DNA of 64,000 bases. Origin: Aquimarina algiphila. Lineage in GTDB: Bacteria > Bacteroidota > Bacteroidia > Flavobacteriales > Flavobacteriaceae. A program made the translations under genes and the position numbers. Below the pieces are notes generated by a model. That model did not search any database. It was not told where the DNA came from and worked only from the letters and a program-made list of their open reading frames with translations. The stretch is from the NCBI RefSeq assembly GCF_007489275.1, contig NZ_VLNR01000002.1, forward strand, positions 1 to 64,000, given 5' to 3'. This document shows positions 1 to 64,000 of the stretch, one piece after another (the first letter of the stretch is position 1; each line of letters starts with the position of its first letter).

Positions 1-50
1 CCTTTTAAAACCTTGAGTATTTTATCGTAATTTGCTTGAAAGTTGTGCAT
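1..50 (-). CDS. Partial transposase N-terminus (IS982-like), continues past the left edge
   Basis: Sixteen codons are visible from an ATG at base 50: MHNFQANYDKILKVLK, open to the window edge. The A-N-[FY]-x-K-I-L-x-[VI] pattern resembles the first residues of flavobacterial IS982-family transposases, which would carry a DDE nuclease domain further on. The start lies about 75 bases inside the presumed element end at base 125, a usual distance for a transposase leader. Too little is visible to check catalytic residues or whether the gene is intact. Confidence 0.4.
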   Translation of the reverse strand, partial: MHNFQANYDKILKVLK

Positions 51-125
51 ATGAATTATAGTGTCGTAACTACAATTTACTGCCTTTTAGCAGTTTGCGC
101 AACTTTTTCTAAATGCACAACGGGT
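1..125 (-). mobile_element. End of an insertion sequence (IS982-like) cut by the window edge
   Basis: On the minus strand a segment starting ACCCGTTGTGCATTTAG at base 125 is followed by about 75 noncoding bases and then an ATG at base 50 opening a frame that leaves the window. An ACCC-type terminus close to a transposase start is the expected layout of an IS982-family element. The family is assigned from memory of similar flavobacterial elements; the other end, inverted repeat and target duplication are outside the window. The element sits downstream of the isochorismatase-like gene and breaks nothing visible here. Confidence 0.45.
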
Positions 126-212
126 TATATTACTCTTTTAATATCTCTCTCATATTATGATAACTACATATCATATATGTGAGTATAGTTAAATTAGTAA
201 ATCTTTTATGGT

Positions 213-791
213 TTAAACTTTAGAGATACCGTCTATTAGTTTTTGGGTAGATAATACAGTTGCAAATTCATCTTTTAAACTTGCGATAGCAGTATCATGA
301 ATAAGTTGTGCTCCATAGTGCTCACCATTTACTCCAACCTTATTAAAAGTGGCAACAGCATCTTCTATTAAATAAGTATTAAAACCAAAATTACCAGCCA
401 TTCTCGTAGTCGTAGAAACACAATGATCGGTAGTAAGACCAGCAACCACCAGAGTATCAATATTTTTGTTTTCTAATTGTTCTTTGAGGTTTGTACCAAT
501 AAAAGCACTATTTACCTCTTTTTCGATAATAGGCTCATTAGTTAACGGCACTATAAAATCCATGAAATCGTTACCAGGATTGTTTTTTGATAATGGAGAA
601 GAGGGAGTAGTAGAACAATGTTTAATATGAAATACAGGTAATTTCTTCTTACGCCAAAAAGCAAGCAGTTTTTTCATATTAATTTCGGCATCAGGGTTAT
701 TGCGCTCGCCACCCCAATATGCTATATCTTCAAAACCTTTTTGAATATCAATTAGCAATAATGCAGAAGTGTTGTCTTTTGAAATACTCAT
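213..791 (-). CDS. Isochorismatase-like cysteine hydrolase
   Basis: A 192-residue cytoplasmic alpha/beta hydrolase of the isochorismatase-like superfamily, the usual size for single-domain members. The N-terminal beta strand carries Asp15 (LLLIDIQKGF), Lys91 falls in the expected middle position and Cys124 in TTDHCVSTT is the nucleophile, so the Asp-Lys-Cys triad is intact. Members hydrolyse amides such as nicotinamide or other small carbonyl substrates; the substrate here cannot be told. The start codon shares its A with the stop of the preceding DUF2490 gene (TAATG), so the two are translationally coupled. Confidence 0.85.
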   Translation of the reverse strand: MSISKDNTSALLLIDIQKGFEDIAYWGGERNNPDAEINMKKLLAFWRKKKLPVFHIKHCSTTPSSPLSKNNPGNDFMDFIVPLTNEPIIEKEVNSAFIGTNLKEQLENKNIDTLVVAGLTTDHCVSTTTRMAGNFGFNTYLIEDAVATFNKVGVNGEHYGAQLIHDTAIASLKDEFATVLSTQKLIDGISKV

Positions 792-1480
792 TAGTTTTTT
801 TCTTTTTTTCTAAAGTCGGTATTATAGATCACACCTAACTGCAATCGATCAAAATTAACACCGGTAAAGTGGTTTTTAAGATACCCTAATTGGATACTAA
901 AATTAGATTTTACATTATATCCAACAGCTCCGTATAACCTGTTTTGACCAAAAATTGGCTCCTGTAGGTTAATGAACACTTCATCATATACATTGAGAAA
1001 CCATTGTTCATTAATAGGGTAGGTGAGCTGTAACCTATATCTTGCTCGGTGTTCGGTGAAATCATCATTTTGTGTACTTATAAATCTTTGCTCAAGACGA
1101 TATCGGTGTTCAAATTTAAATTTACCGACGCTGTTTTTTAAAATAAACTGTTCGAATATTCGATGTTCATTGGAGTTTTCTTCATCAGGAATATCTTCAA
1201 AAGTGCCATCGGTACTAATAAAACCATATCCAAGAGTAGCAATTGCTTTATCATTGATATGATAATTTAACCCGGTCCTTAAGAGTAATTGATTAAATGT
1301 GGAAGTCACTTCGTAAAAACGGAATTGCGCTTCAGAATGAATACTAAAGTTATTGCTAATACGATTGGTGCCAAAATACATATACCAGGCACCAAATTCA
1401 TCTTCGCCATTATCTTGAGCACTCGAGAAATTAATTAAAGAAAGCAATATTAAAAAAAGAAATAGTTTTTTTGTGTTCAT
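791..1480 (-). CDS. DUF2490 outer-membrane beta-barrel-like protein
   Basis: The chosen ATG at 1480 gives a clean signal peptide (MNTKKLFLFLILLSLINFSSA) followed by a DUF2490 domain; an ATG nine codons upstream would put a polar stretch before it. The mature part starts GAWYMYFGTNRISNNFSIHS, the typical DUF2490 opening, followed by alternating hydrophobic strands with aromatic ends and a C-terminal strand (LQLGVIYNTDF), as in a small outer-membrane barrel. Function of the family is unknown. It precedes and overlaps the hydrolase gene by one base, so the pair is one transcription unit. Confidence 0.8.
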   Translation of the reverse strand: MNTKKLFLFLILLSLINFSSAQDNGEDEFGAWYMYFGTNRISNNFSIHSEAQFRFYEVTSTFNQLLLRTGLNYHINDKAIATLGYGFISTDGTFEDIPDEENSNEHRIFEQFILKNSVGKFKFEHRYRLEQRFISTQNDDFTEHRARYRLQLTYPINEQWFLNVYDEVFINLQEPIFGQNRLYGAVGYNVKSNFSIQLGYLKNHFTGVNFDRLQLGVIYNTDFRKKEKN

Positions 1481-1610
1481 GTGTGATTTGTATTTTGAGT
1501 TTTTCAAAATTAGGAATTAATTCTGTAGACCATCTGATTTGATAATAAATAAAGGGTGTAAAGATAGAATAAACCAACACCAGTTTTGATATAAAATTAT
1601 GCTAAAGAAA

Positions 1611-2321
1611 TTACAGTTTTTTTTTGTTGATCATTTCAAAAAAGGATTTGCGATATGTATCACTTATAGGTAATGCTTTATTGACAATATAAGCATGTAA
1701 AGAATAGGTTTTGATAATATGATTAATAGATACAATATAGGATTTATGAATCTTAATAAATGTCGTAGAAGGAAGTGTACTTTCTATATGTTTTAGTGTG
1801 CTATATGTAATAATTTGTTTGTCTAATAAATGAATCGCTACATAATTTTTTAGCCCCTCGATATAGAGAATCTCATTTATATATACTTTTTCATAATTAT
1901 TTTTACCATCGGTCTTTACAAATAGGTATTCTTCGGTGGATTTATTTTGATGAATCGAAGATTCTTTCTGCTTAATTTTAAGTACTGCCTGATAAAAACG
2001 ATCAAACTCAAAAGGTTTTAATAAATAATCAACAGCATTAAGTTCATATCCTTCTATGGCAAATTGAGGATAAGCAGTAGTAAAAATAATCTGTACTTTA
2101 TCTTTAATAATTTTTGACAACTGAATTCCAGATAAATCCGGCATCTGAATATCAAGAAATACGAGGTCTATATTTTCATTTTCGATATGTTGTAGTGCTT
2201 CCAAAGCTTTTGTGGTACTACTGATGAGGTCAAGAAAAGGTACTTTTTCTACATAGTTTTTAAGCAAACGTATTGCTGGCGGTTCATCATCTACAATAAG
2301 GCAACGTAAAGATCTGCTCAT
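1611..2321 (-). CDS. LytTR-family response regulator
   Basis: A 236-residue response regulator: receiver domain at residues 5-120 with acidic pair Asp11-Asp12, phospho-acceptor Asp57 (LVFLDIQMPDLSG) and the conserved Lys in YLLKPFEF, followed by a LytTR DNA-binding domain from about residue 140 with the typical F-I-K-I-H-K-S-Y-I-V motif. It works with the sensor kinase just upstream: its ATG overlaps the kinase stop by four bases (ATGA). LytTR proteins bind direct repeats spaced two helical turns apart. No clear target site was found in the divergent region near 3.4 kb. Confidence 0.93.
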   Translation of the reverse strand: MSRSLRCLIVDDEPPAIRLLKNYVEKVPFLDLISSTTKALEALQHIENENIDLVFLDIQMPDLSGIQLSKIIKDKVQIIFTTAYPQFAIEGYELNAVDYLLKPFEFDRFYQAVLKIKQKESSIHQNKSTEEYLFVKTDGKNNYEKVYINEILYIEGLKNYVAIHLLDKQIITYSTLKHIESTLPSTTFIKIHKSYIVSINHIIKTYSLHAYIVNKALPISDTYRKSFFEMINKKKL

Positions 2322-3358
2322 AATGGAATTTTTAAATAGGCTTCAAAATAAGATTTTTCTTCTTTTTTATGCAATGTAAAATCATTTTTAAAAAGAGCAA
2401 TTAACCTTTTTTGGATACTAGAATATCCAATTCCCGATGCTGCATAATGCTCTGAATTAGCAACTCTATTTTTAGTGTTGATTTCTAAGCTTTCTGGTAG
2501 GATAGTGATTGTGATATTGGCTACTTCAGAGGTGTCATTTACAATTCCATGTTTAAAAACATTTTCAACAAAATGAATAAGCAGCATGGCAGGTACCTTT
2601 TGATTTGTAACAATCCCATGTACCTGGTAATTCACAGCTAGATTATCTTCGTAACGTTTTTGGAAAAAATATATATAATCTTCAATAAACTTAAGATCTT
2701 TTTCTAGTGATATACTATCCTGGTGAGCTTCATAAGTAACAAATCGTAAAAGATCAGAAAGCCTATGAATGTCTGCAGCAGTTTTTGGTTGACTTTCTAT
2801 GAGTTCAGAATAAAAACTATTTAGCGTATTGAATAAAAAGTGAGGTCCCAATTGGGATTTAAGTAATTGTAATTCTGCCTTTTTATTCTCAATTTTTAAT
2901 TGATGAAGTGTTTCTTTATGGTCTATGAATCTAAAGAAAAGATAGATAGCTGTACTAAAAAGTAGACTTTTAGAGGCATAATAAGAGTTGTCAAAAACAT
3001 AAAACCCAAAATGTCGAGTACGTTCTACATAATTATGCTGTCCTGTAATGGAGTATAATAGCACTTCTTCTAATACATATCGAATACCAGCAAATAAAAA
3101 TGCCAGTACAATAATTCCGATACTAAATTTAAGGATGTGCTTTCGCGAAAGCGTAAGAGGGCACAATACTTTATAGTTTAATACGTAAATACTAAAAAAA
3201 GTGATATACATAGTGATACCGAATAAATATATAGGGTAATCAAAATATTCTGCCCAACTACTTTTGTTCTTATATATGTAATCACCATATAAATCCATTA
3301 TGATGATTAATGCACCAAGTATGGTATGATATCTCCAACGGTATTTAAATGCTGTCAT
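2318..3358 (-). CDS. Sensor histidine kinase, LytS/YehU type
   Basis: A 346-residue membrane kinase. Four hydrophobic helices occupy roughly residues 12-27, 42-62, 78-100 and 128-143, followed by a coiled linker and the His_kinase motif QLGPHFLFNTLN with His173. The ATPase part shows the N box (FVENVFKHG) and a glycine-rich SGIGYSSIQKRL box. There is no separate periplasmic sensor domain, so the signal is probably sensed in the membrane. It forms an overlapping pair with the LytTR regulator. A 14-bp palindrome GCTTTCGCGAAAGC lies in the coding sequence at 3139-3152. Confidence 0.92.
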   Translation of the reverse strand: MTAFKYRWRYHTILGALIIIMDLYGDYIYKNKSSWAEYFDYPIYLFGITMYITFFSIYVLNYKVLCPLTLSRKHILKFSIGIIVLAFLFAGIRYVLEEVLLYSITGQHNYVERTRHFGFYVFDNSYYASKSLLFSTAIYLFFRFIDHKETLHQLKIENKKAELQLLKSQLGPHFLFNTLNSFYSELIESQPKTAADIHRLSDLLRFVTYEAHQDSISLEKDLKFIEDYIYFFQKRYEDNLAVNYQVHGIVTNQKVPAMLLIHFVENVFKHGIVNDTSEVANITITILPESLEINTKNRVANSEHYAASGIGYSSIQKRLIALFKNDFTLHKKEEKSYFEAYLKIPL

Positions 3359-3560
3359 GATTCAAAAATAACATTTAGAATATTTAATTTTTCCTTATGT
3401 GGTTACAATCCCTCTTTTTCTTATACGAAAAGGGGAAACTATACAACCAAATATCTGTTAGCGCAATTATCCCTTTTTTATCCTGCGATTTACCTGTTAC
3501 ATGTAAATTAAAAACCTTTTAGAACACTAACCCTTTATTTTGTTTCAAAATCAAAAAACA

Positions 3561-4850
3561 ATGAAACCAGTTATTATATTTATTACGTTATTTCTATTAT
3601 TTTCTTGTAAAGAAAAACAATCAGAGCATGTTGTGAGCCAAACCCAAAATGTAGACAAGATACCCGTTATCGATTCTGCATATGTAGCAACTAAAACAGC
3701 TTATTTTAAAATTAAGGATGGAGTTATTGTAGGAGATGGTCGAACAGTGCTGGATACTATTATATCTACATCACAATTTGTGATGTTTGGAGAACGTCAT
3801 GGTTCAAAAAATACTTCGCAATTGATTACCGCTTTGATTCCAATGTTACATACGGGAGGATTTAATCATACTGCTTTTGAAGTTGGACCATATTCGGCTA
3901 AAAAATTGGTCACACTTAGCACTCCACCATCAGAAACGGTGAATAACTTAAGGAAATTTACTTCGCAATATGCCGGCAAAGAGGATAATCAAGTTCCAAT
4001 TCCATTTTTTGATGGTCTCGAAGATGCATATTTCCTTCAATCCATCCGGGAGCATGATATGGGTATTTGGGGACTAGATCAGGAATATTATTCGTCAACC
4101 TTATATTTTATGGATGAATTACTCTCTTTTGTAAAGAATGATGCTGATTATACTATTATCAAATCAGAAAAAGAACAAGCGTCCAAAATAATTGCTTCAT
4201 GGTATGAGAAGGAGGAGAATTCGGATACTGATATTGATCTTTTTACAGAAATCCAAAAGGAACCTAAAGTGCAACAATATTTGAATCGTTTCAGGAAAAA
4301 TGAAGCTACCAAAAAAATCATCGAAGATCTAGAAATTAGCTGGGATATTTATTCTCGTTGGCGTAAAGATTCACATGCAGATCGGATAAGTTATATGCGT
4401 AATAACTTTTTGAAACATTATCAACAAGTAGTAAAAATGGAATCTAATCCTAAGGTATTCTTAAAGTTTGGAGGTTTACACGCTTCTAAAATTCTAACTA
4501 ATAATTGTTATGATTTGGGTAATTTGATTACAGAACTGGCACATCAGAATAATAGCAAAGCAACGATTATAAATTCCTGGAATTATCACTTTATTGATGA
4601 AACAGGAACAGAAGTGAATTATTTGAAAAAATATGCTTGGTATTATAAACGCTTACGAGATCTTATGGTGTTAGGTAAGAGAGATGAATGGACTATTATT
4701 GATTTGACAGCTATTCGTGATGATATCCAGAATGGTCGTGTAACTTTACCTAAAAACGGAGATTATCACCGTATCAAAAGTCTTATAGATGGATATGATT
4801 ATCAGTTAATTCTTCCATTAGATACAGCAGTGACGCCCAATAAAAACTAA
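3561..4850 (+). CDS. Lipoprotein with EreA/ChaN-like fold, function unknown
   Basis: The ATG at 3561 gives a lipoprotein signal (MKPVIIFITLFLLFSC) with Cys16 as lipidation site, 429 residues in all; an ATG seven codons upstream is possible but spoils it. The body has the pattern of the erythromycin-esterase/ChaN/TraB superfamily: an early G-E-R-x-H-G-S motif (FGERHGSKN), a middle FEVGP and a late glycine-His motif (FGGLHASK). I do not recognise a specific family or reaction. The gene is divergent from the LytS/LytR pair and likely co-transcribed with the DUF5694 gene 47 bases downstream, which has the same motif layout. Confidence 0.6.
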   Translation: MKPVIIFITLFLLFSCKEKQSEHVVSQTQNVDKIPVIDSAYVATKTAYFKIKDGVIVGDGRTVLDTIISTSQFVMFGERHGSKNTSQLITALIPMLHTGGFNHTAFEVGPYSAKKLVTLSTPPSETVNNLRKFTSQYAGKEDNQVPIPFFDGLEDAYFLQSIREHDMGIWGLDQEYYSSTLYFMDELLSFVKNDADYTIIKSEKEQASKIIASWYEKEENSDTDIDLFTEIQKEPKVQQYLNRFRKNEATKKIIEDLEISWDIYSRWRKDSHADRISYMRNNFLKHYQQVVKMESNPKVFLKFGGLHASKILTNNCYDLGNLITELAHQNNSKATIINSWNYHFIDETGTEVNYLKKYAWYYKRLRDLMVLGKRDEWTIIDLTAIRDDIQNGRVTLPKNGDYHRIKSLIDGYDYQLILPLDTAVTPNKN

Positions 4851-4897
4851 TCTAAAAAGTATTAATAAAGATTCATTTAAAAACAAAAAATACAATT

Positions 4898-5728
4898 ATG
4901 CGTATCATTATTTTGATAATACTACTCAATTTAAGTGTATTATCTATAGCTCAGGAACAAAAACCTGTTATTAGTGTCTTAGGAATGACCCATTTGCATA
5001 ACCCAGGTGCTGATGCAGTAAATATGGATATGGGTAATATTCATTCTGATAAGAGACAGGCAGAGTTAAAAGAAGTCATTAGCTTAATTTCTAGGTTTAA
5101 ACCTACTAAAATTGCCATAGAAATAGATAGAGCAGATACATTATGGAGTGAAACCTATTATAATGATTTTGTGAACAATACACTAGAGAAAACAATACAT
5201 GAAGATGATAGATCTTTTATGTCAAGTGAAACGGTACAAGTATGTTATCCTTTGGCCCAAATGATGAATCATAATAAATTATATGGCATTGATGCTTCTG
5301 CAAATTTTGATACAGATGCTGTAATAGCATATGCAGAGAAGCATAACCAAACGGAAGAATTGAAGGAGTTTGAAAACCTAATCCAAACAATGCAAAGTGA
5401 TGTTGAAGCCATAGCAAAAGGTTCTATTTTGGAAATTATTCAATTCGCAAATTCAGAGAACTTTGACAAGAATTATAATCAAAGATTTTATTTAAAACAC
5501 CTGATTGGTTTTGGTAAAGATGGTCATTATGTGGGTACTCAAGCTGTTTCTGAATGGTATCTTAGAAATTTAAAGATTTTCACCAATCTTCATAGAATTG
5601 TTGAGCCAGAAGATAGGGTTTTAGTAATTTATGGAGCCGGACATAAAGATATACTTGTTGATCTTATTAAAGATCGGATAGATTGGGAATATTATGATAT
5701 TAATCAAGTATTAAATGTTAGTAAATAG
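4898..5728 (+). CDS. DUF5694 domain protein, exported
   Basis: A 276-residue protein with a signal peptide (MRIIILIILLNLSVLSIAQ), then a DUF5694 domain, related to TraB/ChaN-like proteins. Visible motifs are GMTHLHNPG near the start, KIAIEIDRAD near residue 70 and IYGAGHKDIL near the C-terminus, so the early His, middle Glu and late His of the fold are all present. It follows the EreA/ChaN-like lipoprotein gene and is closed by a strong terminator. Substrate unknown; members may be metal-dependent hydrolases. Confidence 0.75.
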   Translation: MRIIILIILLNLSVLSIAQEQKPVISVLGMTHLHNPGADAVNMDMGNIHSDKRQAELKEVISLISRFKPTKIAIEIDRADTLWSETYYNDFVNNTLEKTIHEDDRSFMSSETVQVCYPLAQMMNHNKLYGIDASANFDTDAVIAYAEKHNQTEELKEFENLIQTMQSDVEAIAKGSILEIIQFANSENFDKNYNQRFYLKHLIGFGKDGHYVGTQAVSEWYLRNLKIFTNLHRIVEPEDRVLVIYGAGHKDILVDLIKDRIDWEYYDINQVLNVSK

Positions 5729-5738
5729 TTGCTTTTAT

Positions 5739-5778
5739 AAAAAATGCTCCCTAATTAGATAATGAGGGAGCATTTTTT
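5739..5778. terminator. Bidirectional intrinsic terminator between convergent genes
   Basis: A perfect 14-bp stem, AAAAAATGCTCCCT pairing with AGGGAGCATTTTTT, with a 12-base loop. A-tracts and T-tracts on both sides make it work in either direction. It sits 10 bases after the DUF5694 stop and 24 bases after the stop of the convergent S9 peptidase gene. Confidence 0.93.
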
Positions 5779-5802
5779 ATTACATTTTCTTAAGTTGTTT
5801 TT

Positions 5803-7755
5803 TTAAGATTCTGAATCTACTTTTTTAGTTTCAGTTTTTCCATCATTTATTATTTCAGAACCTTTCCCTTTTAAATATGTATCCAAGAATTTAAGTACTC
5901 TACCATAAGCCTCAATTTGATTTTCTTTTTTTACAAATCCATGACCTTCATCTTCAAACAATACATATTCAACAGGAACACCATTTTTCTTAACTCCTGC
6001 TACAATTTCATCAGATTCTACTTTTAAGACTCTTGGATCCTGAGCACCTTGCAATACAATTAATGGTTTTGTAACCTTTTCAGTATGAAAAAGAGGGGAG
6101 ATTTGTCTTAATCTAACAGAATCAGCAGTATTAGGATTACCCATTTCGGTATATAAAGCATCTTTAAATGATTCCCACCATGGCGGAATACTTTTTAACG
6201 TTCTTAACCAATTAGTTACACCAAAGATATTCACACCTGCTTTAAATTCTTCGGGAGTATAAGTAAGCGCCGCCATTGTCATATATCCTCCATAAGAACC
6301 GCCGATAATTCCTATTTTGTTAGCATCAATAATATCTTGTTTTGCTAACCAATCTTTCCCAGCAACACAATCTTTTAGATCTTTATCTCCATGATTTTGA
6401 TCATCCATTTTGAAAAACGTTTTACCATAACCACTACTCCCTCTATTATTAACAGCTAATATAGCATATCCATGATTTACCAGATATTGAATTGTAGAGT
6501 TAAATCCTTGTCTAGATTGTCCGCCTGGTCCACCATGAACCCATACTAATGCGGGAACTTTGTTATCTGCATTAGCTTGTTTAGGTTTGTAATAGATCGC
6601 AGGGACTTCTAATCCGTCGAAGGATTTAAAACGAACAACCTCAGAAGTTACAAGATGATCGGCATTGATATCTTTATTAAGAACGTCGGTTAATTTAAAA
6701 TACTCTTTAGATGTGAGGTCATAAGCATATGAATTGGTAGGAGTATTTGACCCACCCACACTAAGTATAGCCATAGTTTCATCTCTGGAAAATGAAGCTC
6801 TATTAATTTGTTGATTTTCTATTGAAGGAAAATCAACTGTTTTGCCGGTTGCAACTTCTTTTACATCCATTACCGTTTTAGCGTCTTCATTGGTAAGCAT
6901 GATTTGGTATTTTCCGTTTCGAGTAAAATAAAACGTGGAAATATCCCAATCTTTTTCTACTACTTTTTCTTTAGTACCATCTTCAAGATTATACTTCATT
7001 AAATAACTGAATTCGGCACTATCGTCTGTTGTATAGTATAGAGATTTACCATCTGGAGAAAAATCCTGAGGAGAGTTGCCACTTATGTTTTCGTTGATTT
7101 TAATTTGCTCTTTGGTATTTGTATTCATCAAAAACAAATCATTATCGTTAGTGTTGATCGGTTTGGTAAGAGCTATATATTTTCGATCTTCTGACATACC
7201 TCCAAACTGCATTCCATCCTCGTTTTTATATATCAATTTTGATGTAAAGGTGTTAATATTCATTTCATAGTGATCCATGAATTTTGGATTTCGTTCATTA
7301 CTACCATAGAAGAAACTTTTTCCATCTTTTGACCATCCCCTAAATAATGCCCTTACATTTTTTTCAGGAGTCAAACGTTTTATTCCAGAACTATCTTTTA
7401 CAAAGATTTTGAATATTTCATCTCCATTGCCATCCATTCTAAATAAAATTCTATCATCTTCGGGAAAGTAAGATATGCCAAAAATAGAAGCACTATCAGA
7501 TTTGGTAACCGGTATGAATTCGCCTCCTTTTGCAGAAACAGTATACATATTATAAATTCCTGATCGGTTACTGGTCATGAGCACTTTGGACTTGTCATTA
7601 GAAAATCCATTAGTAAAGGCATTCTCATTATTCATGAACTGCTCTATCGAATATTGGTCAATTTTAATAGGTTGTTGAGCTATTTCTTCTTTCTTTTCCT
7701 GTTTACAAGAATAGAGTAGAAGTGCTCCTATACTAAGTAAGATTAGTTTTTTCAT
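5803..7755 (-). CDS. S9 prolyl oligopeptidase-family peptidase, lipoprotein
   Basis: A 650-residue S9-family serine peptidase. The N-terminus is a lipoprotein signal (MKKLILLSIGALLLYSC, Cys17), followed by a beta-propeller of WD40-like PD40 repeats (for example ISYFPEDDRILFRMDG, QDFSPDGKSLYYTTD) to about residue 370, then the alpha/beta hydrolase domain. The catalytic triad is Ser487 in GGSYGGYM, Asp573 in GAQDPRV and His605 in EGHGF. Such enzymes cleave short peptides in the periplasm. It is the last gene of an operon with the sortilin/BNR and metallo-beta-lactamase-fold genes, 19 bases after the former. Confidence 0.93.
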   Translation of the reverse strand: MKKLILLSIGALLLYSCKQEKKEEIAQQPIKIDQYSIEQFMNNENAFTNGFSNDKSKVLMTSNRSGIYNMYTVSAKGGEFIPVTKSDSASIFGISYFPEDDRILFRMDGNGDEIFKIFVKDSSGIKRLTPEKNVRALFRGWSKDGKSFFYGSNERNPKFMDHYEMNINTFTSKLIYKNEDGMQFGGMSEDRKYIALTKPINTNDNDLFLMNTNTKEQIKINENISGNSPQDFSPDGKSLYYTTDDSAEFSYLMKYNLEDGTKEKVVEKDWDISTFYFTRNGKYQIMLTNEDAKTVMDVKEVATGKTVDFPSIENQQINRASFSRDETMAILSVGGSNTPTNSYAYDLTSKEYFKLTDVLNKDINADHLVTSEVVRFKSFDGLEVPAIYYKPKQANADNKVPALVWVHGGPGGQSRQGFNSTIQYLVNHGYAILAVNNRGSSGYGKTFFKMDDQNHGDKDLKDCVAGKDWLAKQDIIDANKIGIIGGSYGGYMTMAALTYTPEEFKAGVNIFGVTNWLRTLKSIPPWWESFKDALYTEMGNPNTADSVRLRQISPLFHTEKVTKPLIVLQGAQDPRVLKVESDEIVAGVKKNGVPVEYVLFEDEGHGFVKKENQIEAYGRVLKFLDTYLKGKGSEIINDGKTETKKVDSES

Positions 7756-7774
7756 CTATTATATAGTTTAGTTA

Positions 7775-10700
7775 TTATTCTAAAACAAAATTCTTCGCTT
7801 CTTTAAAAGGAGAAACTTCTAATTTTTCGATTGCTTCACGATATGGTTTCCAATCACTATTAAAGAAGGTATTGGTTTTATTTAATGCATCTTGTAATGC
7901 ATCTTTTGCATGTTTTATAAGCGTATTCTCTGTTGAAGTCAGTCCATTCTGACGACTACCAGAATACCAGCTTGCTGTTCCCAAACGCTGCATAACAGTA
8001 ACTTCTGGGTTACGAGTGATTCCCTGACGCTTATCTTCTTTACCAATGTAAATCGCAATTACGCTATCAATTTTCTTAGAAATATCCTTAGACAGTTTGA
8101 TTTGATCTTTGAATTTCTTTTTATCTAATTTTTGAAATTCTTTTTGATACTTAGAGGCTATATCTTTACTCTCAACCAATTGCTTTACAGCATCTGCAGC
8201 TGTTTGTTGCATTTTTTCTAAATCTTTCGAAATAGCATATATTTCATTAATGCTTTTCTGAGAAACTTTTAATCTAGGATCAGATTGTACTTCTACCGTA
8301 GTTTCCGATTTTTGATCACCGTATTCTATAACCAGTTTGTATTTTCCTGGTTTAACGCTAACACCTCCTGGTTCGCGATCTTTTTTCTGTATTTTTCTTG
8401 AAGGCCGATCCGCGCCTTTTTCATCCATAAACCAGGTAGTCTTATATATCCCTGTAGAATCAGGAGTTTTCTTTTTTAATGTTCTGATTAAACGATCTCC
8501 ATCATAAAACTTAAAATGAATAGAGTCCCATTTTATTTTAGCTTCTTCTTTTTCATCCTCTTCTGGATCTTCTTCCTCTTTTTTGCCCTCGGTTTTATCA
8601 GAGCTTTCTTCTTTCTTTTTTTCTACCTGGATATAATACGATATCAATGAGCCATAGTCTTTATTTTCACCATTATACACAGCATCTCCACCAAAACGAC
8701 TTCCTGTAGGTTGCTGATATGCTGCTTGATATGCTATTGATGGTTCAAATACCTGAAGTTTTTGGTTTAAAACGGCACTATTTTTGGCTAAAGCTCTTAG
8801 CGGTTTAATATCATCTAATACCCATGCAGCTCTTCCAAAAGTTCCAATAACAAGATCGTGTTCTCTGGACTGAATAGCTAAATCTTTTACAGGAACAGTA
8901 GGGAATCCTTTAGTCCATTTTGTCCATTTATTTCCAGCATTAAGGGATATATACAATCCGTCATCAGTACCTAAAAACATTAAGTTTTTTTCGATAGGAT
9001 CTTCTATAATGCACAACGCATAGCTTTTTACGTCATTTTGATCTACAATACGTTCCCAAGTTTTACCATAATCTCTGGTTCTGTATGCATAAGGTGTATA
9101 GTTAAATCTACGATAATCATTAACAACAAGAAGTGCTTCTCCTTTATTTTTATTTGATGCTTTTATTTGTACAATCCAACTTCCTTGAGGCAATCCTTTT
9201 ATGTTTTTAGAAACGTCGGTCCAATTTGTTCCTCCATTTTGAGTGATATGTAAACGTCCATCATCAGTACCAACCCAAAGCATATTTTGCTCTAATGGAG
9301 AAGGCTCGACTACTAAAACAGTACAATGATTTTCTGCTCCTGTTGCATCCATAGTTAATCCACCACTTTCTGCTTGTTTTAATTTTTCTGGATTATTAGT
9401 TGTTAGATCGGGTGATATTACTGTCCAGGTAAGCCCTTTGTCAGTGCTTTTATGTACGAATTGACTTCCAAAATAAATGGTACTATTATCAAATGGATCA
9501 ATATTGATTGCAGCATTCCAGTTAAAACGTAGTTCTACTTTTGGATCTGAATGTGTAGGGCGAACTATATAATTATTTCCTGTCATCCAATCATATCGAC
9601 TCACAAACCCTTGTTGACTCATTGACCATCCATATCTTGAGTCATCCTTATCCGGTACTACGTCAAAACCATCTCCAAAAGAAATTTCCTGCCAGTAAGA
9701 GTTTCGTATTCCTTGAGCTTTCCAAACATAAGCAGGACCTCTCCAACTACCATTATCTTGCATACCTCCATATACGTTATAAGGAAACTCATTATCTACA
9801 TTAATATGATAAAACTGTGCTACAGGTAGATTACCTATAAAACGCCAGGTTTTACCACCATCACGAGTTATGTTTAAACCACCATCATTACCATCAATCA
9901 TATAACTTCCATCATTAGGATGAATCCACCATGCGTGATGATCAGGATGTACACCATTATCTACACCATATGCAGGCATTAACTGAGAAAAGTTCTTACC
10001 TCCGTCTTCAGAAACATTCACATAAGTAAATACAGAGTATACTCTATTTTCATTTTGGGGATCGACAAATATATCTGAGTAATAAAATGGACGATTACCG
10101 ATATCTTTTTTGTCATTTACTTTTTCCCATTTAAATCCTCCATCTGTCGATTTATATAATGCGTTCTTTTTGGCTTCAATCAATGCATATATAATATTAG
10201 TTTTATTAGGAGCTATTGCCAGCCCAATTCGACCTAATTCTCCCTTTGGTAATCCCTCTTTATCTGTTCTTTCTTCCCAGGTTTTACCTCCATCATGAGT
10301 TATATAAAGACCAGAGCCTTCACCACCAGATTTAAAAAACCAAGGATCACGTTTATGTTCCCACATAGCGGCAACTAATTTGTTAGGGTTTTTTGGGTCT
10401 ATTACCAAATCTGCAGCACCTGTTTTGTTATTATTAAATAAGATTTTCGACCATGTAACTCCTCCATCGGTAGTTTTAAAAATACCTCTTTCTGGATGTT
10501 CTCCCCAGGGAGAACCAATAGCAGCAACATAGACGACATTTGGATTAGTAGGATCAATAATTACTTTATGAATATGGCGGGTTTGTTCTAAACCCATGAG
10601 TTCCCAGTTTTTACCTCCATCTAGCGATCTGTAAATACCAAAACCTCCATTAAGACTATTTCTCGGATTTCCTTCTCCTGTTCCTACCCAAATTACCGAA

Positions 10701-10993
10701 GGGTTTGATTGCTGAATCGCAACAGCTCCTATGGATGCAGTAGCTTCATTATCAAAAATAGGCTCCCATTTAATACCTCCCGAAGTAGATTTCCATAAAC
10801 CTCCTGATGCTGTTCCTGCATATATAATATCAGGATTAGAAGTAACTACATCGATGGACGTGACACGTCCACTCATACCTCCCGGACCTATATTACGAGG
10901 AGTACCATCTTTTATAAGATCCATGGTGAATGTTTGTGCAGATACAGAAGAAATTATACCTAGGAATAGCAATAAAAATATTTGTTTTTTCAT
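7775..10993 (-). CDS. Exported sortilin/BNR beta-propeller protein
   Basis: A 1072-residue secreted protein with signal peptide (MKKQIFLLLFLGIISSVSA) and about ten Asp-box repeats of the S/T-x-D-G-G-x-x-W type spread over residues 60-700 (RSLDGGKNWE, KTTDGGVTWS, ITHDGGKTWE, ITRDGGKTWR, RTRDYGKTWE). This is the VPS10/sortilin-like propeller commonly called glycosyl hydrolase in Bacteroidota, though catalysis is unproven. A Lys/Glu-rich low-complexity linker lies near residues 800-825, followed by a C-terminal beta and coiled-coil region. It is in an operon with an S9 peptidase, suggesting a role in handling external peptides or proteins. Confidence 0.85.
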   Translation of the reverse strand: MKKQIFLLLFLGIISSVSAQTFTMDLIKDGTPRNIGPGGMSGRVTSIDVVTSNPDIIYAGTASGGLWKSTSGGIKWEPIFDNEATASIGAVAIQQSNPSVIWVGTGEGNPRNSLNGGFGIYRSLDGGKNWELMGLEQTRHIHKVIIDPTNPNVVYVAAIGSPWGEHPERGIFKTTDGGVTWSKILFNNNKTGAADLVIDPKNPNKLVAAMWEHKRDPWFFKSGGEGSGLYITHDGGKTWEERTDKEGLPKGELGRIGLAIAPNKTNIIYALIEAKKNALYKSTDGGFKWEKVNDKKDIGNRPFYYSDIFVDPQNENRVYSVFTYVNVSEDGGKNFSQLMPAYGVDNGVHPDHHAWWIHPNDGSYMIDGNDGGLNITRDGGKTWRFIGNLPVAQFYHINVDNEFPYNVYGGMQDNGSWRGPAYVWKAQGIRNSYWQEISFGDGFDVVPDKDDSRYGWSMSQQGFVSRYDWMTGNNYIVRPTHSDPKVELRFNWNAAINIDPFDNSTIYFGSQFVHKSTDKGLTWTVISPDLTTNNPEKLKQAESGGLTMDATGAENHCTVLVVEPSPLEQNMLWVGTDDGRLHITQNGGTNWTDVSKNIKGLPQGSWIVQIKASNKNKGEALLVVNDYRRFNYTPYAYRTRDYGKTWERIVDQNDVKSYALCIIEDPIEKNLMFLGTDDGLYISLNAGNKWTKWTKGFPTVPVKDLAIQSREHDLVIGTFGRAAWVLDDIKPLRALAKNSAVLNQKLQVFEPSIAYQAAYQQPTGSRFGGDAVYNGENKDYGSLISYYIQVEKKKEESSDKTEGKKEEEDPEEDEKEEAKIKWDSIHFKFYDGDRLIRTLKKKTPDSTGIYKTTWFMDEKGADRPSRKIQKKDREPGGVSVKPGKYKLVIEYGDQKSETTVEVQSDPRLKVSQKSINEIYAISKDLEKMQQTAADAVKQLVESKDIASKYQKEFQKLDKKKFKDQIKLSKDISKKIDSVIAIYIGKEDKRQGITRNPEVTVMQRLGTASWYSGSRQNGLTSTENTLIKHAKDALQDALNKTNTFFNSDWKPYREAIEKLEVSPFKEAKNFVLE

Positions 10994-11012
10994 TTTGTCA
11001 AATGTGTGTTAA

Positions 11013-11786
11013 TTATAGTTGTATTTGTTGTTCTAATGTGTTGAGAAAGTGAATGTTTGGATATCTTTCTTTTAATTCTGATAAGTTTTTATCTTTTACT
11101 CTTGGCGAAATATGAGTAGCAATTACTTGTTTTGGATTGATATATTTCTTGATCAATTCTAAAGCGTTATCATCTAATAGCATCCAGTATGGAAGAATAG
11201 CAATATCTATAGTTTCTTCCTGTAATTTTAATTGATCAAACAAGTTAATTTCTTCAAGCCAGTTGGTGTCGCCTACATGAAGAATGTTTTTGTCATTTAG
11301 ACGTACAATATAACCCACATTTTCAACTGAGATATGTCTTTCTCCTGCATGATTTATTTTAAGACTTGTGATTGTAATCTCTTCTAATGTAGAAGTTTGC
11401 TTGCTATAATTGTCCGTTTTTATTGTAATTACTCTTTCTCCAAATTCAGAAAAGTTCTTGGTAACCTGACTAGCTGCAAAAAGGAACGCTTTTGTATTGG
11501 ATTCTAAATATTCCTTTGTGAGTTGTTCGCTAAAATGATCTCCATGATAGTGCGTAAATAGAATGGCATTAGGTTTTAAATCGGTAGTAATCTTATCGAC
11601 TAATTTTTTTGAAGGAAATAAATAATCATCACCATATTTTGTATGCAAGCCATCAATTAAAACAGAAGATTTTCCTCCAGAAATAAATACTCCCATATTG
11701 CCCGTATAAGTGAGCATTATGTTTTCTTGCGAAATGCCAGAGACATATAGTAGAAAACTAGTGAAAAGAACGAGTAATTTTGGCAC
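11013..11786 (-). CDS. Exported metallo-beta-lactamase-fold hydrolase
   Basis: A 257-residue protein starting with GTG and a signal peptide (VPKLLVLFTSFLLYVSGISQ). It carries the metal-binding motif His79-x-His81-x-Asp83-His84 (FTHYHGDHFSE), a later H-A-G-E-R-H and HVGDTNW, and H-I-S-P near the end, as in the UlaG/RomA-like branch of the superfamily. The substrate is unknown. It is the first gene of the operon that continues into the BNR propeller (19-base gap) and the S9 peptidase. Confidence 0.85.
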   Translation of the reverse strand: MPKLLVLFTSFLLYVSGISQENIMLTYTGNMGVFISGGKSSVLIDGLHTKYGDDYLFPSKKLVDKITTDLKPNAILFTHYHGDHFSEQLTKEYLESNTKAFLFAASQVTKNFSEFGERVITIKTDNYSKQTSTLEEITITSLKINHAGERHISVENVGYIVRLNDKNILHVGDTNWLEEINLFDQLKLQEETIDIAILPYWMLLDDNALELIKKYINPKQVIATHISPRVKDKNLSELKERYPNIHFLNTLEQQIQL

Positions 11787-11870
11787 TTTTTGACAGGTTT
11801 ACTTAGAAGTCTCTAAAGTAAATAAAATGAAAATGCTAAAGTCTTAAAGGGGTGTTAAGGTGAAATCATC

Positions 11871-11878
11871 TACATTTG
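11871..11878 (+). promoter_or_regulatory. Probable promoter -7 element (TACATTTG)
   Basis: TACATTTG matches the Bacteroidota -7 consensus TAnnTTTG and lies 21 bases before the ATG of the small 78-residue gene. No TTG is seen at the expected -33 position, so the promoter may be weak or activated. Confidence 0.4.
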
Positions 11879-11899
11879 AAGGATAAAACCACGGTAAAA

Positions 11900-12133
11900 A
11901 TGAAATTTATAGAACTCACACTGAAAAGTCATATAATTGTACATGGGTTTGATGCTCGTAATCAAGAAATCATAGAAGAGGTACATGTTGAAAAAGCTTC
12001 TAGAAAATTAGTAGCAATGGATAGAATCTTATCGGTAAGTGATAAGTATATTTTAATACAATATGCCTATGATCGAATTATATACTGGGAGTATATGGAA
12101 AGTTTTGAAGAATTGCAGAGCCTGTTAAAGTAA
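11900..12133 (+). CDS. Small conserved-looking protein of unknown function
   Basis: A 77-residue soluble protein starting MKFIELTLKSHIIVHGF. The ATG at 11900 is preferred to a TTG eight codons upstream that overlaps the probable -7 element. The amino-acid pattern alternates short beta strands (KFIELTL, SDKYILIQYAY, RIIYWEYM) and ends in a short helix (FEELQSLL), suggesting a compact beta-rich fold. I do not recognise the family. It stands alone between two oppositely oriented operons. Confidence 0.6.
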   Translation: MKFIELTLKSHIIVHGFDARNQEIIEEVHVEKASRKLVAMDRILSVSDKYILIQYAYDRIIYWEYMESFEELQSLLK

Positions 12134-12183
12134 TACTCAGAACAATAATATTATAAAATTAGGAAAAAGTTTTGCGTTATGCT

Positions 12184-13653
12184 TTACTTAAATTCCTGAG
12201 GAAAAGATGAAGGTTCAAAATTCCAGAAATAAGGCAATAAGTAGTATGTTATTATTACAATAAGTATAATGGATATTATGTTTAACCAAAATCCTTTTTT
12301 CATCATATCAGGAATCGTTAGAAATCCTGAGCCAAATACAACAGCATTGGGAGGAGTTGCCACAGGAAGCATAAATGCACACGAAGCTGCAATAGTAGCT
12401 CCTACCATTAATATAAAAGGATGTACATCAAGAGATAGCGACATAGATGCCAGAACAGGCAATAACATTGAAGTAGTGGCAACATTGGATGTGATTTCGG
12501 TTAAAAAGTTTACTACTGTGACAATAAATACTAATAGTGTAATAAGGTAAACTCCTTGTAGTAGTGTCATTTGTGTGCCTATCCACATGGCGAGACCAGA
12601 TGTTTTAAAACCAGCAGCCAAAGCTAACCCTCCACCAAAAAGTAATAAAACTCCCCACGGTAATTTAACTGCAGACTCCCAATTCATCAGAGCTTTTCCT
12701 TTTTTACTGCTGGGAAGAAGAAAGAGAAGAATTGCAGCAGTTATAGCAATTGTAGTATCATCTATTGCAGAAAAAATAGGTTGTAATAAAAATGATCTAG
12801 TAATCCATGCAAAAGCTGTAAATACAAAAACGCCTAGTACTAACTTTTCTTCAAAAGATATTTTACCAAGTTCTTTTAGTTGTTTCCTTACCTCGTCTTT
12901 TCCTCCGGGAAATTCTTTTTGTTTAAATGTAAATGCTACTTGTACCAAATATCGCCAACAAATAAAAAGCATAAGTGCAGAAATAGGGAGCCCTATGACT
13001 ATCCAGTTAGTAAACGTAATTTCAAAATCATAAATCTCCTTTATGACACCTGCCAAAATAAGATTGGTAGGTGTCCCAATTAATGAGGCAACTCCACCAA
13101 TAGAAGCACTATAAGCAATGGCTAGCATTAGTGCTTTTCCAAATATTTTGTTTTCATTTTCAATGGTATTTGGGTTATCTGTAAGTTGGGTAATAATTGC
13201 AATTCCTATAGGTAACATCATCACTGATGTTGCAGTATTAGAAATCCACATAGATAAAAAAGCTGTAGCAACCATGAAACCAAGAATCATGTTTTTGACA
13301 TCTGTACCTATAAGATTAATGATATTTAAAGCGATACGTTTATGTAAATTCCATCTTTCTATCCCTATAGCTAATATAAATCCTCCAGCATATAAAAAGA
13401 CATTATGATTACCAAATGCAGCGGTAGTTGTTTTAATATCCAATCCCCCTGAAAGTGGAAATAAAACAATTGGTAATAACGAAGTAGCAGCAATAGGAAT
13501 TGCTTCTGTAATCCACCATATAGCAACCCACAGAGTACTAGCTAATATTGCATTAGCTTCTTTTTTTAAGCCTTCTGGATGAAAAAATAATAGTACAAGA
13601 ATAAAAATTAAAGGGCCCGAAATAATCCCTATTTTTTTAATACTTATATTCAT
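12184..13653 (-). CDS. SLC13/DASS-family sodium:dicarboxylate symporter
   Basis: A 489-residue inner-membrane transporter with about 11-12 hydrophobic helices. The two signature SNT repeats of the divalent anion:sodium symporter family are visible, SNTATSVMMLP near residue 138 and TSNVATTSMLLP near 395, together with the late A-T-P-P-N-A sequence. Family members import succinate, malate, fumarate or citrate with sodium, or sulfate; the exact substrate is not evident. Length is normal. It is a single gene. Confidence 0.93.
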   Translation of the reverse strand: MNISIKKIGIISGPLIFILVLLFFHPEGLKKEANAILASTLWVAIWWITEAIPIAATSLLPIVLFPLSGGLDIKTTTAAFGNHNVFLYAGGFILAIGIERWNLHKRIALNIINLIGTDVKNMILGFMVATAFLSMWISNTATSVMMLPIGIAIITQLTDNPNTIENENKIFGKALMLAIAYSASIGGVASLIGTPTNLILAGVIKEIYDFEITFTNWIVIGLPISALMLFICWRYLVQVAFTFKQKEFPGGKDEVRKQLKELGKISFEEKLVLGVFVFTAFAWITRSFLLQPIFSAIDDTTIAITAAILLFLLPSSKKGKALMNWESAVKLPWGVLLLFGGGLALAAGFKTSGLAMWIGTQMTLLQGVYLITLLVFIVTVVNFLTEITSNVATTSMLLPVLASMSLSLDVHPFILMVGATIAASCAFMLPVATPPNAVVFGSGFLTIPDMMKKGFWLNIISIILIVIITYYLLPYFWNFEPSSFPQEFK

Positions 13654-13909
13654 AGGATAGGGATGCTTATTATGAAATCATAGGATTAATAAATGATTTA
13701 ATATGAATAGTAAAAGTATGTATAAAAGAATTAAACAATTATATCTTTCAAGAAATATTACTTTCAAAAGTTAAAACTTGTAAATCAAATACATTTTATA
13801 ATAAGTACACCAAGAAATAAAATACAATGGAAGCCTTGAGAAAAAATATTAAGAATTTATCTCAGTTTTTAAACTGGTAATTAAGAACATAATTAATTTC
13901 TTTTTGTAA

Positions 13910-14275
13910 TTACTTAGGAGTCATGATTTTAGAATTATCACTATTTCTTGCCGAAATAAGTCTAAAGTCTTTATTTACTTTGATGATAAATATTTTACCT
14001 GTATGTAAATTAACCATCTTCCACCTAAATCCATATGAAGTTTCAAATATGGCCGATCTGGCGGTTTTTCGTAAATCAATTTTATCAATATTTTCAATAA
14101 TTTGATTAGCTAATAAATCTAGACCTCTTTGTTTTACTTCTTCTGCAGAAAGTTTGCGATCTCTGGGGTTTTGAAGATATTTAGTTGAGAGTGTGAATGA
14201 ATTTTTATCAATATTGATATTTGGGTACAAAGAAAATGAGCAAAGTATCAAAAGGGGTAGTATATAATTTTTCAT
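13910..14275 (-). CDS. Small exported protein of unknown function
   Basis: The ATG at 14275 gives a 121-residue protein with a signal peptide (MKNYILPLLILCSFSLYPN), preferred to an ATG thirteen codons upstream that adds a polar leader. The rest is a charged helix (DRKLSAEEVKQRGLDLLANQ) and a compact beta region ending in VNKDFRLISARNSD. I recognise no family. A stretch of about 260 bases upstream probably holds its promoter; nothing certain can be named there. Confidence 0.6.
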   Translation of the reverse strand: MKNYILPLLILCSFSLYPNINIDKNSFTLSTKYLQNPRDRKLSAEEVKQRGLDLLANQIIENIDKIDLRKTARSAIFETSYGFRWKMVNLHTGKIFIIKVNKDFRLISARNSDNSKIMTPK

Positions 14276-14534
14276 AATCTGACGATTTTGGTAATTACAT
14301 ACTATGTCATGCACATATTTTGCAATTACACGGAGTTTACGTTTATTCTCATATGTATTTGTTGTAATGCTTTAACAATTATCTCAATAAGGGGTATTGT
14401 AAAATTAAACCATTAATGCCCTTTTTTTGGTATTATTTTGTTAAACAAATGATAAATTATCTTAAAATTTAAGATTTTTCATTAAAATTTCATGGATTTA
14501 TTGAGAAATATTTAATTTGAATAATGATGAAAGG

Positions 14535-16001
14535 CTATTTTTTATATAATTTTTTACCTGCCTCATAATATTTATCTCCGTCTATCCAAAAAGGAGTTTT
14601 TGGATTATTAGCAATATTTCTACATGCTAAAACATAAGATTGAAAAAACTTCAATAAATATTCATAATCCAAAGTATCAGGATTATCAGTAACTTGATGA
14701 TAATATTTGGTGATTTCTTCATCAAAAGCGGTAAATCCCATACTAAATGTTGGAGCAGGAATACCTTTTGCAGCAAAATTTACATTATCTGACCGGTCAA
14801 ATAATCCTTGTTCAGGAGCAGGATCATCAATTGCTTTTAGTCCAAATTTGGCAGCAGCATCTACAATATCGTTTTCTGCAGTTGTCCTACCTAAACCAAC
14901 TATAGTAGCAATGGTAGTATCATTATAACCTCCGTTATCACTATTAAAGCAATATACCATTTGATCTAGTGGAATAACAGGATGTTCTACATACCATTTG
15001 CTACCTAAAAGACCTTTTTCTTCACCTGTAAAGAGAATAAAAAGAGCGGATCTTTTGGTTGGGTATTTTGCAATGTTTTTGGCCGCAGAAAGGACAGTAA
15101 CAGTTCCTACTGCATTATCTCGTGCTCCATTGTATATAGAATCATTTTCTACCGCTTTTCCGATACCTACATGATCATAATGTGCAGAATAAATAACATA
15201 CTCATCTTTAAGTTTAGGATCTGACCCTTCTACCATACCAACAACATTTTGTGAAAAGCTATTCGTTTTTTTAATTCCTTCAACTACAATCTCAATATCT
15301 AATTCTTTATTTGTAGAAAAGAGTTTACTTATTTCTTCAGTTTTGTCATTGATCCAGGTATGAGAAAAAGTATCCGAATTATTTTTATCATCAATATTCA
15401 TTTTCTCCCCGTTAAAATAATGATCCATCCTAGTCCAAATAGGAGCTTTAACATTGCAAAGTTCAATTATACCTAGAGCACCATTGTCTTTGGCAAGAGC
15501 TATTTTCTGAGCTCTCATTGAAAAAGCAGACATCGTATTTTTATTATCCTTAGTACCTACAATAGCAACTATATATTTGCCTTTTACATCAATATCACCA
15601 TAATTTTCTTTCATTCCATAATCCAGAAAAACAGCTTTTCCTTTGTAATTAGTATTTACTTTAGTAACTGTTAGGATATCATCTAATTCGATATCTCCTA
15701 TTTTAATTTTGGTTTTTGTAGCGCTGGAGATTTTATTCAATTTTACTTTTTGGAAGTAGGTGTTGCTATCGGGAACTGTTTTTACACCGTAGCCTCTAAG
15801 CATATTAGCCAAATATTGAGCAGCAATTTTGTTTTCAGGGGATCCAGTTTGCCTTCCTTTTAATTCGTCAGAAGCTAAAAAATAAATATGACCTTCGATT
15901 TCACTTTTAGAAACAGTGGATTTTACTTTGTCAATATCATTCTGTGCAGTAATAGAAAATGTAAAAAGTAATAGTAGTATTGTTAGAATATGTTTTTTCA
16001 T
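14535..16001 (-). CDS. M28-family zinc aminopeptidase, exported
   Basis: A 488-residue exported peptidase with signal peptide (MKKHILTILLLLFTFSITA). It has a PA-like insert at about residues 110-240 and a zinc peptidase domain with the M28 ligands in order: His-Asp in SAHYDHVG, Asp in GARDNAVGT, Glu-Glu in FTGEEKGLLGS, Asp in CFNSDNGG and His in KYYHQVTDNPDTL. The site is complete. It probably removes N-terminal residues from peptides in the periplasm. Divergent from the VWA/AAA pair. Confidence 0.93.
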   Translation of the reverse strand: MKKHILTILLLLFTFSITAQNDIDKVKSTVSKSEIEGHIYFLASDELKGRQTGSPENKIAAQYLANMLRGYGVKTVPDSNTYFQKVKLNKISSATKTKIKIGDIELDDILTVTKVNTNYKGKAVFLDYGMKENYGDIDVKGKYIVAIVGTKDNKNTMSAFSMRAQKIALAKDNGALGIIELCNVKAPIWTRMDHYFNGEKMNIDDKNNSDTFSHTWINDKTEEISKLFSTNKELDIEIVVEGIKKTNSFSQNVVGMVEGSDPKLKDEYVIYSAHYDHVGIGKAVENDSIYNGARDNAVGTVTVLSAAKNIAKYPTKRSALFILFTGEEKGLLGSKWYVEHPVIPLDQMVYCFNSDNGGYNDTTIATIVGLGRTTAENDIVDAAAKFGLKAIDDPAPEQGLFDRSDNVNFAAKGIPAPTFSMGFTAFDEEITKYYHQVTDNPDTLDYEYLLKFFQSYVLACRNIANNPKTPFWIDGDKYYEAGKKLYKK

Positions 16002-16216
16002 GTGTAAAGAGATATAATATGTTATGAAAACGAATATATGTGATATGAATTTAAGGAATATCTACTCTCTTCAAAGATAATAAATGTTCGCGATTACAAC
16101 TTTTGCAATAAAGGAGAAGTTGTTTTTGGTTTCAATTATCCAAAACAAATGTTAATTCTGATTTCTTCAAAGGTCGATTCGTTAGAATCTTTTGCAAAAT
16201 ATACTAACTTTAACAT

Positions 16217-17347
16217 ATGAAAAAGAAAAAAGATTTTTTTAAAAAGGGCTTTACCTTTAAAGCCTACGAAGCTCCAGAACAATCTCCTTTTGATAAGCTT
16301 TTTGATATTTTTCAGGAAATTATTACACATACTTCTGGTGATCTAGATGAAGCTTTGGATTGGATGAAAGAGTTAGATAAAGAATATGAATTAACTGATG
16401 AAGAATATACATTAGATGATTTTGTAGAAGACCTAAAGAAGAAAGGATATATTCGTGAAGAAGTTGATAAAAATGGTAAAGGAGGAATGTCGATTACTGC
16501 CAAAACAGAACAGGCCATTCGAAAAAGGGCGTTGGATCAGATTTTTGGAAAATTGAAGCGAAGTGGAGCAGGCAATCACAGAACAAACTATATCGGTAGA
16601 GGGGATGAACATTCTGGAGAATTTCGAAATTATCAATACGGAGATTCCTTGGAACGAATATCGATGACAGAAAGTTTAAAAAACGCTCAAATTAATCATG
16701 GTATCGGGGACTTAAATCTTACCGAAGAAGACCTCGTTGTTGAAGAAACACAGTTTAAAGCTCAAATGAGTACGGTATTAATGATAGATATTAGCCATAG
16801 TATGATTTTATATGGAGAAGATCGAATTACACCTGCAAAAAAAGTAGCTATGGCACTGGCCGAATTAATTACTACACGATACCCTAAAGATACATTAGAT
16901 ATATTAGTTTTTGGTAATGATGCCTGGCCTATTGCTATTAAAGATTTGCCATACTTACAAGTTGGACCCTATCACACTAATACTGTAGCGGGCCTACAAT
17001 TAGCAATGGATATGCTGCGAAGAAAACGTAATACCAACAAGCAGATTTTTATGATAACAGACGGTAAACCTAGTTGTTTAATAATGCCAGATGGACAGTA
17101 TTACAAAAATAGTAATGGTTTAGATAGACATATTGTAAATAAGTGCTATATGATGGCTCAACAAGCCAGAAAGTTACATATTCCGATTACTACATTTATG
17201 ATCGCTCAAGATCCTTATTTGATGCAATTTGTAAGAGAATTTACGTATGCAAATCAAGGAAAAGCATTTTATACTGGATTAAAAGGATTAGGAGAAATGA
17301 TTTTTGAAGATTATGAAACTAATAGAAAAAAAAGAATCAAAGGATAA
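16217..17347 (+). CDS. VWA-domain protein, partner of the MoxR-type ATPase
   Basis: A 376-residue cytoplasmic protein. The first 180 residues are charged and mostly helical; a von Willebrand A domain follows, with an intact metal-ion site: Asp191-x-Ser193-x-Ser195 (MIDISHSM), a Thr in the HTNTVAGL loop and the Asp of MITDGKPS. VWA proteins coupled to MoxR-type AAA+ ATPases act as adaptors in metal insertion or complex assembly. The ATPase gene follows after 53 bases and is surely co-transcribed. No porphyrin pathway gene is nearby, so a chelatase role is not supported. Confidence 0.85.
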   Translation: MKKKKDFFKKGFTFKAYEAPEQSPFDKLFDIFQEIITHTSGDLDEALDWMKELDKEYELTDEEYTLDDFVEDLKKKGYIREEVDKNGKGGMSITAKTEQAIRKRALDQIFGKLKRSGAGNHRTNYIGRGDEHSGEFRNYQYGDSLERISMTESLKNAQINHGIGDLNLTEEDLVVEETQFKAQMSTVLMIDISHSMILYGEDRITPAKKVAMALAELITTRYPKDTLDILVFGNDAWPIAIKDLPYLQVGPYHTNTVAGLQLAMDMLRRKRNTNKQIFMITDGKPSCLIMPDGQYYKNSNGLDRHIVNKCYMMAQQARKLHIPITTFMIAQDPYLMQFVREFTYANQGKAFYTGLKGLGEMIFEDYETNRKKRIKG

Positions 17348-17400
17348 TATTATACCATTAGAAAATAATACTAAAAAGAAAAAGAAAAATTTCGAAATAG

Positions 17401-18864
17401 ATGAAAATTGAAAAAATAAATACGCTGGGTCAATTAAAAAAAGAAGGATATAAAAGTATTTCCATTAAAGATGAACTTAGAAATAACCTGAGGACAAAAA
17501 TTGGCAATAAAGAAAAAACCTTTACAGGAATTCATGGTTATGAAAATACTGTGATTCCCGAATTAGAAAGAGCAATTCTTTCCAGGCATAATATTAATTT
17601 ACTGGGTCTAAGAGGTCAGGCAAAAACTCGTTTGGCAAGACAAATGATTAATTTGTTAGATGAATGGATTCCTATTGTAGATGGATCAGAAATTAATGAT
17701 GATCCTTTTAATCCTATTTCTAGATATGCGACTAATTTAATTGAAGAAAAGGGGGAGGATACCCCAATTAGCTGGTTACATAGATCAGAACGTTTTTCAG
17801 AGAAACTAGCTACTCCAGATGTTACCGTAGCAGATATTATAGGGGATGTGGATCCTATTAAAGCGGCTAACCTAAAATTAAGTTATGCCGATGATAGAGT
17901 AATTCATTTTGGGATGATTCCCAGAGCAAATAGAAGTATTTTTGTAATCAATGAATTACCAGATTTACAAGCACGTATTCAGGTAGCATTATTTAATATT
18001 TTGCAAGAAGGCGATATCCAGATTAGAGGATTTAAGCTGAGGCTACCCCTAGATATGCAATTTGTATTTACCGCAAATCCAGAAGATTATACTAATCGGG
18101 GAAGTATAGTAACACCATTGAAGGATAGGATTGGATCGCAAATCTTAACACATTATCCTGAAACAATAGAAGTGGCAAAAACAATAACGCAACAAGAAGC
18201 TAAGCTTGATGAGAGGCAAGCGGATTTGGTGTATGTACCGAATATAGCAAAAGACATATTAGAACAGATTAGTTTTCAAGCGAGAGAAAGTGAATTTATT
18301 GATCATAAAAGTGGTATAAGTGCAAGGATGAGTATTACTGCTTATGAAAATTTATTAAGTACAGCAGAATATCGAGCTTTGCAATCTGGAGATAGTACCA
18401 CTTTATTGCGTTTGAGTGATTTTATAGGTATTATTCCTGCAATCACTGGTAAAGTAGAGTTAGTATATGAAGGGGAGCAGGAGGGAGCTGCATCTGTAGC
18501 ACATTCTTTGATAGCAGATGCAATAAAAACATTGTTCCCGGATTATTTTCCTAATATAGAAAAATTAGAAAAGGAAGATTATGAAAGCCCTTATCAGGAA
18601 TTAATTAATTGGTTTTTTGAAGAAAGCGGGTTTGAATTATTGGATGATGTATCAGACGCAACATACAAGGAGAAACTAGATGTAATAGCACCACTTAATG
18701 ATCTAATCATAAAATATCAACCAGAATTGAGTAAAGAAGATAGCTATTTTATGAAAGAGTTCTTATTGTGGGGATTAGTAGAATTTAAAAAACTAAGCAA
18801 ATACAGGCTGTCAGAAGGATTTAGGTTTAAAGATCTTTACGGGAGTTATATCAGTGGTTTATAG
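17401..18864 (+). CDS. MoxR/magnesium-chelatase-like AAA+ ATPase
   Basis: A 487-residue AAA+ protein. The P-loop is GLRGQAKT (residues 69-76, Lys75), with Ala where the third Gly usually stands; the Walker B position reads FVINE (181-185), with Asn184 in place of the usual Asp. Sensor 1 is Asn226 (TANPEDYTNRG), and LKDRIG (Arg243) is the likely arginine finger. The INELPDL version is shared by a known subgroup of chelatase-like ATPases, so it is probably functional. It follows the VWA gene and converges on DUF1853 with only 7 bases between. Confidence 0.85.
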   Translation: MKIEKINTLGQLKKEGYKSISIKDELRNNLRTKIGNKEKTFTGIHGYENTVIPELERAILSRHNINLLGLRGQAKTRLARQMINLLDEWIPIVDGSEINDDPFNPISRYATNLIEEKGEDTPISWLHRSERFSEKLATPDVTVADIIGDVDPIKAANLKLSYADDRVIHFGMIPRANRSIFVINELPDLQARIQVALFNILQEGDIQIRGFKLRLPLDMQFVFTANPEDYTNRGSIVTPLKDRIGSQILTHYPETIEVAKTITQQEAKLDERQADLVYVPNIAKDILEQISFQARESEFIDHKSGISARMSITAYENLLSTAEYRALQSGDSTTLLRLSDFIGIIPAITGKVELVYEGEQEGAASVAHSLIADAIKTLFPDYFPNIEKLEKEDYESPYQELINWFFEESGFELLDDVSDATYKEKLDVIAPLNDLIIKYQPELSKEDSYFMKEFLLWGLVEFKKLSKYRLSEGFRFKDLYGSYISGL

Positions 18865-18871
18865 TATATAT

Positions 18872-19696
18872 TTACCACCAAACAACAAAGAATCGTGCAT
18901 AAGAATCTTCATTTTCTTTCATCCAAAGAAGTGGAGATTTTTTTTGTAAAAGAGGGGTTTGTATTTGTGGTAAGATTTCTTCAAAAGAAAACCATGTATT
19001 GCAATATTTTGGATTAGAAATCCAATCTTTTTTTTGTGGTATATAGAATTGATAATTACCATATTGTTCATCAGTAAAAGCATTTGATTTTTCCCAAAAA
19101 CCAACAATACAGTTATTGTTTATCATAGGGAAAGTGTGATGTTTTAGCGTAATAGGAACAAACAAATATGATATAAAACAAGCTTGTTGATTGATTTTTG
19201 ATACATCAAGCTGCAGGTTTTCTAAAATAGGTTTGGTTTCTTTTTTATACAGTAGAGGAAACTGTTTTAAAGTTAGTTTTTTTACTTTTTGGAGTAATGA
19301 ATCTTTTCTATTTGGACCAATCCAAGTCTCAAGTCCATCTCCTAGAGTGGTGTCATAAAGATAAAATTTACAAACTAATTCTATATGTAATACTTTGTTT
19401 TGTTGAAGATCTTTAACGATAAAATCTAACTCTCCTATTGTAATTTTATGATCGAATACCTGAATGTTTTTTGCAAGAAGATCATATCGATCGGATGAAG
19501 TTATACAATATTCAAAAAAGTGCTCTACGCGTTTTCCTAAAACCTCATTTTCCCCAATATTAATTTGTACAATTTCAGGATGAATAGCATTTTTGATTAA
19601 TTCTTCAAAATTAAAAATAGAGAATTCACATGATGTCCCACTATTCCATAAAGAAGTACTGTTTAAAAAACTCAGGTACTGATGTTTGAGAGACAT
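18872..19696 (-). CDS. DUF1853 family protein
   Basis: A 274-residue cytoplasmic protein of the DUF1853 family. Typical features are the RVEHFFEYCI segment near residue 55, the GELDFIVKD and HIELVCKFYLY segments (Glu and Lys of a PD-(D/E)xK-like core) and LETWIGPNRKDSL. Family function is unknown; the E-L-D-F-I-V...H-I-E-L-V-C-K pattern resembles a nuclease-like fold but this is inference. Its ATG directly follows the stop of the upstream hybrid kinase (TAGATG), so it is co-transcribed with it. Confidence 0.85.
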   Translation of the reverse strand: MSLKHQYLSFLNSTSLWNSGTSCEFSIFNFEELIKNAIHPEIVQINIGENEVLGKRVEHFFEYCITSSDRYDLLAKNIQVFDHKITIGELDFIVKDLQQNKVLHIELVCKFYLYDTTLGDGLETWIGPNRKDSLLQKVKKLTLKQFPLLYKKETKPILENLQLDVSKINQQACFISYLFVPITLKHHTFPMINNNCIVGFWEKSNAFTDEQYGNYQFYIPQKKDWISNPKYCNTWFSFEEILPQIQTPLLQKKSPLLWMKENEDSYARFFVVWW

Positions 19697-21775
19697 CTAG
19701 GTCAATTTTGATTTAGTAAATACAGAAAAGTACTTGTTAATAATTGGCTTTAAGATTTTTCTATCTACAGGTTTAGAGACAAAATCATCACATCCAGCCT
19801 CTAATGCTTTTTCTATATCTTCTTCTGTTGAATATGCCGTTTGTGCAACTATAGGAAGACCAGGTCTCATTTTTTTTATTTTCCTTGTTGCAGTATATCC
19901 ATCCATGATAGGCATTCTTATATCCATTAATACTAAATCTATAAGAGTATTATTCTCACAAATATCTACAGCTTCTTTACCATTTTCAGCACGATGAATA
20001 ACAAATTTATATCCTTTCATTTTTGATAAAATGGTTTTAAGAAATAAGAAGTTAATGTCTCCATCTTCGACAATTAAAATAACCTGCTTGATTGGGATAT
20101 CCATTTTCACTTCAGAAGTATCAGAAACAGTATCTTTATTAGGATCAATGATAGGCTGATAGGGAATTGTTAATTTAAAAGTAGATCCTTTATTGAGCAT
20201 CGACGTGAATGAAATATTTCCATGAATCAATTTTGCGTTTTTTAAAGCAATGGATAATCCTAATCCAAGTCCGTCATAGCTTTTTGTTACTTCTTTTTCA
20301 GATTGAGAAAAATTTCTAAAGATTAATTCCTGGTCTTGTGGTTTAATGCCAATACCGGTATCAATAATCTTAATAAGGATTTGATTATCTATAATTTCAC
20401 AAGAGATTTCAATAATACCTTTGTTTGTAAATTTGATCGCATTATCAATAAGGTTATATAAAATTTTATTGATTTTTAACTTATCCATTAATATAATTCC
20501 TTGATCATCAGTCAGAGAATTATTAAGGTAAATTGCAATATTTTTAAGGATGGCTTTGCTTTGAAAATTTGAGAATAGTTTTTGCAATAGATCATTAAGA
20601 TTCATTTCTTCAAAACGAACCTCGACCTGATTGGTTTCTAATTTTGATATTTCAATAATATCATCTATTATATTGATGAGTTGATTGCTACTATCTATAA
20701 TAATTTTTGAATATTCTTTTTGTTTCTCGGGAGTGATTTTTGGATCATTAATTAATTCTGAAAAACCAATAATACCATTCATTGGGGTACGTACTTCATG
20801 AGAAATATTATGAATAAATGCTGTTTTTAATTTGTTACTTTCTTCTGCACGTTCTTTTGCTATATTCAATTCTTTGGTTTTTTGTCTAATTAAGTACTTA
20901 AGATATCGATTAAGTAGAAGAATTATAATAAGAGAAAGAAGGATAATCCCTGTAAGTATTATCCAAAAACTTGGTTTTTTATAAAATGGAATAATTGCAT
21001 GATATAACCAGCTGTCAAAAATAATTTCCTTTTCATCATCGGTTATGCTTTTGGTGGTTTTTGAAAAAATTTGATTAAGTATCTCATTGTCTTTCTGCAC
21101 CGCAATGCTAGGAGTATAATTGTATTTTGTCTCAGAAACTATTTTAAGATTATCCAGATTTTCTGTATTAATCAAATAATTAGCGACTGCTTTAGGACCA
21201 ATGTAGGCATGGTACTTTCCTGAACTTACTTGCCGTAAACAAGTAATACCATCAATTTCTGTCGAAACAATAAGGTTTTTTTCTTTTTCTTTAAGAATTT
21301 CATGTATGCCATAGTCTTTAGGAACTGCTATGGTTTTATCATAAAAATCTTTCAGATTTGATCCATAAGATGAATCTTTTCTAGTTATAATTGAATAAGG
21401 GGACTCAAAGAGTTTAGAATAAAATTCAAGGTAAGAACTACGCTTCTTGGTTTCTTGAATTTCTAATATGATATCAATTTTATTACTTTTTGCATCATTT
21501 AATAATCGCTCCCAATTGGTATATAATTTTTTTTGAAACTTATGATCTATTTTGTTCTCGATCAGTGTGAGATAATCGATCAAAATACCATCTATTTTTT
21601 CGTTTTCATTAATGAATTGATATGGGGCGTAATATGGAAATACACCAACAGAAATACTATCATTGGCTTGTAACCAATTTTTTTCATCTTCTGTAAGTAT
21701 TTGAGATTTAGAACAAGAAAAGATACCTATTAAAGCAAGTGATAAAGGAAAAACATATTGTATTTTTTTTGGCAT
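19697..21775 (-). CDS. Hybrid histidine kinase with solute-binding sensor domain (copy 1)
   Basis: A 692-residue sensor kinase. It opens with a lipoprotein-type signal (ALIGIFSC, Cys21), then an SBP_bac_3 periplasmic binding domain (about 30-260), a membrane helix (268-290), HisKA with His326 (HNISHEVRTPMNG), an ATPase domain with N box NLIDNAIKFT and G boxes DTGIGI and GLGLGLS, and a C-terminal receiver with Asp618 (LVLMDIRMP). There is no PAS, Hpt or DNA-binding domain, so a separate phosphotransfer partner is needed. A paralogue of identical length lies just upstream. Ligand unknown; the sensor family binds amino acids or similar solutes. Confidence 0.9.
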   Translation of the reverse strand: MPKKIQYVFPLSLALIGIFSCSKSQILTEDEKNWLQANDSISVGVFPYYAPYQFINENEKIDGILIDYLTLIENKIDHKFQKKLYTNWERLLNDAKSNKIDIILEIQETKKRSSYLEFYSKLFESPYSIITRKDSSYGSNLKDFYDKTIAVPKDYGIHEILKEKEKNLIVSTEIDGITCLRQVSSGKYHAYIGPKAVANYLINTENLDNLKIVSETKYNYTPSIAVQKDNEILNQIFSKTTKSITDDEKEIIFDSWLYHAIIPFYKKPSFWIILTGIILLSLIIILLLNRYLKYLIRQKTKELNIAKERAEESNKLKTAFIHNISHEVRTPMNGIIGFSELINDPKITPEKQKEYSKIIIDSSNQLINIIDDIIEISKLETNQVEVRFEEMNLNDLLQKLFSNFQSKAILKNIAIYLNNSLTDDQGIILMDKLKINKILYNLIDNAIKFTNKGIIEISCEIIDNQILIKIIDTGIGIKPQDQELIFRNFSQSEKEVTKSYDGLGLGLSIALKNAKLIHGNISFTSMLNKGSTFKLTIPYQPIIDPNKDTVSDTSEVKMDIPIKQVILIVEDGDINFLFLKTILSKMKGYKFVIHRAENGKEAVDICENNTLIDLVLMDIRMPIMDGYTATRKIKKMRPGLPIVAQTAYSTEEDIEKALEAGCDDFVSKPVDRKILKPIINKYFSVFTKSKLT

Positions 21776-21884
21776 AGTAGTTAGCTAAATATCCATTACT
21801 TTTTCTCTCCCTCATTACTAAAGATACTATTTAATAGGAACACTATCAAAAAAAGAACAATCTTATTTTACAAAACGAATACTA

Positions 21885-23963
21885 TCATAGTGTTTTTGAA
21901 GAAGTTGATGTTAGATACTTTTTCAGAATTTTACTAGTAATTTTTGGGTCCAAAGGTTTTGAAATAAAATCGTCACACCCGGCAGCAAGAGCATTCTTAA
22001 TATCTTTATTTGTTGAATAGGCGGTTTGTGCGATAACAGGAAGTTCGGGGTGTGATTTTTTAATTAATCTTGTAGCTTCATAACCATCCATTTCAGGCAT
22101 TTTTATATCCATAAAAACGAGATCTATATCCTTGTTTTTTTTACAAAATGCAACAGCTTCTTTACCATTTTTTGCGCGATGAATAACAAAATTGAAATCC
22201 TCCATCTTCATTAATATAGTCTTGAGAAATAAAAAATTGACTTCACCATCTTCTGCAATGAGAATGATATATTCTTTGAGATTTGTTTCTAAAGACTTAG
22301 GGGCTGTTTTAAGTCCAAAATTCTTAGAGGTTATAGACGTATAAGGAAGCTCAAGTCTAAACTTAGATCCTTTATCAGGAATGGAAGAAAATGATAATTT
22401 GCCTCCCATTAAAGCAGTATTTTCTTTAGCAATAGTCAATCCAAGTCCAAGTCCTCCATATTTTTCGGATATTTGGTTTTTTGATTGAGAGAAACTCTTA
22501 AATATACGATGTTGGTCTTTTAATTCAATTCCTATTCCAGAATCTCTTACAGTAATAATTAAAGAATCGTTTTGTATTGCACATGAAACTAATATACCCC
22601 CTTTTTTAGTAAATTTGATTGCATTTTGAATAAGACCATTGATGATCTTTTTCAATTTAGATTTATCAATAATGATAAAACGTTGTTGATTTGTAAGATT
22701 ATTATTAAGAATAAGAGTAATTCCTTTTTTCTTTGCTTTAGTTTCAAAAGTAGAAAAAGTGTTATCTAATAGATAAAAAAGATCAGTTTCTTCGGCATGA
22801 ATATTAACAAGTTTAGTTTGTAATTCTGAAATCTCGAGTATACTATCCATGCTATGAATTAATTGTCTACTACTGTCTACTATAATATCAATATATTTAG
22901 CTTTTTCTATTGAAGATACCCCGGGTTCTTTTAGGAGTTTAGAGAACCCAATAATACCATTCATCGGAGTACGGATTTCATGTGATATATTATTAATAAA
23001 AGCTGTCTTTAATTGATTATCTTTTTCTGCAAGATCTTTTGTAATTCTTAAAGCTTTTGTTTTTTGGCTAACTATATATCCCAAGTAAAAATTAATGCAT
23101 CCAACACCTATTGCCCCTAATAGCATAAAAAAGAAAAAAGGAAACCAGAAATTTGTCTTCTTATAAAATGGTTTTGTTTCTATATAAAGCCAATTTTCTA
23201 TTATACTTTGTTTTTCTTCATGAGAGATATTATGAATTGCTTTTTGAATAATAGAATTAAGTATAGTGTTATTCTTGCTTACGGCAATTCCTGGTTTATA
23301 TGCTAATTCGGTTTCTGAAACAATTTCTAAATTGTTTAAATCCTTATTCTTAATAAGATAATTAATAACAGCTTTTGGACCAATAGATGCATCATATGTT
23401 CCTGAATTTAATTTTTGAAGACAAGTCAAATCATTGCCATCTTCAACAAAATTAAACAAAGGATACTTTTGCTTTAAATTTTCAAAAATTGCATAATCTT
23501 CTGGAACGGTAATTATTTTGTTTTTAAAATCACTAATCTTACTTCCATTATAAGTGCCCTTTCTAGCTACAATTACATGTTTTGACCTAAAGGATTCTGC
23601 ATAAAAGTTTAAATAAGTTTCTCTATTTTTGGTAGATTGCATTTGCATAATAAGATCTACTTCACCGTTTTGTGCATCTTTCATTAATTCTGGCCAATCC
23701 AAGTAATATTTTCTTTGAAATTTATAGCCTATTTTTTCTTCTATTAAAGCTACATATTCTACAAAAACACCAACAATAGTGTCGTCATCATTGATGAATT
23801 CATAAGGAGGGTAATACGGGAAAGACGCAATGGCAATGCTATCATTTTGTGCTAACCATTTTTTTTCCATATCCGTTAATATCTCTCTCTTAGAACAAGA
23901 GAAAAACAGAACTGAACATAGTAAAAAGACAAGGGGGATAAGAAATATTTTCTTATTAGACAT
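21885..23963 (-). CDS. Hybrid histidine kinase with solute-binding sensor domain (copy 2)
   Basis: A 692-residue paralogue of the next gene, with the same domain order and length: lipoprotein-like signal (SVLFFSC, Cys23), SBP_bac_3 domain, membrane helix near 271-293, HisKA His328 (NNISHEIRTPMNG), ATPase with GLIQNAIKFT and GLGLGLT, receiver Asp619 (LVFMDIKMP). The two copies differ at many residues, mainly in the sensor and linker regions, so this is an old tandem duplication. All catalytic residues are intact in both. The 109-base gap between them holds no clear terminator, so they may be co-transcribed. Confidence 0.9.
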   Translation of the reverse strand: MSNKKIFLIPLVFLLCSVLFFSCSKREILTDMEKKWLAQNDSIAIASFPYYPPYEFINDDDTIVGVFVEYVALIEEKIGYKFQRKYYLDWPELMKDAQNGEVDLIMQMQSTKNRETYLNFYAESFRSKHVIVARKGTYNGSKISDFKNKIITVPEDYAIFENLKQKYPLFNFVEDGNDLTCLQKLNSGTYDASIGPKAVINYLIKNKDLNNLEIVSETELAYKPGIAVSKNNTILNSIIQKAIHNISHEEKQSIIENWLYIETKPFYKKTNFWFPFFFFMLLGAIGVGCINFYLGYIVSQKTKALRITKDLAEKDNQLKTAFINNISHEIRTPMNGIIGFSKLLKEPGVSSIEKAKYIDIIVDSSRQLIHSMDSILEISELQTKLVNIHAEETDLFYLLDNTFSTFETKAKKKGITLILNNNLTNQQRFIIIDKSKLKKIINGLIQNAIKFTKKGGILVSCAIQNDSLIITVRDSGIGIELKDQHRIFKSFSQSKNQISEKYGGLGLGLTIAKENTALMGGKLSFSSIPDKGSKFRLELPYTSITSKNFGLKTAPKSLETNLKEYIILIAEDGEVNFLFLKTILMKMEDFNFVIHRAKNGKEAVAFCKKNKDIDLVFMDIKMPEMDGYEATRLIKKSHPELPVIAQTAYSTNKDIKNALAAGCDDFISKPLDPKITSKILKKYLTSTSSKTL

Positions 23964-24043
23964 TTAAATACAATCTTATAAAACAATGATAGTGATCTTG
24001 TTAAAGATAGTATAATGATAATATTTTAAAAAATTTAAGTTGA

Positions 24044-25054
24044 TTATTTATTTATTTCGGTGCCATCAGGGTATAATGCAAACCTACCTTTTGACGGTGA
24101 ATGTACATGATCATAACCAGACCAAGGCCAGCCTCCAAATTCAGTTTGTTGATATTCTTGGATAGCTTCTCTAATTTCTATTTGACTATTCATAACAAAT
24201 GGCCCATGTTTTACTACAGGCTCATTAATAGGCTTGCCTTGTAACATTAATAAGTGTCCCTCTGAAGCGGTATTTTTAATAGTTATTTCCTGATCAGATT
24301 CTAAAATGATTTCATGATGAACAGGTATAGTATATTCTTCTGCGATAATTTCTTTTCCTTTAAAGAAATATAATGACCTGTTAAGCCCACTAGAAGCTTT
24401 TGGAAAAGTGTAGATTGCGTTAGGGGCCATTTTTATAGTCCATATGGCTACTTCGTTTTGAGGATCTGCCGCCCAGGATTCTGGTGCAGGTTCTGGAGCG
24501 GTTTTATTATTTAGACTCCCTGCGATTAATGTAATCTCAGTATTGTTTTTGTGCTCATCCATTACATTAATTTTTGGAATTTCCTCATTCCACAACATTT
24601 TAAAATGAGGCGTCACCATTTTTTTATTTCTGGGAAGGTTAAGCCAAATTTGAAATAATAGAAATGGATTTTCTTCTTTTGTATTTAATAATGGAAACAT
24701 TTCAGAATGTTGTACACCTTTACCTGCTGTCATCCATTGTACATCGCCATTTCCAAAACGTCCTGCAGCTCCTAAGGAATCAGAGTGATCTACTAATCCT
24801 TTTTGCACAATAGTAACAGTCTCAAAACCTCTGTGAGGATGTGCGGGAAAACCTGGTATTTTAGTACCATGATACATACGCCATCCATCTTTTGGAGTGA
24901 AATCTTGACCAATGTTCCTTCCTTCAAGTGAAGCATCGGGTCCTAATTGTCCATTTCCCTTGGGATATTGATCTTCATGATATGCACAAAATAAAAAAGG
25001 GTCACTGGTTTCCCAGGGAAAGCCTAAAGGTTTGATTTTTTTTATAGCACTCAT
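24044..25054 (-). CDS. Pirin family protein
   Basis: A 336-residue bicupin of the pirin family. The N-terminal cupin has the metal-binding sequence [10 protein letters not shown] with a further His-x-x-Glu in [10 protein letters not shown], and the pirin signature [13 protein letters not shown]. The C-terminal cupin follows from about residue 200 with a pirin-type [12 protein letters not shown]. Bacterial pirins can oxidise flavonols or bind regulators; the role here is not known. It is the last gene of the five-gene operon, three bases after the S10 peptidase. Confidence 0.9.
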
Positions 25055-25057
25055 AAG

Positions 25058-26554
25058 TTAGTATTTTGATCCTTTACTAATGTTAGATGATGATTTGGTT
25101 ATAAATGCTCTAATGTCCTCATTAGCCTGAATTAGATCCTCATTACGTAGATACATCATATGTCCGCTACGATATCCTTTAAAACTAAGACGATTGGTAA
25201 GTTTTCCGTTAGCGTTTAATTGCCACATAACATATTTAGCATTAAAATAAGTGGTTGCTCCATCATAATAACCAGATTGTATCATGGTATGAAGATTGGC
25301 ATTCATTGCCATTGCTTTTCGTAAATTTTTTCCGGTATGATTACCTTTACTTCTATCCCAGGGTCTAACCGGACCAAACATATTGTATTTTAAATCTGTT
25401 TTAAATTTTAGTTCCTGGCTGTAGTAATAGTTTATAGCTGGAGTAAATGCATGAAGCCACGAGGTCAATTCACTATTGTAGTCTGGGTTCTCTCCGGCTT
25501 CTTTGATATCCATTCCTTTATAACGAGAATCTAACCTACCAATCGTATATCCTTCCTTGTCGCGCAAAAGATCTTTCCAAAAATAAGATTTTGGTACTTC
25601 TAGATTATGTTGACGAATTGTTTTTTTGGAAAGACCAGAATAGTAGGACATCTTAGCAATCACTTCTTCTTTTTTAGAAGTATCAAGATATCCACTTTTT
25701 ATGATTGATGGTAATAACTCATTGATTGTATATTGTTCGACTTCTGGTAAAACCTCTAATAAATCTTTGCTTTGAAGTTCAGAAGGAAGCATTTTATGAT
25801 ACCATGCAGCGGCAGCAAAATAAGGAAGGCGATTCACCACTTCTACTGGGCCAGCAAATTTGAAACCAATTTCGGTGGGAGAGACCAATATCACCCCGTT
25901 AAGATACATCCATTGACGATTTTGAAGTTCTAGAGCTAAACCAGAAACCCTTGTGGTTCCATAGCTCTCTCCTATAAGATATTTTGGAGATCTCCAACGA
26001 TTATTTCGAGTAACAAAGGTATTGATCCAATCTGCAAGATATTTTACATCTTCATTTACTCCGAAAAACAATTTTTTATCAGGCATTTTTCCATCCTCAC
26101 CTGGGGTCATTCTAGAATATCCTGTATTTACAGGATTTACAAATACAATATCTGCAACATCTAGTACAGAATTTGGATTAGATTTAATACCGTATGGTTG
26201 TATAGGGAATCCTTCATTATCAATTTTAAGAATACGTGGACCGGTATATGCGATATGCATCCAAACTGAAGCAGAACCAGGGCCTCCATTGAACGATATC
26301 AATAATGGTCGGTTTTCATCATTTTTGACATCTGATTTTTTATAATAGGTATAGCACAGAGATGCAATTGGCATTCCGGCTTCATCCCATACAGGCTGAA
26401 AACCAACAGTTGCGGTATAAGGAATTGTTTTTCCTTTTATCGTGGTGCTATGTGAAGTGACTATGGTTGTATCAATAGGAGTTTTTATATGCTGAGCTTC
26501 TGCAGAAATTGAAAAAACAAATACAATTGATAATAAAGAAAATATGGTTTTCAT
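25058..26554 (-). CDS. S10 serine carboxypeptidase-like protein, exported
   Basis: A 498-residue exported peptidase with a signal peptide (MKTIFSLLSIVFVFSISAEA). The S10 fold is shown by the oxyanion segment FNGGPGSASVWMH near residue 90, the nucleophile in IGESYGTTR near residue 195, and the C-terminal KGYRSGHMMYLR with the catalytic His. It should remove C-terminal residues from peptides in the periplasm. It stands between an amidohydrolase (24-base gap) and the pirin gene in the operon, fitting a peptide-processing role. Confidence 0.9.
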   Translation of the reverse strand: MKTIFSLLSIVFVFSISAEAQHIKTPIDTTIVTSHSTTIKGKTIPYTATVGFQPVWDEAGMPIASLCYTYYKKSDVKNDENRPLLISFNGGPGSASVWMHIAYTGPRILKIDNEGFPIQPYGIKSNPNSVLDVADIVFVNPVNTGYSRMTPGEDGKMPDKKLFFGVNEDVKYLADWINTFVTRNNRWRSPKYLIGESYGTTRVSGLALELQNRQWMYLNGVILVSPTEIGFKFAGPVEVVNRLPYFAAAAWYHKMLPSELQSKDLLEVLPEVEQYTINELLPSIIKSGYLDTSKKEEVIAKMSYYSGLSKKTIRQHNLEVPKSYFWKDLLRDKEGYTIGRLDSRYKGMDIKEAGENPDYNSELTSWLHAFTPAINYYYSQELKFKTDLKYNMFGPVRPWDRSKGNHTGKNLRKAMAMNANLHTMIQSGYYDGATTYFNAKYVMWQLNANGKLTNRLSFKGYRSGHMMYLRNEDLIQANEDIRAFITKSSSNISKGSKY

Positions 26555-26578
26555 TTTGAAATATAATAATGGTTATCC

Positions 26579-27955
26579 CTAATTTTTACTAGCATTTTGA
26601 GCAATTTCCTGAAGTTTTTTATCAATCATCTCTTTTGTGATTAATTTCCCTTGCAGTATTACACCAAAAACTTGCATTAAGGCTTTACTGTTTTCTAACG
26701 GATTAGAATCCAGTAATACGATATCGGCTTCTAATCCTTCCTTAATTTGCCCAAAAGTATCTTCCTGATCAAAAAAACGAGCTGGATTGATGGTTCCTGA
26801 TTGTAATATCTCTAATGGTGTTAACCCGGCCTCTGCCATTCCATTTATTTCATGATGAATAGAAAACCCCGGAACATTAAATAATTGAGGGGCATCAGAA
26901 CCCAATAGAATTTTATTTCCACCACTAAGCTTTTTAAGTAGTTTTCTTCTTATGGTATTAAATTGTTGCCATTGCGCTTCATTAAAATTAGGATTATCCT
27001 CGGTGTACTGAGCTTTTCTTTGTTTCCAGTTTTGTAATGTAGATGCTGGCATATATTTCATTTCAGGATCTTGTAGTAATTCTTCTGCAGAAATAGGGGC
27101 AAACCACCTTTCGAATAAACTTTGCGTGGGAACAATCCAAATATTATTATTGTTAGCGAATTGAACTAATTCATCTATTTTTGATTCATCTGCTAAAGGT
27201 GTGAAGTTATACCCAAAAAATCCATTATCCTCAGGATTTACATTTTCTGAATCTGGTACCAATCCTTCTAGAAAACCATCAATATGATCAATTGAAGCGT
27301 ATTTACTTTCTATAGCATGTCGTATTCCTACATCAACAGGGACATGTCCAGAAAATGGAATGCCTACTTCGTTTGCAGTCTTTACAAGTTGATCAAATAC
27401 TTCTAATGTAATTCCTGGATGTATTTTTAAGAAATCATACCCTTCTTTTTGATATGCCGTTATTTTGTTTATAGCTTCTTCTTTAGTTTTAATGGAGTTA
27501 CCATTAAGAGATGGGCTTGATGTATAAATTCTTGGACTTTGTATGTTGCTTGCTTTGGCTTTTTCTCTTAATTCTAAATGATAAGGATGTCCCAACATTC
27601 CTCGTATGGTTGTAATTCCATTAGAAAGATATAAGAAGAGAACTTCCTCAATACGTTCTTTAGATGATGATGTTGGCTGAGGAATATGAGCATGCATTTC
27701 TGCTAGCCCCGGGATAAGATATTTTCCAGTAGCGTTAATTTTGGTAAGATACCCTTCTGGATTTTCAATGGTATCAGAAATTCTTTTAATTTTTCCAGAG
27801 TCAATTACTATATGTTGCCTTTCTAGAACAGTACCTTTGACAACATCAATAATATTTGCATCTGTAATTAGAATGGCGGTTTTACTTACTTGCTTTTGTG
27901 GCTGAGCACATGATACAATAAGCAAAGTTAGAAGTATGAAAAGTGAATTTTTCAT
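26579..27955 (-). CDS. Amidohydrolase-family lipoprotein
   Basis: A 458-residue lipoprotein (MKNSLFILLTLLIVSC, Cys16) of the metal-dependent amidohydrolase superfamily. Metal ligands visible are the His-x-His of GLAEMHAHIPQ, the carboxylated Lys of FLKIHPGI, the His in PFSGHVP, the His in SIDHIDG and the Asp in LLGSDAPQ. The set is complete for a binuclear site. Such exported enzymes are often prolidase- or dipeptidase-like. It is 11 bases from the DUF3291 gene in the operon. Confidence 0.9.
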   Translation of the reverse strand: MKNSLFILLTLLIVSCAQPQKQVSKTAILITDANIIDVVKGTVLERQHIVIDSGKIKRISDTIENPEGYLTKINATGKYLIPGLAEMHAHIPQPTSSSKERIEEVLFLYLSNGITTIRGMLGHPYHLELREKAKASNIQSPRIYTSSPSLNGNSIKTKEEAINKITAYQKEGYDFLKIHPGITLEVFDQLVKTANEVGIPFSGHVPVDVGIRHAIESKYASIDHIDGFLEGLVPDSENVNPEDNGFFGYNFTPLADESKIDELVQFANNNNIWIVPTQSLFERWFAPISAEELLQDPEMKYMPASTLQNWKQRKAQYTEDNPNFNEAQWQQFNTIRRKLLKKLSGGNKILLGSDAPQLFNVPGFSIHHEINGMAEAGLTPLEILQSGTINPARFFDQEDTFGQIKEGLEADIVLLDSNPLENSKALMQVFGVILQGKLITKEMIDKKLQEIAQNASKN

Positions 27956-27966
27956 TTTTTTGTGTT

Positions 27967-28428
27967 TTACAATTTTTTAAAGCGGACTGCCTCTTCGCTT
28001 GTAAATTTACTTTTGAAAGAGAAGGCATAGGGTGTTTCACCATGTTCCTGTAAATGATATAATCTCTCTTTGGCTTCTTCGGGGGAAGGTTGGTGACCTT
28101 CTTCGATATACCAGAATGCCATATGCATACGAGGCATTTTATGAAACCATTCTTTTTTACGCTTTAAGATCTCTGAATGTGCTGTGTTATAAACAAAATC
28201 AAATAATGTTTCTGCATTTTCCCAAACAGACATATTAATGATTAAAAAAAGATTATCAAATACTGTAATTGCAGTGGCATTACCTTCGTCTCCTTTAAGC
28301 CTCCAGACAAAACCTTTGCTTTGTTCTGCCAATGCATTTATACGGTCTAGATTATTTACAAAATCTTCCATGATAGGATCATTTATTGGAGCTAGCATTT
28401 CTGCGATGTTTACTTGAGCAAGTTGCAT
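27967..28428 (-). CDS. DUF3291 domain protein
   Basis: A 153-residue cytoplasmic protein of the DUF3291 family (dimeric ferredoxin-like fold). Visible family features are MQLAQVNIAEM at the start, VWRLKGDEGNA, the NMSVWENAETLFDFVY segment and MAFWYIEEGHQPSPEEAKERL near the end. The family resembles small monooxygenases such as those for antibiotic biosynthesis, but activity is unknown. It sits between two amidohydrolase genes with gaps of 11 and 14 bases. Confidence 0.88.
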   Translation of the reverse strand: MQLAQVNIAEMLAPINDPIMEDFVNNLDRINALAEQSKGFVWRLKGDEGNATAITVFDNLFLIINMSVWENAETLFDFVYNTAHSEILKRKKEWFHKMPRMHMAFWYIEEGHQPSPEEAKERLYHLQEHGETPYAFSFKSKFTSEEAVRFKKL

Positions 28429-28442
28429 AGGTATAGTGTTTT

Positions 28443-31400
28443 TTAATTATGTCCGATATGACAACCACATCCTGGGCGCATAAAACTTTGAGATTCTTTA
28501 TGCCAAGGAAAAGCTTGACTATAGTTCGCATTCTCCCACCAGAATTTACTTCTGTTTTTGGTAGTATTTCCTATTTCATTCATGGTATCCGTATCAAATA
28601 ACCTACCATTGACCATGGTATATTTTACCGTTTCAGTATTTCTAATATTTTCTAAAGGGTTTTTATCCAATACAATTAAATCTGCTAACTTTCCTTCTTT
28701 AAGGGAACCAATATCGTTTCCAGCTCCTATATATTGTGCACCATTTAAGGTTGCGGCTCTTAAAGCTTCTAAGTTTGTCATCCCGCCTTGTTGAAGCATC
28801 CATAATTCCCAATGTGCTCCAAGACCTTGTAATTGCCCATGTGCTCCCAAGTTAACCTTTACTCCTTCATCACTTAAAGCCTTACAGGTTTTTGAAACAA
28901 GAATATGTCCGTTTTCATATTCTTCATCTGGTACCATAGTTCTGTGTCTAGCACGTGCGTCAACAATAGCTCTGGGGGTATATTTAAGTAATTTTTCATT
29001 TTCCCAAACATTATCTTTTTGATAGAAGTAATATTCTCCATTCATACCTCCATAGTTTACAATTAATGTTGGAGTATATCCTGTCTTACTTCTTTTCCAC
29101 AATTCATTTACATCTTTATATACAGGTGCTACAGGAATATTATGTTCTATTCCGGTATGTCCATCCATAATCATACTCATATTATGATAAAAGGTAGAAC
29201 CTCCTTCTGGAACAACATTGATTTGAAGTTCTCTGGCTGCTTGTATTACCTGCTGACGTTGATCTCTTCGAGGTTGATTATAGCTTTTTACAGATTTGGC
29301 TCCAAACGCCTTGGTTCTACGGATTGAAGATCGTGCATCTTCTAATGAATTTACGACAGCTTTAAAATCTCCATCTGCACCATATAAAATAATTCCGGTA
29401 GAGTAGAGGCGAGGACCTACCATTTGACCATTTCGTATCATTTCAGACATGGTAAATATTGATTCTGTATTGGCAGAAGGGTCATGAGATGTGGTTACTC
29501 CAAAAGCAAGGTTCGCATATAATTGCCAGTGCTTCTGGGTTGTTAATCCGTATCTAAATCCTCCAACATGAGCATGAGCATCTACAATACCAGGCATAAT
29601 CGTTTTGCCTTTTACATCATATACTTTTGCATCTCCAGGAACAGATATTTCAGAAACGTCACCTATTTTTTCAATACGGTTATTTCTTATAATGATTGTA
29701 CCATTTTCTATGACCTGATCGCCTTCCATTGTAATTATTCTGGCATTAGTAAATGCAGTTCGACCTTGTGGTACATCGGTTTTTACTTTTAAATCAATTT
29801 TGATCCCATTATCCGTAATATCACCAACTTTTTCAGGAGAATCAGGTAAGAATGTAAAACGATCTTTTATATCATTAGAAAAATATTCATCACCTAATGT
29901 CCAGAATACTTTTTTACTATCCTTTGACCAATGAAGATTTACACCTGCATCTTTAGTAATCTGAGATACGGGTACAGATTTAGATTTATTATCGAGATCT
30001 ACTTCTTTTCCATTGATCACCAAAGGAGCTACAAAAGCTTTATGTAAATTCGTAAATGCTATCCATTTGTTATCCGGACTAGGTACTAATCGATTTGCAT
30101 ATTTGGATTTGACATGTGTTTTTTTATCCTTTCCGTTTAAATCCACAGATTTTAGTTCCTTTGTAAGACTTCCAAAATATGTACCTCCAGTTTGATAAAA
30201 AACCCTTTCTCCATTAGCAGAAAACATAGGATATTCACCTTCATCTGTTATTAACTTTGCAATACCTCCAGAAGAAGACATAGTATATATCCCCGTGTTT
30301 TTTGTAAAACTCAATCCTTGATCACTATTTCCATTTTCTTTCCTAAAAGTGATCAAACTATTGGTAGAATTAAATACAGGGGTTCTATAAATCCCTTTTT
30401 TTGTCGTAAGCTTAGTAGGTGTTCCTCCCGACAATGGAATTTTACTTATTCCGCCTAAATTCTCATCATTCCAGGTGACATAAACGATATATTGTCCATC
30501 AGTAGAAAAGCTAGGTTCGAATTCAAAATCAGCAGACTGAGTTGTAAGCCGTTGAGGTTTGCCTTTGGGTAAATGTTTACTCCATAATTGCCCAAGAGCA
30601 CTAAATACCAGTGTTTTGCCATCGGGAGAAGTTACTACATTACGAATTACCTTTGCAGTAAATTCATCTGGAGATACCGGAGCATTAAAATGTAATGTCT
30701 CTGCGATTTTAATGTTGGCATCTACTGAAAATGGAATATTAGCTATTTCCTGAGTCTCAATATTAATTTTATTAATTTTCCCGCCAGACCAGAAAACAAT
30801 TTCTTTATTATCAGGTGCCCAGCTAAAATTAGGATAGGTGCCAAAAATTGCCCAGGCTTGTTGTTGATCTTTATTAAGTTTGTCATAAATAGGCCATTCT
30901 TCTCCTGTTTCCAGGTTATGAATGTACAATACAGTTTTTGTTCGTACTCTTTTTATAAATGCTAATTTCTTTCCATCTCGAGATACTTGTGGTCTCGCTG
31001 CTCCTCCTGGCCCTCCTGTAACTGTTATGGTTTTCCCAGTTTCGAAATCGTATCTTTTAATAGCATAGATTTGTTTGTTGGCATCTTTGTTATATTGAAA
31101 GAATCCACCGGGATACATATCTTCACTGTAATACATATATTTACCATCAGGAGTGATATTGGGTTCATTGACGTCTTGTTGGTCATTTTTTCTTTTGGTA
31201 AGCTGTATTCCAGAACCACCTGTGATATGATATTGCCACATTTCTCCAGCACCTAATGACCGTTGAGAAGTAAAATGTTTTCTTGCAATAAGATAATTAC
31301 CATCAGGCATCCAGGTAGCATTGTTTAATAATCTAAAACTTTCTTTAGTAATTTGTTTTGCATTACTACCATCTCGGTTCATCACCCATATATTATCACC

Positions 31401-31751
31401 GCCTCCTGCATCACTGGTAAAGGAAATTTTCTTTCCATCTGGACTAAAACGTGGTTGTACTTCAAAAGGAATTCCTGTACGTAATACTTTTGCTTTTCCT
31501 CCAGAAAAGGGGATACTATAAATATCCCCTAAAAGGTCAAAAATAATAGTTTTTCCATCTGGACTTACATCTAGATTCATCCAGGTACCTTCATCAGTAT
31601 TAAATTTGTGGTCTTTATAATTAAATTCTCCTTTGGGATTAGAAACATCCCATTTTTCTTCTTCTTTTTTATCTTTTTTGTCTTTCTGAGCTTGAGTAGT
31701 TGTTACAATTAATAATCCCAATATCAAGAAAGAGATAATGTGTTTGTGCAT
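28443..31751 (-). CDS. PD40 beta-propeller / amidohydrolase fusion, exported
   Basis: A 1102-residue exported protein with signal peptide (MHKHIISFLILGLLIVTTTQA). Residues 50-680 contain TolB/PD40 propeller repeats (FSPDGKKISFTSD, ITPDGKYMYYSED, SPDGKTLVFSA); residues 690-1075 are an amidohydrolase with the His-x-His in MPGIVDAHAHVGG, the probable carboxylated Lys in AKSVKSYN, and the His in GHTGIEHN. The C-terminus has a short Cys-rich tail (GCGCHIGHN). The propeller probably restricts entry to peptides, as in Tricorn-like proteases. First gene of the five-gene operon after the receptor. Confidence 0.9.
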   Translation of the reverse strand: MHKHIISFLILGLLIVTTTQAQKDKKDKKEEEKWDVSNPKGEFNYKDHKFNTDEGTWMNLDVSPDGKTIIFDLLGDIYSIPFSGGKAKVLRTGIPFEVQPRFSPDGKKISFTSDAGGGDNIWVMNRDGSNAKQITKESFRLLNNATWMPDGNYLIARKHFTSQRSLGAGEMWQYHITGGSGIQLTKRKNDQQDVNEPNITPDGKYMYYSEDMYPGGFFQYNKDANKQIYAIKRYDFETGKTITVTGGPGGAARPQVSRDGKKLAFIKRVRTKTVLYIHNLETGEEWPIYDKLNKDQQQAWAIFGTYPNFSWAPDNKEIVFWSGGKINKINIETQEIANIPFSVDANIKIAETLHFNAPVSPDEFTAKVIRNVVTSPDGKTLVFSALGQLWSKHLPKGKPQRLTTQSADFEFEPSFSTDGQYIVYVTWNDENLGGISKIPLSGGTPTKLTTKKGIYRTPVFNSTNSLITFRKENGNSDQGLSFTKNTGIYTMSSSGGIAKLITDEGEYPMFSANGERVFYQTGGTYFGSLTKELKSVDLNGKDKKTHVKSKYANRLVPSPDNKWIAFTNLHKAFVAPLVINGKEVDLDNKSKSVPVSQITKDAGVNLHWSKDSKKVFWTLGDEYFSNDIKDRFTFLPDSPEKVGDITDNGIKIDLKVKTDVPQGRTAFTNARIITMEGDQVIENGTIIIRNNRIEKIGDVSEISVPGDAKVYDVKGKTIMPGIVDAHAHVGGFRYGLTTQKHWQLYANLAFGVTTSHDPSANTESIFTMSEMIRNGQMVGPRLYSTGIILYGADGDFKAVVNSLEDARSSIRRTKAFGAKSVKSYNQPRRDQRQQVIQAARELQINVVPEGGSTFYHNMSMIMDGHTGIEHNIPVAPVYKDVNELWKRSKTGYTPTLIVNYGGMNGEYYFYQKDNVWENEKLLKYTPRAIVDARARHRTMVPDEEYENGHILVSKTCKALSDEGVKVNLGAHGQLQGLGAHWELWMLQQGGMTNLEALRAATLNGAQYIGAGNDIGSLKEGKLADLIVLDKNPLENIRNTETVKYTMVNGRLFDTDTMNEIGNTTKNRSKFWWENANYSQAFPWHKESQSFMRPGCGCHIGHN

Positions 31752-31760
31752 GATTCGTAG

Positions 31761-31796
31761 TTTATGTAATCCGAAAATAAGGATTTATCACATAAA
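31761..31796 (-). promoter_or_regulatory. Bulged hairpin in the leader between receptor and amidohydrolase genes
   Basis: TTTATGT and AATCC pair with GGATT and ACATAAA around an 8-base loop, with a 4-base bulge on one side, giving 12 pairs. It ends 10 bases upstream of the amidohydrolase start and 45 bases after the receptor stop. No T-run follows, so it is not a standard terminator; it could stabilise or process the shared transcript. Confidence 0.35.
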
Positions 31797-31841
31797 ATAT
31801 CTTAAAGTGTTGTTAATGCAATTTTAGTTACTAAAGGAATC

Positions 31842-34259
31842 CTAAATCCTATTTTTTTCATCTTCAATTCCGGTTTTACGCTTTCTGGATTTTTTTACTT
31901 CTTTACTTCCAAAGTTATACGTCAAATTAAAACGAACCTGTCTGCTATCCCATCCTCCATTACCTCGTATTGATAGATCTCCAAATCGTGTATCTCCATG
32001 CCAGGGAGAGGTGTATAAAATATCATTAAATGCTAAGCGGGCAGTCAATTTATCAGAGAAAAAACGTTTTTGGAAGGCTAGATTTAAGGAGCCTAAACTT
32101 TTAATTTGGTAAGTCCCTCCCCAGATAGATGGAGAATTAAACCATCCAGAGATTTCCATTTTATAACCTTTTGGCAATGAAAAAGTATTTTGACCATATA
32201 GACTTAAGGTATTTTGAGATACAGAAACAAAATCTTGATTAGTGGCTTCAAAAATACTTCTATATGCATTAAGACTATAGTATACACTCCACCAGTTATT
32301 AATTTTGGTAGGATAAGATATACTAAGGTTAATAATTTTTTGGTCTGCTACATTTCTGGTGATTATAAAATTTTGATCTTCATCCTGTGCTTCTGTTACT
32401 TGTGCAAAATAATCTCCTACAAAACTATAACTTATAGCAGTTGTTAATCTATAATTGTGTGTATGTGATAATTTTATATTATCTGTATATTGAGGTTGTA
32501 AAAACGGGTTTCCTTTTCTAAACGATAATTCATTAAGTTTAAATTCGAAAGGATTTAGGTTTTGATAATTAGGACGTTGTATTCTTCGACTATAGGTTAA
32601 TGCAATAGAATTTTTTTGATTCATTTGGTAAGTAATACCACCACTAGGAAAAAAATCAGTATAATCTCTTTTAACCCTATCATCGCCTGTATCCTGACGG
32701 CTAAATAACTGCCCGTCCGATTTTGTTTGTTCTACACGTAGACCAAATTGTAAATTAATTTTTTTGAATTTACGATTGTAATTAAAATAGGCAGCATATA
32801 TCTCTTCATCATATGTAAAATCATTACTTTGATCAAGATTAATAATATCCTGACCACTTATTCTATCAAAAAAATCAAACCCGTTTTCAGTATCTATATT
32901 AGAATATTTAATACCAAGTCCCAATTTTCCTTTAAGAAAATTTTGTTCATAATCTGCTTTTGAAGTAAAAATAGTAATGTCTATCGGAGTACTAAAAAAA
33001 TTGGTTGTTTCGCTTTGTAATTCGGTTTCATCTCCGTTAAAATATTGATTAGGCTGTAAGTTTGTTCGATCATTATTATATTGTCCATAATCCAAATCGA
33101 TATTCATACTATATCCCAGGGTATCGCTATAACGGTAGTTTGCATTGGCATATAGGTTACTGGTTTGTGTATCAGAATCACTACCTGCAATTAAAACTTG
33201 CTCGGGGTTACTATTACCTTGACGAATAATTGGTGTTCTGGAATCAGTATCTGATATTACATTGTTAAAATTTCCGGTAAGAATAATACCAAAAGTAGAT
33301 TTTTTATTAGCAAAGTAATCATATCCTAGTTTTAGATTATTACTGTTATTATCATTTACAGTTTCTGATTTGGCATCAAAAATAGTATTGTTTTGTGTTC
33401 TAAACAGATCAATAAAACTAAAACTCTTTCCAAAACGATTACTATAGGTTCCGAAGAAGTTTGATTTCTTATTCCTGGTGTTAAAGGAAACAGAACTGGT
33501 ATATCGAGCAAAGTCACCATAGGTAATACCTGCACTTAGAGAACCATTTGTACCGAGAGTTTTATCTCTTTTTAATTTAATATTGATGATACCTGCATTT
33601 CCTTCGGCTTCATATTTTGATGATGGTTGTGTAATAATCTCTATAGCTTCTACATTACTGGATTGAATGGTTTTTAAATAGTTCGTGAGATCCTCTCCTC
33701 TAAGTACAGAAGGTTTGTCGTCTATATATATTAAAACTCCGGTTTTTCCTTCTACAATAAGATTATCATTATTATCTACAATAACACCAGGGGCCTTACG
33801 CAAAAGCTCATAACCAGATGTTCCGCTGGCACTTAATGTGTTTTGTACATTAAAAACAGTCTTATCTGCCATGACTTGTACGATTGGTTTTTCTGCAACC
33901 ACAGTAACTTCATCAAGGCTTTCTGTTTTTATAACAAGACTAATTCTTCCTAAATCTACATCTTCGCCTTGTATTGTAATCAGAGCGGTAGTGTAGTCTG
34001 TAAAACCAAGACTTGAAATAATACCCTGATAAGTTCCATCTTTAATGTTTTCAATATTGAATTCTCCTTTGTTATTGGTAATTACTCCCGTAATGAATTC
34101 TTTGTTTGAAGATCGAATAAGAGATATTGTGGCAGCATCAACAGGTTTTGATTGCTCATCCAGAACAATACCTTTAATTGTATTTTGTGCTTTACTTATG
34201 TTCATCGATAAGAACACAAGAACAATAATTAGAATAAATTTATTACTTTTTCCGTACAT
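31842..34259 (-). CDS. TonB-dependent outer-membrane receptor (OMP_b-brl family)
   Basis: An 805-residue outer-membrane receptor. After the signal peptide comes a carboxypeptidase-like regulatory domain (about 26-110, KGIVLDEQSKPVDAATISL), a TonB plug (KTVFNVQNTLSASGTSGYELLRK to about 230) and a long beta-barrel of the OMP_b-brl_3 family ending in VRFNLTYNFGSKEVKKSRKRK. It has no SusD partner, so it is not a typical glycan locus. The next genes encode exported peptidase-like enzymes, so it probably imports peptide-type nutrients. It is divergent from a LytS/LytR pair. Confidence 0.92.
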   Translation of the reverse strand: MYGKSNKFILIIVLVFLSMNISKAQNTIKGIVLDEQSKPVDAATISLIRSSNKEFITGVITNNKGEFNIENIKDGTYQGIISSLGFTDYTTALITIQGEDVDLGRISLVIKTESLDEVTVVAEKPIVQVMADKTVFNVQNTLSASGTSGYELLRKAPGVIVDNNDNLIVEGKTGVLIYIDDKPSVLRGEDLTNYLKTIQSSNVEAIEIITQPSSKYEAEGNAGIINIKLKRDKTLGTNGSLSAGITYGDFARYTSSVSFNTRNKKSNFFGTYSNRFGKSFSFIDLFRTQNNTIFDAKSETVNDNNSNNLKLGYDYFANKKSTFGIILTGNFNNVISDTDSRTPIIRQGNSNPEQVLIAGSDSDTQTSNLYANANYRYSDTLGYSMNIDLDYGQYNNDRTNLQPNQYFNGDETELQSETTNFFSTPIDITIFTSKADYEQNFLKGKLGLGIKYSNIDTENGFDFFDRISGQDIINLDQSNDFTYDEEIYAAYFNYNRKFKKINLQFGLRVEQTKSDGQLFSRQDTGDDRVKRDYTDFFPSGGITYQMNQKNSIALTYSRRIQRPNYQNLNPFEFKLNELSFRKGNPFLQPQYTDNIKLSHTHNYRLTTAISYSFVGDYFAQVTEAQDEDQNFIITRNVADQKIINLSISYPTKINNWWSVYYSLNAYRSIFEATNQDFVSVSQNTLSLYGQNTFSLPKGYKMEISGWFNSPSIWGGTYQIKSLGSLNLAFQKRFFSDKLTARLAFNDILYTSPWHGDTRFGDLSIRGNGGWDSRQVRFNLTYNFGSKEVKKSRKRKTGIEDEKNRI

Positions 34260-34322
34260 GATTGATTATTTTTTTGTTTCGACAAATTTGAAAAATGAAA
34301 CAATACTAGTCATGTAGAAACC

Positions 34323-34387
34323 GATGAGTTGACTATTGTCCCGTTAAATGGGAAAAGACAACTCGTCTGGATATAAGACAATTCGTC
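34323..34387. promoter_or_regulatory. Direct-repeat operator, probable LytTR-binding site
   Basis: AAGACAACTCGTC (34355-34367) and AAGACAATTCGTC (34375-34387) match at 12 of 13 bases and are 20 bases apart, about two helical turns. Degenerate inverted copies lie at 34323-34333 (GATGAGTTGAC) and 34331-34340 (GACTATTGTC). The site is between the receptor gene and the divergent LytS/LytR pair, and LytTR regulators bind such direct repeats. No other copy was noticed in the window. Confidence 0.55.
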
Positions 34388-34419
34388 GAAATATATGTAA
34401 AGGAGAAATGTATTAGTTT

Positions 34420-34427
34420 TAGTTTTG
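34420..34427 (+). promoter_or_regulatory. Probable -7 element (TAGTTTTG) of the LytS/LytR promoter
   Basis: TAGTTTTG fits TAnnTTTG and ends 19 bases before the kinase ATG. There is no TTG at the -33 position, so transcription may depend on an activator bound to the direct repeats 33-65 bases upstream. Confidence 0.4.
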
Positions 34428-34446
34428 TATACGATAATACATAATT

Positions 34447-35517
34447 ATGAGAAAACCATTTTTAGAAAGAAAAGTTTTTGGCATCAGAACGGTAGAACTT
34501 ATTGCCTTTGTTGCAATTTATGTGTTTTTCGCATTTGCATATCACTTAGCGATATGGGCGAATAGAGAAGGGTATAATAAAGAGGAGGATTCTTTATTCG
34601 ACCTTATTAATTTTATCGATGATGGTGGTTTAGATTATCTACTGAAACTTATTATTACTATTCCTATTTGGTGGCTTCTTTTTAGGGTTTTAAAGAATTG
34701 GTCGATGAAAAGTAAGCTATTATTGCATATTGTGTTATTACCGTCTTTTATCATTGTATGGCAGCAATTGTACTATTCCATAAGTGATATATTTGGATTT
34801 TTCTATTTGGATGGAGCAGGACGAACATGGGATTTCTATATTCCTGCGCTTTTTTATATACTTCAGTTTGGAATATTTCATTCGTACCAGTATCATATTG
34901 ATAATCAAAAAAAAATAGAATTAGAAGGTGAATTACGTGCTGCAGCCTTAAAAAGTGAATTATCAGCATTAAAGGCTCAATTAAATCCACATTTCTTGTA
35001 TAATATATTTAACACAATTAGTGCTTCTGTACCCCCTGAAAATGAAAAGACTAGACATTTGATAGCAGAATTATCAGATTTGTTTAGGTATCAGTTACAA
35101 GCCTCTCAAGTTGAAAAGGTTCCTCTAAGGGAGGAATTAGATTTTGTGAAAAAATATTTGACACTAGAAAAAGAACGTTTCGAAGAACGTCTTCAAATAA
35201 AGATTGACGTGGCAGAAAATGTGATGGAAGAAAAAATACCACCTATGCTATTACAACCACTGGTTGAAAATTCTATTAAACATGGTCTTGCTTCTCTGAT
35301 AGAAGGAGGTGAAATATCTATTTCAATATTCAAAAAAGAAGATAAACTTCATTTTGAGATTGGGGATACTGGTATTGGTATTAAAGACAAAGGAAAAGTA
35401 TACGGAAAAGGTATTGGACTAACTAATACCAGAATGCGCTTGGAAAAAATGTATAATTCTACGCTTAAGTTAAGTGATAATACACCACAAGGACTAAAAA
35501 TTAATTTTACTATATAA
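34447..35517 (+). CDS. Sensor histidine kinase, LytS/YehU type
   Basis: A 356-residue membrane kinase with hydrophobic helices at about 17-36, 64-82, 91-110 and 129-145, a helical linker, and the His_kinase sequence LKAQLNPHFLYNIFNT with His182. The ATPase domain has N box LVENSIKHG and G boxes DTGIGI and GKGIGLTNTR. It is followed after one base by its response regulator. The divergent gene is the outer-membrane receptor, so the kinase probably senses the nutrient or envelope state related to it. Confidence 0.92.
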   Translation: MRKPFLERKVFGIRTVELIAFVAIYVFFAFAYHLAIWANREGYNKEEDSLFDLINFIDDGGLDYLLKLIITIPIWWLLFRVLKNWSMKSKLLLHIVLLPSFIIVWQQLYYSISDIFGFFYLDGAGRTWDFYIPALFYILQFGIFHSYQYHIDNQKKIELEGELRAAALKSELSALKAQLNPHFLYNIFNTISASVPPENEKTRHLIAELSDLFRYQLQASQVEKVPLREELDFVKKYLTLEKERFEERLQIKIDVAENVMEEKIPPMLLQPLVENSIKHGLASLIEGGEISISIFKKEDKLHFEIGDTGIGIKDKGKVYGKGIGLTNTRMRLEKMYNSTLKLSDNTPQGLKINFTI

Positions 35518-35518
35518 A

Positions 35519-36247
35519 ATGAAGAAGGTAATCATTATAGATGATGAAGCTGCAGCAAGGAAACTCATCAAAGAATATCTAGCTGATTTCCCAGAGTTGA
35601 TCTTGTTAGGAGAAGCTAATAATGGAGTTGATGCGGTTAAAATGATTAATGAGTTTAAACCAGATCTTGTATTTATGGATGTACAAATGCCGGGAATGAC
35701 TGGATTTGATGTACTCACCCATATTGATGAAATTCCTCAGATTATTTTTTCTACTGCATATGACAAATATGCATTGCAAGCCTTTGATGTACATGCAATC
35801 GATTATTTATTAAAACCATATACCAAGGAAAGGTTTAAGGTAGCAATAGAACGTTTAAATTCATATACAGGTGAAAATAAGATTAGGCCTTTGGCAGAAA
35901 GCTTATTAATGGATCAACCAAAATATCCCGAGCGAATACTTGTACAGTCTCAAAGTAAGTTAATTACTATAGCTGTAGAAGATATTATACGTATTGAGGC
36001 CTATGGAGATTACTCTAAATTAATAACAGATACAGGGGTATATCTAAGTAATTTTGGCATTTCTGCATTAGAAGAAAAATTAGATAACGCGATTTTAATC
36101 CGGGTGCACCGTTCTTCAATTATTAATTTAAATAAAGTAAAAGAGTTAAATAAATATACCAAGAGCTACGATGTCGTAATGCAAAATGATGAAGTAGTGC
36201 GGGTTAGTCGAGGATATATGGATAACATAAAACGATTAATGTTTTAA
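35519..36247 (+). CDS. LytTR-family response regulator
   Basis: A 242-residue response regulator: receiver with Asp8-Asp9, phospho-acceptor Asp54 (LVFMDVQMPGM) and the Lys in YLLKPYTK, then a LytTR DNA-binding domain from about residue 140 (RILVQSQSKLITI, ILIRVHRSSIINL). The partner kinase ends one base before its ATG. The probable target is the direct-repeat site at 34323-34387. The gene converges with the YdeI/OmdA gene with only six bases between. Confidence 0.93.
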   Translation: MKKVIIIDDEAAARKLIKEYLADFPELILLGEANNGVDAVKMINEFKPDLVFMDVQMPGMTGFDVLTHIDEIPQIIFSTAYDKYALQAFDVHAIDYLLKPYTKERFKVAIERLNSYTGENKIRPLAESLLMDQPKYPERILVQSQSKLITIAVEDIIRIEAYGDYSKLITDTGVYLSNFGISALEEKLDNAILIRVHRSSIINLNKVKELNKYTKSYDVVMQNDEVVRVSRGYMDNIKRLMF

Positions 36248-36253
36248 AGGATA

Positions 36254-36826
36254 TCACCAATTCCCTCTTGATTTTATATTAGCTTCACAAAATTTAATAA
36301 TCTCTACAATTCGCTTATCACGGGTCTCTTGACGTTTTGCGTTATAGAGCCAATAGAGATAACTTTTGCGATATCCTTTTGCAAAGTTTTGATAATTCTT
36401 GAAGGCTTTTGGATTTTGAACAAATGCATGTTTTAGATCTTTAGGAATAATACCGTCTTCGACATCATCCAGAGCAATCCATGAACCATTTTTTTTTGCA
36501 GTGTCTATACTCATTAATCCACTTTCATGCATTAAATTGTTTTTAATTAAATCTATAATATGAGTCTTATTGACTTTACTCCAAATACTTTTAGGCTTAC
36601 GCGGACAGAAATATTGTCTACGACGTAGATCATCTAACCTTTTAACGGTAGAATCAATCCAACCATAACATAAAGCAACTCTGACTGCTTCTTCCCAACG
36701 CATGCTGGGTTGTTTACTTTCTACTTTATAAAGAATTAAGTATACCCCTTGAGATTGATTATAGTTTTCATGGAGCCATGCACGCCACTCTTTATCGTTT
36801 TTAAAATATAGTTCTGGTTTATCCAT
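36254..36826 (-). CDS. YdeI/OmpD-associated (OmdA) family protein
   Basis: A 190-residue cytoplasmic protein with the bacteriocin-protection YdeI/OmdA pattern: LYFKNDKEWRAWLHENYN at the start, SMRWEEAVRVALCYGWIDS and SIWSKVNKTHI in the middle, and FAKGYRKSYLYWLYNAKRQETRDKR near the end. The family has been linked to resistance to cationic antimicrobial peptides, but this gene's job is unproven. It is 9 bases after the 255-residue exported protein gene. Confidence 0.9.
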   Translation of the reverse strand: MDKPELYFKNDKEWRAWLHENYNQSQGVYLILYKVESKQPSMRWEEAVRVALCYGWIDSTVKRLDDLRRRQYFCPRKPKSIWSKVNKTHIIDLIKNNLMHESGLMSIDTAKKNGSWIALDDVEDGIIPKDLKHAFVQNPKAFKNYQNFAKGYRKSYLYWLYNAKRQETRDKRIVEIIKFCEANIKSRGNW

Positions 36827-36835
36827 ACGAATATA

Positions 36836-37603
36836 TTAGGGAGTTATAATATAATTTACTTTGTCAACTCCGGTATTTCCGGTCTTTGGGTGATATGCAT
36901 ATACAATAAGTTCATAATTCCCTGTAGAATCAACATTTATAGAGCCTTCGAAGAGATTTGGAGAACTTACTTTAAGAGGAATCTCCTGTATTTTAGTACC
37001 ATCTTTTTTTAATATTCCTTTTACTTCTATTTGATTTGCATCCCAAAGCCCACCATCGCTAATCGTACAACCACACATCATTACAATGTTGGATTGTATA
37101 CTAATACTTTTTTCTTCAATGGATTTTAGCGAAATAAACTGATGTGTTCTGGGGGTTAAAATATCGATTACAAAACCCGGGATTTCAATAATAATACCAT
37201 CACCTAATATATCTTTTCCTGGGATTATCCATAGTGTAGTTGATCCTGATACCGTAGCTTGTTTTTTATTTATAGGAGCAAATACTTCTATACTTACAAA
37301 AACAGGTTCTGATATATCTAATTCAGCCAAAAAACCAGAAGTTTTATCATCTGTAATATTGATATTTCTTTCTCTTGGTGTTTTCATGATAAGGCTAGTA
37401 TCTCCAGTTCCTCCTTTGGTCTTGCCTTGAGAAAGAATCTCGCCAGTACGTTGATTACGTATAATGATATACGCACCTCCTATAGAATTACCAATAAACT
37501 TGGCATCCTTGGCTTTAGCTCGTACCATTATTTTAGTTGGAGTTGCAAACGAGTTAAAATTAAAAAAGGTCACAAAAAGAACTAATATTATTTTCTTAAT
37601 CAT
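36836..37603 (-). CDS. Exported beta-rich protein of unknown function
   Basis: A 255-residue protein with signal peptide (MIKKIILVLFVTFFNFNSFA) and a wholly beta-rich mature part. One part begins TKIMVRAKAKDAKFIGNSIGG and includes IIRNQRTGEILSQGKTKGGTGDTS; a second Ig-like part ends with GNYELIVYAYHPKTGNTGVDKVNYI. Cys residues in MMCGCTISDGG may bind a metal or form a disulfide. I do not recognise a family. It is probably co-transcribed with the YdeI/OmdA gene. Confidence 0.65.
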   Translation of the reverse strand: MIKKIILVLFVTFFNFNSFATPTKIMVRAKAKDAKFIGNSIGGAYIIIRNQRTGEILSQGKTKGGTGDTSLIMKTPRERNINITDDKTSGFLAELDISEPVFVSIEVFAPINKKQATVSGSTTLWIIPGKDILGDGIIIEIPGFVIDILTPRTHQFISLKSIEEKSISIQSNIVMMCGCTISDGGLWDANQIEVKGILKKDGTKIQEIPLKVSSPNLFEGSINVDSTGNYELIVYAYHPKTGNTGVDKVNYIITP

Positions 37604-37783
37604 GATGATTGGTGTTTTGTTGTATTATCTAAGCTAAAAATAATAAAGTTTATCGTATATAGAGGGGATGAAGAAGTATAAAAATATCTTAAATCATGGT
37701 TCAAATACTTAAGGATATTTAAAGAGATAATAACTATTTGTTATATTACCGTAGAAAACCTTTTATTCCCTAGCATGATAGAA

Positions 37784-38770
37784 TCATTTGTTGTTTTTTC
37801 TATCCCAGGCAGATGCGAAATCTTTATTATACAATACTTCTTTTTTTGTATTCGTATTATTGATTTGATTGAGCCAGATTATTTGTTTAGGGCTCAAATA
37901 TTTTTTAGGTGATTTCTTACTTCCTAAGGCACTATTAATTTTTGTTTTCTGCAATTCGGTTAAAGGTAAATATTTATAATCTGTATGTTGTAAATAGTAT
38001 TGACGATCTTTTGAAGCAATATGATAAGATCCATCATTAAGAATTGGATAAAAATCTACTTGCTTAGCATACGCATTTAGTTCATTCTTGTTTATTAATT
38101 GTTCGTCGTATTTTACTTTTACAACTTCATTATGACCAATAAACCCTGGTTCTGTAGTTAATACACCTTTGGCATTACCTAAATGTTTCTCTCCGGTCCA
38201 GAAACAATACATTTTATAGTATTTTTCTTTAATATTACTATTTTGCGATGAGGCAAGTTCTGATCCCAATAACTTCATATATTCTGGAATATGTTTTTTT
38301 TGACTTTTTAATGCATTTTCCATAGCATTATAAAGTGCAATTGCAGAATAATTACGTGCTACTCTTTTTACTATATTTTCACCTTTTGTATTAACAATTC
38401 TTACTACAGGGTTATTCCAACTTGGTTCATTATATCGTTTTAGAATTTGTGCATCTTTGCCTCCTTTATTATTATAAATTGCCAAAGGAATGAATAAATC
38501 TTCTATGGCCTCAACCATTAAAGGATGACTTAGAACATTATGTCCATAGTTTCTACAGGTAGAGCACCCCGGAACTTCCTGAAATAATATAAGAACTTCT
38601 TTTTTTTGTTTTTTTGCTAATGTTATTGCAGTGTCATAATCTCTATACCAGCTTACTTTCCCTAATTCTATACTTTGATTTTTTGGAGATGTTTTTTCTT
38701 GTGAACTTACATGCATACAAAAAACAGAGAGCATTATATATAAAGCATGTTTTAAAAAAGTATCGATCAT
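37784..38770 (-). CDS. Exported thioredoxin-fold protein with MsrA-like C-terminal segment
   Basis: A 328-residue protein with a signal peptide (ending near FCMHVSSQ), a thioredoxin-like domain with redox motif Cys69-Ser-Thr-Cys72 in EVPGCSTCR, and a C-terminal part from about residue 183 resembling methionine sulfoxide reductase A: YCFWTGEKHLGNAKGVLTTE with Cys189-Phe-Trp, then GFIG and EVVKVKYDEQLINKNEL. The loop that in MsrA separates these two blocks is missing, so the domain is shortened. A role in periplasmic thiol or methionine repair is inferred. VPGC-type thioredoxin proteins include selenocysteine forms; here it is Cys. Confidence 0.7.
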   Translation of the reverse strand: MIDTFLKHALYIMLSVFCMHVSSQEKTSPKNQSIELGKVSWYRDYDTAITLAKKQKKEVLILFQEVPGCSTCRNYGHNVLSHPLMVEAIEDLFIPLAIYNNKGGKDAQILKRYNEPSWNNPVVRIVNTKGENIVKRVARNYSAIALYNAMENALKSQKKHIPEYMKLLGSELASSQNSNIKEKYYKMYCFWTGEKHLGNAKGVLTTEPGFIGHNEVVKVKYDEQLINKNELNAYAKQVDFYPILNDGSYHIASKDRQYYLQHTDYKYLPLTELQKTKINSALGSKKSPKKYLSPKQIIWLNQINNTNTKKEVLYNKDFASAWDRKNNK

Positions 38771-38936
38771 AGATGAAATTTTGAGAGTTATTCTATAATA
38801 TGCTTATGTACTATGTCGTTATTTTGTTTTGTTTTTTACAACATTTATGAAGAATTATCTATTTTTCACAGTATATACCATAAGTTTATAATAAAATGGG
38901 AGGGAAGGCATAGAGTACAGATTTGTATGTACAAAA

Positions 38937-38957
38937 ATGTCCCTAAAATAGGGACAT
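38937..38957 (-). terminator. Intrinsic terminator after the small lipoprotein gene
   Basis: Perfect 9-bp arms ATGTCCCTA and TAGGGACAT with a 3-base loop, followed on the minus strand by TTTTTG. It lies 25 bases after the stop of the 158-residue lipoprotein gene. Confidence 0.85.
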
Positions 38958-38981
38958 CAAGTTTAAATATAATAATTAGCC

Positions 38982-39458
38982 TTATTCAATTCTTTGATAA
39001 AACAAACCTGGACCATCACAGGCTGCCCAGGTTCCTGTTAATTTGTCGTTTGTATTAACTCTAATTAGTTCTTTGTGTTCTGCTGTACAATTTCCTATGA
39101 GGATATTATTCGAAGGATATAATAATTCGATATAAGTATCATCTGATAGTGTTATAAATTTATAAGTACCTGTTGCTTCAGTTATTTCCGAATTAACCTC
39201 TCTTGATTTAATAAACGTTTTGTTGGATTGTAATATATAGTATTCTTGCCATTCCATATCATTTCCTCTAGTTGGAGGAACATTGGCAATGCTTCCAGTC
39301 ATTTCGATTAATTGCCATTTTTGAGGGTATTGCTTAGCATCAAATTCTGTAGTTGTCGATTCATCATCATTTGAGCAAGAGAATAGAATACAGATAGAGA
39401 ATACAGTAAATATTATTTTTTTCACAGTTGAGTATCTTAATTTAATTATTAGATGCAT
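38982..39458 (-). CDS. Lipocalin-like small lipoprotein
   Basis: A predicted lipoprotein of up to 158 residues with a signal ending ICILFSC and mature start SNDDES, an acidic context after the Cys that in flavobacteria can direct lipoproteins to the cell surface. The ATG at 39458 gives a long leader; a GTG at 39425 (VKKIIFTVFSICILFSC) would give a standard signal and may be the true start. The body (YPQKWQLIEMTGS, EWQEYYILQSNKTFIKSRE, GTYKF) is typical of lipocalin-like proteins. A terminator follows. Confidence 0.7.
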   Translation of the reverse strand: MHLIIKLRYSTVKKIIFTVFSICILFSCSNDDESTTTEFDAKQYPQKWQLIEMTGSIANVPPTRGNDMEWQEYYILQSNKTFIKSREVNSEITEATGTYKFITLSDDTYIELLYPSNNILIGNCTAEHKELIRVNTNDKLTGTWAACDGPGLFYQRIE

Positions 39459-39534
39459 TATTTATATGATGGTTGCGCCAAGGTTGCAAATCATTTCGAC
39501 CTGTGATATTAGATAAACTAATTGTTCAAATTCT

Positions 39535-39612
39535 TTACAGGTTATTTTGGTTCTTTGTTTGGCATCCAAGGAGTAAGATAGAAATTAAACAAAAGATAAG
39601 TATACGATTCAT
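39535..39612 (-). pseudogene. Lipoprotein remnant or 25-residue lipopeptide
   Basis: An ATG at 39612 opens a perfect lipoprotein signal, MNRILIFCLISILLLGC, followed by only nine residues (CQTKNQNNL counted from the Cys) before a stop. A +1 shift just after the Cys leads into a further open frame to about 39470 (KITCKEFEQLVYLIS), suggesting a frameshifted gene rather than a designed lipopeptide. No family can be named. It lies between the serine hydrolase and lipocalin-like genes on the same strand. Confidence 0.4.
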
Positions 39613-39657
39613 ATCATACATAATGTTTTTACGATCGTGATCGATTATAGAAAATTA

Positions 39658-41811
39658 TTATAGTTTTTTCTTCTGTTGCTTACCTGTAATCAAATATTCT
39701 ACAAGATCATCATGTAGTATTTCTCCTGTATTACTATTCGTAAAAACTACGAATCCCATATCTAAATCCTGATACATTACAGCAAGGCATCTAAAGTCTC
39801 CATTATTACCACCATGACCAAAACTGGGGCCAAATGGGGTTTTTTGCATGTGGATACTCAAACCAAAATAGTCTTGCCATTCTTTTGATCTGGTATCCTT
39901 TTCATCTTTGGGTATCTCAGTCTGTACTTTAAACATTTCCTGATATGTTTCAGCTTTTAACCCTTTTTTATCAGATAATCCTAATAAGAAATTAGTGAAT
40001 GTTTTAGCTTCGGTATGCATACTCCAAGCCATACCAGGATTACTTGGCAAAGTAGTTTGCGAGGGTAGGTTATCAAAATGCCCATTGGAGACCACTTTTG
40101 CCAGATAGTCATTTTTTGAAAAGTAAGTATTTTCTAATCCTAATGGAGTTAATACTTCTTCTTTGAGTATTGTATTTATATCCTTACCTGTAATATGAAC
40201 AACAACTCTTTTTAAGTATTCAAAACCTTCTCCAGAATATTGATATTTTGTCCCGGGAGTAAATTTTATATCTATTTTACCATCTTCATTCATCCATGCC
40301 CAATTAGGAAACCCTGTCTTATGACACATGACATGACGTGCCGTGATCAATTTATATCGATCATCATGTGCGATATCTTCAAAAGGTAAGTATTCATATA
40401 AAGGTTTATCTAAATTAATAATTCCTCGTTCTACTAATCGCATAACAGCAAAACCAAAAACAGGTTTGGTAATAGATGCAGCTTCAAATAATGTTTTATC
40501 ATCTACTTTTTCTTTAGTAAGTGTGTTTTTTACTCCATACGTTTTATGGTATACAATTTTACCATCTTTGATTAATGCGAGTGAAACTCCAGGGATTTGA
40601 TAATGCTCTTGATATGTATTAATAAACTTATCGACCATTACTGTTTTGTTTGTGTCAAAATCATGTAATATTCCTTTTCCTGGTATTATGTCAGGATCAG
40701 GGACTACAGAAAGTTGAAGAACCGGAGCATCTATTGTTTTATTAGCAATTACGGTTACATTACTATTATCATTTTGAGTGTTAATTCTAACTAATTTTTC
40801 ATCTCTAAATTGACTTTCATCTGAGTAGAATAGTTTTTTTGCAGGAGAGATGATGTATTCACCTGTAGGAATATCCAAAGTATAATTGCCCATTGAATCC
40901 ACTGCTGTTTGTACCCAAAGATCAGAGTTGTTTTTAGCAGTAAATCGAATTTGATTGGGATATTTCTTTAGTTTTGCATCTTTCCACGCAATTTTTCCTT
41001 GTATTGTACCTGTTTTTTCTTTTTCCTTCATTAGAATTACATCTCCTAATCTTCCAGGAGCGCTACTTTTTCCTCCGCCATTTCCCCAGGCGATAAAGGA
41101 GTTAGAGTTCTTATCATCATCTGCGTCTTTATCGATAAATACATGGTCAATCCCTATTGATTTACCAACTTTTATGGTATTGCTTAACTTCACTTTGCAC
41201 TCATAAATAGTCGTAGTGCTTTTTCGCTTAGATATAATTTCTATATTATCCCAGCTGGTTTCCTTTTTTGATGGATCCCAACTCACGGATTGATCGTTAG
41301 TATCTTTGTAATGTTCGCTAAACTGATACAAATCAACACCAGATCCATTAGGAGAGTGTTGTTCATCTATGTAAAAATTAAAACTGTCTTGTGTATTCCA
41401 ATCTGATTCATCAGATGTGTCAACAACATGAGATTCATCAGTGACAACAACAATAACGTATAATGCTTTTTCTGAAATGTTATATCCCACATTGAAATAT
41501 GCATCAAAATCATTTTTATTTTTAAGATCACCACCATATGGAAATTTATTGATAGGATAACGTTCCAGGTCTGTAGGCCAGTCAGAAATATCTCCGTCAA
41601 TTTTAATATTAGAAATGGGATATGCATAAGCAATAGCCCCATTAGAAATTGTAACCAAATCTTTTGAAGATGTATTTGTTGGTGTTGAACTACCAAAAGT
41701 CACATTGGTGAATAATAGTGTGATTAGCACTGTAAAAAAGATTGGAATATTTGTATGTTCGTTTAATTGATGATTGAATAGACGAGTAAGAGAATTAAAG
41801 TGTAAACCCAT
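39658..41811 (-). CDS. CBM9-like / beta-lactamase-fold serine hydrolase, exported
   Basis: The ATG at 41811 is preferred: an upstream ATG at 41871 lies inside a terminator hairpin. The 717-residue protein has a signal segment near IPIFFTVLITLLFTNVTFGS, a CBM9-like domain (IKIDGDISDWPTD onward, to about 250), a carboxypeptidase-regulatory-like domain and a class C beta-lactamase domain from about 390. Catalytic residues are Ser-x-x-Lys in EAASITKPV, Tyr in YQYSGEGF and the HGG of FGHGGNNG. Such enzymes are D-amino-acid peptidases or esterases. C-terminus ends with Lys. Confidence 0.88.
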   Translation of the reverse strand: MGLHFNSLTRLFNHQLNEHTNIPIFFTVLITLLFTNVTFGSSTPTNTSSKDLVTISNGAIAYAYPISNIKIDGDISDWPTDLERYPINKFPYGGDLKNKNDFDAYFNVGYNISEKALYVIVVVTDESHVVDTSDESDWNTQDSFNFYIDEQHSPNGSGVDLYQFSEHYKDTNDQSVSWDPSKKETSWDNIEIISKRKSTTTIYECKVKLSNTIKVGKSIGIDHVFIDKDADDDKNSNSFIAWGNGGGKSSAPGRLGDVILMKEKEKTGTIQGKIAWKDAKLKKYPNQIRFTAKNNSDLWVQTAVDSMGNYTLDIPTGEYIISPAKKLFYSDESQFRDEKLVRINTQNDNSNVTVIANKTIDAPVLQLSVVPDPDIIPGKGILHDFDTNKTVMVDKFINTYQEHYQIPGVSLALIKDGKIVYHKTYGVKNTLTKEKVDDKTLFEAASITKPVFGFAVMRLVERGIINLDKPLYEYLPFEDIAHDDRYKLITARHVMCHKTGFPNWAWMNEDGKIDIKFTPGTKYQYSGEGFEYLKRVVVHITGKDINTILKEEVLTPLGLENTYFSKNDYLAKVVSNGHFDNLPSQTTLPSNPGMAWSMHTEAKTFTNFLLGLSDKKGLKAETYQEMFKVQTEIPKDEKDTRSKEWQDYFGLSIHMQKTPFGPSFGHGGNNGDFRCLAVMYQDLDMGFVVFTNSNTGEILHDDLVEYLITGKQQKKKL

Positions 41812-41849
41812 TGCGATTAGTTTTTTAAAATGAATAACTACATTCTTTA

Positions 41850-41879
41850 AAAAGGTAATGCATAATAACATTACCTTTT
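41850..41879 (-). terminator. Intrinsic terminator after the S41 peptidase gene
   Basis: AAAAGGTAATG and CATTACCTTTT form a perfect 11-bp stem with an 8-base loop; on the minus strand a run of five T follows. It lies about 170 bases after the S41 peptidase stop and 38 bases upstream of the chosen start of the serine hydrolase, separating the two units. Confidence 0.8.
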
Positions 41880-42051
41880 CTATAGATACTGTGATTTAAA
41901 AAATGTTACAGTTTTGTTATGCAACTAATCGATTTATACAAAAATAGTTATGTTTTAAACTGTTTTAACTAAGAACCAAATAAGAAAACCCAAGAAGTTT
42001 TTGATTAGTAAATTAGCACTAACAATTAATTTCATATAGTTTTCAATAGTA

Positions 42052-43104
42052 TTATTCTTTTACAGTTTCAAAAAATGCTATTGCTCGAATTATTTTTTCA
42101 TCCTTTGCTAAATCCTTAAAATTATCTTTTTTGATAACTTCAATATCTGGAATAATGTATTCTCGATACTTATTATTTACATCAACAATATAAGACATAG
42201 TAAGGGCTATTTTTGTATTAAAAGGAAGCTCAAAAACGTCATTACCTGTTAGGAAACCATAGCTTTTTTCTCCAATAAAAATTACATTTTTTCTATTCTT
42301 GAAAGCGACCGCTATATCTTCCCCTGCACTACCTGTCATTTTACCAATGATAAGTGCTACAGGTATCTGTAAATCTGGTGGAGTAGAAATGTTTACTTTG
42401 GTTTTTAAAGTTTTTCCAGAATAAAATCCACCATTTTCTAATCTATTCGTATTAATCTTAGCTCCATTTATATCAACTGAATTATAAACAATATTATCTC
42501 CTAACAAATTGTACAAAGCTGCTAACATTACATAAGCATTACCCCCAATATTGAAACGTAAATCTATCACCCAACCTTTGATAGTTTCTTTTTTCTTTAA
42601 TTCAACGATCTTATCATACATTTTTTGTGTTTTGAGGTTGAGTGAATCTTGAGACAAATTAATCAACAACATTCCAGGCATATTTATATAACCAATATTT
42701 TTATTAATAAGTTTAACATCAAAATTGAACCCAGTTTCATTTTCTAATGCTCTTAAAAATTCGATGCTGAAATCATCCTGTGATAAGGGGGTATTTAAAG
42801 TGCTTTTATAAGAGTCTTTCTCGGCAAATAATTCACAATGATTGCAACCTATAGTATCAAATAATTTAGTCGTAGTTTTTAAAGATGTCTCAAAATCTTT
42901 CGCTTCAAATGCATTTTTAAGAGTGTATGCCTTTATATTATCCCAGTCTATTTCTTTACGGTTTAAGTACTTTGATTCTAGATTATTTAATAAATCATTA
43001 TAAAAAAATGCGATACTGTCTTTAATGGTTTTCGGCTTATCTTGACCATATACATTTGTAATTAATAATAAACTAAATAAAATACCTTTAAATATTGACT
43101 TCAT
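42052..43104 (-). CDS. S41-family peptidase, exported
   Basis: A 350-residue exported serine peptidase with signal peptide (MKSIFKGILFSLLLITNVYG). The C-terminal-processing peptidase core has KGWVIDLRFNIGGNAYVMLAAL, the catalytic Ser in GKMTGSAGEDIAVAFKNR and the late FELPFNTKIALTMSYIVD. No PDZ domain is seen; a mostly helical N-terminal part holds two Cys (GCNHCE). It may process exported proteins. The AraC-type membrane regulator gene lies directly upstream on the same strand. Confidence 0.88.
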   Translation of the reverse strand: MKSIFKGILFSLLLITNVYGQDKPKTIKDSIAFFYNDLLNNLESKYLNRKEIDWDNIKAYTLKNAFEAKDFETSLKTTTKLFDTIGCNHCELFAEKDSYKSTLNTPLSQDDFSIEFLRALENETGFNFDVKLINKNIGYINMPGMLLINLSQDSLNLKTQKMYDKIVELKKKETIKGWVIDLRFNIGGNAYVMLAALYNLLGDNIVYNSVDINGAKINTNRLENGGFYSGKTLKTKVNISTPPDLQIPVALIIGKMTGSAGEDIAVAFKNRKNVIFIGEKSYGFLTGNDVFELPFNTKIALTMSYIVDVNNKYREYIIPDIEVIKKDNFKDLAKDEKIIRAIAFFETVKE

Positions 43105-43210
43105 AATTTTAAGTTTTAATAAATGATTATATGAGCAAAGCTAATTTTGGAATCACTTATTTTTGTTAAAAAAGAAGAGAAGAATGTCCAGAAAAAAAAT
43201 AATGGATGTA

Positions 43211-44263
43211 TTATTTTTTATGCATTACCTTGTATTGGGTGGGTGTTATGCCGGTAACTTTCTTAAAGACGGTGTTAAAGGAAGACTTAGAACTAAAGCC
43301 TGCACTTTCTGCGATAGCTATGAGTGTATATATATTTTGGTTTTCAGATATCAGTAATTCTTTTACTTTTTCAACTCTATGTTGATTTATGTAATCTGAA
43401 AATGACATATTAAATGATTCGTGTATATATGAAGACAATTCTTTTTCGGTTGTTTCTAATAAATAAGCCAGATCAGCCACTTTCAGGTTTTTATTTGTAA
43501 AAACTTCTTCTGTTTTTATATAATGTTCAAGTTTTTGCGCAAATGGATTTATAGGTTGCTGTTGCTCGGTGTTTTTTTGTTTTAGGCTAAAACTATTAAA
43601 TAAGAATTTTGATTTTGTCAATGTTTCTAAACCTACCCAATAAATATAGATCGTATTCATCACTAGAATAATTAGGTATAGTTGTCCATTATCTTGTAAA
43701 CCGGTAAGACTCATAATACTTTGATGTAGTAAGTTTACTATTGTAATAGCCATAAATACGTAGGAAAATTTTAAGAGCCACCTCCAGTTTTTTCGCGCTG
43801 TATTAAAACCTTTGATTTGCGTACTGGTTCTTTTTAAGAATCGTATAGCGAAAAAAAGTAGTAGAAGATTAAAAATCAAATAAACAAATTCATTATAAAC
43901 AAAAAATCCTGTTTTGTAGACATTCAAAAAGATATTTTTGTTTATACCTGTATGAAGGTTTATATACCAGTAAGTTCTTAAAATAGTATAAAGTAAAGCT
44001 GGTAGAAATAAAAAATATTCAAGTTTAGCAATGATATTTTCATCTTTAGATATTTGAGATTTTATGTAAAAGTAAAACCCTACTCCGATGAGGTATTTAT
44101 AAGGAAAAGGGAATGAGGTTATGGGGATACCGGCAATTACCGTTATCTGCATAATGAGAAAATAATATATAAGATTAAAGAAGGATAAAGAGAAAAGGAA
44201 TAATACAAAATAACCAAGCGCATTTTTGTTTACCTTTTTTTTAATTAAAAAAAACAGACACAA
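43211..44263 (-). CDS. AraC-family regulator with membrane-spanning N-terminus
   Basis: The AraC HTH pair occupies the last 100 residues (LKVADLAYLLETTEKEL, IAESAGFSSKSSFNTVFKKVTGITPTQYK) after about seven membrane helices with the family segment FPYKYLIGVGFYFYIKS. The only ordinary start is a TTG at 44263, but the frame stays open to 44341, and the upstream codons read INIIILFGAIQGFALC, the conserved first helix of this family, with no ATG, GTG or TTG. An ATA/ATT start or a lost start codon is possible. Intact helix-turn-helix elements argue for recent change at most. Confidence 0.8.
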   Translation of the reverse strand: MCLFFLIKKKVNKNALGYFVLFLFSLSFFNLIYYFLIMQITVIAGIPITSFPFPYKYLIGVGFYFYIKSQISKDENIIAKLEYFLFLPALLYTILRTYWYINLHTGINKNIFLNVYKTGFFVYNEFVYLIFNLLLLFFAIRFLKRTSTQIKGFNTARKNWRWLLKFSYVFMAITIVNLLHQSIMSLTGLQDNGQLYLIILVMNTIYIYWVGLETLTKSKFLFNSFSLKQKNTEQQQPINPFAQKLEHYIKTEEVFTNKNLKVADLAYLLETTEKELSSYIHESFNMSFSDYINQHRVEKVKELLISENQNIYTLIAIAESAGFSSKSSFNTVFKKVTGITPTQYKVMHKK

Positions 44264-44487
44264 TGCAAAGCCTTGAATAGCTCCAAAAAGAATTATGATA
44301 TTTATTAACGAATTATCGATTTTTTTCTGATGTTGAAATTTTTAGGGCGATAACCTATAGTACTGCATTAATATATTATTAATGTTTTGTCTAAAAATTA
44401 CTTTTTTTAATCAATTCATTGCTTATTTTGACTTTTAATTTGTCCGGTAAAAACTGTTCCGAATATCATTTATTTAGTTTTCTAGTT

Positions 44488-44540
44488 CGAATGTTAAATA
44501 TATGAATAGAATTAAGGAGAGTATATCTTAACAATCATTT
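44488..44540. repeat. Intergenic repeat copy, matching 49328-49380
   Basis: AAATATATGAAT, AAGG and CTTAAC-AATCA blocks line up in the same order and spacing with a stretch at 49328-49380, about 40 of 54 aligned positions identical, and the mismatches are mostly transitions. Both copies lie upstream of minus-strand genes. Confidence 0.45.
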
Positions 44541-44801
44541 TTTTGTACATTTCTATTTTATATTAAGTTTTACTTTTATGTTTAAAGTTAGCAAGGAGTT
44601 ATTGTTCAAGTGCAAATTTTACAGCACTCTTAGCGTGAATTTTTTGCAGATAAATCTAATTTCTCTTTATACTTTTATGCTTTTGAATACAGACTTTTTT
44701 TAATTTACTTTGCTACGATTAAATACGAACTTTTAAAATCTATGACAAAATTTATTAGGTTTTAAAAATACTAGGTAATGGTTTGTGTGGGGGATAGTTG
44801 A

Positions 44802-44821
44802 GAAAATCAGTTGTGATTTTC
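44802..44821 (-). terminator. Hairpin downstream of the GNAT gene, possible weak terminator
   Basis: GAAAATCA and TGATTTTC form a perfect 8-bp stem with a 4-base loop, 49 bases past the GNAT stop. The stem is AT-rich and no strong T-run follows, so termination is uncertain. Confidence 0.35.
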
Positions 44822-44869
44822 AGATGTATTGGTAAATTAAGTATACATGATGTTGTACTTTTCATTATT

Positions 44870-45631
44870 TTATTTTGACATATCCAGTTCCTTTTTCAAA
44901 ATAGTTCTAAATCGTGTCGCGCTAATATAATGGTCTTCTAGTAACTTACCATCGTGCAATAGATTGAAAACTCCAAATCCCGAAGGGGCCATTTTTGCTT
45001 CTTCTACTGTATTTATTTTAGATACTTTCAAATCTACACCGTAATCCATTGCTACGTTTAGTATTGCTACTGCAGACTTTTCGTTCCAGGGACACTGGTC
45101 TGCATAAAGTAAATGCCAACCTTTGTACTTTTTTTGTTGATTGGTCCAATTGTAGAATTTAGGTTTTTTAGCGCTGCTGTTCCATGTTTTTGAAAGAAGT
45201 TCAAACCTATCTTTTGCTTCGAGTTGTTCAAAACCATTGTTCTCAAAAAGAGTTTTATTAGCCAGCCAACCACCTTTACTCGTTATTACGCATAAGCCAT
45301 CCATTCCCTTGGTTTTTGCCTCTTTTTCAGCATCTTCAATGAGTATTGATCCATAACCTTTATTCCGATCCTTTTTAGCGTATATATAAGTACAATGAAT
45401 AAACATATAGTTATCAGCATCTATAGGTCTCCATGCTTTTATGGCTGGAACGTATTCTATAAACCCAATCATTTTGTCTTCATCATTTTTAAGAATTTTT
45501 ATTTTTAGACCTTCTTTGTAGCTCTTTTTAAACCATTTAAGTTTATCTTTAAATCCTTGTTTTTTAGTATTCTTTATGCAGAAGAAAGTTTCTTTTACAG
45601 CATTTTCTGGTGTTACCTCTACTAGTTTCAT
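44870..45631 (-). CDS. GNAT acetyltransferase with YoaP-like C-terminal domain
   Basis: A 253-residue cytoplasmic protein. Residues 1-140 form a GNAT domain with the acetyl-CoA loop RNKGYGSILIEDAEKEA; the middle has a thioredoxin-like segment WHLLYADQCPWNEKSAVA; the C-terminus matches the YoaP-like domain (SGFGVFNLLHDGKLLEDHYISATRF). Such proteins occur as single genes in many bacteria; acceptor unknown. It is 11 bases after the NTF2-like gene and probably co-transcribed. Confidence 0.85.
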   Translation of the reverse strand: MKLVEVTPENAVKETFFCIKNTKKQGFKDKLKWFKKSYKEGLKIKILKNDEDKMIGFIEYVPAIKAWRPIDADNYMFIHCTYIYAKKDRNKGYGSILIEDAEKEAKTKGMDGLCVITSKGGWLANKTLFENNGFEQLEAKDRFELLSKTWNSSAKKPKFYNWTNQQKKYKGWHLLYADQCPWNEKSAVAILNVAMDYGVDLKVSKINTVEEAKMAPSGFGVFNLLHDGKLLEDHYISATRFRTILKKELDMSK

Positions 45632-45642
45632 AGTTTCTGTTT

Positions 45643-46032
45643 TTATGATTTTATAACGGTAGCAGTACGCACTGCAGGAATGTCCCAGGCTTCTTTGATC
45701 AAACCATCAAAAATACTCCATACGACAACGGCGTCAACTTCCATTTGATTACCTTTTAATAGCATAGTGTCTTTGACATGCACGACAACTATTTCATCTC
45801 CCATAGGAGTAATAGACAGAGGGTTTATCTTAAAGGTACCAGTGGTGAGATCAGATAATTTTTTAAAAAAGTCCATTAAACCAGAAAGACCGAAATAGTC
45901 TCCTTCTAAGTCGGGCAATTCTGGGTTAAAATAATGCCAAACAAAGTCTTCTGCAATAACTTCGGTACTTGCTACTAAGTTGGTAAGGTCAAGTCTTTTT
46001 AAAACCTCGATATTTGGATGTTCTTTGTTCAT
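45643..46032 (-). CDS. NTF2-like (SnoaL-type) protein
   Basis: A 129-residue protein with the SnoaL/NTF2-like cone fold: a first helix (NIEVLKRLDLTN), then EDFVWHYFNPELPDLEGDYFGLSGLMDFFKKL and strands GTFKINPLSITPMGDEIVVVHVK. The pattern is close to ketosteroid-isomerase-like proteins of unknown substrate. It precedes the GNAT gene. A TGAT-N4-ATCA sequence lies about 147 bases upstream of its start. Confidence 0.8.
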   Translation of the reverse strand: MNKEHPNIEVLKRLDLTNLVASTEVIAEDFVWHYFNPELPDLEGDYFGLSGLMDFFKKLSDLTTGTFKINPLSITPMGDEIVVVHVKDTMLLKGNQMEVDAVVVWSIFDGLIKEAWDIPAVRTATVIKS

Positions 46033-46341
46033 AACATTAATTTTTAACTAGTTGTTTTGTAGCGCGAAAGAACTTTAAAGTAAACACATTATAAGTAAAA
46101 AAGTTATAATTTATATTAGTATTATGTTTTTGATTTAAATACTAAATCTACTATCTATCAACTATTTAAAAAATGATATAAATCACAAAATATTTCTTTT
46201 AAGATTATTACTCTTAAAATGGTTATGAGATAAATCCAAATTGATTGTCTCTATTGAGAATGAAGACGGTTTATACATTTAAAACTTAGGTTTGACACTT
46301 CTTCCATTGTTACTTATATACCACCATGTTGTAGCTAATTA
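46033..46341. other. AT-rich intergenic stretch with an FNR-like half-matching site
   Basis: A 309-base region upstream of the NTF2-like gene without an acceptable open frame. At 46174-46185 it has TGATATAAATCA, a core match to the site before the four-gene operon near 48.3 kb with the same ATAA spacer, but without the outer bases of that palindrome. Nothing else is recognised. Confidence 0.5.
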
Positions 46342-46923
46342 TTATTTGTTCATTAACCCTAGTTTTTCGACTTTTTTTAGCCATTTGACTCTAAATTCTT
46401 CTTTGGATAGTCTTATTGGTCCTATAGTTGTAATTTGTACTTTTTTTACACCTATAAAATTCATTGTTAATTTTTTCATGGCATTATGACTAGGACTTCT
46501 ATAGAACCATTTGTAATACCAACTTGGCTGATCTAAGGTGCAGATTATTCTAGCCGTTTTGCCAGTAAAACTTTTATCCCACCACAAAGAGTTTTTTCTT
46601 TTATTAAAAGCAAATCCAGGAAGTAAAACTCTATCTAAAAAACCTTTCATAATTGCAGGTACAGAGCCCCACCATACAGGATAAATCCATACCAGATGGT
46701 CAGCCCATTTCAATTTTTTTTGAGCATTTAACAAATCTGGCTCCAGTTCTGTTCTTTTTCTATATCCAAATTGAAGGTTTGGGTTAAATTCTAAATCTCG
46801 AATTATTATCTCTTGAATTTCAGTACCAGAAGTTTGTACTCCTTTTTTATATGCTTCTGCTAATGCATTATTATAACTTTCCTTATCTGGATGGCCAATG
46901 ATTAGTACTATTCGTTTATTCAT
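46342..46923 (-). CDS. NAD(P)H-dependent oxidoreductase, flavodoxin-like fold
   Basis: A 193-residue flavoprotein of the NQO1/MdaB-like family. The start IVLIIGHPDKESYNNALAEAY binds the flavin phosphate, and WADHLVWIYPVWWGSVPAIMKGFLDRVLLPGFAF is the family signature. These enzymes reduce quinones or nitro compounds. It is the last gene of a four-gene operon (47938, 47385, 46937, 46342) that appears to be controlled from an FNR-like site. Confidence 0.9.
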   Translation of the reverse strand: MNKRIVLIIGHPDKESYNNALAEAYKKGVQTSGTEIQEIIIRDLEFNPNLQFGYRKRTELEPDLLNAQKKLKWADHLVWIYPVWWGSVPAIMKGFLDRVLLPGFAFNKRKNSLWWDKSFTGKTARIICTLDQPSWYYKWFYRSPSHNAMKKLTMNFIGVKKVQITTIGPIRLSKEEFRVKWLKKVEKLGLMNK

Positions 46924-46936
46924 CTTTTTGTTATTT

Positions 46937-47329
46937 TTAGATTCCTAGTAGTGTTAAAATTCCAATTACTAGGAAAACTACCCATCCAGGATGTTTTCCT
47001 TTTGTTCCGAATAAAACCAGAAAGGAAGAACAAAACATTGCAATTGCAATTGAACTTATTATGAATTCTATCAATTCAGCATTTAATATAGTTTGCTTAA
47101 GTGCTATTTTTATTAGTATAGCACCTACACACCAGCCAAAGAAAGAAGCTATATGCCAAGTAGCCCAAATAATTCTTAGATGCCTTTCTTTAAGGTCAGA
47201 CTTTACGATTGTAGGTGTTATTTTTTTATTATTTTTTTTGTGTTGAAAAATTAAAAGTTCTCCAAATATTGAATGAGATAGCCCTAAAATAAAACAAAGG
47301 ATTCCCGCAATAAACAAATGTGCATTCAT
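46937..47329 (-). CDS. Small integral membrane protein, unknown function
   Basis: A 130-residue protein with four hydrophobic helices, at about residues 4-24, 55-75, 82-105 and 112-129. The segment KERHLRIIWATWHIASFFGWCVG contains conserved-looking His and Trp residues in the membrane, which could bind heme or a metal, but this is inference. It lies 14 bases upstream of the flavin oxidoreductase gene. Confidence 0.6.
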   Translation of the reverse strand: MNAHLFIAGILCFILGLSHSIFGELLIFQHKKNNKKITPTIVKSDLKERHLRIIWATWHIASFFGWCVGAILIKIALKQTILNAELIEFIISSIAIAMFCSSFLVLFGTKGKHPGWVVFLVIGILTLLGI

Positions 47330-47384
47330 ATTTAATACATTAGGATTGACTATAAATTTGATGAGTAGAAATATCAGTATAGTT

Positions 47385-47897
47385 TTAGTTTGAAATACGT
47401 GTATTGCTATTTTTACAAGCGTTTCTAACCATTTTTTTTACAATTAATTGATGAAAAGGTTTAACAATTGTCATATAGATTTTACCCCATCTTTTATTAT
47501 ACTGTACTATGGTAGAAACTTTAATGTTATAGGTTAGTTCTTGAGAATTAAAAACGCTGACTCTAAAATTGAGATGTTTATCATTTGCACCAAGAATAAT
47601 TTCATTACTCATTATTTCATAAATCTTAAAGTACCCTATGTAACCTCCTACTTTAAAATCAGTGTTATAATCTGAAGGTTTTTGAGTTTTTAAATCGAAA
47701 ATTTTCACAATTGTATTTCTAAACTTCATCATAATTGTAACCCAATTAGGAAAATTGGCAAATATCATATTTGTAATTTTCTCTAAACTATCTAAATGAT
47801 TGGTTGTAGCGTAAGTGTCTGAATAATCGATTTTATTTAACGTGTTGTTAATCAGACTTGTATCGGGGGTGTTTTCTAAAATGACTTTTGTATTCAT
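47385..47897 (-). CDS. DUF2867 domain protein
   Basis: A 170-residue soluble protein of the DUF2867 family. Family features are the DYSDTYATTNH segment near residue 25, LEKITNMIFANFPNWVTIMMKFRN, then IYEIMSNEIILGANDKHLNFRVSVF and VQYNKRWGKIYMTIVKPFHQLIVKKMV. The fold resembles SRPBCC ligand-binding proteins. It is the second gene of the operon, 40 bases after the 108-residue protein. Confidence 0.85.
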   Translation of the reverse strand: MNTKVILENTPDTSLINNTLNKIDYSDTYATTNHLDSLEKITNMIFANFPNWVTIMMKFRNTIVKIFDLKTQKPSDYNTDFKVGGYIGYFKIYEIMSNEIILGANDKHLNFRVSVFNSQELTYNIKVSTIVQYNKRWGKIYMTIVKPFHQLIVKKMVRNACKNSNTRISN

Positions 47898-47937
47898 AAC
47901 CGGTAATATTACTTATAGTTGTTGTGCAGGTAGAGGA

Positions 47938-48264
47938 TTAGAAAAACTTTTTCATTAGCTGTTCGAATCTTGAGCCTGTTAAATCATCTTCTTTAAATAA
48001 CTTAAACAGGGTAAAATAAGCAGGTACGGTTAAATAAAATGTGCAAATGACGAAAGTAGTGATGCTACAAAAAATAGCTAAAGTTTGAGCACCGATTTGT
48101 CCTACATACTTTTGTTGTTCGATAAAATAAATATGAACAGATAATGAATATTCATAAAAGCGTATTGAAACTTCATATACTAGCCAAGCTGGATAAAACC
48201 ATTTTCTAAATGGTATCCACCATTTCCCCCAAATTGATTTCGATTGTTCGTTATTTTCTTCCAT
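47938..48264 (-). CDS. Small membrane-associated protein, unknown function
   Basis: A 108-residue protein with a Trp-rich start (SIWGKWWIPFRKWFYPAW) and one or two hydrophobic helices around residues 20-36 and 60-85 (TLAIFCSITTFVICTFYLTVPAYFTLF). I recognise no family. It is the first gene of the four-gene operon; its leader is short, with TAACCTTTG 15 bases before the ATG and an FNR-like palindrome further upstream. Confidence 0.6.
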   Translation of the reverse strand: MEENNEQSKSIWGKWWIPFRKWFYPAWLVYEVSIRFYEYSLSVHIYFIEQQKYVGQIGAQTLAIFCSITTFVICTFYLTVPAYFTLFKLFKEDDLTGSRFEQLMKKFF

Positions 48265-48278
48265 TTTTAATCTTTTTA

Positions 48279-48324
48279 CAAAGGTTATTTAAATGAAAGA
48301 AGTTTCATTTGATATAAATCAAAT
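48279..48324 (-). promoter_or_regulatory. FNR-type palindrome and promoter of the four-gene operon
   Basis: ATTTGAT-ATAA-ATCAAAT (48307-48324) is a perfect 7-bp inverted repeat and contains the FNR consensus TTGAT-N4-ATCAA. Downstream, TAACCTTTG (48279-48287) resembles a -7 element with one extra base. If transcription starts about six bases after that, the palindrome is centred near -42, the normal place for a class II activator. It overlaps the stop codon of the Crp/Fnr gene. Confidence 0.6.
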
Positions 48325-48900
48325 TCGAATTTTGGGATTTCTTATCCGGCTCAGGGTCTCGAGAGTAATTCCTAAATAAGAAGCAATATGTGTAAAAGGA
48401 ATTCTATTGGTTATATCAGGATATATACTTAATAAGTGTTTATACCTTTCTTCGGCCTTATTAAATTGAATTGTATATAACCTTTCGCATAAACCTAACA
48501 TAGTTTCAGTCACTACAATACGGATAAAGCGTTCGAAGTCATGATGTTTATTAGTAAGGCTGTCTATTATGTCTTTCGAAAATTCTAAAACTTTTGAATC
48601 TTCAACAAATTCAACATAATGTGGGCTTGGTTCCTCGCTAAAAAAACTAACAATTGGTGCCATAAACTGATTTTCGAAAGTGAACCAATCTGAAATATCT
48701 TTGCCGTCTTTCAAATAATAAGCTCTTGCGCAGCCTTCCACTATTAAATAGGCCTTTTTAGAATATTGACCCTCTCTAACTACAATCTCTCCTTTATTGA
48801 AAGTGCTAAGTTTTGAGTTGATAATGAATTCTTTTTGACATTCGACGGATAAAGGTGAATATATTTCACTTATTTTATTTAAGATTTTCTCACTATCCAT
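48319..48900 (-). CDS. Crp/Fnr-family transcription regulator with FNR-like recognition helix
   Basis: A 193-residue regulator: cyclic-nucleotide-binding-like beta barrel (about 25-120), a long dimer helix, and an HTH near residues 168-188. The recognition helix reads ETLSR (Glu181, Ser184, Arg185), the same E-x-x-S-R set that lets FNR read TTGAT. There is no N-terminal Cys cluster, so oxygen sensing through an iron-sulfur cluster is not expected; the ligand is unknown. The next operon is preceded by a matching palindrome, so this is its probable regulator. Confidence 0.9.
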   Translation of the reverse strand: MDSEKILNKISEIYSPLSVECQKEFIINSKLSTFNKGEIVVREGQYSKKAYLIVEGCARAYYLKDGKDISDWFTFENQFMAPIVSFFSEEPSPHYVEFVEDSKVLEFSKDIIDSLTNKHHDFERFIRIVVTETMLGLCERLYTIQFNKAEERYKHLLSIYPDITNRIPFTHIASYLGITLETLSRIRNPKIRI

Positions 48901-48941
48901 TTTTCTAATTGACTACAGTATACCTTTTTTTATTTTTTCCG

Positions 48942-49301
48942 TTATCCTTTCCCAATAAATTTTGTTTGCAAATAAAACTCTCCGATGATCCAGAGTACAA
49001 TAAAAATTAAAGAAACTAGCAATGTTTTATTCATTTGATTTGCATTTTTTTCAATCAGATATTTTAATTGGAATATCATTAACCCGATTAAAATCAGAGG
49101 GATAATAAGTCGGGAAAAACCATATTGCTCTTTTGTTAAATCATAGTAACTATACATATTTCCCCAAATTCCATTTTGGCCAGAAATAGTTGCGTAAAAA
49201 ATCCAACCATAAAATGCTGTAAAAAGACCAAATATTGGAATAGTAATGATTGACAGCATCCAATGATAAGGCTTTAGTGTTTTATGTATTTTGATTTCCA
49301 T
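48942..49301 (-). CDS. Small integral membrane protein, unknown function
   Basis: A 119-residue protein with three hydrophobic helices at about residues 14-38, 64-80 and 91-109. The loop between the first two (SGQNGIWGNMYSYYDLTKEQYGFSR) is polar. No family is recognised. It is upstream of the Crp/Fnr gene with a 41-base gap. One copy of an intergenic repeat lies 27-79 bases before its start. Confidence 0.55.
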   Translation of the reverse strand: MEIKIHKTLKPYHWMLSIITIPIFGLFTAFYGWIFYATISGQNGIWGNMYSYYDLTKEQYGFSRLIIPLILIGLMIFQLKYLIEKNANQMNKTLLVSLIFIVLWIIGEFYLQTKFIGKG

Positions 49302-49327
49302 TTAGATTCTGATTGGTAAATAGTAAA

Positions 49328-49380
49328 GAATACCAAATATATGAATTGAAGCAAGGCAAACATACCTTAACCAATCAATT
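49328..49380. repeat. Intergenic repeat copy, matching 44488-44540
   Basis: Second copy of the intergenic motif, with blocks AAATATATGAAT, AAGG and CTTAACCAATCA. It is placed 27-79 bases upstream of a small membrane-protein gene. The minus strand contains CATATATTTG, close to a -7 element, so part of the similarity could reflect a shared promoter. Confidence 0.45.
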
Positions 49381-49512
49381 TATCTACTCATTTTTATTTC
49401 TTATTAAATTTATAAAAATATAGTACTATTGCAAAAAGAAAATACCTTTTGATTTCAAACTAAACTTTGCTCTGATTTTATGTATAATACAAAGCGTTTG
49501 CTTTTTCTTTGT

Positions 49513-49995
49513 TTAGTTTAAGGAATTTAGACCGAGTTTATTCCCTTCAGTATCTAAAAACATGGCAAAAAATCCACTTTCATCTGCGTGTGCAGTTTTT
49601 GGGACAATGACTTTTCCTCCGTTTTTTTCGACCTTATCAAGAATATGTTGAAGATTATTTCCACCATTAAGGTATATGGTCACACCATTTGTTGAAGGAG
49701 CGTATCCTTCTCCTTTTATTATAACTCCTGTAACCATTTGTCCTTCATACGGAAATATTCCCATTTCCATTCCTGGTATTTCCATTTTTTCAATGTTAAT
49801 ACCCAAAATAGCTTGATAAAAACTGATTGCTCGTGAAATATCTGTTGCAGGAATTTCAAAAAGAGAAATAAAACTTTGCATCTCGTTTGTAGTTTGTTCT
49901 ACTGGTAAATCTTGCTTTTCTTCTTCTGGTTTGGATTTGTTTTGGCTGTTACAAGCCATAAGACACAAGGCAAGTATTAGTATTATTTTTTTCAT
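49513..49995 (-). CDS. VOC-family lipoprotein
   Basis: The ATG at 49995 gives a 160-residue lipoprotein (MKKIILILALCLMAC, Cys15); a TTG three codons upstream is unlikely. The mature protein is a single VOC (glyoxalase/bleomycin-resistance) domain with FEIPATDISRAISFYQAILG, TIYLNGGNNLQHILDKVEKNGGKV and ESGFFAMFLDTEGNKLGLNS. A VOC domain on a lipoprotein is uncommon; cytoplasmic relatives are more usual. Substrate unknown. Confidence 0.85.
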   Translation of the reverse strand: MKKIILILALCLMACNSQNKSKPEEEKQDLPVEQTTNEMQSFISLFEIPATDISRAISFYQAILGINIEKMEIPGMEMGIFPYEGQMVTGVIIKGEGYAPSTNGVTIYLNGGNNLQHILDKVEKNGGKVIVPKTAHADESGFFAMFLDTEGNKLGLNSLN

Positions 49996-50069
49996 TTGTC
50001 TCAATTAGTTAAACACTACAAAATTATCTTTTATAAAGAAACAGAAATTGTAAAAATGCGACACTCGAT

Positions 50070-50885
50070 CTATTTGTAGAAAAGAGCAGAAAGAGTCATA
50101 TTTTCATTCCCTAAAAACTCTTTTGGGCTAGTTCCTGTAAACTCCTTAAAGTCTTTAATAAAATGGGCTTGGTCATAATATTTACTTTCGTATGCAATAT
50201 GAGTTAGACTTTCTGTTTCTGTGTTAAGTAATATTTTTAATGCGGTTTGCAATCTAATGACTTTGCCTAATTGTTTTGGACTAACTCCAATTTGTTTTTC
50301 AAACTTTCTCTCAAGTTGTCTTCTTTTGGATAAATCATCTTTAAGAATTGTTTTTATTGGTGCATTTCCGTTCGTAGATAGTAGAGCATTAATAGTTGTT
50401 TTTACAATATTTTCAACCGTCGATTTATCATTTAACCTTTCCAGAAGAAATACTTCTATGATTTCTATTCGTTGTTTAACACTCTTTGCATAGATTATTT
50501 TTTGTTCTAGTTCTTTAGCTATTTTTTCTTCAAACAATAATTCTAATGGAGTTTCTTTATTAGCTAAGTTTTTAATTGGCTCAGCTACAAAATTTGCAAA
50601 TCCGTATGGATAAAATCGGATTGCGAATGTATTCACATATCCTGTTGGTTCTATATAAAATGGTTTAATGGTTTGCCCAAGTATCATTGCACGAGGTTGT
50701 AATATAAATTCATCCTCTGAAGTATATCGTTTTATATCATCACCTAGAATAAAAGCCATTTCAATACAACCATCAGGAACGATTCGCTGTTTTTGCGAAT
50801 CATTATCAGCAGGAACTTCTAAAGTCCAATAACAGCTAATTAGGGATTCTAAATCTGGATGCGGCTGAAATGTTTGATAATCCAT
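50070..50885 (-). CDS. AraC-family regulator with DUF6597-like N-terminus
   Basis: A 271-residue soluble regulator. The N-terminal part (YQTFQPHPDLESLISCYWTLE, IVPDGCIEMAFILGD) is the DUF6597-type effector domain; the last 100 residues contain an AraC HTH (RKFEKQIGVSPKQLGKVIRLQTALKIL, HIAYESKYYDQAHFIKDFKEFTGTSPKEF). It may control its neighbours. A perfect 8-bp inverted repeat lies 27-50 bases before its start. Confidence 0.9.
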   Translation of the reverse strand: MDYQTFQPHPDLESLISCYWTLEVPADNDSQKQRIVPDGCIEMAFILGDDIKRYTSEDEFILQPRAMILGQTIKPFYIEPTGYVNTFAIRFYPYGFANFVAEPIKNLANKETPLELLFEEKIAKELEQKIIYAKSVKQRIEIIEVFLLERLNDKSTVENIVKTTINALLSTNGNAPIKTILKDDLSKRRQLERKFEKQIGVSPKQLGKVIRLQTALKILLNTETESLTHIAYESKYYDQAHFIKDFKEFTGTSPKEFLGNENMTLSALFYK

Positions 50886-50911
50886 TGATAGTTTGTTTTT
50901 TTAGTGACACA

Positions 50912-50935
50912 CAATGTTAAGGGGAGGTAACATTG
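50912..50935 (-). promoter_or_regulatory. Inverted repeat before the AraC-type gene, possible operator
   Basis: CAATGTTA and TAACATTG are perfect 8-bp arms around the 8-base centre AGGGGAGG. The spacing of two half-sites by one and a half turns and the location just upstream of the AraC gene suggest an operator. A short GGGGAG core recurs upstream of two more genes near 53.2 and 55.6 kb. Confidence 0.4.
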
Positions 50936-51105
50936 GACGGGTGATAAACGATATATTTTGGATTGGGACTAAGTCAAATATAAATATTTTCCTTTTATCA
51001 TTTTTTGTAAATTCCAATTTTTTAATTGACGATTTTGCAAACAAACACAGATCTTTTGATTAAGCTCCAGAGCCTTATGTTTTTTATATATCGCTAAACT
51101 ATGTT

Positions 51106-53070
51106 TTATTCCCGAATGTCAATATTAAATCCAACACCCATACTACTATATTTTTTAAATTCAGCCTGACTTGATTTTTTGTAAATTGTACCGTTTGTTA
51201 AAAGACCTAGCGAAAAAAAGATTGCCTCTCCTTTTTTGTTTTCTCCTTCGTTATCTACCCATTCAAGAGTAACTATTATATCTGAGTTTACAACTATGTG
51301 ATAAGATTTTAAGTCAATCGAAATCAATCCAGTCTGTTTTGGTTCTATTTCTACAAGTATATTTTTTGTCAAAATATTCTCAAAGGGTTTATTATTTTTT
51401 AATGAGTAAAAGTTTATTCTGAAAATAGATTTAGCACTTAAACGATTGTAAGAAATATTGAAATTAAAAGCATCGACAAATGTTGGTTCTTTTCGAATGT
51501 TTATTTTAATTCCCATTTCTGCGCCTAATTGGTCGTAACTAAAACCAGTACTTAGAAATTTAGATTTGGTTTTATTTCCAATGATTTTCTTCTTAAGCGC
51601 CTTAGTAGTAATTACCACCTCATTTAGCTCACTAATATGCTCGGTTAATTCAATTAAAAAAGGCATTTTTTTTGATTTCAGGTCTTTTATCAATATTTCG
51701 ATGGGTTTGTAGCCTATCATCGAAATTCTTAAAGTGTCGTTTATAACTTGGTCATTCATTTCTAAAATAAAATTACCTTCTATATCGGTAACTGTTCCAG
51801 TTTCTCCATTTAGGACACCAATATTTACATACGATAGTGATTCTCTAGTTTTAGCATCAATTATTTTACCAGATATTTCTGATGTAGCTATTGTTTTTTC
51901 TGAAATATCAAAAGTCTCAATATTCGTAGAATCTGATCCAATCAATGTTTCCCAATTTTCTGTAAAGGTATCGTTACCATTTATAGTTTTATTGAAAAAA
52001 TTAACTGTTGCAGTATTTATGTTTTCATAAATTTTAACTGAGTTTATTGATGCATTGAGAATGGATGGTATACTGGTGAAATCGGCGTGAGTACTATTTT
52101 CAAATCGTAAATAAAATTTTTCTGAATTCAATTTTTTAAAATAGTTGTATTCTTCGGTTGGCTGAAAATCATTGAGCTTATCACCACTTTCAAAATAAAG
52201 ATAACTGATGTTTTGATTTTGTGGATTCAGAAGATTTGAATCATATATTTCTTTAATAAACAGGTCATTATCTTCTCCAGTTGCTCCGTTAGCATACACG
52301 TTCGTGTCAACTTCTCCAAAATAATGAGTTTCTGTTCCATCAAAGGAAACTATTGTTTTTATATTTTGATTTTTATTGGACAATACTCCTGCAGCCATAC
52401 CTCCCCAACTATAAGCAAGAATTCCAATATTGTTTAAATCTACATTTAATTTTTTGTTATTTCTCAAGTAATTCAAAGCAAACTCAGCGTCATAGACTTG
52501 CTCTTGCATATCTTCTTTTTCATTAGTCATATCACCAGGATAACGGCCAACAGACCAAATAGAAACAACAACAAATCCATTTTCTGCCAAACTCTCCAAA
52601 ACTTTGTAATTCTCGAACCCCATTCCATTAAACCCTGCCATATAGATTATTACTGGGTGTTTTTTACTAGAAGGTGTTATGTTACCAAAGCTATTTGTTT
52701 TTATTTCCAATAATTTTTCTCCATCTGTACCGACACCCAATTCGGCAACGTAAAATTGTGCTAACTCTGAAGTAAGTCCAGAGAAATCATTGTTCTCTTG
52801 ATATTTGACAGCTCTTTCTTCAAATAATTTGAATAAATCTCCAAAAATTAATGGTTTATCTTTTTTTTCATTCGATGGATACCAAATATCTAAATCTACA
52901 GGTCGAAAATGTAAACTATCGTTATTCGAGGTTTCAGGCTTATAAATTCTGCCTTTGTCTTTTAAGTTTAAAGACATAAATCCAGCATTATATTTTTCTT
53001 TTTGGTTTTGTTGACCAACTAATAGTATGGGAACTAATAAAAGTAAATAACTAATCTTTTTGGGTATCAT
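51106..53070 (-). CDS. Exported alpha/beta hydrolase fused to carboxypeptidase-regulatory domain
   Basis: A 654-residue exported protein with signal peptide (MIPKKISYLLLLVPILLVG). An alpha/beta hydrolase of the dienelactone hydrolase/PAF-acetylhydrolase type spans about 25-350 with nucleophile motif AYSWGGMAAG. A carboxypeptidase-like regulatory domain follows near 395-470 (SGKIIDAKTRESLSYVNIGV), then a C-terminal beta-rich domain common in Bacteroidota envelope proteins (EVVITTKALKKK to the end). This order is unusual. Substrate unknown. Confidence 0.8.
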   Translation of the reverse strand: MIPKKISYLLLLVPILLVGQQNQKEKYNAGFMSLNLKDKGRIYKPETSNNDSLHFRPVDLDIWYPSNEKKDKPLIFGDLFKLFEERAVKYQENNDFSGLTSELAQFYVAELGVGTDGEKLLEIKTNSFGNITPSSKKHPVIIYMAGFNGMGFENYKVLESLAENGFVVVSIWSVGRYPGDMTNEKEDMQEQVYDAEFALNYLRNNKKLNVDLNNIGILAYSWGGMAAGVLSNKNQNIKTIVSFDGTETHYFGEVDTNVYANGATGEDNDLFIKEIYDSNLLNPQNQNISYLYFESGDKLNDFQPTEEYNYFKKLNSEKFYLRFENSTHADFTSIPSILNASINSVKIYENINTATVNFFNKTINGNDTFTENWETLIGSDSTNIETFDISEKTIATSEISGKIIDAKTRESLSYVNIGVLNGETGTVTDIEGNFILEMNDQVINDTLRISMIGYKPIEILIKDLKSKKMPFLIELTEHISELNEVVITTKALKKKIIGNKTKSKFLSTGFSYDQLGAEMGIKINIRKEPTFVDAFNFNISYNRLSAKSIFRINFYSLKNNKPFENILTKNILVEIEPKQTGLISIDLKSYHIVVNSDIIVTLEWVDNEGENKKGEAIFFSLGLLTNGTIYKKSSQAEFKKYSSMGVGFNIDIRE

Positions 53071-53302
53071 TTTCTTTTCATGATTGGTGTCTATTGTTAA
53101 AGACGCTATTTCTTATCAAATAGTTGTCTTGATTAGGAAATGTTTTTTTTAAATGTGATATAATGTTAAGTATAGAAAAGTAGGGGAGAAGATGTAAATT
53201 AAGTTTTGGTTTGATATTAAGTTGAATGTATTATTTTGTATTTATTATCAATATTAAAACATCAATTTTTATATTTTATCACTTTGCAAATCATAATGTT
53301 TT

Positions 53303-54088
53303 TTATTTTGAGATTACTTTTAGTATCCTCAATAATCTCTGTCCTTCGACTTCCCAACTTCCACTAAATCCTTTTGGTAATATAAAGAAGTCTCCTTTAT
53401 AATATGTTTGAGGTTGACTATTAATTGGTCGGATTGTTAAACTACCATTGAGTATGTGTATGAATTGCTCTTTTTTGTTTTCAGAAATTTCTTTTTTTGT
53501 TGGTATTTCTGCTTCTGTAAAAACATCTAATTCTACTCCAGAATAGATAATGTTCTTATACGTAGTAGAATTATGTTTTGTTAGACCAATTCCAGACAAT
53601 AATTCTTGGTCAAGCAAAAATGGGTTTTTGGCTATCGATGTTTTGGTGCTATCGCCTCGCTTATTTGAAATTACTGATAATTCCAAATGAAGTTTATTTC
53701 CGCCGTTATTTGTCCAATTTCCAGAAAATCCTTTTGGTACAAAAAGGTAATCGCCCGAATAAAAAGTAAGTTTAGTAGAATCTTTAGTTTCTATATCAGC
53801 TCTACCATTAATGTAATAGACAAATTCATCAATAGGAAAATTATTGATTTCATTTAATGCAGTTTCACTTGATAAAATGTAGACACTTAGTTCTGCCCCT
53901 TTGTAAATATTTTTTTGATAGTATTCACGTTCTGGATGCGCTTTTAATTTTAGCCTGGGTATATCCAATCCTGAGATTAATCTATCCTCAATTTTAAATG
54001 GTTCAATTATTGAATCTTTGGATGTTTTTTGAGCAAAAGATAATGTAGATACTATAGTTAAAATTACGGTTATTAAAATTCCTTTCAT
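53303..54088 (-). CDS. Exported bicupin protein
   Basis: The ATG at 54088 gives a signal peptide (MKGILITVILTIVSTLSFA) and a 261-residue protein; a start three codons earlier is less likely. Two cupin domains of similar sequence follow: the first ends YSGDYLFVPKGFSGNWTNNGG and the second YYKGDFFILPKGFSGSWEVEGQ, showing an internal duplication. Classical metal His residues are sparse, so a binding rather than catalytic role is possible. Function unknown. Confidence 0.8.
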   Translation of the reverse strand: MKGILITVILTIVSTLSFAQKTSKDSIIEPFKIEDRLISGLDIPRLKLKAHPEREYYQKNIYKGAELSVYILSSETALNEINNFPIDEFVYYINGRADIETKDSTKLTFYSGDYLFVPKGFSGNWTNNGGNKLHLELSVISNKRGDSTKTSIAKNPFLLDQELLSGIGLTKHNSTTYKNIIYSGVELDVFTEAEIPTKKEISENKKEQFIHILNGSLTIRPINSQPQTYYKGDFFILPKGFSGSWEVEGQRLLRILKVISK

Positions 54089-54230
54089 TACGCACAAGGT
54101 TTAGTACAAGTGTAATAGTGGATCAGACACACTTAGTTTTCAAAAAGTAATATACTTAAATAAATACAAAAACGGTTCAGGTTAGTACCCAAACCGCTAT
54201 CAATTTTATACAGTGTTGACAGAAGTGTTT

Positions 54231-55436
54231 TTATTCTAAATTGAATATATTAGACTTAATTACTTGAATGTTTTGCAATACGTTTTCACGTTTAATTGTT
54301 AGTCGAATAGCTTCATCACCTCTTAAAATTTCTTTTGTGTAATCGTAGAAATCACAATAAGAGCTTTTGGTAATATCTTTGTTGTTAATAGAAATGACAA
54401 TGTCATTTAGTTTTAATCCAGCTTTTTCTGCAGAAAAATCTTTAAAAATTTTGCTCACGTATACATTGTTATCGTTCCGATTTAAGTCAAAGCCAAATGA
54501 TTTTTTAGAGCTCAGTTTTTCTGTATTTTCAATTGGCGTAAGCAAGAGTTCCTGATCTTTAAAATTCAAGGTAACAATAAAATGTTTTGTAATTCCAGAA
54601 CCAATAAGATTATAATTATTAGACTTTGAATAGTAGGCAACTTGATTTTGTAGATTAGAACGTCCTATTTTAAAACTTTCTAATGTTTTAATAAACATAC
54701 TTTCATTTACAATACCATTTGCACTTATAGAACCTTCTCCAATAATCTCGACTATTTCTTGTGAGTTTAAATTTACACCAACTTTTTCAGTAAGTGAAAT
54801 AAAACCGCCGTAGCCAAAATCAAGTAAAAAAGTTAATGTTTTATCATTAATTTTAGCTTTAATAAACGGATTAAAAGTTTTATCTAGTTTTACTTTTATT
54901 CTGATTGCATTGTTGAGGTTTTTTAGTTTATTGATGTTGTCGGTCAATATGATTTTTTGTTCTTTAGCATTTACTTGCCAAACAGCATTCTTAATAATGC
55001 TTTTACCAATAATCCCTCCATTTGTGTAACATTTGATTTGAGGTGAATCGTCAAAATCAAAATTAAACGCTCCAATTTCTTTAAAATCAATATCTCCAAT
55101 TTTGATTGAAGGTATTTTTGTTAGTATGATTTTAGATTTTATTTGATTAGAACTACCCACTTCTACTTCCATTAACTTTGGAAGTTTGTTTTTATCCATA
55201 ATTTCGGAAGTCAATGTATTGTATCCTCCTGTATCAAAAATGTATTCATAATTTTTATTTCCAATATGTACTGGTATTATGAAGTAGCCAAATTTATTTT
55301 GGAAGGATATCCCCTCAAAAAAGACTTTGTTTTCTAATTTAGCAGAATTAGCAAATGCTAATTGTTCTTTTGCAGATTGAGCACTAGTCAAATCGATTAA
55401 AAAAAAGAATATTATGAGTACAATAAGTTTTTGCAT
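54231..55436 (-). CDS. Retropepsin-like aspartic protease with PDZ domain, exported
   Basis: A 401-residue protein with signal peptide (MQKLIVLIIFFFLIDLTSA). Two retropepsin-like lobes follow: Asp68-Thr-Gly (YIFDTGGYNTLT) and a second site FLLDFGYGGFIS near residue 205 with Phe in place of Thr. A PDZ domain occupies about 300-385 (FSAEKAGLKLNDIVISINNKDI). The layout is that of bacterial aspartyl protease family proteins with C-terminal PDZ. Likely periplasmic. Confidence 0.85.
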   Translation of the reverse strand: MQKLIVLIIFFFLIDLTSAQSAKEQLAFANSAKLENKVFFEGISFQNKFGYFIIPVHIGNKNYEYIFDTGGYNTLTSEIMDKNKLPKLMEVEVGSSNQIKSKIILTKIPSIKIGDIDFKEIGAFNFDFDDSPQIKCYTNGGIIGKSIIKNAVWQVNAKEQKIILTDNINKLKNLNNAIRIKVKLDKTFNPFIKAKINDKTLTFLLDFGYGGFISLTEKVGVNLNSQEIVEIIGEGSISANGIVNESMFIKTLESFKIGRSNLQNQVAYYSKSNNYNLIGSGITKHFIVTLNFKDQELLLTPIENTEKLSSKKSFGFDLNRNDNNVYVSKIFKDFSAEKAGLKLNDIVISINNKDITKSSYCDFYDYTKEILRGDEAIRLTIKRENVLQNIQVIKSNIFNLE

Positions 55437-55695
55437 TTGTCAAGGCTATTTTTTATAAAGACGTAAAAAAAATAAAAATGGTTGTCTCGAACCAAATTAT
55501 GTTGTTTTATCCAACATTCTCGATAATTTTTTAGTGTATAGAGTGTATAATAAGTAGGGGAGTAGAAAGCGATAAACTTTTGGGTTTACACTGAAACAAA
55601 TTGTTGTATTGTTTTTAATTTATCCGTTCTTAAAACCTAAATTTTATAATGTTTAGTCCAATTAACTTTATATTTTCCCTTCTTGTTTTTTAATA

Positions 55696-56790
55696 TTAAA
55701 TAGTGTTTTCTAAAAATGGATAATCTGTATAACCTTTTTCTCCTGTTGAGTAGAAAGTACTTTGATCTGCTTTTTGTAATGGTGTATTTAGCTCAAAACG
55801 TTTCACCAAATCGGGATTACTAATAAATGGTTCTCCAAACGAAATTAGATCTGCTAAATTTTGCTCTATTGCATCATTTGCCAATTTTTTTGTGAAACCT
55901 CGATTTATGATATATGTTCCCTTGTATAATTTTCGATAATGTTTTGCGGTATCCAAAATACTTTGAGTTGGGTTAGAATCATCTGCTTCTACATAACCTC
56001 CAATATGTAGGTAGGCTAAATTATAGTTATTTAGTTTTGTAGTGATGTATTCAAACAGTTGCGTTGTTTCATCATCTGTTTGAATACCAAACCAAGTTTT
56101 AAAATCGGGAGAAAGTCTAACGCCTATTTTTGATGAAGGAATTTTTTGTTGAATTGCATCTAATGCGTCAAATAAAATTCGAGCTCTATTTTCAATACTT
56201 CCACCATATTGGTCGGTTCTTGTATTGGCACATTTTGCAAAAAATTGATGGAATAAATAGCCATTTGCAGCATGTATTTCTATACCATCAAAACCTGCTT
56301 TTATGGCGTTTTCTGTTGCTTTTTGAAAATCTAAAATTGTATTTTTTATTTCTTGAGGAGTCATTTCTTTGGGTGTGACAGTACCTTTAAATCCTGAATG
56401 CGTGTAACATTCTGAATTTGGATTAATTTGAGAAGGAGCTAAAGGTAAATTTCCATCAAGTAAATCAGGATGAGATATTCTACCAACGTGCCAAAGTTGA
56501 GCAAATATTTTACCTCCTTTTTGATGAACTTTTTCAGTAACATTTTTCCATGAAATTGTTTGCTCTTCACTATATATTCCTGGGACATTTATGTATCCAA
56601 TGGCTTGTTTGCTTATACTAACCCCTTCTGTAATAATTAATCCTGCAGTTGCTCTTTGTTCATAGTATTGAGCCATTAAGTCAGTTGCTAATCCTTTTTT
56701 ATTATTAGCTCTACTCCTTGTCATTGGAGCCATTACAACCCTATTTTTTAAGGTTATGTTTTGCGTTATATATTTGTCTAATACGGTCAT
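55696..56790 (-). CDS. Old Yellow Enzyme-family alkene reductase
   Basis: The ATG at 56790 gives a 364-residue FMN enzyme; an upstream ATG at 56811 lies in the promoter -7 element region. Family motifs are RVVMAPMTRSRA, QLWHVGRISHPD, HAANGYLFHQFF (substrate His and Asn), RTDQYGGSIENRAR and GEPFISNPDLVKRF. It reduces activated alkenes or nitro compounds with NAD(P)H. The promoter contains TTG-N19-TAATTTTG, and a Fur-family regulator gene lies divergently with a 20-bp palindrome between, suggesting control by it. Confidence 0.93.
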   Translation of the reverse strand: MTVLDKYITQNITLKNRVVMAPMTRSRANNKKGLATDLMAQYYEQRATAGLIITEGVSISKQAIGYINVPGIYSEEQTISWKNVTEKVHQKGGKIFAQLWHVGRISHPDLLDGNLPLAPSQINPNSECYTHSGFKGTVTPKEMTPQEIKNTILDFQKATENAIKAGFDGIEIHAANGYLFHQFFAKCANTRTDQYGGSIENRARILFDALDAIQQKIPSSKIGVRLSPDFKTWFGIQTDDETTQLFEYITTKLNNYNLAYLHIGGYVEADDSNPTQSILDTAKHYRKLYKGTYIINRGFTKKLANDAIEQNLADLISFGEPFISNPDLVKRFELNTPLQKADQSTFYSTGEKGYTDYPFLENTI

Positions 56791-56808
56791 TTTATCTTGA
56801 ATTTTTGA

Positions 56809-56838
56809 CAAAATTAAGTAAATTTGTTATTATTGCAA
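56809..56838 (-). promoter_or_regulatory. Promoter of the Old Yellow Enzyme gene
   Basis: On the minus strand TTG (56836-56838) is followed by exactly 19 bases and TAATTTTG (56809-56816), an exact match to the Bacteroidota -33/-7 consensus. The -7 element is 18 bases before the ATG at 56790. The palindrome at 56843-56862 lies immediately upstream of the -33 element. Confidence 0.7.
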
Positions 56839-56842
56839 GTAA

Positions 56843-56862
56843 TTCGCAATAGTTATTGCGAA
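56843..56862. promoter_or_regulatory. 20-bp palindrome, probable Fur-family operator
   Basis: TTCGCAATAGTTATTGCGAA has perfect 9-bp arms separated by GT. A further half-site TATTGC at 56831-56836 has the same core and overlaps the -33 element of the Old Yellow Enzyme promoter. It lies between that promoter and the Fur-family gene start 15 bases away. Confidence 0.65.
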
Positions 56863-56876
56863 AAAGTCGCATTTAT

Positions 56877-57254
56877 ATGGAAAGACGTAATACTCCAACT
56901 AAAGAAGCCGTGTTAGAATTGCTCAAGAAATCTGGAAAAGCAATGAGCAGAGATGCTATTGAACAAAAAATAACGCAGAAGATTAACCGAGCAACAATTT
57001 ATCGTGTTTTAAATCGGTTTTGCGAAGATGGTATTTTACATCGGGTAGTTGCAGAAGATGGTAAACAGTATTTTGCCGTTTGCGTAAACTGTGATGATAA
57101 AATCCTTTCGGGTCATCATTTTCATTTTAGATGTACTAAGTGTGAGACTATTGAATGTCTACCGGTAAAAGTCGATTTTTCGGTACCGAATGGTTATCAA
57201 GTGGACGGTGTAAATTGTGTTTTATCCGGAACTTGTGAGGATTGTTCTCGTTGA
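56877..57254 (+). CDS. Fur-family metalloregulator
   Basis: The ATG at 56877 gives 125 residues; an in-frame TTG at 56856 is inside the palindrome and is not used. The winged helix covers residues 1-65 (NRATIYRVLNRF), and the C-terminal part has many ligands: Cys69, Cys72, His80, His81, His83, Cys86, Cys89, Cys94, Cys114, Cys120, Cys123. The Cys86-x-x-Cys89 and Cys120-x-x-Cys123 pairs are the structural zinc site. A Zur-, PerR- or Fur-type role is possible. Divergent from the Old Yellow Enzyme gene. Confidence 0.9.
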   Translation: MERRNTPTKEAVLELLKKSGKAMSRDAIEQKITQKINRATIYRVLNRFCEDGILHRVVAEDGKQYFAVCVNCDDKILSGHHFHFRCTKCETIECLPVKVDFSVPNGYQVDGVNCVLSGTCEDCSR

Positions 57255-57379
57255 CTTTCAACTGTCCATTACGGTTTTTATATAGCCTGTTATGGTTAGT
57301 TTTATGCGTGTTGGTAATTGACTTTATTAAGTTGTCATTTTCTGATTAGAACATAACTACCTTAAGGGTTAATTATATA

Positions 57380-58033
57380 CTATGCTATAGGTAGTTTATT
57401 CATTTCTTGCTTTTTTCTAAGGCATTGTATACAAACTGCTAGAAACCACAATACCATCAATGGTCCAAATATATAAGGAAATCCTATTTCATATGGTGTC
57501 ATGGGAAAAGCGTAGCATTTAATTAGTATCAATGATATGCTAATTAAGAAACCTGATATTCCCAAAATCTTTCCAAAATATTTACTCTTTAGCATAACTA
57601 TTGAAAAAAGCAACATGGCTATAGCAGTAAAAAAGTCATTTGATAATTGCATTCCTAAATGTACAGGATCAACAGTTTTTGCAATCCAATTAAGTAAATC
57701 TATATCTGTTTGTGCAGTTATACCATCTTGATAGTGTTGTAAATATCCTTTAAAAGTGAGTTGCACCATTAACATAAGATTAAAAATCACACCACTGCAA
57801 AAGATAAAAATAGCTCCTAACTGTGTAAGTATGGTTATTTTCTCGTATTTTAATAAATGATGAAGAGCAAAACCAACTAAGGAAAATAAAATTCCAAAAA
57901 TACTCGCCAAAAATATTTCAATATAACTCGGTAATGATGTTAATAAGAGTATTGGAAATAAAATATTTGCAATAATTCCTGAAATTGCACCAACAGTTAT
58001 CCATTGCCTGGACAATAATTTTTCAGAATTCAT
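57380..58033 (-). CDS. Six-helix membrane protein (DUF998/DUF4386-like), unknown function
   Basis: A 217-residue integral membrane protein with about six helices, at residues 12-32, 38-58, 68-92, 131-148, 155-172 and 183-203. The pattern GAISGIIANILFPILLL and the small loops resemble DUF998/DUF4386-type proteins, but I cannot assign one firmly. It probably precedes no partner; the cupin gene is 34 bases upstream on the same strand, so the two may be co-transcribed. Confidence 0.6.
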   Translation of the reverse strand: MNSEKLLSRQWITVGAISGIIANILFPILLLTSLPSYIEIFLASIFGILFSLVGFALHHLLKYEKITILTQLGAIFIFCSGVIFNLMLMVQLTFKGYLQHYQDGITAQTDIDLLNWIAKTVDPVHLGMQLSNDFFTAIAMLLFSIVMLKSKYFGKILGISGFLISISLILIKCYAFPMTPYEIGFPYIFGPLMVLWFLAVCIQCLRKKQEMNKLPIA

Positions 58034-58067
58034 AACTAAAAGTATAAGTAGTTAAAGTATTGTGTAT

Positions 58068-58913
58068 TTAAGCACCTTTTCCGAACATAATGAGTATTAA
58101 CTCTACAGATTCATCAGACTCATTCCACCATTTATGATGCACATTAGCAGGGATAAATACTGTATTTCCTTCAGAAACAGTAATAGGTGCACCGTCTACA
58201 ATTCCTTTTGCAGTCCCCTTAATCATTACTCCCATCATAGGAAAAGGCATAGCTTGTTCCCTTGCATCTTCTCGTACACGTTCTCCTGGCAGTATATTAT
58301 ACCAACCTGTTCTTAATCCTTTTTCATAATAAAAAATAGTAACTCCAGAACCATGAGCTCTACGCGTTGCATCAGGACGAAATGGAATAACTTCAGGAAA
58401 TCCTTTGGTCCAAAAATGAAATGAAAAAGCATTTAATGCACTATCATCATCTTCAGTCGGCTTGTAGCCTTTAATTTCGTATACATCCATCGGTGCATAA
58501 TCGCTAGAAAAAGCTTTTGCTTGTGCAGTAAGTGCGTTTATTTCTTCATTATTAATTGCTTTTAAAGTTTTTAATTCAATACGGTAGACATAAGTAGGTA
58601 TATTTGGTAATCCTTCTAAAAGAATTACTTCCCATTTTTTTTCACCTATTTTTTTTCCTGTTATTTTTATTGTCCATTTCCCATCAACCTCAGGGACTTC
58701 TATACCAACAATTCGCTTTTCTCTGGCATGACGATCATTTCTGTAATCTTCGATGTAAGTGTTTAAGATTTTTTCAACTTCTATTTTAAGAACAGTTTTG
58801 GTTTTATTTTCAGCATCAGGTGTTACTTCTGATGCACTAATTCTTTGAGCACATATGCTCATCATAAACAGGCCACAAAATAATGTAGCAATAAGAGTAT
58901 TTAATGTTTTCAT
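58068..58913 (-). CDS. Exported cupin protein
   Basis: A 281-residue exported protein with signal peptide (MKTLNTLIATLFCGLFMMSICA). Residues 40-130 form a domain of unknown type (VLKIEVEKILNTYIEDYRND); the C-terminal half is a cupin with GVMIKGTAKGIVDGAPITVSEGNTVFIPANVHHKWWNESDE, including the His-His after the turn. The domain may bind a small molecule or metal. It is upstream of the six-helix membrane protein gene. Confidence 0.8.
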   Translation of the reverse strand: MKTLNTLIATLFCGLFMMSICAQRISASEVTPDAENKTKTVLKIEVEKILNTYIEDYRNDRHAREKRIVGIEVPEVDGKWTIKITGKKIGEKKWEVILLEGLPNIPTYVYRIELKTLKAINNEEINALTAQAKAFSSDYAPMDVYEIKGYKPTEDDDSALNAFSFHFWTKGFPEVIPFRPDATRRAHGSGVTIFYYEKGLRTGWYNILPGERVREDAREQAMPFPMMGVMIKGTAKGIVDGAPITVSEGNTVFIPANVHHKWWNESDESVELILIMFGKGA

Positions 58914-59007
58914 TTGAGTAATGATTTTAAGTTTTTACTTCGCAAATGAATAAAACTTAAAACTCAAAACCTTTTGTTTTATGGTGATTGTGGATAATGA
59001 GCAGGTT

Positions 59008-59826
59008 TTAGGGGTGAATTTGTAAAAGACTTAAAATAGTACTGTAATATTTATTAGATACAGGAATCTCATCTTGAAATTTTTTAAGTTCAATTGATGT
59101 ATTTCTGCTTTTACTATTTTTTATTTTGAAGAAATTAATATTGATTAAATATTGACGATGACAGCGATATATTGGTGATAGTGGATTGACGATTTGACTT
59201 TCAATGTTTTTAAGACTAGAGCGAAAAATTATTTTGTCTCTTTTATCATTTGAAATAATATGGATATCTACATAGTTATCATCACTCATAATATACATTA
59301 CTTCATCAAGATTTAATTTTATAGGTTTGACTTTGGGAGCAGTAATTTGGTACGTTTCTTTTGAGGAAAGTAAAGAAATTTTTTGTCTATTGAAGTAACT
59401 AACAATCCCTAAAGTAAAAAAAGTAATAAATAAGCCTATTCCAGAAATTCTTCCAATAACGTTTAAATATTCTACTAATGTAAAATCATTAAAACCTGCT
59501 AAAAAACTCTTAACTATAAACATCACTCCACTTACAAAAAGTATCATCCATGTATACCATAAAATAGCTTTAACCAATGTCCATTTTTGAAATAGCTTTT
59601 TAAAAAGAAGAGGTACAAGGAACTCCATTATGTATATAGAAAGAGAAAAAACAACACCCATACCTATGAGAATTAATTTAAAATACCATAAGCCATTATG
59701 CTCTATACGAAATGGTTTAAAAAAAATAATGAATACACTAGCGATAAAGCCTAACAAAAAAACATTGAATATATTTCTATAAGTTTTTTTAGGTCTAGGG
59801 AAAGGCGTGTGTAAAAATTTGATCAT
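59008..59826 (-). CDS. Membrane-anchored LytTR DNA-binding regulator
   Basis: A 272-residue one-component regulator: four hydrophobic helices at about 21-37, 46-70, 82-105 and 120-143, then a LytTR domain from about residue 160 (KLNLDEVMYIMSDDNYVDIHI, IIFRSSLKNIESQIV, RCHRQYLININFF). No receiver domain is present, so it is a membrane LytTR protein that probably senses the membrane or a partner protein. No binding repeat is visible in its 169-base upstream gap. Confidence 0.9.
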   Translation of the reverse strand: MIKFLHTPFPRPKKTYRNIFNVFLLGFIASVFIIFFKPFRIEHNGLWYFKLILIGMGVVFSLSIYIMEFLVPLLFKKLFQKWTLVKAILWYTWMILFVSGVMFIVKSFLAGFNDFTLVEYLNVIGRISGIGLFITFFTLGIVSYFNRQKISLLSSKETYQITAPKVKPIKLNLDEVMYIMSDDNYVDIHIISNDKRDKIIFRSSLKNIESQIVNPLSPIYRCHRQYLININFFKIKNSKSRNTSIELKKFQDEIPVSNKYYSTILSLLQIHP

Positions 59827-59995
59827 TTCAAATTATATGAAACTTTATTCTGGATGAGTAAATTAACTATAACTATCTCTTGTCACATTGGTTGTGTGAA
59901 TGCTTTCTTTAGTTGTTAAAGATAATTAATGCAAGTAAATTTTCAATAGGTAAATTCTATAGAAATTAATTTATACGCTTTGTTAGTGGTTAGTT

Positions 59996-60499
59996 TTATT
60001 CTAATTCCTTAAAGTATTTTTCTTTAATAATATTTATATGATGCCTTTCATGACCAATAATCGATTTAAGAAATTCTTCAAGTGTAATTTGATGTCCTTG
60101 CGCCATTCCTTTAATTTTCAATTGTTTCTCAGATAATGTGTTGATGAAACTTACTGATGCTTTTCTAACACTTGAAATGTCTGTAATTAATTGTTTCATT
60201 CTTAACTCTTCAAATCTAGCATTGCTAACGAGTAAGTTTTGGTCATAGCCCCATAATTCAACTGTTTCTTTTCGACTAAGTTGAAATGCCCTAAACATTT
60301 TAATTCTTTCATGATCAGTTATATGCCCAACAACTTGTTTTATAGTCCATTTGCCTGATGAATAACTATAATTACCCTTTTCTTCATCGATTGATTTTAA
60401 AAATGTAAGAGTAGAAGGTGAAGAAAAAAGGGAATATAAACCATCATCTTTAACCAAACTGTAATAATAAGGAAATCCGTCTTCAGGTTTATATTCCAT
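59996..60499 (-). CDS. DinB-family protein
   Basis: The ATG at 60499 is used; a TTG seven codons upstream is less likely. The 167-residue DinB/YfiT four-helix protein has the metal-binding His residues in WTIKQVVGHITDHERIKMFRAF and SIIGHERHHINIIKEKYF, matching the family's His triad. Members are thiol-dependent transferases or damage-inducible proteins of unclear activity. Its neighbour on the same strand is an SDR enzyme. Confidence 0.88.
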   Translation of the reverse strand: MEYKPEDGFPYYYSLVKDDGLYSLFSSPSTLTFLKSIDEEKGNYSYSSGKWTIKQVVGHITDHERIKMFRAFQLSRKETVELWGYDQNLLVSNARFEELRMKQLITDISSVRKASVSFINTLSEKQLKIKGMAQGHQITLEEFLKSIIGHERHHINIIKEKYFKELE

Positions 60500-60613
60500 A
60501 GTTCTTGAAATTTTTTCCAATTTTGTATTGTTTGTTATAGCCTCTCTTTCCTGTTATGTTTGTATCACAAAGAGTGCTTATGCAATATACAAATTGTTGT
60601 GTGTTTGTACATT

Positions 60614-61345
60614 TTATTCTTCATGATAGATTTTATGAAACATTTTTGCCAAATTTTTTGGGTTTTCTTTCCATGCGTTAAACATTTCAAGTCCTATATC
60701 TTCTGGGATAATATCCAGTTCTTCATTTTCTACTTTATCAAGGATTGTTTTGGCAACACTATCTGGCGAGGGCATGTCCCAATCACTTCCTTTATTCATA
60801 TCAGTATCGATTGCTCCTGGATTTACTGCATGAACCATTATTCCTCTTTTAGCTAATTCGATTCGTACAGAATAGGTGGCTGAAAGTAGAGCAGCTTTTG
60901 AAGCTGAATATCCAGCAATAGAGGGCAATGGTGAATACGCTACAATTGATGTAAGATTAACTAATGTTGAAGGTGAATTTTGATCTAGAGTAGAAGCAAA
61001 CGCTCTCATCATATTTAGAGTACCATAATAATTGACATCCATATCTTTTTTGATAGTACTTATTTCCCCATCCAAAATAGTCCCTGGATTTAAAACACCG
61101 GCATTGTTAATAAGGACTTGCATATCTGATGCTTGCTTAACTACTTTAGTTATTTGGTGTTCATTAGTTATATCAAGTTCAAGTGTAATTACTCTATTGT
61201 CTTCAAAGTTTGGCATTTTGCCCAAATCTCGGCAAGTAGCATAGATTTTACTAGCTCCTTTTTGCAATGATGCTTTAACAAGTGATTTTCCTATTCCTCT
61301 GTTTGCTCCTGTAATGAGAACTACTTTGTTTTTTAAGGTTTGCAT
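60614..61345 (-). CDS. Short-chain dehydrogenase/reductase
   Basis: A 243-residue SDR enzyme with the cofactor motif TGANRGIG (residues 13-20), an NNAG segment (INNAGVLN), catalytic Ser in LVNLTSIVA and Tyr-x-x-x-Lys in GYSASKAALL, and PGAIDTDMNKG after it. The set is complete. The Arg-rich YATCRDLGKM loop favours NADP(H). Substrate unknown. The gene stands between the DinB gene and a decayed lipoprotein gene. Confidence 0.93.
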   Translation of the reverse strand: MQTLKNKVVLITGANRGIGKSLVKASLQKGASKIYATCRDLGKMPNFEDNRVITLELDITNEHQITKVVKQASDMQVLINNAGVLNPGTILDGEISTIKKDMDVNYYGTLNMMRAFASTLDQNSPSTLVNLTSIVAYSPLPSIAGYSASKAALLSATYSVRIELAKRGIMVHAVNPGAIDTDMNKGSDWDMPSPDSVAKTILDKVENEELDIIPEDIGLEMFNAWKENPKNLAKMFHKIYHEE

Positions 61346-61379
61346 ATTTTTATGTTTTTATGCAAAATTAAGACTGATG

Positions 61380-61855
61380 CTACTCGTCTAAAATCCAAAA
61401 CTTGCTGAATATATGTTTTTCCGTCTTCAATAATACTTTTTTGTCAAATCCATTCATATTTAAACGTTTAGATAATTCATCATTAGTTTTTAAACGTTCA
61501 TTAAAAATGAACCCCACTTTTCCGTTTAAGGTTTTGATTTTACAAATGTATCCCTTTAAATCTTTGCGGTTATAGAAGCCACCATAACTAACTGTATGTT
61601 TTAAGTCTTTTAAGAATCTCGACGGGTTCTAAAAAGTCTAGGGTATCTATTTTTTTAGAGCTGTAGTCAATATTTATGTCATTATATAAAATAGTGCCAT
61701 TTTCTACAACATAATAATATGTAGTATTCTGTGTGGATATTTTTTGTTTTGCGTTCTCAGATATTACATTTTTTTGTTTCTTCGGGTTGTTTATTTTTTT
61801 CTTTACAAGAAAAAAATAAACAGACAATTAATAGTATTGTAATTCTAAAAATTAT
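61380..61855 (-). pseudogene. Decayed SH3-like lipoprotein gene with two frameshifts
   Basis: Three pieces join into one lipoprotein: a signal with lipobox (ITILLIVCLFFSC) starting at a non-standard codon near 61855; a middle piece (YYYVVENGTILYNDINID, DTLDFLEPVEIL); and a C-terminal piece (HTVSYGGFYNRKDLKGYICK, LNGKVGFIF). A +1 shift is needed in a run of seven A after the signal and again just before KDLKHTV. The order matches a bacterial SH3-type domain. The normal start codon is also missing. Confidence 0.65.
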
Positions 61856-61992
61856 GTTCTATACTTCTAAAAGTATCCTAAAATCCTTTTTTTTATAATC
61901 ATTCCGTATAGATTCCCATATTGATATAGAGTCGGTTTAGATTTCAACAATATCAAGAGTTCATCTTCCAGTAAAATTTTCAAAATCTGATG

Positions 61993-64000
61993 TTACTTTT
62001 CTTTTTTCTTACCTAATGAAACCTTATAATCATCTATATTCCCTTTGATCTTTAGATTGAGATACTTTATTTTTTTGTTAGGATCTATTTCTACAATCTC
62101 GTCTTCTTGCTCTTCATTAATAGCAGCATCCTTTTTGTTTCCAAATATTTTTTGCCAGGCAGCTTTTCTGACAGTTTTCAAAGGAATACGTAAATAATAA
62201 TCAATATTTTGATTATTATCATGTGTTCCAGACAATTCCATATGGCCCAAAGTAGATTCGATCGTCATAGAGGGAATATTAATTTTTCCTTTCTTGATAT
62301 CCAAGCTGTTTTGTAAGGTATCAAACCGAATGTTTTGTAAGTTTTTAGCTCCCATATAATCTGAAAGGGCCAGCATTGGATCGTAATTTTTTAATCTTCC
62401 ATTTAATACTTTTACGTCCATTTCTATAGTAGATTGATCCAGGTCTGGAACCATATCCGGGTATACTCTAATCTTACCTTTAATTCTGGAGGTGAGTTTC
62501 CCTTGTAAATTTTCGGAAACAAGATGGTCTTGCCCAAAATTTTCGAATTTGAACAGCAATTTATCCAAATCAACATTATTCATAACTAAATCCGGCTGCA
62601 TATAGATATGTTTTGGATCGCTACCATTAAAATATCCACTTAATCGAATATTTCCTCCTGCAGCATCCATATTTAAGGTATCTATATAAATGTAATGGTT
62701 GAGTGTTGTTCTTAAATCTGCTTTGATGTTTTGAAGATCTATTCTATGGTAAATAAAGTGAGCGATATCTACTTTAAATTGCATATCCGTAAATGGCAAC
62801 TCATATAAATTGAAGGCATCTGCATGTTCTTTTACATCTGCAGTCTTTGAAGTAACAACTTCTGTTGATTTTTTGGGACTTAAATCGAAATTGAAAAGCG
62901 CATCAAAGTCGATATAATTTGCCTTTAATTCGAAATAATTATCTCTTTTCTTTATTTTCTGATCTTCTCCCAAATAATAATTTAAATCGAAATTAAAATT
63001 GGTGGTTCCTATTTCTCCATGAAAATCTTTTATCACCAAATGTTCCTCTTCATAATGTATGTTTCCTCTAAAATGGTCAAAGCGAAGTGGATGCAATTTC
63101 ATTTTTGTATCTAACTTATCTAAAGCCAGATCTATAGAATGTAATGCAGAATCTTTATAATGCATACTAGAGGCAAAGTGTAATGCCAAATCATCAAACG
63201 CTTCATGTCGATATTCTTTTGGAACATAATTTTCTCCCTTATAGGAAAAGACATCTTCCAGTCTTAACTTTTTAGAGGTGAGATTGATATCTAAATCTAC
63301 ATCTCCGTTAAGTTGGGGTTGCATCCAAAAAGCATAATCATGTATTAGCCCGTCAAAATGAAAATCACTATCATCTATATACCCTGTAAAATCTATTATT
63401 TCTAAGTCTTTGTCATTTATTAACATATCGGCATGAAAATCATGTAGTTTATGCGGATAATGTTCCAAGTCAGCATATAAACTATCGATAAAAAATTCAC
63501 CTTTGGGTAAAAACTCTGATTCTGTAAAATCTTTTGCAGAAGCTTTAAAAGAAAACCCCAAGCTTAGGTTTTTTATTTGTTCATCAAAACCGGTTTGGGT
63601 AGTATCTTGTTTTGAAAAACCTGTTAATTGGGCAATATCTAAGTACTTGGAGGAAATATCCAAATGAGCTTCTACAGGAATGTTAGTATGATGTATAATT
63701 GAAGGTAAGTCTGAAAAAAAACCACTTACTGATAGATCCGAATTTCCTATCAATAGTTCAAACTGGTTCAGTGTGGCTTTCTTGCCATCCATTACTAAAT
63801 GCACATTCAAATCGTGCAGGGGAGCAGGAAGTTCTTTGGCGACTAAACTCAAGTCTTTTACAATCAATTCTGTAAAGTACGCTTGATTGAGTTTTTGCAA
63901 TGCCTTTTCGGGGTTGTCAATATCAATAATATCGTGAAAATTCATTTTCAGCGAAACTTGTCCTGACGCATCTTGTACTTGCTCTAGTTCAAAAAAGTCT
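61993..64000 (-). CDS. AsmA-like protein, C-terminal part; continues past the right edge
   Basis: The frame is open from the stop at 61993 to the window end, 669 codons, and no convincing start is visible; an internal ATG at 63945 is not the true start. It shows the AsmA C-terminal pattern of repeated amphipathic strands: LDMDAAGGNIRLSGYFNG, LQGKLTSRIKGKIRVYPDM, then the family-typical KGKINIPSMTIESTLGHMEL and SGTHDNNQNIDYYLRIPLK. Such proteins span the periplasm and transport phospholipids or affect envelope assembly. The last residues are Lys-rich. Confidence 0.8.
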   Translation of the reverse strand, partial: DFFELEQVQDASGQVSLKMNFHDIIDIDNPEKALQKLNQAYFTELIVKDLSLVAKELPAPLHDLNVHLVMDGKKATLNQFELLIGNSDLSVSGFFSDLPSIIHHTNIPVEAHLDISSKYLDIAQLTGFSKQDTTQTGFDEQIKNLSLGFSFKASAKDFTESEFLPKGEFFIDSLYADLEHYPHKLHDFHADMLINDKDLEIIDFTGYIDDSDFHFDGLIHDYAFWMQPQLNGDVDLDINLTSKKLRLEDVFSYKGENYVPKEYRHEAFDDLALHFASSMHYKDSALHSIDLALDKLDTKMKLHPLRFDHFRGNIHYEEEHLVIKDFHGEIGTTNFNFDLNYYLGEDQKIKKRDNYFELKANYIDFDALFNFDLSPKKSTEVVTSKTADVKEHADAFNLYELPFTDMQFKVDIAHFIYHRIDLQNIKADLRTTLNHYIYIDTLNMDAAGGNIRLSGYFNGSDPKHIYMQPDLVMNNVDLDKLLFKFENFGQDHLVSENLQGKLTSRIKGKIRVYPDMVPDLDQSTIEMDVKVLNGRLKNYDPMLALSDYMGAKNLQNIRFDTLQNSLDIKKGKINIPSMTIESTLGHMELSGTHDNNQNIDYYLRIPLKTVRKAAWQKIFGNKKDAAINEEQEDEIVEIDPNKKIKYLNLKIKGNIDDYKVSLGKKKEK

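Follow-up and report, generated by a model that had tools for sequence, protein, structure and literature searches.

A Crp/Fnr-type regulator of Aquimarina algiphila and the FNR-like palindrome at its stop codon: a probable local activator unit at a Bacteroidota promoter

Closest described systems and the regulator protein

FNR proper uses three N-terminal cysteines and a fourth for its [4Fe-4S] cluster and has the recognition helix E-x-x-S-R, and cAMP-dependent CRP carries a cAMP pocket motif with GE and RS residues. From E. coli CRP and FNR it is known that a class II activator occupies an operator centred near −41.5; to our knowledge, activator action at the divergent sigma-A promoter of Bacteroidota has been little studied. 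The box consensus for FNR, DNR and FixK is TTGATnnnnATCAA, and HcpR2 of Bacteroides has the site GTAACnnnnGTTAC and the target hcp (PMC1274295, excerpted text). In T4 gene e and I-TevI, the start region is paired in a longer read-through mRNA, and an internal promoter starts inside the structure and drops the 5′ arm (PMC3014915 and PMC2988022, excerpted text).

We analysed a window of 64,000 nucleotides of Aquimarina algiphila (contig NZ_VLNR01000002.1), in which a 193-aa Crp/Fnr-type regulator is encoded on the minus strand at 48,319–48,900 (C-terminal end of the ORF, ETLSRIRNPKIRI). The results described below make this a well-supported new local regulatory unit of a known superfamily, with an FNR-type box at a Bacteroidota promoter. 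The regulator very probably acts as a local class II activator of an operon comprising P108, a DUF2867 protein with a 130-aa protein, and a reductase, through a palindrome at its own stop codon. Among the papers listed by searches of the open-access PMC literature, a scope that excludes subscription papers, none concerned the regulator, the site or the operon.

The regulator matched PF00027 (E = 9e-11, 42 bits against a cut-off of 27.5), which identifies an N-terminal cNMP-binding beta-roll domain of the Crp/Fnr kind. No Pfam helix-turn-helix match was found at E 0.01; the AlphaFold2 model (mean pLDDT 94.0, 59-row alignment) contains helices at residues 169–176 and 180–187 which, together with full-length fold matches, indicate the Crp/Fnr helix-turn-helix. 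The best Foldseek matches in the PDB include MtbCRP, GlxR, the Cytophaga protein 3dn7 and A. fischeri FNR. The recognition helix, E181-T-L-S184-R185, is constant in all 62 close rows of the orthologue alignment that reach that far, upholding the proposal of an FNR-like helix in the initial annotation. The same positions are frequently kept in 28 remote paralogues (E in 16, S in 28, R in 24), so the helix alone proves little, and the evidence lies in the linked conservation of site and regulator.

We then compared the protein with the known systems. It resembles FNR, DNR and FixK in its box, its helix and its class II position, and its fold matches the A. fischeri FNR variant 8qto (TM 0.84, 21% identity). 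It differs from FNR and FixK in its NCBIfam scores, 21.6 (PRK11161) and 24.1 bits against cut-offs of 228 and 300, and from FNR in lacking the cysteine set, in having one perfect site in the window genome where FNR has a global regulon, and in a target promoter of the Bacteroidota sigma-A type. Judged by its sequence, the regulator is not FNR proper. The CRP pocket motif is absent as well; residues 76–98 (ENQFMAPIVSFFSEEPSPHYVEF) are conserved without GE or RS by eye. HcpR2 also belongs to the Crp/Fnr regulators, comes from Bacteroidota and has a mostly local target; here, the site is ATTTGAT-NTAN-ATCAAAT and the targets are others, which places the regulator outside HcpR2. The closest solved sequence relative is the Cytophaga hutchinsonii protein 3dn7 (E = 4.5e-17), also a fold match, whose helix EYLSEIR is without the R of the motif; the record seen describes neither function nor site.

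The only cysteines of the regulator are C21, C57 and C138. Each is present in all but one of the 63 close orthologues, and the single losses fall in different rows (L101, L149 and L098). At 54–58% identity, C21 and C57 are present in 8/8 and position 138 is Q in 8/8; at 38–48% identity, residues other than Cys prevail at all three positions. The initial annotation, which stated that an iron–sulfur cysteine set is lacking, was right for the FNR pattern but missed these nearly invariant residues. A signal other than an FNR-type Fe–S cluster fits the regulator sequence, and a thiol-based signal in the close group is a suggestion, ranked below a result because the cysteines vary outside that group.

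The stop-codon palindrome and its conservation

The predicted operator, ATTTGAT-NTAN-ATCAAAT, lies at 48,307–48,324 as a perfect 18-bp palindrome (minus-strand reading, ATTTGAT-TTAT-ATCAAAT) that overlaps the regulator stop codon (TGA, 48,319–48,321). The perfect ATTTGAT-ATAA-ATCAAAT reported after the gene is therefore present, and the FNR box TTGATnnnnATCAA is perfect at 48,309–48,322 and conserved among the orthologue loci. Perfect ATTTGATN4ATCAAAT occurs once in the 7.0-Mb genome (271 contigs), with one-mismatch copies at 12 other places. The bare TTGATN4ATCAA core is frequent (73 genomic copies against 19 of the backwards pattern; within the window, 103 matches at up to two mismatches against 110.9 expected) and thus unremarkable alone; it is conservation that lifts the site above chance.

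A genome scan for sites near promoters had been proposed as a check. Using the 12-base core plus TTTG with up to two mismatches on both strands, we obtained 57 matches against 37 for the reversed pattern; since only the window site is perfect, no further member could be named in this genome. The core copy noted earlier near 46.18 kb exists at 46,173–46,186, but it differs from the conserved site at four positions and has no TTTG where the spacing would require one, and we treated it as a chance match rather than a second site.

We collected 59 orthologue loci from genome contigs plus further ones from relatives, and defined close loci by a regulator identity of at least 65% (n = 65, including the window copy). 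The palindrome was found at the regulator stop codon in 63 of these 65 loci, 58 times perfect and five times with one mismatch. Conservation over the 59 distinct sequences is 100% at 12 of the 14 arm positions and 93% and 98% at the remaining two, around an N-TA-N centre. Both loci without it, L021 and L100, represent one species seen twice; their regulator stops after residue 152, with loss of the DNA-binding domain, and P108 and the reductase were unmatched in the stretch.

Searching up to 250 bases downstream, we found perfect TTGATN4ATCAA behind 60 of 62 close regulators, 8 of 8 at 54–58% identity, 9 of 19 at 38–48% identity (with a one-mismatch core in four more of the 19) and 1 of 28 remote paralogues. 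Up to 250 bases upstream, the core was found only in the 38–48% group (two cases), with none in the close, 54–58% or remote groups. Autoregulation through an upstream site was considered and is not supported, as the perfect core stands before 0 of the 62 close regulator genes and the 100 bases upstream (64 loci) hold no conserved block beyond the positions adjacent to the start codon. Neighbours of the non-close regulators include FAD monooxygenase-like ORFs and a protein with a weak pyridoxamine-oxidase match.

Two explanations without a DNA operator were weighed against these data. Conservation at the stop codon could reflect coding constraint or recent common descent, with the FNR-like look arising by chance, as the final codons and the stop fall within the left arm, and the loci are related and belong to a unit that seems to spread horizontally. 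This we consider extremely unlikely: the non-coding right arm is invariant while its flanks vary, regulators of only 38–58% identity keep the palindrome, and the region upstream of the regulator gene has diverged. Moreover, in three loci with a changed reading frame (L084, L085 and L086) the stop codon has shifted and the palindrome has not, which coding constraint cannot explain. The palindrome also folds as a 7-bp stem at the gene end, and could serve as an RNA stem-loop that terminates or stabilises the regulator mRNA. This role is very unlikely, given that both arms are near letter-for-letter invariant without covariation, that the stem is A+U-rich with no T-run, and that the 18-mer recurs with the same promoter spacing at unlinked places with no intact regulator gene ahead.

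Taxonomically, the close loci come from 29 named genera in Flavobacteriia, Cytophagia, Saprospiria and Bacteroidia. In a quick tree, the close regulators fall on one branch (SH-aLRT 100) in which Flavobacteriia, Cytophagia and Bacteroidia are intermixed, which suggests horizontal spread of the regulator unit. One locus, L081, is titled Algicola and filed under Gammaproteobacteria, probably a naming clash.

Separately, repeats of the GCCAACA...GTTGGCA type, reminiscent of attC, were seen before the regulator and/or after the reductase in L063, L061, L019, L047, L048, L052 and L068. Apart from one good inverted pair, in L063, integron-like flanks are not supported: five matches were counted against four in shuffled sequence. 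In Aquimarina megaterium (L100, L021 and L147), the regulator truncated at residue 152 is followed by an attC-like-looking inverted repeat, and the palindrome, P108 and the reductase are missing there.

Promoter geometry, target operon and predicted hairpin

The −7 box is given as T-12 A-11 H H T-8 T-7 T-6 G-5 in Flavobacterium johnsoniae (PMC6847099) and as spanning −12 to −5 in F. psychrophilum (PMC9723704), each in excerpted text. By these definitions, column counts place a predicted sigma-A −7 box, AACCTTTG, at 48,279–48,286 on the minus strand (−12 to −5); the window copy keeps A at −11 and TTTG, without T at −12. With G at −5, the transcription start is predicted at 48,274 (minus strand), 10 nt before the P108 start codon, and the palindrome centre falls at −41.5. 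By sequence and the numbering in these excerpts, this is the class II position relative to a predicted start, and it agrees with the earlier estimate of a centre near −42 of the likely promoter.

This geometry is rigid. TTTG stands at a single fixed distance from the palindrome in 59/59 distinct sequences, at a background frequency of 0.9% per position in the loci, and −11 is A in 59/59, whereas −12 is T in 0/59. The missing T is as expected of a promoter needing an activator. In the 54–58% group, TTTG is at the standard distance in 7/8, lying four bases further in L130; among the nine perfect-core sites of the 38–48% group, it is at that distance in six and absent in L136, L137 and L138. These exceptions indicate that the spacing is not universal outside the close group.

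Position alone is also compatible with a repressor: the palindrome abuts the promoter, and a regulator bound at −41.5 could block RNA polymerase until a signal releases it. We consider this unlikely, because a repressor site would tolerate shifts, whereas the spacing is exact in 59/59 distinct sequences and at 9 of 10 unlinked sites, and because the absence of T at −12 (0/59) would be expected of a promoter that needs an activator. Protein–DNA binding, and activation rather than repression, are what we infer from these patterns. For activation, we propose that a dimer of the 193-aa regulator occupies the palindrome overlapping the stop codon of its gene and, from −41.5, recruits sigma-A RNA polymerase to the −7 box without T at −12, which would switch on P108, the DUF2867–130-aa protein segment and the flavodoxin-type reductase. 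The ligand domain or the conserved cysteines would sense a redox- or electrophile-like signal.

All four genes of the predicted operon were found on the minus strand, as the initial annotation had listed them (108-residue protein, DUF2867, membrane protein, flavin oxidoreductase). P108 (47,938–48,264; 108 aa) is the first gene, with no Pfam match and hydrophobic segments by eye. It is followed by the DUF2867 protein (PF11066; 47,385–47,897), a probable 130-aa membrane protein with no Pfam match (46,937–47,329), and a flavodoxin-fold NAD(P)H oxidoreductase (PF02525, 120.6 bits; 46,342–46,923). With tblastn, P108 was matched in 63 and the reductase in 62 of the 65 loci, and most loci have just these two genes; matches to the 130-aa protein were obtained in 14/65, and to DUF2867 between P108 and the reductase in 3/65.

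A hairpin that straddles the promoter is predicted in the read-through mRNA at 48,256–48,301 (minus strand; window z = −4.5), with its left arm near 48,292–48,299 and its right arm at 48,258–48,265, including the P108 AUG. The left arm, CTTCCATT (−25 to −18; in the window CTTTCATT), is complementary to AATGGAAG at the P108 start. The folded stretch began behind the palindrome and ended twelve bases from the P108 start; 54 of the 59 loci were used, leaving out L077 and L085 (start not found) and L074, L078 and L092 (start displaced). The z score was below −2 in 44 loci, and the AUG was fully paired in 48. Over 57 loci (the 54 plus L074, L078 and L092), mean predicted AUG pairing was 0.91 in read-through mRNA against 0.36 in the transcript from the predicted +1; in the window, the two predictions are 0.998 and 0.13. 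Other ORF starts in the same loci (n = 492) had a mean AUG pairing of 0.46, and 25 of these fold at or above the P108 median.

Covariation support for the hairpin is modest, and all shuffled controls ignore relatedness. Watson–Crick pairs in the outer arm numbered 403/456 against 397.9 in shuffled data (reached in 194 of 5000). The second helix register was too variable for column counts, so the inner stem was counted with our own script on 52 of the 54 rows, giving 104/156 against 95.2 (reached in 13 of 5000, or 110 of 5000 when each combination was counted once). The score of a covariation counting tool was reached in 9 of 500 shuffles, and an RNAalifold consensus on a MAFFT alignment kept six outer pairs and not the inner stem. 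The stretch ATGGAAG is also coding. At 16 sites before the group's other promoters, the effect was not seen on average (0.50 in read-through, 0.60 in own transcript), which confines the hairpin to the P108 operon.

An RNA lock on the P108 start is thus plausible from the predicted folds. When transcription runs on from the regulator gene, the P108 AUG would be paired in the mRNA with the upstream CTTCCATT-like sequence, and mRNA from the activated promoter would start inside the hairpin, without the left arm. Because the AUG would be paired in read-through mRNA, we propose that P108 is translated mainly from the activated promoter, and the hairpin may keep P108 silent as long as the switch is not engaged. 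T4 gene e and I-TevI are, in the excerpts cited above, the closest described arrangement to this hairpin, which is predicted only. They rely on phage late promoters and Shine-Dalgarno sequences, whereas the P108 unit would combine a Crp/Fnr-dependent promoter with bacteria lacking Shine-Dalgarno sequences; if true, the hairpin would be the chromosomal equivalent, in such organisms, of the lock on T4 lysozyme. In L077 (5580–7308), about 1.7 kb separates the palindrome promoter from P108, and the promoter now faces other sequence.

Unlinked sites and neighbouring genes

We searched 56 genomes, the own genome and relatives, for the perfect 18-mer. Its 11 carriers are the same 11 genomes that have a regulator at E ≤ 6.6e-52, and the 45 others lack it; the reversed pattern was found in 0/56. 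Of the 23 perfect sites in the 11 genomes, 13 adjoin a regulator, and these co-occur with it partly because they are neighbours, so only the ten unlinked sites (in four relatives) are independent. At nine of these, TTTG stands at the standard distance from the palindrome, each time with G at −12. The comparison strongly supports the central proposal of the initial annotation: a regulator with an FNR-type helix and, ahead of the following operon, a matching site at an activator position. By comparison across loci, the evidence is for the site, its fixed geometry, its linkage to the regulator clade and the reuse of the promoter layout before other genes in relatives.

The unlinked sites precede several kinds of gene. 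In L122, the site lies before a FAD-dependent monooxygenase ORF (PF01494, PRK06753-like), and similar-looking FAD monooxygenase ORFs stand 166–181 bases behind the sites of L116 and L120. The sites of L117, L121 and L124 precede a 204-aa membrane protein, which had weak cytochrome b-type matches below cut-off (tested for L121); behind it stands a relative of the 130-aa protein seen in the window. That of L118 precedes a large DUF4132 protein (profile-tested), with a similar-looking ORF in L119, and that of L125 a leucine-rich-looking ORF. The site of L123 lies inside a glycosyltransferase-looking ORF with TTTG not in place, and is probably a chance match.

In a phylum sample of 392 genomes (regulator match at E ≤ 1e-35, up to eight candidates scored per genome), the 18-mer was found in six: the own genome and G215, both with a regulator, and four without a regulator match. 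In those four, the promoter spacing is absent on either strand, and we read them as chance copies. A regulator match was obtained in six of the 392 genomes; among these, a one-mismatch site is accompanied by TTTG in G235, the one-mismatch core of G336 lacks TTTG, and G103 and G251 (42% and 39% identity) have no good site.

Comparison of the sequence behind the unlinked sites with regulator gene ends (lengths include the 18-base site) revealed apparent remnants. For L121 and L124, an 88-base match (90–91%) was obtained to the end of a 57%-type regulator gene, in an interrupted reading frame that is still recognisable (tblastn E = 8e-7 against 0.03 for the best shuffled control). Matches of 80–83% extend over 51 to 58 bases in L118, L119 and L125 and over 49 in L117; that of L116 covers 24 bases, only six beyond the site. 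In L120, 544 bases match the upstream flank of the L132 regulator at 86%; the site follows directly, and the regulator body is missing. The same comparison found no regulator remnant behind the sites of L122 and L123. With such remnants behind their sites, several unlinked members look like copies of the unit with a decayed regulator, obeyed by a regulator elsewhere.

These observations suggest a portable two-key unit, in which a stop-codon activator box is combined with a start-codon RNA lock, and regulons grow as the unit is copied, loses its local regulator and has its boxes obeyed in trans; we give this wider model an even chance. Decayed regulator ends behind unlinked boxes would offer a direct view of a local regulator becoming a regulon. 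Regulator and box would form a compact self-contained switch, and the 59 distinct promoters in 29 named genera are a ready test bed for class II activation in Bacteroidota.

Two further observations concern the surroundings. Near position 4009 of L120, compared with 2792–3998 of L132, the site and a FAD monooxygenase-like ORF remain after an apparent deletion of the local regulator. In the window, AraC-type and glyoxalase-like genes lie beside the regulator at 49,513–50,885; a corresponding pair (75% and 58% identity) lies beside the L055 regulator (3422–4804), and another (47% and 30% identity) is close to a related regulator in L146 (191–1137).
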